A stretch of DNA of 10,463 bases from Betaproteobacteria bacterium. GTDB lineage: Bacteria; Pseudomonadota; Gammaproteobacteria; Burkholderiales; Burkholderiaceae_D. Numbering within the stretch: the first letter of the stretch is position 1; the number at the start of each line of letters is the position of its first letter. A model generated the notes under the pieces. It was not told the origin of the DNA and ran no database searches. It saw nothing but the letters and a program-made list of their open reading frames with translations. Position numbers and translations under genes: made by a program. The stretch spans positions 1 through 10,463 of the forward strand of contig JAATFN010000250.1 in assembly GCA_015655165.1 (NCBI GenBank), given 5' to 3'. Positions 1 through 10,463 of the stretch are shown here, piece by piece.

Positions 1-180
1 CCAGTCAGAGATCATTCCGGAAAAATTATTGCCGCAATGGGAGCCACTATTCCAGCGCCATACTCTGGAACACTGCCATTACAGACAATTGTGAATGAAG
101 TTAAAAGTACGGCTGAACATCTATCGCATTTACTTGGTTATACAGCGGTAGCCGAGACAGCAAAAGTCATCAATATGTAA
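1..180 (+). CDS. IclR-family transcriptional regulator, C-terminal end only (5' truncated by window)
   Basis: An open frame enters at base 1 and ends at TAA 178-180, giving 59 residues. It begins PVRDHSGKIIAAMGATIPAP and continues with a helix containing TIVNEVKSTAEHLSHLLGY. This matches the end of the IclR effector-binding domain: the typical 'PV.D..G.v.aAl.vs.P' strand followed by a last helix of the type '..l...l...a..is..lG'. IclR proteins are roughly 250-270 residues, with an N-terminal winged helix that binds DNA and a C-terminal domain that senses small aromatic or organic acids. They often control catabolic operons next to them. The gene runs the same way as the downstream enzymes and ends only 12 bases before the next start, so it is probably co-transcribed and may control the cluster. 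The DNA-binding half lies outside the window. The family call rests on one short domain fragment. Confidence 0.72.
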   Translation, partial: PVRDHSGKIIAAMGATIPAPYSGTLPLQTIVNEVKSTAEHLSHLLGYTAVAETAKVINM

Positions 181-192
181 TGGGAAACAACA

Positions 193-996
193 ATGATTGA
201 TTTACGAGGAAGGGTTGCTGTTGTCACAGGCGGTTCTTCAGGAATTGGGTTGGCATGTGTCGAGCTGTTGTTGCAAGAAAATGCAGCGGTTGCATTTTGT
301 GGCCGCAATGTATCGCGCCTGCAGCAAGCAGAGCAAGATTTACGTACGCGTTACCCGGATGCGAAATTATTCGCAGCCCCATGTGATGTGCTGGTAAAAG
401 AGCAGGTTGCTGCTTTTGCACAAGCCGTTGAAGAACGTTTAGGCGCGATCTCGATTTTGGTCAACAATGCTGGCCAAGGCAGAGTGTCGACATTTTCTGA
501 TACAACAGATGAGGCATGGGAAGAAGAGCTGCATTTGAAATTCTTCTCGGTGATTAATCCCGTGCGTGCTTTTTTGCCACAACTGAAAAAAATGCGTGCG
601 TTACAGGATGATGCTGCCATTGTCTGTGTCAATTCCTTACTTGCCTTACAACCTGAACCACATATGGTCGCTACTTCAGCAGCACGTGCGGGAGTACAAA
701 ATCTGGTGCGCTCACTGGCAACTGAATTCAGTACGTTTGGAATTCGTGTCAACGCGATCTTGATTGGGCTGGTGGAGTCGGGTCAATGGCGTCGCCGATT
801 CAACGAACGTGATAACAAAGCATTGAGTTGGGAACAATGGGCTGGTGCACTGGCACAAAAAAAACATATTCAACTAGGCCGTTTAGGCCATCCGCAAGAA
901 GCAGCACGTGCAATTGTCTTTCTTGCGACCCCACTTTCTTCATATACAACAGGTAGTCACATCGATGTTTCAGGAGGACTTTCACGCCATGTCTAA
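193..996 (+). CDS. Short-chain dehydrogenase/reductase (SDR)-like protein with degenerate catalytic residues
   Basis: This 267-residue protein has the classical SDR Rossmann fold. The cofactor motif TGGSSGIG is at 12-19. G37-R38-N39 after the second strand suggests NADP(H) preference, D65 is the adenine-contact Asp, and NNAG is at 91-94. Length and layout fit classical SDRs (about 250 residues). The catalytic tetrad Asn-Ser-Tyr-Lys is largely gone: the Ser is kept (S148), but the Tyr position (+13) is T161, the Lys position (+4 more) is R165, and the Asn position appears to be K116. The usual YxxxK is therefore TSAAR. From memory, close relatives in other Proteobacteria share this change, which would mean a stable subfamily rather than decay. 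The start ATG has only a weak GGGA ahead of it (184-187). The stop overlaps the next gene by 8 bases, so the two are probably translationally coupled. The reaction is unknown; an ordinary alcohol dehydrogenase mechanism looks unlikely. Confidence 0.88.
   Translation: MIDLRGRVAVVTGGSSGIGLACVELLLQENAAVAFCGRNVSRLQQAEQDLRTRYPDAKLFAAPCDVLVKEQVAAFAQAVEERLGAISILVNNAGQGRVSTFSDTTDEAWEEELHLKFFSVINPVRAFLPQLKKMRALQDDAAIVCVNSLLALQPEPHMVATSAARAGVQNLVRSLATEFSTFGIRVNAILIGLVESGQWRRRFNERDNKALSWEQWAGALAQKKHIQLGRLGHPQEAARAIVFLATPLSSYTTGSHIDVSGGLSRHV
972..977 (+). promoter_or_regulatory. Shine-Dalgarno site setting the ThDP-enzyme start
   Basis: AGGAGG lies 11 bases before the ATG at 989, inside the end of the SDR-like gene. 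It selects 989 over the in-frame upstream ATGs at 908 and 965, which have no comparable site and would add residues that do not resemble the family. Confidence 0.75.
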
Positions 997-2689
997 CAAT
1001 AATAATCAGGTCACAGTTGGTTGCGCTATTGCAGCTTTTCTCGAACAATGTAATGTCAAAGCAGCTTTTGGTGTCATTTCAATTCACAACATGCCTATTC
1101 TTGATGCGTTCGGTGAACGTGGAAAAATCCGTTTTATTCCAGCGCGTGGAGAAGCAGGTGGTACTAATATGGCAGACTCGTATGCACGCACGACAGGCAG
1201 TCTTGGCGTTTGTTTGACGAGCACAGGAACTGCAGCAGGGAACGCTGCTGGCGCAATGGTTGAAGCGCTGACAGCCGGTACGCCGTTATTGCATTTGACA
1301 GGCCAGATTGAGACACCTTATCTGGATCAAAGTCTTGCCTATATCCATGAGGCTCCAGATCAGTTATCGATGTTAAAAGCAGTATCCAAAGCGGCATTTC
1401 GTGTACGCAGTATCGATACGGCAATTAGCACTATCAAGCTGGCAGTGCAAACGGCATTAACACCACCCATGGGGCCTGTGAGTGTCGAGATTCCTATCGA
1501 TATCCAATCTGCATTGATTGCCATGCCGTCGGACTTACGTCCTTTGGAGATTCCTTACCAGGCGCCTTCAAACCATGCCCTGGATGAACTTGCTGCCCGT
1601 CTTGTCAAAGCCAAGCGTCCTTTATTATGGTTGGGTGGTGGTGCACGCCATGCTACAAAACAAGTCCAACGCTTGCTCGACCTTGGTTTTGGTGTGGTCA
1701 CCAGTACGCAAGGGCGCGGTATTGTGGCAGAAGATGATCCACGTTCTTTGGGTGCATTTAATTTACATAAGCCGGTTGAAAATTTTTATCAGACATGTGA
1801 TGCGGTCGTTGTCGTTGGTTCCCGTTTGCGTGGTAATGAAACACTGAAATACCAGTTGAAGCTGCCTCAGCCATTGTATCGTATCGATGCGGACCCTTCA
1901 GCAGAGGGTCGTTGCTATACCAGCAATTATTTTTTGTGTAGTGATGCAGCATTGGCGTTAGATGGTCTGGCCGACCGTCTGGCTACACTCAAGGTCGATC
2001 CTGCGTTTATCGGCGACTTGCAAAAAGCCCGTCAAGACTCCGAGGTGGGTCTGGTAGATGGATTGGGGCCATATAATCTTTTGGTTCAAAAAATTCAACA
2101 GGCTGCCGGTCGTCATTTTAACTGGGTACGAGATGTGACTGTTTCGAACAGTACATGGGGTAATCGTTACCTGCGTATTTTTGATTCGCGTGCCGGTGTA
2201 CATGCGTTAGGCGGTGGTATCGGTCAAGGTCTGGCAATGGGTATCGGGGCTGCAATCGGTTCTGCTGCAACTGCCTCTGGTAAAAAGACATTCACCTTGG
2301 CAGGCGACGGTGGCTTCATTTTAAATCTGGGTGAACTGGCTACTGCAGTACAAGAGCATGCAAACATGATCATTGTATTGATGAATGACAAAGGCTATGG
2401 CGTCATCAAAAATATTCAGGATGCCCAATATGGCGGTCGTCGCCATTATGTCGATTTGCATACACCGGATTATGCACAATTATCCAAGTCGTTGAGTTTG
2501 CGTCATCAACGTATCAGCAATCTGGATGATGTCGAATCGGGCTTGGCAACTGCCATGTCGGAGTCCGGCCCTTTCTTGCTGGAAATCGATATGTTGTCCA
2601 TTGGTAGCTTCAAGACGGCTTTTGCGGGTCCTCCAGTGAAAGTGGATGCACAACAAGGCAAAGAAACATTGTCTGTAGTGATGGAATAA
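989..2689 (+). CDS. Thiamine-diphosphate-dependent enzyme (acetolactate synthase/benzoylformate decarboxylase superfamily)
   Basis: With the start at 989 the protein has 566 residues, the normal length for this superfamily. Three domains are visible. The N-terminal PYR domain (about 8-175) contains the cofactor-activating glutamate E55 in RGEAGGTNMADSYAR, followed by the typical 'STGTAAGN' and 'GTPLLHLTGQ' segments. The central domain (about 195-330) includes PLLWLGGGA and VVVVGSRL. The C-terminal PP domain carries the Mg/ThDP motif, GDG at 439-441 with N466 in VLMNDKGYG. The histidine often preceding the catalytic Glu in acetolactate synthases is a glycine here (G54). Such enzymes decarboxylate or ligate 2-oxo acids, and the sequence alone does not say which. 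Neighbours are an SDR-like protein (8-base overlap) and an aspartate dehydrogenase (12-base gap), followed by an aldehyde dehydrogenase. A 2-oxo acid decarboxylase making an aldehyde for that ALDH is a reasonable inference. Cytoplasmic; no signal peptide seen. Confidence 0.9.
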   Translation: MSNNNNQVTVGCAIAAFLEQCNVKAAFGVISIHNMPILDAFGERGKIRFIPARGEAGGTNMADSYARTTGSLGVCLTSTGTAAGNAAGAMVEALTAGTPLLHLTGQIETPYLDQSLAYIHEAPDQLSMLKAVSKAAFRVRSIDTAISTIKLAVQTALTPPMGPVSVEIPIDIQSALIAMPSDLRPLEIPYQAPSNHALDELAARLVKAKRPLLWLGGGARHATKQVQRLLDLGFGVVTSTQGRGIVAEDDPRSLGAFNLHKPVENFYQTCDAVVVVGSRLRGNETLKYQLKLPQPLYRIDADPSAEGRCYTSNYFLCSDAALALDGLADRLATLKVDPAFIGDLQKARQDSEVGLVDGLGPYNLLVQKIQQAAGRHFNWVRDVTVSNSTWGNRYLRIFDSRAGVHALGGGIGQGLAMGIGAAIGSAATASGKKTFTLAGDGGFILNLGELATAVQEHANMIIVLMNDKGYGVIKNIQDAQYGGRRHYVDLHTPDYAQLSKSLSLRHQRISNLDDVESGLATAMSESGPFLLEIDMLSIGSFKTAFAGPPVKVDAQQGKETLSVVME

Positions 2690-2701
2690 GGAGGGCTTGC
2701 C

Positions 2702-3505
2702 ATGTTGCATATATCAATGATCGGCTGTGGTGCAATTGGTTCGGGCGTGATGGGGTTACTGAAAAATGATCCCGAAGTACATTTCGATATGGTGATTGTA
2801 CCGGATACGTATATCGATAATACACGCAAGATTGTGGCTGAACTCGCCCCATCTGCACGTGTTGTCACGCACTTGGAGGGTCAGGACAAGCCGGATCTGT
2901 TAATCGAATGTGCAGGTCATCAGGCAATTGAGCAACATATTATTCCTGCCTTAAAACGGGGAATTCCTTGCATGGTTGTGTCGATTGGGGCGCTATCGGA
3001 ATTAGGCTTGATTGAAAAGCTCGAAGACGCTGCCCGTGAAGGCAAAACACAGGTTGAATTGTTGTCAGGTGCCATCGGCGCTATTGATGCATTGTCTGCG
3101 GCAAAAATCGGTGGTCTGGATTCTGTGGTCTATACCGGCAGAAAACCGCCATTGGCATGGAAAGATACTCCGGCAGATGGATTGTTTGATTTGCAGAATC
3201 TGACAACAGAAACCGTTATTTTTGAAGGAACAGCGCGTGAAGCGGCACGTCTGTATCCCAAGAATGCCAATGTGGCCGCAACAGTGTCGTTAGCCGGCCT
3301 GGGACTTGACCATACGAAAGTGCGCCTGTATGCAGATCCTGCTGTTCAAGAAAACGTCCATCACATTGAAGTGACAGGGGCGTTCGGCGGTTTCGAGCTG
3401 ACCATGCGTGGCAAACCGTTAGCATCGAATCCAAAAACATCCGCATTGACAGTGTTTAGTGTTGTACGCGCGTTAGGCAATCGTGCCCATGCTTTATCGA
3501 TATAA
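2702..3505 (+). CDS. Aspartate dehydrogenase-family protein (NadX-like)
   Basis: The protein has 267 residues, as in known L-aspartate dehydrogenases. The N-terminal Rossmann domain opens with GCGAIGSGV (8-16). The C-terminal half carries family hallmarks: LLSGAIGAIDALSAAKIGGL (120-139), YTGRKPP (144-150), NANVAATVSLAGLG (188-201) leading to D203-H204 (the probable catalytic His), and HIEVTGAFGGFEL (221-233). The family oxidises L-aspartate with NAD(P)+ to iminosuccinate, which becomes oxaloacetate and ammonia or feeds NAD synthesis. It can also run as reductive amination of oxaloacetate. Here the gene sits in a catabolic cluster with no nadA or nadC, so a role in NAD synthesis is unlikely. 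A strong AAGGAGG site (2688-2694) overlaps the stop of the ThDP gene, and the spacing to ATG is 7. The protein may act on aspartate or on a related amino acid released from the pathway; the substrate is inferred from family only. Confidence 0.87.
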   Translation: MLHISMIGCGAIGSGVMGLLKNDPEVHFDMVIVPDTYIDNTRKIVAELAPSARVVTHLEGQDKPDLLIECAGHQAIEQHIIPALKRGIPCMVVSIGALSELGLIEKLEDAAREGKTQVELLSGAIGAIDALSAAKIGGLDSVVYTGRKPPLAWKDTPADGLFDLQNLTTETVIFEGTAREAARLYPKNANVAATVSLAGLGLDHTKVRLYADPAVQENVHHIEVTGAFGGFELTMRGKPLASNPKTSALTVFSVVRALGNRAHALSI

Positions 3506-3517
3506 GTGAAGAATGCA

Positions 3518-4999
3518 ATGAATCTGAACGAAACATTACCAATTTGTGTTGCCGGTCATTGGCGCCTGGGGCAGGGGGACCGTTATGCAACGCTATATCC
3601 TGCAACTGGAGAAGCCGTAGCCTATCTCAATGCAGCGAGTGTGGCTGATGTCGAAGAAGCGATTGTTGGCGCTGACAAAGCATTTCGTACCAGCGGTTGG
3701 GCACAACGCAAGCCACATGAACGTGCTGTGGTGTTATACAAAATCGCACAAATCATTCGTGAACGCACCGAAGAGTTGGCCCAGTTGCAACGTCTGGACA
3801 ATGGTAAACCGATTAGCGAAACCCGTGCACTAGTTGCCAGTGCCGCTGCAACGTTCCAGTTTTTTGCGGCAGCGTGCGAAACACTGGAAGAAAGTATTAC
3901 CCCCATGCGTGGTGACAATCTGACGATGAGTGTGTATGAACCGATGGGAGTCGTTGCCGCAATTACGCCATGGAATTCTCCGATTGCCAGCGAAGCACAG
4001 AAAATGGCACCTGCTCTGGCCGCTGGCAATGCTGTAGTTGTCAAGCCTGCTGAAGTGACACCGTTATTGGCATTGGCGCTGGCAAAAATATGTGGGGAGG
4101 CAGGCATACCCAAAGGAATCGTCAGCGTATTGCCTGGTAAAGGCTCAATCATCGGGGACGCAATTACGTTGCATCCACTGGTTAAACGTGTGTCGTTTAC
4201 CGGTGGTACAAGTACAGGCAAGCATATTGCCCATATCGCAGCGGACAAAATGATGCCGGTGTCGTTGGAGTTGGGCGGTAAATCACCGACGATGGTGTTT
4301 GAAGATGCCGATCTGGATCATGCAGTTGCCGGTGTGTTGTACGGTATTTTTAGTTCGTCTGGCGAATCGTGTATTGCCGGCTCGCGTTTATTTGTCGCAC
4401 GAGGCATCTATGAAGTATTCATGGATCGTTTGGCCGCAGGTGCTGCTGCCTTACGTGTGGGAGACCCTGCCAACGAAAATACGCAAATGGGTCCATTGAT
4501 CACCGCACGTCATCGCGAATCGATCGAATCATATGTAGCACTGGGTGTATCCGAAGGTGGCCATATTCGTACCGGCGGTGTGCGTCCGGATGGCGGAATC
4601 TACGACAAAGGCTTTTTTTACAAGCCGACGATTATTGAAGGTGTCACAAACGAACAACGTATTTGTCAGGAAGAGATTTTCGGACCTGTGCTGGTTGCAA
4701 TGCCTTTTGATAACGAAGAGGATTTGATTGCGCAGGCTAACGACAGTGTTTACGCATTAGCAGCCGGTATCTGGACACGTGACTACAAGAAGGCATGGCG
4801 TATTGGTCGTGCAGTTCAGGCAGGTAATGTCTGGATCAATACGTATAAGCAGTTTTCGATTGCGGCACCGTTTGGCGGGTGGCGTGATAGCGGACTCGGA
4901 CGTGAAAAAGGTCGTTTGGGCATTGTGCAATATATGGAACAAAAGTGTATGTACTGGGGCTTGAATGATCAACCACTGCCATGGGCAGGCCAGCTGTAA
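3518..4999 (+). CDS. NAD(P)-dependent aldehyde dehydrogenase (ALDH superfamily)
   Basis: I prefer the ATG at 3518 (493 residues). GAAG at 3508-3511 stands 6 bases before it, whereas the in-frame GTG at 3506 directly follows the previous stop and has no ribosome site. Using the 3518 start, the ALDH machinery is complete: N153 in TPWNSP, K176 in VVVKPAE, FTGGTSTGK (227-235), general-base E251 in LELGGKSP, and nucleophile C285 in SSGESCIAGSR. EEIFGPV and the C-terminal PFGGWRDSGLGREKG follow. It oxidises an aldehyde to a carboxylic acid. The overall look is of the non-acylating betaine-aldehyde/2-hydroxymuconic-semialdehyde group, though substrate cannot be assigned. Possible substrates here are the aldehyde left by the ThDP enzyme or a semialdehyde from extradiol ring cleavage. 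It lies 12 bases after the aspartate dehydrogenase stop, and a 62-base gap follows, the longest gap between genes in the cluster. Confidence 0.93.
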   Translation: MNLNETLPICVAGHWRLGQGDRYATLYPATGEAVAYLNAASVADVEEAIVGADKAFRTSGWAQRKPHERAVVLYKIAQIIRERTEELAQLQRLDNGKPISETRALVASAAATFQFFAAACETLEESITPMRGDNLTMSVYEPMGVVAAITPWNSPIASEAQKMAPALAAGNAVVVKPAEVTPLLALALAKICGEAGIPKGIVSVLPGKGSIIGDAITLHPLVKRVSFTGGTSTGKHIAHIAADKMMPVSLELGGKSPTMVFEDADLDHAVAGVLYGIFSSSGESCIAGSRLFVARGIYEVFMDRLAAGAAALRVGDPANENTQMGPLITARHRESIESYVALGVSEGGHIRTGGVRPDGGIYDKGFFYKPTIIEGVTNEQRICQEEIFGPVLVAMPFDNEEDLIAQANDSVYALAAGIWTRDYKKAWRIGRAVQAGNVWINTYKQFSIAAPFGGWRDSGLGREKGRLGIVQYMEQKCMYWGLNDQPLPWAGQL

Positions 5000-5061
5000 T
5001 CAATGCTGGATTGATGTGAATAAAATAGCAAAGGTCGACGACCGGTAGCAAGGAGAGGGTC
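4999..5061 (+). other. Gap between the two modules, with two small inverted repeats
   Basis: This gap separates the aldehyde dehydrogenase from the extradiol dioxygenase. It holds ATCAAT-GCTGG-ATTGAT (4999-5015), a 6-bp perfect stem, and GGTC-GAC-GACC (5033-5043), a 4-bp stem around a SalI-like palindrome. Neither is followed by a T run, so a Rho-independent terminator is not supported. I see no convincing -35/-10 pair: TAAAAT at 5021-5026 lacks a partner at the right distance. An operator or mRNA processing site is possible but unproven. The strong ribosome site AGGAGAGG (5051-5058) of the next gene lies at the end. Confidence 0.3.
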
Positions 5062-6027
5062 ATGGATGTATTAGGAATTGATGAGGTTACGTTTGGCGTC
5101 GAGGATATGCCTACATGTCGGCAATTCTTTCTTGATTGGGGTATGCGTTTAACAATAGACCAGAGCGATGAACTGGTATTTGAATCGTTAAATGGATGTC
5201 GCGTTGTAGTGAAACCGGCGACTGCGAAAGATTTGCCCCCGGCAATCGAATCCGGTTCAACAATTCGGGAGGTCGTTTGGGGCGTGTCTTCTGCTGCGGT
5301 GCTTGACAAGTTTGCCAGCCGCATCCAGACATTGCCTGGTTATGTCAATGATGGAAAAAGGATGGGATGCACTGATCCAAATGGTTTGGCGGTACGTTTC
5401 CAAGTGACACAAAAACACGATATCGACGTGGATTGCGCACAGATGAATACGTGGAACGAGAAAAACCGTATTAATCAGCGTAGCCCTATCTATGATCATG
5501 CTACGCCTATTGAAGTCGGACATGTCGTCTTCTTTGTTAAAGATGTCAATGCCTGCGAGGCGTTTTATCACGACAATTTTGGGTTTGAGGCATCTGACAG
5601 ATATCCGAACCGTGGTGCTTTCATGCGCTGTGCAGCACAAGGCGGGCATCACGATATCTTCTTGTTGCAACCACCTGAGCCACGTGCTGGCGTCAATCAT
5701 GTCGCGTTTACCGTGCGTGATATCCATGAAGTATTTGGTGGTGGAATGCATATGTCGCGTTTGGGATGGGAGACCCAATTAGGACCGGGACGTCATCCTG
5801 TGTCGTCGGCTTACTTCTGGTATTTCAAAAATCCTGCCGGAGGCCTGATTGAATATTATGCAGACGAAGATCAGCTTGATGGTGAATGGGAGCCACGTGA
5901 TTTTGAGCCTGGACCGACCGTATTTGCAGAATGGGCAATTGATGGTGGTCTTGATGGGACAACACGCCGTCAGAAGAATGCAGCTGCGCCATCAGGGAAA
6001 TTTCTGACAGATAAACCCAAGGCTTAG
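5062..6027 (+). CDS. Two-domain extradiol ring-cleavage dioxygenase (VOC superfamily, type I)
   Basis: The 321 residues contain two vicinal-oxygen-chelate domains. The N-terminal domain (about 4-116) has lost the metal ligand positions (E8, E70 and R112 where His, His and Glu are expected). The C-terminal domain (about 150-268) keeps the full 2-His-1-carboxylate set: H154 in GHVVFFVKD, H213 in NHVAFTVRD and E264 in GLIEYYAD. These positions are almost the same as in biphenyl-diol dioxygenase BphC (about 146, 210, 260). Probable acid-base residues H196/H197, H245 and Y254 are also present. The segment 243-264 fits the extradiol signature except for W253, where an aliphatic residue or Phe is normal. 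Such enzymes open a catechol-type ring next to the hydroxyls using Fe(II) or Mn(II) and O2. A generic glyoxalase is less likely given this residue set. The ribosome site is strong. A Rieske system and a flavin hydroxylase downstream would supply the diol. Confidence 0.82.
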   Translation: MDVLGIDEVTFGVEDMPTCRQFFLDWGMRLTIDQSDELVFESLNGCRVVVKPATAKDLPPAIESGSTIREVVWGVSSAAVLDKFASRIQTLPGYVNDGKRMGCTDPNGLAVRFQVTQKHDIDVDCAQMNTWNEKNRINQRSPIYDHATPIEVGHVVFFVKDVNACEAFYHDNFGFEASDRYPNRGAFMRCAAQGGHHDIFLLQPPEPRAGVNHVAFTVRDIHEVFGGGMHMSRLGWETQLGPGRHPVSSAYFWYFKNPAGGLIEYYADEDQLDGEWEPRDFEPGPTVFAEWAIDGGLDGTTRRQKNAAAPSGKFLTDKPKA

Positions 6028-6056
6028 TAACAAAAAACATTGCAAGGAGTAAGAAT

Positions 6057-7220
6057 ATGGCTTCACTGAAAATTGGTATAGCTGGTGCTGGTATCGCTGG
6101 ATTGACAACTGCTATTGCACTACAAAAAGCAGGTCATGATGTGGTGGTGTATGAACAGTCAAAACAGTTCTTTCGTGTTGGCGCGGATATTAATTTGACA
6201 CCAAATGCTGTACGTGCATTAGATGGACTGGGAGAGAAAATTGGTGCGGCAATCAGGAAAAGTGCTGCAAGACCAACGCATCGTATCAGTCGTACGTGGG
6301 ATACAGGCGAGGAAACATCCCGGCTCGAGATGTCCGATACGGCAGAAAAAAAATATGGTGCACCACAACTCACCATTCATCGTGCAGACTTGCTTGCGGC
6401 TTTATCCGATGCATTTCCTGCTGAGCGCGTCAAATTTGCCAAACGCTTAAAGTCCGTTGTAGAAAACGAGCAAGGCATCACGATTGATTTTGAAGATGGC
6501 ACATCAGATAAGGTGGATGTGTTAATTGGTGCAGATGGTATCCATTCGGTTGTACGTAAAGCCTTGTTTGGCGATGAAAACCCGCGTTTTACAGGTGTTG
6601 TGGCATTTCGTGCAGTGGTGCCGGCAAACCGTCTTGAAGGTGTTCCGAATCTGGGGGCATTCACAAAATGGTGGGGACCGAATCCCCAAAGCCAGATTGT
6701 GACTTTTCCGTTAAACCGCGGTGAAGATATTTTTATTTTTGCGACCATTGGTCAAGACTCATGGCATGAAGAGTCTTGGACAACACAAGGTAGCGTAGAA
6801 GAATTACGCGCATTGTATGCCGACTTCCATCCTGATGCGACAGTGTTGCTGGATGCATGTGACGATGTGTTGAAAACGGCATTGTACGAGCGGGATCCTT
6901 TGCCATTCTGGAGCAAAGGGCACATTGCATTGTTAGGTGATGCATCCCATCCGATGTTGCCGTTCATGGCACAAGGCGCCGGTATGGCCATTGAAGATGC
7001 TGTTGTTCTGGCACGCTGCCTGAATCAGACAACAGGTAAGTCAGACATTAATGCTGCATTGAAATTATATGAATCAGTGCGTTTAGACAGAGCCAGTAAA
7101 GTTCAGCTTGGTTCACGCGGCAATACCTGGTTGCGTGATGGTGGCAATGCCGACTGGGTCTATGGCTATGATTCCTGGGAAGTACCGTTAGCAACCGATG
7201 CTGATCTGGAACATGCATGA
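6057..7220 (+). CDS. FAD-dependent aromatic hydroxylase, 6-hydroxynicotinate 3-monooxygenase/salicylate hydroxylase-like
   Basis: This 387-residue class A flavoprotein monooxygenase has the dinucleotide motif GAGIAG (10-15), the DG motif GADGIHS (158-164) and the GD motif GDASHPMLPFMAQGAGMAIEDA (from 294). It also has the segments YGAPQLTIHRADL (100-112) and WVYGYD (367-372), which I recall from NicC, the 6-hydroxynicotinate 3-monooxygenase of Pseudomonas putida. The family uses NAD(P)H and O2 to hydroxylate an activated ring, often with loss of a carboxylate at the same carbon. Three NicC active-site residues, from memory His47, Tyr215 and His302, appear replaced (N46, T or F at 216-217, F303), so 6-hydroxynicotinate itself is doubtful. 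Ribosome site AAGGAGT (6044-6050) gives the start. The stop TGA overlaps the next ATG. The product is likely a diol for the extradiol enzyme encoded just upstream. Confidence 0.86.
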   Translation: MASLKIGIAGAGIAGLTTAIALQKAGHDVVVYEQSKQFFRVGADINLTPNAVRALDGLGEKIGAAIRKSAARPTHRISRTWDTGEETSRLEMSDTAEKKYGAPQLTIHRADLLAALSDAFPAERVKFAKRLKSVVENEQGITIDFEDGTSDKVDVLIGADGIHSVVRKALFGDENPRFTGVVAFRAVVPANRLEGVPNLGAFTKWWGPNPQSQIVTFPLNRGEDIFIFATIGQDSWHEESWTTQGSVEELRALYADFHPDATVLLDACDDVLKTALYERDPLPFWSKGHIALLGDASHPMLPFMAQGAGMAIEDAVVLARCLNQTTGKSDINAALKLYESVRLDRASKVQLGSRGNTWLRDGGNADWVYGYDSWEVPLATDADLEHA

Positions 7221-7543
7221 TGGCAGCCGAAGAAAAAATGTTATTGACGGTGTTATTAAAACATGACCAGTCAAAGAATCTTGAAGATATTCAGTCGCAT
7301 ATGAAGCAAGTCGGTTGGTGGAATCGTTTTCCGGTTGCCGGTACCCGTGTTGTTTCATGGACAGTTGCAATGGGATTAGGACAAATTGTCACGCTTGAGT
7401 TAGCACCATCCCTGTTGCCATTGGTGAATGTCGAGTTAGAACGTTCAGCATGGGGGATATTTCGTACTGAATGTTATCCCACATATGATTTTGTTCCTGT
7501 ACGTGAGCGTATTTGCGAACGTGTTAAAAATGGAGGTCAATAA
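7217..7543 (+). CDS. Small conserved-looking protein of unknown function, possible ferredoxin-like alpha/beta fold
   Basis: This 108-residue protein starts in a 4-base ATGA overlap with the flavoprotein stop and has no good ribosome site, so it is probably made by translational coupling. An in-frame ATG at 7238 is an alternative. The predicted order is strand (MLLTVLLKHD), helix (LEDIQSHMKQVGWWNRF), strand pair (TRVVSWTVAMGLGQIVTLEL), helix (LLPLVNVELERSAWGIF), strand (TECYPTYDFV). That resembles a dimeric alpha/beta-barrel or ferredoxin-like fold, as in small monooxygenases, muconolactone isomerases and stress-response barrels. I recognise no defined family, though similar proteins seem familiar next to Rieske oxygenase genes. 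It is rich in Trp and has aromatic residues late (YPTYDF). It could be a small enzyme acting on a ring-derived intermediate or an accessory to the oxygenase; neither is shown. No signal peptide or membrane segment. Confidence 0.8.
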   Translation: MMAAEEKMLLTVLLKHDQSKNLEDIQSHMKQVGWWNRFPVAGTRVVSWTVAMGLGQIVTLELAPSLLPLVNVELERSAWGIFRTECYPTYDFVPVRERICERVKNGGQ

Positions 7544-7764
7544 TGCAAGAAGTTTATCTTAATCCGCATCAAGCCCGTCGTCGTCAACCGACACCTTACG
7601 AAGACTTATTGGGTGATTCAATTGAACGTGCCTTTGCAAGTGGAACAGATGACCTGACAGGTCTTGTTGCCTATTTGAATCGTTGTGGTCCCAGTTGCCC
7701 GAAAAACAATGGGGTATGGACGGAAGAAATATATAAAGAAGAAATTGCTCTGTTAGCCGATTAA
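7543..7764 (+). CDS. Small protein of unknown function with recombinase-like helix-turn-helix pattern
   Basis: This 73-residue protein has its ATG sharing one base with the preceding stop (TAATG) and a strong GGAGGT site at 7532-7537, so it is certainly expressed as part of the run. The sequence is helical: NPHQARRRQPTPYEDLLGDSI at 7-27, AFASGTDDLTGLVAYLNRCG at 30-49, then WTEEIYKEEIALL at 59-71. The pattern 'L..yLN..G.....g.Wt.e....e...L' resembles the small helix-turn-helix of serine recombinases. I recall database names such as 'recombinase-like helix-turn-helix domain-containing protein' for similar short proteins beside Rieske oxygenases. It has no recombinase catalytic domain and nothing suggests a mobile element. 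A DNA-binding regulator or a small oxygenase-associated protein are both open. Two Cys (C48, C52) are present but with no metal-site pattern. Confidence 0.78.
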   Translation: MQEVYLNPHQARRRQPTPYEDLLGDSIERAFASGTDDLTGLVAYLNRCGPSCPKNNGVWTEEIYKEEIALLAD

Positions 7765-7794
7765 TGTCGATTGACGCTTTGCATATTTATTGTT

Positions 7795-7800
7795 AGGAGA
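7795..7800 (+). promoter_or_regulatory. Shine-Dalgarno site setting the Rieske oxygenase start
   Basis: AGGAGA sits 6 bases before the ATG at 7807. It argues against the in-frame TTG at 7771, which would add 12 residues (TLCIFIVRRIV region) unlike Rieske oxygenase N-termini. Confidence 0.75.
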
Positions 7801-7806
7801 ATAGTC

Positions 7807-8850
7807 ATGAGAACGATAGCCAATGATCCAGTAGATGATGTTTTGAAGGTTGGGCTAAAAGATTTGTGGTATCCGATTTGTCCGTCGGATTTTGTAGCAG
7901 AGCGTCCTGTATCCATGCGTCGCTTGGGTAAAAAATTAGTACTGTGGCGAGAGTCTTCAGGAAAACTGCACGCATTGGAAGATCATTGTCCTCACCGCGG
8001 TGCTCCTTTATCCATGGGGGTTGCCATGGGTGACCGTATTGCTTGCGGTTATCACGGTGTGCAGGTTCGTTTTGATGGTGTTGTCACCAGTGTTCCAGGT
8101 AGCCCTGGTTGCAAGCTTGAAGGATCCCGTTCGACATTGGCATTCCATGTCAAAGAAGCACACGGTGCAATCTTCCTGTATAACGCGAACGAACAAATCG
8201 ATGAGCCTCCACCTTTGGTCTTGCCACCTGAACTGGAAGATCCTGAGTATTCGAACTTCCTATGTTATACAGAATGGAAGGGCGATTACCGTTATGTGCT
8301 TGATAACGTGATGGATCCAATGCATGGCACATTCTTGCATAAGCAATCCCACTCGATGGCCGAGGGTGATAACAAAGCGACATTCAGCATTCGTGAAACC
8401 GACATCGGTTTTATCTTTGAAAAAGAAGGTCAACGTAATGTGAACTTTGACTGGAGTGAGTGGGCAGACACCGGTATGCATTGGATGCGTTTGTCAATTC
8501 CATATCCAAAATCAGGTGGCCCTGGCGGCAGCTTTTTCATTATTGGAAGTTACACACCGATTGCAGACAATATTGCTGCCGTATTCCACTGGCGTTGCCG
8601 CAAGGTCAGTGACTGGCAAAAAAATACATGGCGTTTCTTATACCGCAATCGTCTGGAAGCGCGCCATTGGGCAGTGCTGGAGCAAGATCGTGTGGTACTT
8701 GAACTGATGGAGCCCGATGCCAATAAGCGTGAAACTCTATATCAGCATGATATGGGAATCGTGCGTTTGCGCAGACACCTACGCAACTTGGCGAAAGATG
8801 AACTGAGCCGGAAAGATGAAGAGAAAAATCCATCTGAAATTGCAGCTTGA
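7807..8850 (+). CDS. Rieske non-heme iron aromatic oxygenase, alpha (catalytic) subunit
   Basis: With the start at 7807 the protein has 347 residues, typical of the single-subunit-type oxygenases such as vanillate O-demethylase VanA and phthalate dioxygenase. The Rieske [2Fe-2S] site is complete: C61-P-H63, then 16 residues, then C80-G-Y-H83. The mononuclear iron site is DNVMDPMHGTFLH (166-178), giving H173 and H178 with the bridging D170, and D294 in EQDRVV as the likely third ligand. N-terminal WYPICPSDFV is also a family hallmark. The enzyme would use O2 and electrons from a reductase for dihydroxylation, monohydroxylation or O-/N-demethylation. The matching reductase is encoded at 9326-10279, with a RidA-like gene between. 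No small beta-subunit gene is seen, in line with an alpha-only oligomer. The substrate is unknown, probably an aromatic or heteroaromatic carboxylate given the neighbours. Confidence 0.92.
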   Translation: MRTIANDPVDDVLKVGLKDLWYPICPSDFVAERPVSMRRLGKKLVLWRESSGKLHALEDHCPHRGAPLSMGVAMGDRIACGYHGVQVRFDGVVTSVPGSPGCKLEGSRSTLAFHVKEAHGAIFLYNANEQIDEPPPLVLPPELEDPEYSNFLCYTEWKGDYRYVLDNVMDPMHGTFLHKQSHSMAEGDNKATFSIRETDIGFIFEKEGQRNVNFDWSEWADTGMHWMRLSIPYPKSGGPGGSFFIIGSYTPIADNIAAVFHWRCRKVSDWQKNTWRFLYRNRLEARHWAVLEQDRVVLELMEPDANKRETLYQHDMGIVRLRRHLRNLAKDELSRKDEEKNPSEIAA

Positions 8851-8873
8851 TAAATTAAGTGGATGAAAAAAAC

Positions 8874-9287
8874 ATGCCCACAGTACACCATGTTCTAACA
8901 CCAAAAGTACCAGAAAATGAAACTTCTACTTGGTCAAATTGTCTTGTGATTGGTAAAGACATCGTCATGTCTGGCATGACTGCACATCTTGCATCAAAAG
9001 AGAAATCATTAGGTATGTATGAACAGGCACACATTGTGCTTAATAAAATACTGAATTTGGTAGAAGCAGCAGGTGGCCATATCGGGAATATCTACAAATT
9101 GGTGATTTATGTCAAAGATATTTCTTATAAGGATGATGTTAGCTGTGCCAGGCGTGATTTTTTTAAGTCCATTTATCCATGCTCGACACTGGTTGAAGTC
9201 AGTAATTTTGTGTTCGAGGATATTGTGATTGAGATTGATGCATTCGCCAGACTGGATGTGGATATTCGTGATGCGATAAATAGTTGA
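8874..9287 (+). CDS. RidA/YjgF-family protein lacking the canonical active-site arginine
   Basis: The preferred start is ATG 8874 (137 residues), 10 bases after AAGTGGA. A GTG at 8859 would add five residues (VDEKN) and has no ribosome site. The fold signature is clear: VIGKDIVMSGMTA (25-37), the helix IVLNKILNLVEAAGGHIGNIYKLVIYVKD (54-82), and the C-terminal PCSTLVEV..FVFEDIVIEIDAFA (102-125). In RidA the motif is P-x-R-S/T, where the Arg binds the substrate carboxylate and is needed for 2-aminoacrylate hydrolysis. Here S104 stands in its place, while the later Glu (E120) is kept. This is a feature of the non-RidA Rid subgroups, often encoded in catabolic operons. Relatives include 2-aminomuconate deaminases, so action on an enamine or imine from a nitrogen-bearing ring is possible but unproven. 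The stretch looks more AT-rich than the genes before it. Confidence 0.85.
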   Translation: MPTVHHVLTPKVPENETSTWSNCLVIGKDIVMSGMTAHLASKEKSLGMYEQAHIVLNKILNLVEAAGGHIGNIYKLVIYVKDISYKDDVSCARRDFFKSIYPCSTLVEVSNFVFEDIVIEIDAFARLDVDIRDAINS

Positions 9288-9325
9288 TTCAGCATCGGAG
9301 TGATTAAATTTCAACTGGAATATTT

Positions 9326-10279
9326 ATGACAAGTAGCAATCTTTTATCTGTTCAGGTAACTGCAATGCGTCTTGAAGCCAAGGGCATTGTCAGTATTGAA
9401 TTAGGAAAGCCTGATCAGGACAACTTACCTTCTTTCGAGGCAGGTTCTCATATTGATTTGCATCTGGCTAACGGGTTAGTTCGCAGTTATTCTTTGCTGA
9501 GCTCACCGCAAAATCAGACGCATTATATCGTTGCTGTATTAAACGATCGTGACAGTTCAGGTGGTTCGCGTTTCATCCATGAAAAATTACGTGTTGGCGA
9601 CCTGATTGCTATTTCGGCACCGCGTAATAATTTCTCAGTAGATTTTTCTGCTGAACATTCAGTATTGATTGCTGGTGGTATTGGCGTCACGCCAATCATG
9701 TGCATGTTGAATGATTTACGTGCAAAAAAGAAGCAGGTTGAGGTACTTTATTGTGCACGTTCGAGAAGTGAAGCAGCATTTGTTGACATGCTTTCTCAAT
9801 ATCCGGAAGTGCAGTTCCATTTTGATGATGAACAATCTGCACCACCTGATTTAAAGTCTTATCTTGATAAAAGACCCAAAGATAGCCATGTTTATTGTTG
9901 TGGTCCGACAAAGATGCTGGATGCATTCGAAAATTTGTGTGAAGCACTTCACATGCCTAATGTGCATGTCGAACACTTTGCCGCAGCTGAGGATATGCAG
10001 TCGGTGCAAAACGATGAATATGTCGTCACGCTATCACAGAGTAATAAAACAATTAGTGTTCCTGCAGGGAAATCATTACTGGATGCCATATTAGATGCTG
10101 GTGTCAATATTGATCACAGTTGCAGGGAAGGTATTTGCGGTGCATGCGAAACCAAGGTACTGGAAGGTATTCCGGATCATCGCGATAACGTATTGACCAA
10201 AAGTGAACGTGCAGCAAATAAAACCATCATGGTGTGCGTTTCAGGTTGCATTTGCAAGAAACTGATACTAGACGTTTAA
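9326..10279 (+). CDS. VanB/phthalate dioxygenase reductase-type ferredoxin reductase (FMN, [2Fe-2S])
   Basis: The 317 residues are arranged as in the VanB/phthalate dioxygenase reductase family: an N-terminal flavin domain with RSYSL (53-57), an NAD(P)H domain with GGIGVTP (117-123) and CCGP (191-194), and a C-terminal plant-type ferredoxin domain with cluster ligands C266, C271, C274 (SCREGICGAC) and C304. The order flavin-NAD-ferredoxin distinguishes it from reductases with an N-terminal ferredoxin. It passes electrons from NAD(P)H via FMN to a [2Fe-2S] cluster and on to a Rieske oxygenase, almost certainly the one at 7807-8850. The start has only a weak TGGA (9316-9319) ahead, at 6 bases from ATG, so expression may be modest or depend on upstream translation. 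The tail has extra cysteines (C308, C310) after the ligand set, in a place where VanB proteins usually have variable residues. It is the last gene seen in the run. Confidence 0.93.
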   Translation: MTSSNLLSVQVTAMRLEAKGIVSIELGKPDQDNLPSFEAGSHIDLHLANGLVRSYSLLSSPQNQTHYIVAVLNDRDSSGGSRFIHEKLRVGDLIAISAPRNNFSVDFSAEHSVLIAGGIGVTPIMCMLNDLRAKKKQVEVLYCARSRSEAAFVDMLSQYPEVQFHFDDEQSAPPDLKSYLDKRPKDSHVYCCGPTKMLDAFENLCEALHMPNVHVEHFAAAEDMQSVQNDEYVVTLSQSNKTISVPAGKSLLDAILDAGVNIDHSCREGICGACETKVLEGIPDHRDNVLTKSERAANKTIMVCVSGCICKKLILDV

Positions 10280-10294
10280 AGCGTAATCAATAAG

Positions 10295-10328
10295 CAAAGA
10301 TAGTTCTCTGGCAAGCAGGTTTTTTGCC
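10295..10328 (+). repeat. Direct repeat copy 1, hairpin-forming
   Basis: This copy contains CAAAGA-T-AGTTCTCTGGCAAG followed by CAGG and a T run ending TTTTTGCC. GGCAAGCA can pair with TTTTTGCC around a GGT loop, with one mismatch and one G-T wobble. It is a near-copy of 10429-10463, with centres 135 bases apart. It starts 16 bases after the reductase stop. Confidence 0.65.
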
Positions 10329-10428
10329 CGAGCGGGGATGGTTGCGCCTTCAAATCGTCAATGTGGATGATTGCATTTTATTTTTCTGAGTGGCTTATGC
10401 ACTAAATATTTAATTGGGAAATAAATAA

Positions 10429-10463
10429 CAAAGAACAGTTCTCTGGCAAGAAGACTTTTTGCC
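10429..10463 (+). repeat. Direct repeat copy 2, hairpin-forming, cut by window end
   Basis: This copy contains CAAAGA-AC-AGTTCTCTGGCAAG then AAGAC and a T run ending TTTTTGCC at the last base. GGCAAGAA pairs with TTTTTGCC around a GAC loop: eight pairs, one a G-T wobble, with no mismatch. Differences from copy 1 lie mostly in the inner stem and loop, so the hairpin survives the sequence changes. The repeat may extend beyond the window. Confidence 0.65.

Follow-up and report, generated by a model that had tools for sequence, protein, structure and literature searches.

What compound is degraded by the enzymes encoded on this stretch of DNA, and is the gene set complete? The window, as we call the whole stretch that was analysed, is the entire contig C42 (10,463 bases) of a draft genome that is 63.7% complete, and both of its ends are therefore assembly ends. 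The list of open reading frames and the Pfam and NCBIfam scans give 11 complete genes on one strand (the forward strand, to which all coordinates refer), with intergenic spacing of -8 to 62 bases throughout, as in one operon. The first-pass annotation had counted twelve collinear genes, of which these 11 stand and the twelfth is a fragment, the 3' end of an IclR-family regulator gene (1..180). Its proposal that the genes form a degradation operon for an aromatic compound, using the logic of Rieske and extradiol enzymes, is supported by our analysis, and the substrate is probably N-heteroaromatic. A search for the pattern of a repeat close to the right end of the window gave one match in the genome.

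Kynurenic acid is a nitrogen-containing product of tryptophan, and studies of the 1960s established how bacteria break it down but not with which genes. We put at about even the chance that the window is part of a complete cluster for catabolism of kynurenate (4-hydroxyquinoline-2-carboxylate). Homarine was the substrate considered first, and a literature search on it gave nothing relevant.

The left part of the cluster

By tblastn, positions 1-186 of the window correspond to residues 217-276 (53%) of the IclR protein of a Herbaspirillum locus, L014, and positions 626-3 of another contig of the same genome, C108, to its residues 1-208 (78%). On this comparison the cluster is split between C108 and C42, with the window as its right-hand part. 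C108 carries the 5' part of the IclR gene and also genes for a canonical short-chain dehydrogenase (SDRa), a cupin and an alpha/beta hydrolase, which belong to the cluster, so that the earlier statement that a hydrolase is absent applies to the window and not to the cluster.

SDRa has Ser144, Tyr157 and Lys161 conserved in at least 98% of 79 sequences and provides a dihydrodiol dehydrogenase as a class only, its best NCBIfam models being general SDR models with scores below cut-off. The alpha/beta hydrolase has its catalytic residues conserved across relatives, and the Caballeronia copy has HsaD as its closest solved structure and, among NCBIfam models, comes nearest to PcaD-type enol-lactonases, below cut-off. 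For the cupin a profile search found quercetinase QueD (E 1e-5), and its predicted model is weak (pLDDT 67.9) with generic fold matches. Cupin and hydrolase were not seen in the cluster at the Comamonas testosteroni loci L042 and L053, nor at L145 from the draw of 398 genomes described below.

Conservation and spread of the cluster

We define a core of seven genes, those for SDRb, the ThDP enzyme, AspDH, ALDH, the extradiol VOC enzyme, the Rieske oxygenase and its reductase. Of 80 named loci, 74 have all seven on a single strand and 73 have SDRb-ThDP-AspDH-ALDH-VOC as an unbroken run, and the grouping is thus far beyond chance. When 398 genomes were drawn from across the phylum, the other strong VOC matches, 8 of 8, likewise had genes for SDRb, the ThDP enzyme, AspDH, ALDH and the Rieske oxygenase beside them (two of these 8 genomes are those of loci L084 and L088). 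A sample of 249 genomes from the Cupriavidus family has the cluster VOC in 129, and the cluster is also found in records from Klebsiella, Acinetobacter, Caballeronia and Novosphingobium, with only one SDR in the Novosphingobium stretch. Phage records gave no megablast match to the L014 Rieske gene. The first-pass annotation would have given up a single operon if the left and right halves were never neighbours elsewhere; we checked this, and they are neighbours.

Among open-licence PMC papers we found none that gives an assignment for the cluster, or genes for kynurenate, and no sequence record names a substrate, in agreement with the earlier view that no characterised pathway with this exact set is known. 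It is apparently a widespread catabolic cluster so far without assignment.

Enzymes of the core and the proposed kynurenate pathway

The scheme that follows sets out from the gene set, its conservation, the active-site residues and the linkage as observed, and from these we infer the substrate, the regiochemistry, the order of steps and the whole of the fourth and seventh steps. In the first step the Rieske oxygenase and reductase, with the HTH62 protein, would dihydroxylate the benzo ring at C7-C8. The Rieske alpha subunit (7807..8850; PF00355 and PF19112, VanA_C type) has the CxH...CxxH and DxxHxxxxH motifs, with Asp171 in 82/82, His174 in 81/82 and His179 in 82/82 sequences (numbered from base 7804). 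The reductase (9326..10279) is of PDR type, with a flavin/NADH domain and a C-terminal 2Fe-2S domain (Fer2), and matches the PaaE, GbcB and BenC models, all below cut-off; other clusters have a ferredoxin and a ferredoxin reductase in its place. A ring-dihydroxylating oxygenase with electron transport is thus present, as a class only. The "FAD-dependent oxidoreductase" of the Klebsiella, Acinetobacter and Caballeronia clusters does not match the window flavoprotein; a scan of the Caballeronia protein places it with enzymes of ferredoxin-reductase type. HTH62, a protein of 73 aa (7543..7764) that matches PF20552 with E 1e-27, is encoded directly ahead of the Rieske alpha subunit in all of the 76 loci where the two genes occur, and we propose that it is a partner of the oxygenase.

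SDRa would then convert the diol to 7,8-dihydroxykynurenate, and the type I extradiol VOC enzyme (5062..6027; PF00903) would cleave it between C8 and C8a, to give 4,6-dihydroxypicolinate with a 2-oxobutenoate side chain. The VOC metal ligands His154, His213 and Glu264 and the second-sphere residues His197, His245 and Tyr254 are in at least 98% of 86 sequences. Its closest solved structure is an unassigned glyoxalase/dioxygenase (3b59), followed by homoprotocatechuate 2,3-dioxygenases, the best of those with a specific name.

The side-chain double bond would be reduced by SDRb (193..996), which scores 445.6 bits against the NF005468 equivalog (cut-off 266) and has 3lf1, "Short Chain Oxidoreductase Q9HYA2", as solved relative (E 9e-117). 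SDRb retains the Gly-rich nucleotide motif, and its atypical catalytic site is Ser148/Thr161/Arg165 in 81 of 81 sequences, with Thr in place of Tyr and Arg in place of Lys; it is because of the missing Tyr and Lys that we guess at an enone reductase. The side chain, now a saturated 2-oxo acid, would next be decarboxylated, as we propose, by the ThDP enzyme (989..2689). It has three TPP Pfam domains, scores 901.6 bits against NF005470 (cut-off 495) and 245.7 bits against the 5-guanidino-2-oxopentanoate decarboxylase model, below the cut-off of 500 for that model, and has Glu56 (numbered from base 986) in at least 98% of 81 sequences. ALDH (3506..4999; PF00171, 559 bits), with Glu255 and Cys289 in at least 98% of 86 sequences, is proposed to oxidise the resulting aldehyde, leaving a propionate side chain. 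A 2-oxo acid decarboxylase and an aldehyde dehydrogenase are thus both in the core, as classes only, and such a pair beside an extradiol enzyme fits what the kynurenate route needs.

Opening of the dihydroxypyridine ring, at the C4-C5 bond, may fall to the cupin and the alpha/beta hydrolase, in which case N, C2-C4 and the carboxyl group would form an iminosuccinate/aspartate unit. This would be turned over by AspDH, and the remainder would become an acid of the 2-oxoglutarate/glutamate type. AspDH (2702..3505), of the L-aspartate dehydrogenase family, scores 481.4 bits against NF009827 (cut-off 226) and has three relatives among solved structures, of which two carry the name aspartate dehydrogenase. 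At least 98% of 83 sequences have His220. We propose that it acts on 2-iminosuccinate or L-aspartate; it is a core enzyme and fits the fragment of C2-C4 with nitrogen and carboxyl. The IclR protein would be the cluster regulator.

A point against this scheme is that a link of the cluster to tryptophan 2,3-dioxygenase (TDO) was sought in a sample of the C. testosteroni family and none was seen. TDO is in 20 of 24 genomes with a strong VOC match, against 163 of the 250 in the whole sample (one-sided Fisher p 0.037), and TDO and VOC are on different contigs in all 18 of these 20 genomes for which the place of TDO was listed.

Molybdenum hydroxylase and the nitrogen atom

On Caballeronia pNK84 a three-subunit molybdenum hydroxylase follows the Rieske, ThDP and VOC genes on the same strand, and Cupriavidus, Variovorax and Ramlibacter have orthologues (60-66% for the large subunit) close to their clusters. 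Among solved structures the Cupriavidus form is closest to 4-hydroxybenzoyl-CoA reductase and then to quinoline 2-oxidoreductase. Raw proximity counts were at first given little weight, since PF20256 matches number 2-24 in every one of the 24 genomes searched, and only a test of orthology raised this evidence. All 15 genomes with an orthologue have the cluster VOC (129/249 overall), within 12 kb of it in 14 of the 15, and for paralogues (40-43%) only 1 of 12 is within 20 kb of VOC. The enzyme is near only 13 of the 80 named loci, and 13 of the 15 carriers are 91-100% alike, so that there have been few independent linkage events. A paralogous set, L115, beside a molybdenum hydroxylase in the Variovorax metagenome-assembled genome that has locus L083, looked at first like strong evidence for an N-heteroaromatic substrate, and was set aside because this hydroxylase is an aerobic CO dehydrogenase, above the TIGR02416 cut-off.

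The linked molybdenum hydroxylase supports an N-heterocycle as substrate, independently of the enzyme classes. The first-pass annotation had proposed nitrogen in an intermediate; that part is better backed by the core AspDH and the linked hydroxylase than by the RidA-like protein, one of the two bases then offered, which fails for reasons given below.

The molybdenum hydroxylase would suit a feeder reaction such as quinaldate to kynurenate, but it raises the question of whether the natural substrate is another fused-ring N-heteroaromatic acid (quinaldate, xanthurenate or another quinoline or indole acid) that is degraded by the same enzyme logic, with kynurenate neither substrate nor intermediate. 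The linkage together with the optional NicC-like flavoprotein suggests variable feeder reactions, some Cupriavidus loci have a different, two-subunit molybdenum hydroxylase beside a NicC-like flavoprotein, and the AspDH in the core also speaks for such acids. However, side-chain trimming by ThDP enzyme and ALDH, with a ring that yields aspartate, fits kynurenate most closely, and the Klebsiella and Acinetobacter clusters have no molybdenum hydroxylase annotated in the 20.9 kb shown. We regard another acid of this kind as unlikely.

Optional genes

Three further window genes are found in only some of the clusters. The FAD monooxygenase (FMO, 6057..7220) has 6-hydroxynicotinate 3-monooxygenase (NicC) as best solved relative (E 6.4e-85), and was earlier taken as part of the pathway logic; it is an optional add-on, in the cluster and on its strand in 33 of the 74 core-complete loci. 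S108, a 108-aa protein (7217..7543) with no Pfam or NCBIfam match, has an AlphaFold2 model with pLDDT 87.2 and a predicted ferredoxin-like alpha/beta fold, and a fold search with the model gave no match at E <= 0.001. S108 and the RidA-family protein (8859..9287; PF01042) occur together in 17 of the 74 core-complete loci and never one alone, the truncated locus L068 being an exception to the pairing.

The RidA-like protein, with 2ig8 (PA3499) as best solved relative (E 4.5e-35), has Ser109 in 20 of 20 family members. We take the catalytic arginine of RidA imine deaminases to be Arg105, and Ser109 to be its equivalent, as read by eye from the PCST/PAST motif. The protein therefore lacks the arginine needed by an imine deaminase, and with its presence in so few loci it no longer serves as a clue to nitrogen. 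This bears on the suggestion of a monocyclic amino-aromatic or pyridine acid degraded by a route like that through 2-aminomuconate, which drew on the RidA-family protein and the NicC-like flavoprotein in the window. With one of these optional and the other both optional and without the arginine, and with no hydratase, aldolase, oxalocrotonate decarboxylase, NicX, NicD, NicE or NicF among the window genes or the annotated cluster genes of relatives, we think such a substrate improbable; apart from the RidA-like protein, there is likewise no candidate there for the deaminase of a 2-aminomuconate-type route. FMO, S108 and the RidA-like protein are accessory and perhaps widen the substrate range.

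Implications

If the kynurenate reading is correct, we have genes for a 60-year-old pathway of a neuroactive and immunoactive tryptophan metabolite, including those for kynurenate 7,8-hydroxylase, the dihydrodiol dehydrogenase and 7,8-dihydroxykynurenate 8,8a-dioxygenase, and genome sequences would allow bacterial removal of kynurenate to be predicted. Two solved structures that lack a known role (PA3499, Q9HYA2) would gain a context, and so would a catabolic use of L-aspartate dehydrogenase. A fuller reading adds to the kynurenate gene set the Thr/Arg SDR as side-chain reductase, the small PF20552 protein as a hitherto unrecognised Rieske partner, a molybdenum hydroxylase making kynurenate from quinaldate, and carriage by Klebsiella, Acinetobacter and probably Pseudomonas; we hold this whole to be possible, with chances a little short of even. 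Even with another substrate, an apparently unassigned cluster this common in the Cupriavidus family is a gap worth closing.

Comparison with known systems

The fde (naringenin, Herbaspirillum seropedicae) and ifc (isoflavones, Variovorax) clusters likewise use a VOC enzyme to cleave the 7,8-diol of a bicyclic oxo-heterocycle and have a cupin and a hydrolase, but their first hydroxylation is by a flavoprotein, unlike the Rieske enzyme proposed here. A flavonoid or chromone-type pathway of this kin is to be considered, as FdeC and IfcB, which among VOC relatives with a known use are the nearest, act on O-heterocycles, the window VOC is distantly related (35%) to an FdeC-like protein, and cupins and hydrolases are common to both cluster types. 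However, the genome of Herbaspirillum aquaticum, which bears the cluster, has elsewhere a separate operon (LysR, Rieske ferredoxin, FMO, PF04199 cyclase, FAA hydrolase) that we take to be fde-type by gene content. Its FMO is 28% identical to that of the window, and no AspDH, ThDP enzyme, ALDH or Rieske alpha subunit is among the 10 genes scanned there or its VOC. With a different locus, such distant VOC and FMO proteins, and an IclR regulator here where fde has LysR, the window is not the fde naringenin operon, and we give an O-heterocycle little credence. The published account of FdeC and IfcB describes them as of glyoxalase type, ties them to A-ring cleavage after 8-hydroxylation and gives 65.8% identity between the two (PMC11069340).

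In the nicotinate (nic) pathway, NicC is the closest solved relative of the optional flavoprotein, but nicX, nicD, nicF and nicE are in neither the window nor annotated relatives, so that the cluster is not a nic cluster, and in this cluster an extradiol VOC enzyme opens the ring.

For the RidA-like protein and SDRb the most closely related solved structures are those of P. aeruginosa proteins PA3499 (2ig8) and Q9HYA2 (3lf1), and named relatives of S108 are from Pseudomonas. The PAO1 region PA3498-PA3511 is presumably a comparable locus, and PA3505 is said to be an L-aspartate dehydrogenase. PA3501-PA3504 are called unique to PAO1 in one paper (PMC5069748).

In the kynurenate route, pseudomonads form glutamate, alanine and organic acids according to a passage of a review citing Horibata 1961, which mentions no kynurenate genes (PMC11354673), and end products such as glutamate and alanine would fit the cluster. 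FMO, S108 and the RidA-like protein have no counterpart in the route of Hayaishi and co-workers. That route was reportedly described in the 1960s from Pseudomonas extracts, without resolution of the steps that open the dihydroxypyridine, and to our knowledge its genes are unassigned. Up to the propionate side chain each of its steps has here a candidate gene of fitting class, with SDRb the least certain. The two share the same enzyme classes, including the odd decarboxylation and aldehyde oxidation after extradiol cleavage.

Conserved gene order and core genes

The best 80 of 216 relatives found by scanning GTDB representatives for the VOC extradiol dioxygenase were treated as named loci and annotated with proteins of the window and of the Klebsiella, Acinetobacter and Caballeronia sets. 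Herbaspirillum, Massilia, Variovorax and their relatives share the order SDRa-cupin-hydrolase-IclR-SDRb-ThDP enzyme-aspartate dehydrogenase (AspDH)-aldehyde dehydrogenase (ALDH)-VOC-(FMO)-(S108)-HTH62-Rieske-(RidA-like)-reductase, with genes absent from many loci in brackets. Cupriavidus and Ralstonia have a permuted order with HTH62-Rieske leftmost, and in most of them an MFS transporter gene follows the reductase gene. The seven core genes (SDRb, ThDP, AspDH, ALDH, VOC, Rieske and reductase) are on the same strand in 74 of these best 80 loci. Six loci deviate: L027, L054, L068 and L090 are interrupted by contig ends, which alone do not account for the other two, L025 and L045. We conclude that the cluster is real, conserved and catabolic, and it is apparently unassigned: no assignment was found in the open-licence literature, although one in a subscription journal could have escaped us.

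Among the 74 core-complete loci, IclR is found in 74, SDRa in 73, HTH62 in 73, cupin in 72 and hydrolase in 71. The counts for the flavoprotein FMO (35 of 74, 33 of these on the cluster strand), the 108-residue protein S108 (17) and the RidA-like protein (17) place these three outside the core. FMO occurs without S108 in 18 core-complete loci and S108 without FMO in two. S108 (7217-7543) and the RidA-like gene (8859-9287) are a near-obligate pair that flanks HTH62-Rieske without being adjacent to each other; in the core-complete loci they co-occur in 17 and neither is found without the other, and the full set of 80 adds one exception, L068, where the RidA-like gene is present and S108 is not.

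The HTH62 protein (7543-7764) belongs to PF20552, which carries the family name "recombinase-like helix-turn-helix". Its gene is immediately 5' of the Rieske alpha gene in all 76 loci that have both, and it is thus probably a partner of the Rieske protein and not a DNA-binding protein.

The operon in its own genome

The genome is a draft of 2.62 Mb in 453 contigs and is 63.7% complete, and the window is the whole of one contig. The ORF list and family scans give 11 complete genes on one strand, with intergenic distances of -8 to 62 bases, preceded by the end of an IclR regulator gene at bases 1-186. The first 208 residues of IclR are on a second contig of 3,157 bases, where the gene stops at the contig edge, and that contig also carries the cupin (81%), SDRa (79%) and hydrolase (54%) genes of the cluster. 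The operon thus looks complete in its own genome and just divided by the assembly.

The G+C content of the window (1-10463) is 46.6%, which is low for Herbaspirillum, where values are typically above 60%. Downstream of the operon two near-identical stretches, at 10303-10329 and about 10436-10463, were seen by eye to have a short hairpin and a T-run, the second truncated by the contig end; a genome-wide search with the pattern of this right-end repeat gave one match.

Active-site residues

Residues were compared in tblastn segments, using the numbering of the translations and taking at least 98% as conserved. The VOC protein has conserved His154, His197, His213, His245, Tyr254 and Glu264 (n=86), a pattern we equate with that of homoprotocatechuate 2,3-dioxygenase. 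The CxH, CxxH and DxxHxxxxH motifs of the Rieske protein are conserved (n=82), with Tyr replacing His174 in one sequence. Also conserved are Ser144/Tyr157/Lys161 of SDRa (n=79), Glu255/Cys289 of ALDH (n=86), His220 of AspDH (n=83) and Ser97/Asp217/His244 of the hydrolase (n=77). SDRb (193-996) retains Ser148 and has Thr161 for Tyr and Arg165 for Lys in 81 of 81 sequences. Among solved structures, P. aeruginosa Q9HYA2 is the closest to SDRb; its atypical centre is reportedly the subject of a paper, and we know of no role for the protein. The RidA-like protein has Ser109 in all 20 family members, presumably at the position where the catalytic arginine of RidA would be.

Molybdenum hydroxylase neighbours

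On plasmid pNK84 of Caballeronia NK8, the genes that follow ferredoxin-HTH62-Rieske-ThDP-VOC on the same strand encode a molybdenum hydroxylase of three subunits and a CoxG-like protein (SRPBCC). The large subunit of this hydroxylase shares 60-66% identity with those near the cluster in Cupriavidus, Variovorax and Ramlibacter; with that of a CO dehydrogenase the identity is 28%. Counting any subunit that matches at the 60-66% level, a three-subunit enzyme is in the fetched flank of 13 of the 80 loci. For the Cupriavidus enzyme the nearest solved structures are 4-hydroxybenzoyl-CoA reductase and then quinoline 2-oxidoreductase, and it was under the cut-off for all NCBIfam models among the matches listed.

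Orthologues (at least 64%) are present in 15 of 249 genomes of the Cupriavidus necator family. All 15 have the cluster VOC, as against 114 of the 234 others (Fisher P = 3e-5, kinship ignored), with the two genes within 12 kb in 14 and on different contigs in the fifteenth, while paralogues (40-43%) are within 20 kb of VOC in 1 of 12. As 13 of the 15 orthologues are 91-100% alike, the independent weight of the linkage lies in the four genera and the differing positions. The linked enzyme may be read as an independent sign that the substrate is a nitrogen heterocycle.

In Cupriavidus, four of the 80 loci and plasmid locus L011 instead have a two-subunit molybdenum hydroxylase. To the right of the cluster at the Cupriavidus loci L080 and L091 there are genes for a two-subunit molybdenum hydroxylase, TctC, IclR and a NicC-like flavoprotein, the last 67-69% identical to the window flavoprotein.

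Distribution and replicons

The family draw lists 11 further genomes of the genus: the VOC match is strong in nine of them, weak in one and absent in one. Nine of the 398 genomes in a phylum-wide draw have a strong match, the window's own among them, and the other eight, two of which are already among the 80 loci (L084 and L088), all have SDRb, ThDP, AspDH, ALDH and Rieske beside VOC; at one of these draw loci, L145, cupin and hydrolase were not found at the cluster. Strong matches are present in 24 of 250 genomes of the Comamonas testosteroni family and 129 of 249 of the C. necator family. Environmental carriers of the cluster include H. aquaticum, C. necator and Variovorax paradoxus NBRC 15149.

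The gene set is also found on annotated plasmids of Caballeronia, Novosphingobium, K. pneumoniae and A. baumannii. A Rieske ferredoxin is encoded together with a distinct FAD reductase in the records of K. pneumoniae, A. baumannii and Caballeronia NK8 and SBC2; the Novosphingobium record has the FAD reductase, no annotated ferredoxin and one SDR. Caballeronia sp. M1242 has a reductase of the window type, S108 and RidA-like genes, and nearby on the opposite strand a flavoprotein 61.5% like that of the window. Caballeronia NK8 has, besides the set on pNK83, a second, interleaved set on pNK84. The Variovorax MAG of locus L083 also has, after an aerobic CO dehydrogenase gene set, a compact paralogous cupin-VOC-HTH62-Rieske group (L115).

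Kynurenate as candidate substrate

A route from the 1960s is said to take kynurenate through a 7,8-dihydrodiol and 7,8-dihydroxykynurenate to 8,8a extradiol cleavage, followed reportedly by double-bond reduction in the side chain, decarboxylation of a 2-oxo acid and conversion of aldehyde to acid, and finally, it is said, by opening of a dihydroxypicolinate to glutamate, alanine and acetate. For these steps the cluster would offer Rieske, SDRa, VOC, SDRb, ThDP and ALDH, and the cupin and hydrolase might open the pyridine ring. A split of the ring at C4-C5 would leave an iminosuccinate unit, so that the presence of aspartate dehydrogenase would fit kynurenate. According to a 2024 review, glutamate, alanine and organic acids are what certain pseudomonads make from kynurenate (PMC11354673), and another paper describes secretion of kynurenic acid by P. 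aeruginosa strain CHA (PMC4938989).

Kynurenate is the best-fitting substrate, a proposal with about an even chance of being right. Tryptophan dioxygenase is present in 20 of 24 cluster genomes as against 163 of 250 in the C. testosteroni family sample. Counted against kynurenate are that no linkage to tryptophan dioxygenase was found, its gene being on another contig than VOC in all 18 cases listed, that cupin and hydrolase were not found within the cluster at C. testosteroni loci L042 and L053, and that the accessory genes have no counterpart in the kynurenate route. Ranked next is another fused N-heteroaromatic acid, which we consider rather unlikely.

Comparison with the flavonoid operon

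H. aquaticum, which carries the cluster (L014), has elsewhere a separate operon of LysR, MetA_deg, S9 hydrolase, VOC, Rieske ferredoxin, FMO, MFS, PF04199 cyclase, cupin, FAA hydrolase and epimerase genes. Its gene content fits that of the fde operon, the naringenin operon of Herbaspirillum seropedicae. With this operon separate in H. aquaticum, and its VOC and FMO proteins 35% and 28% identical to those of the window, identity of the cluster with the flavonoid operon was rejected.
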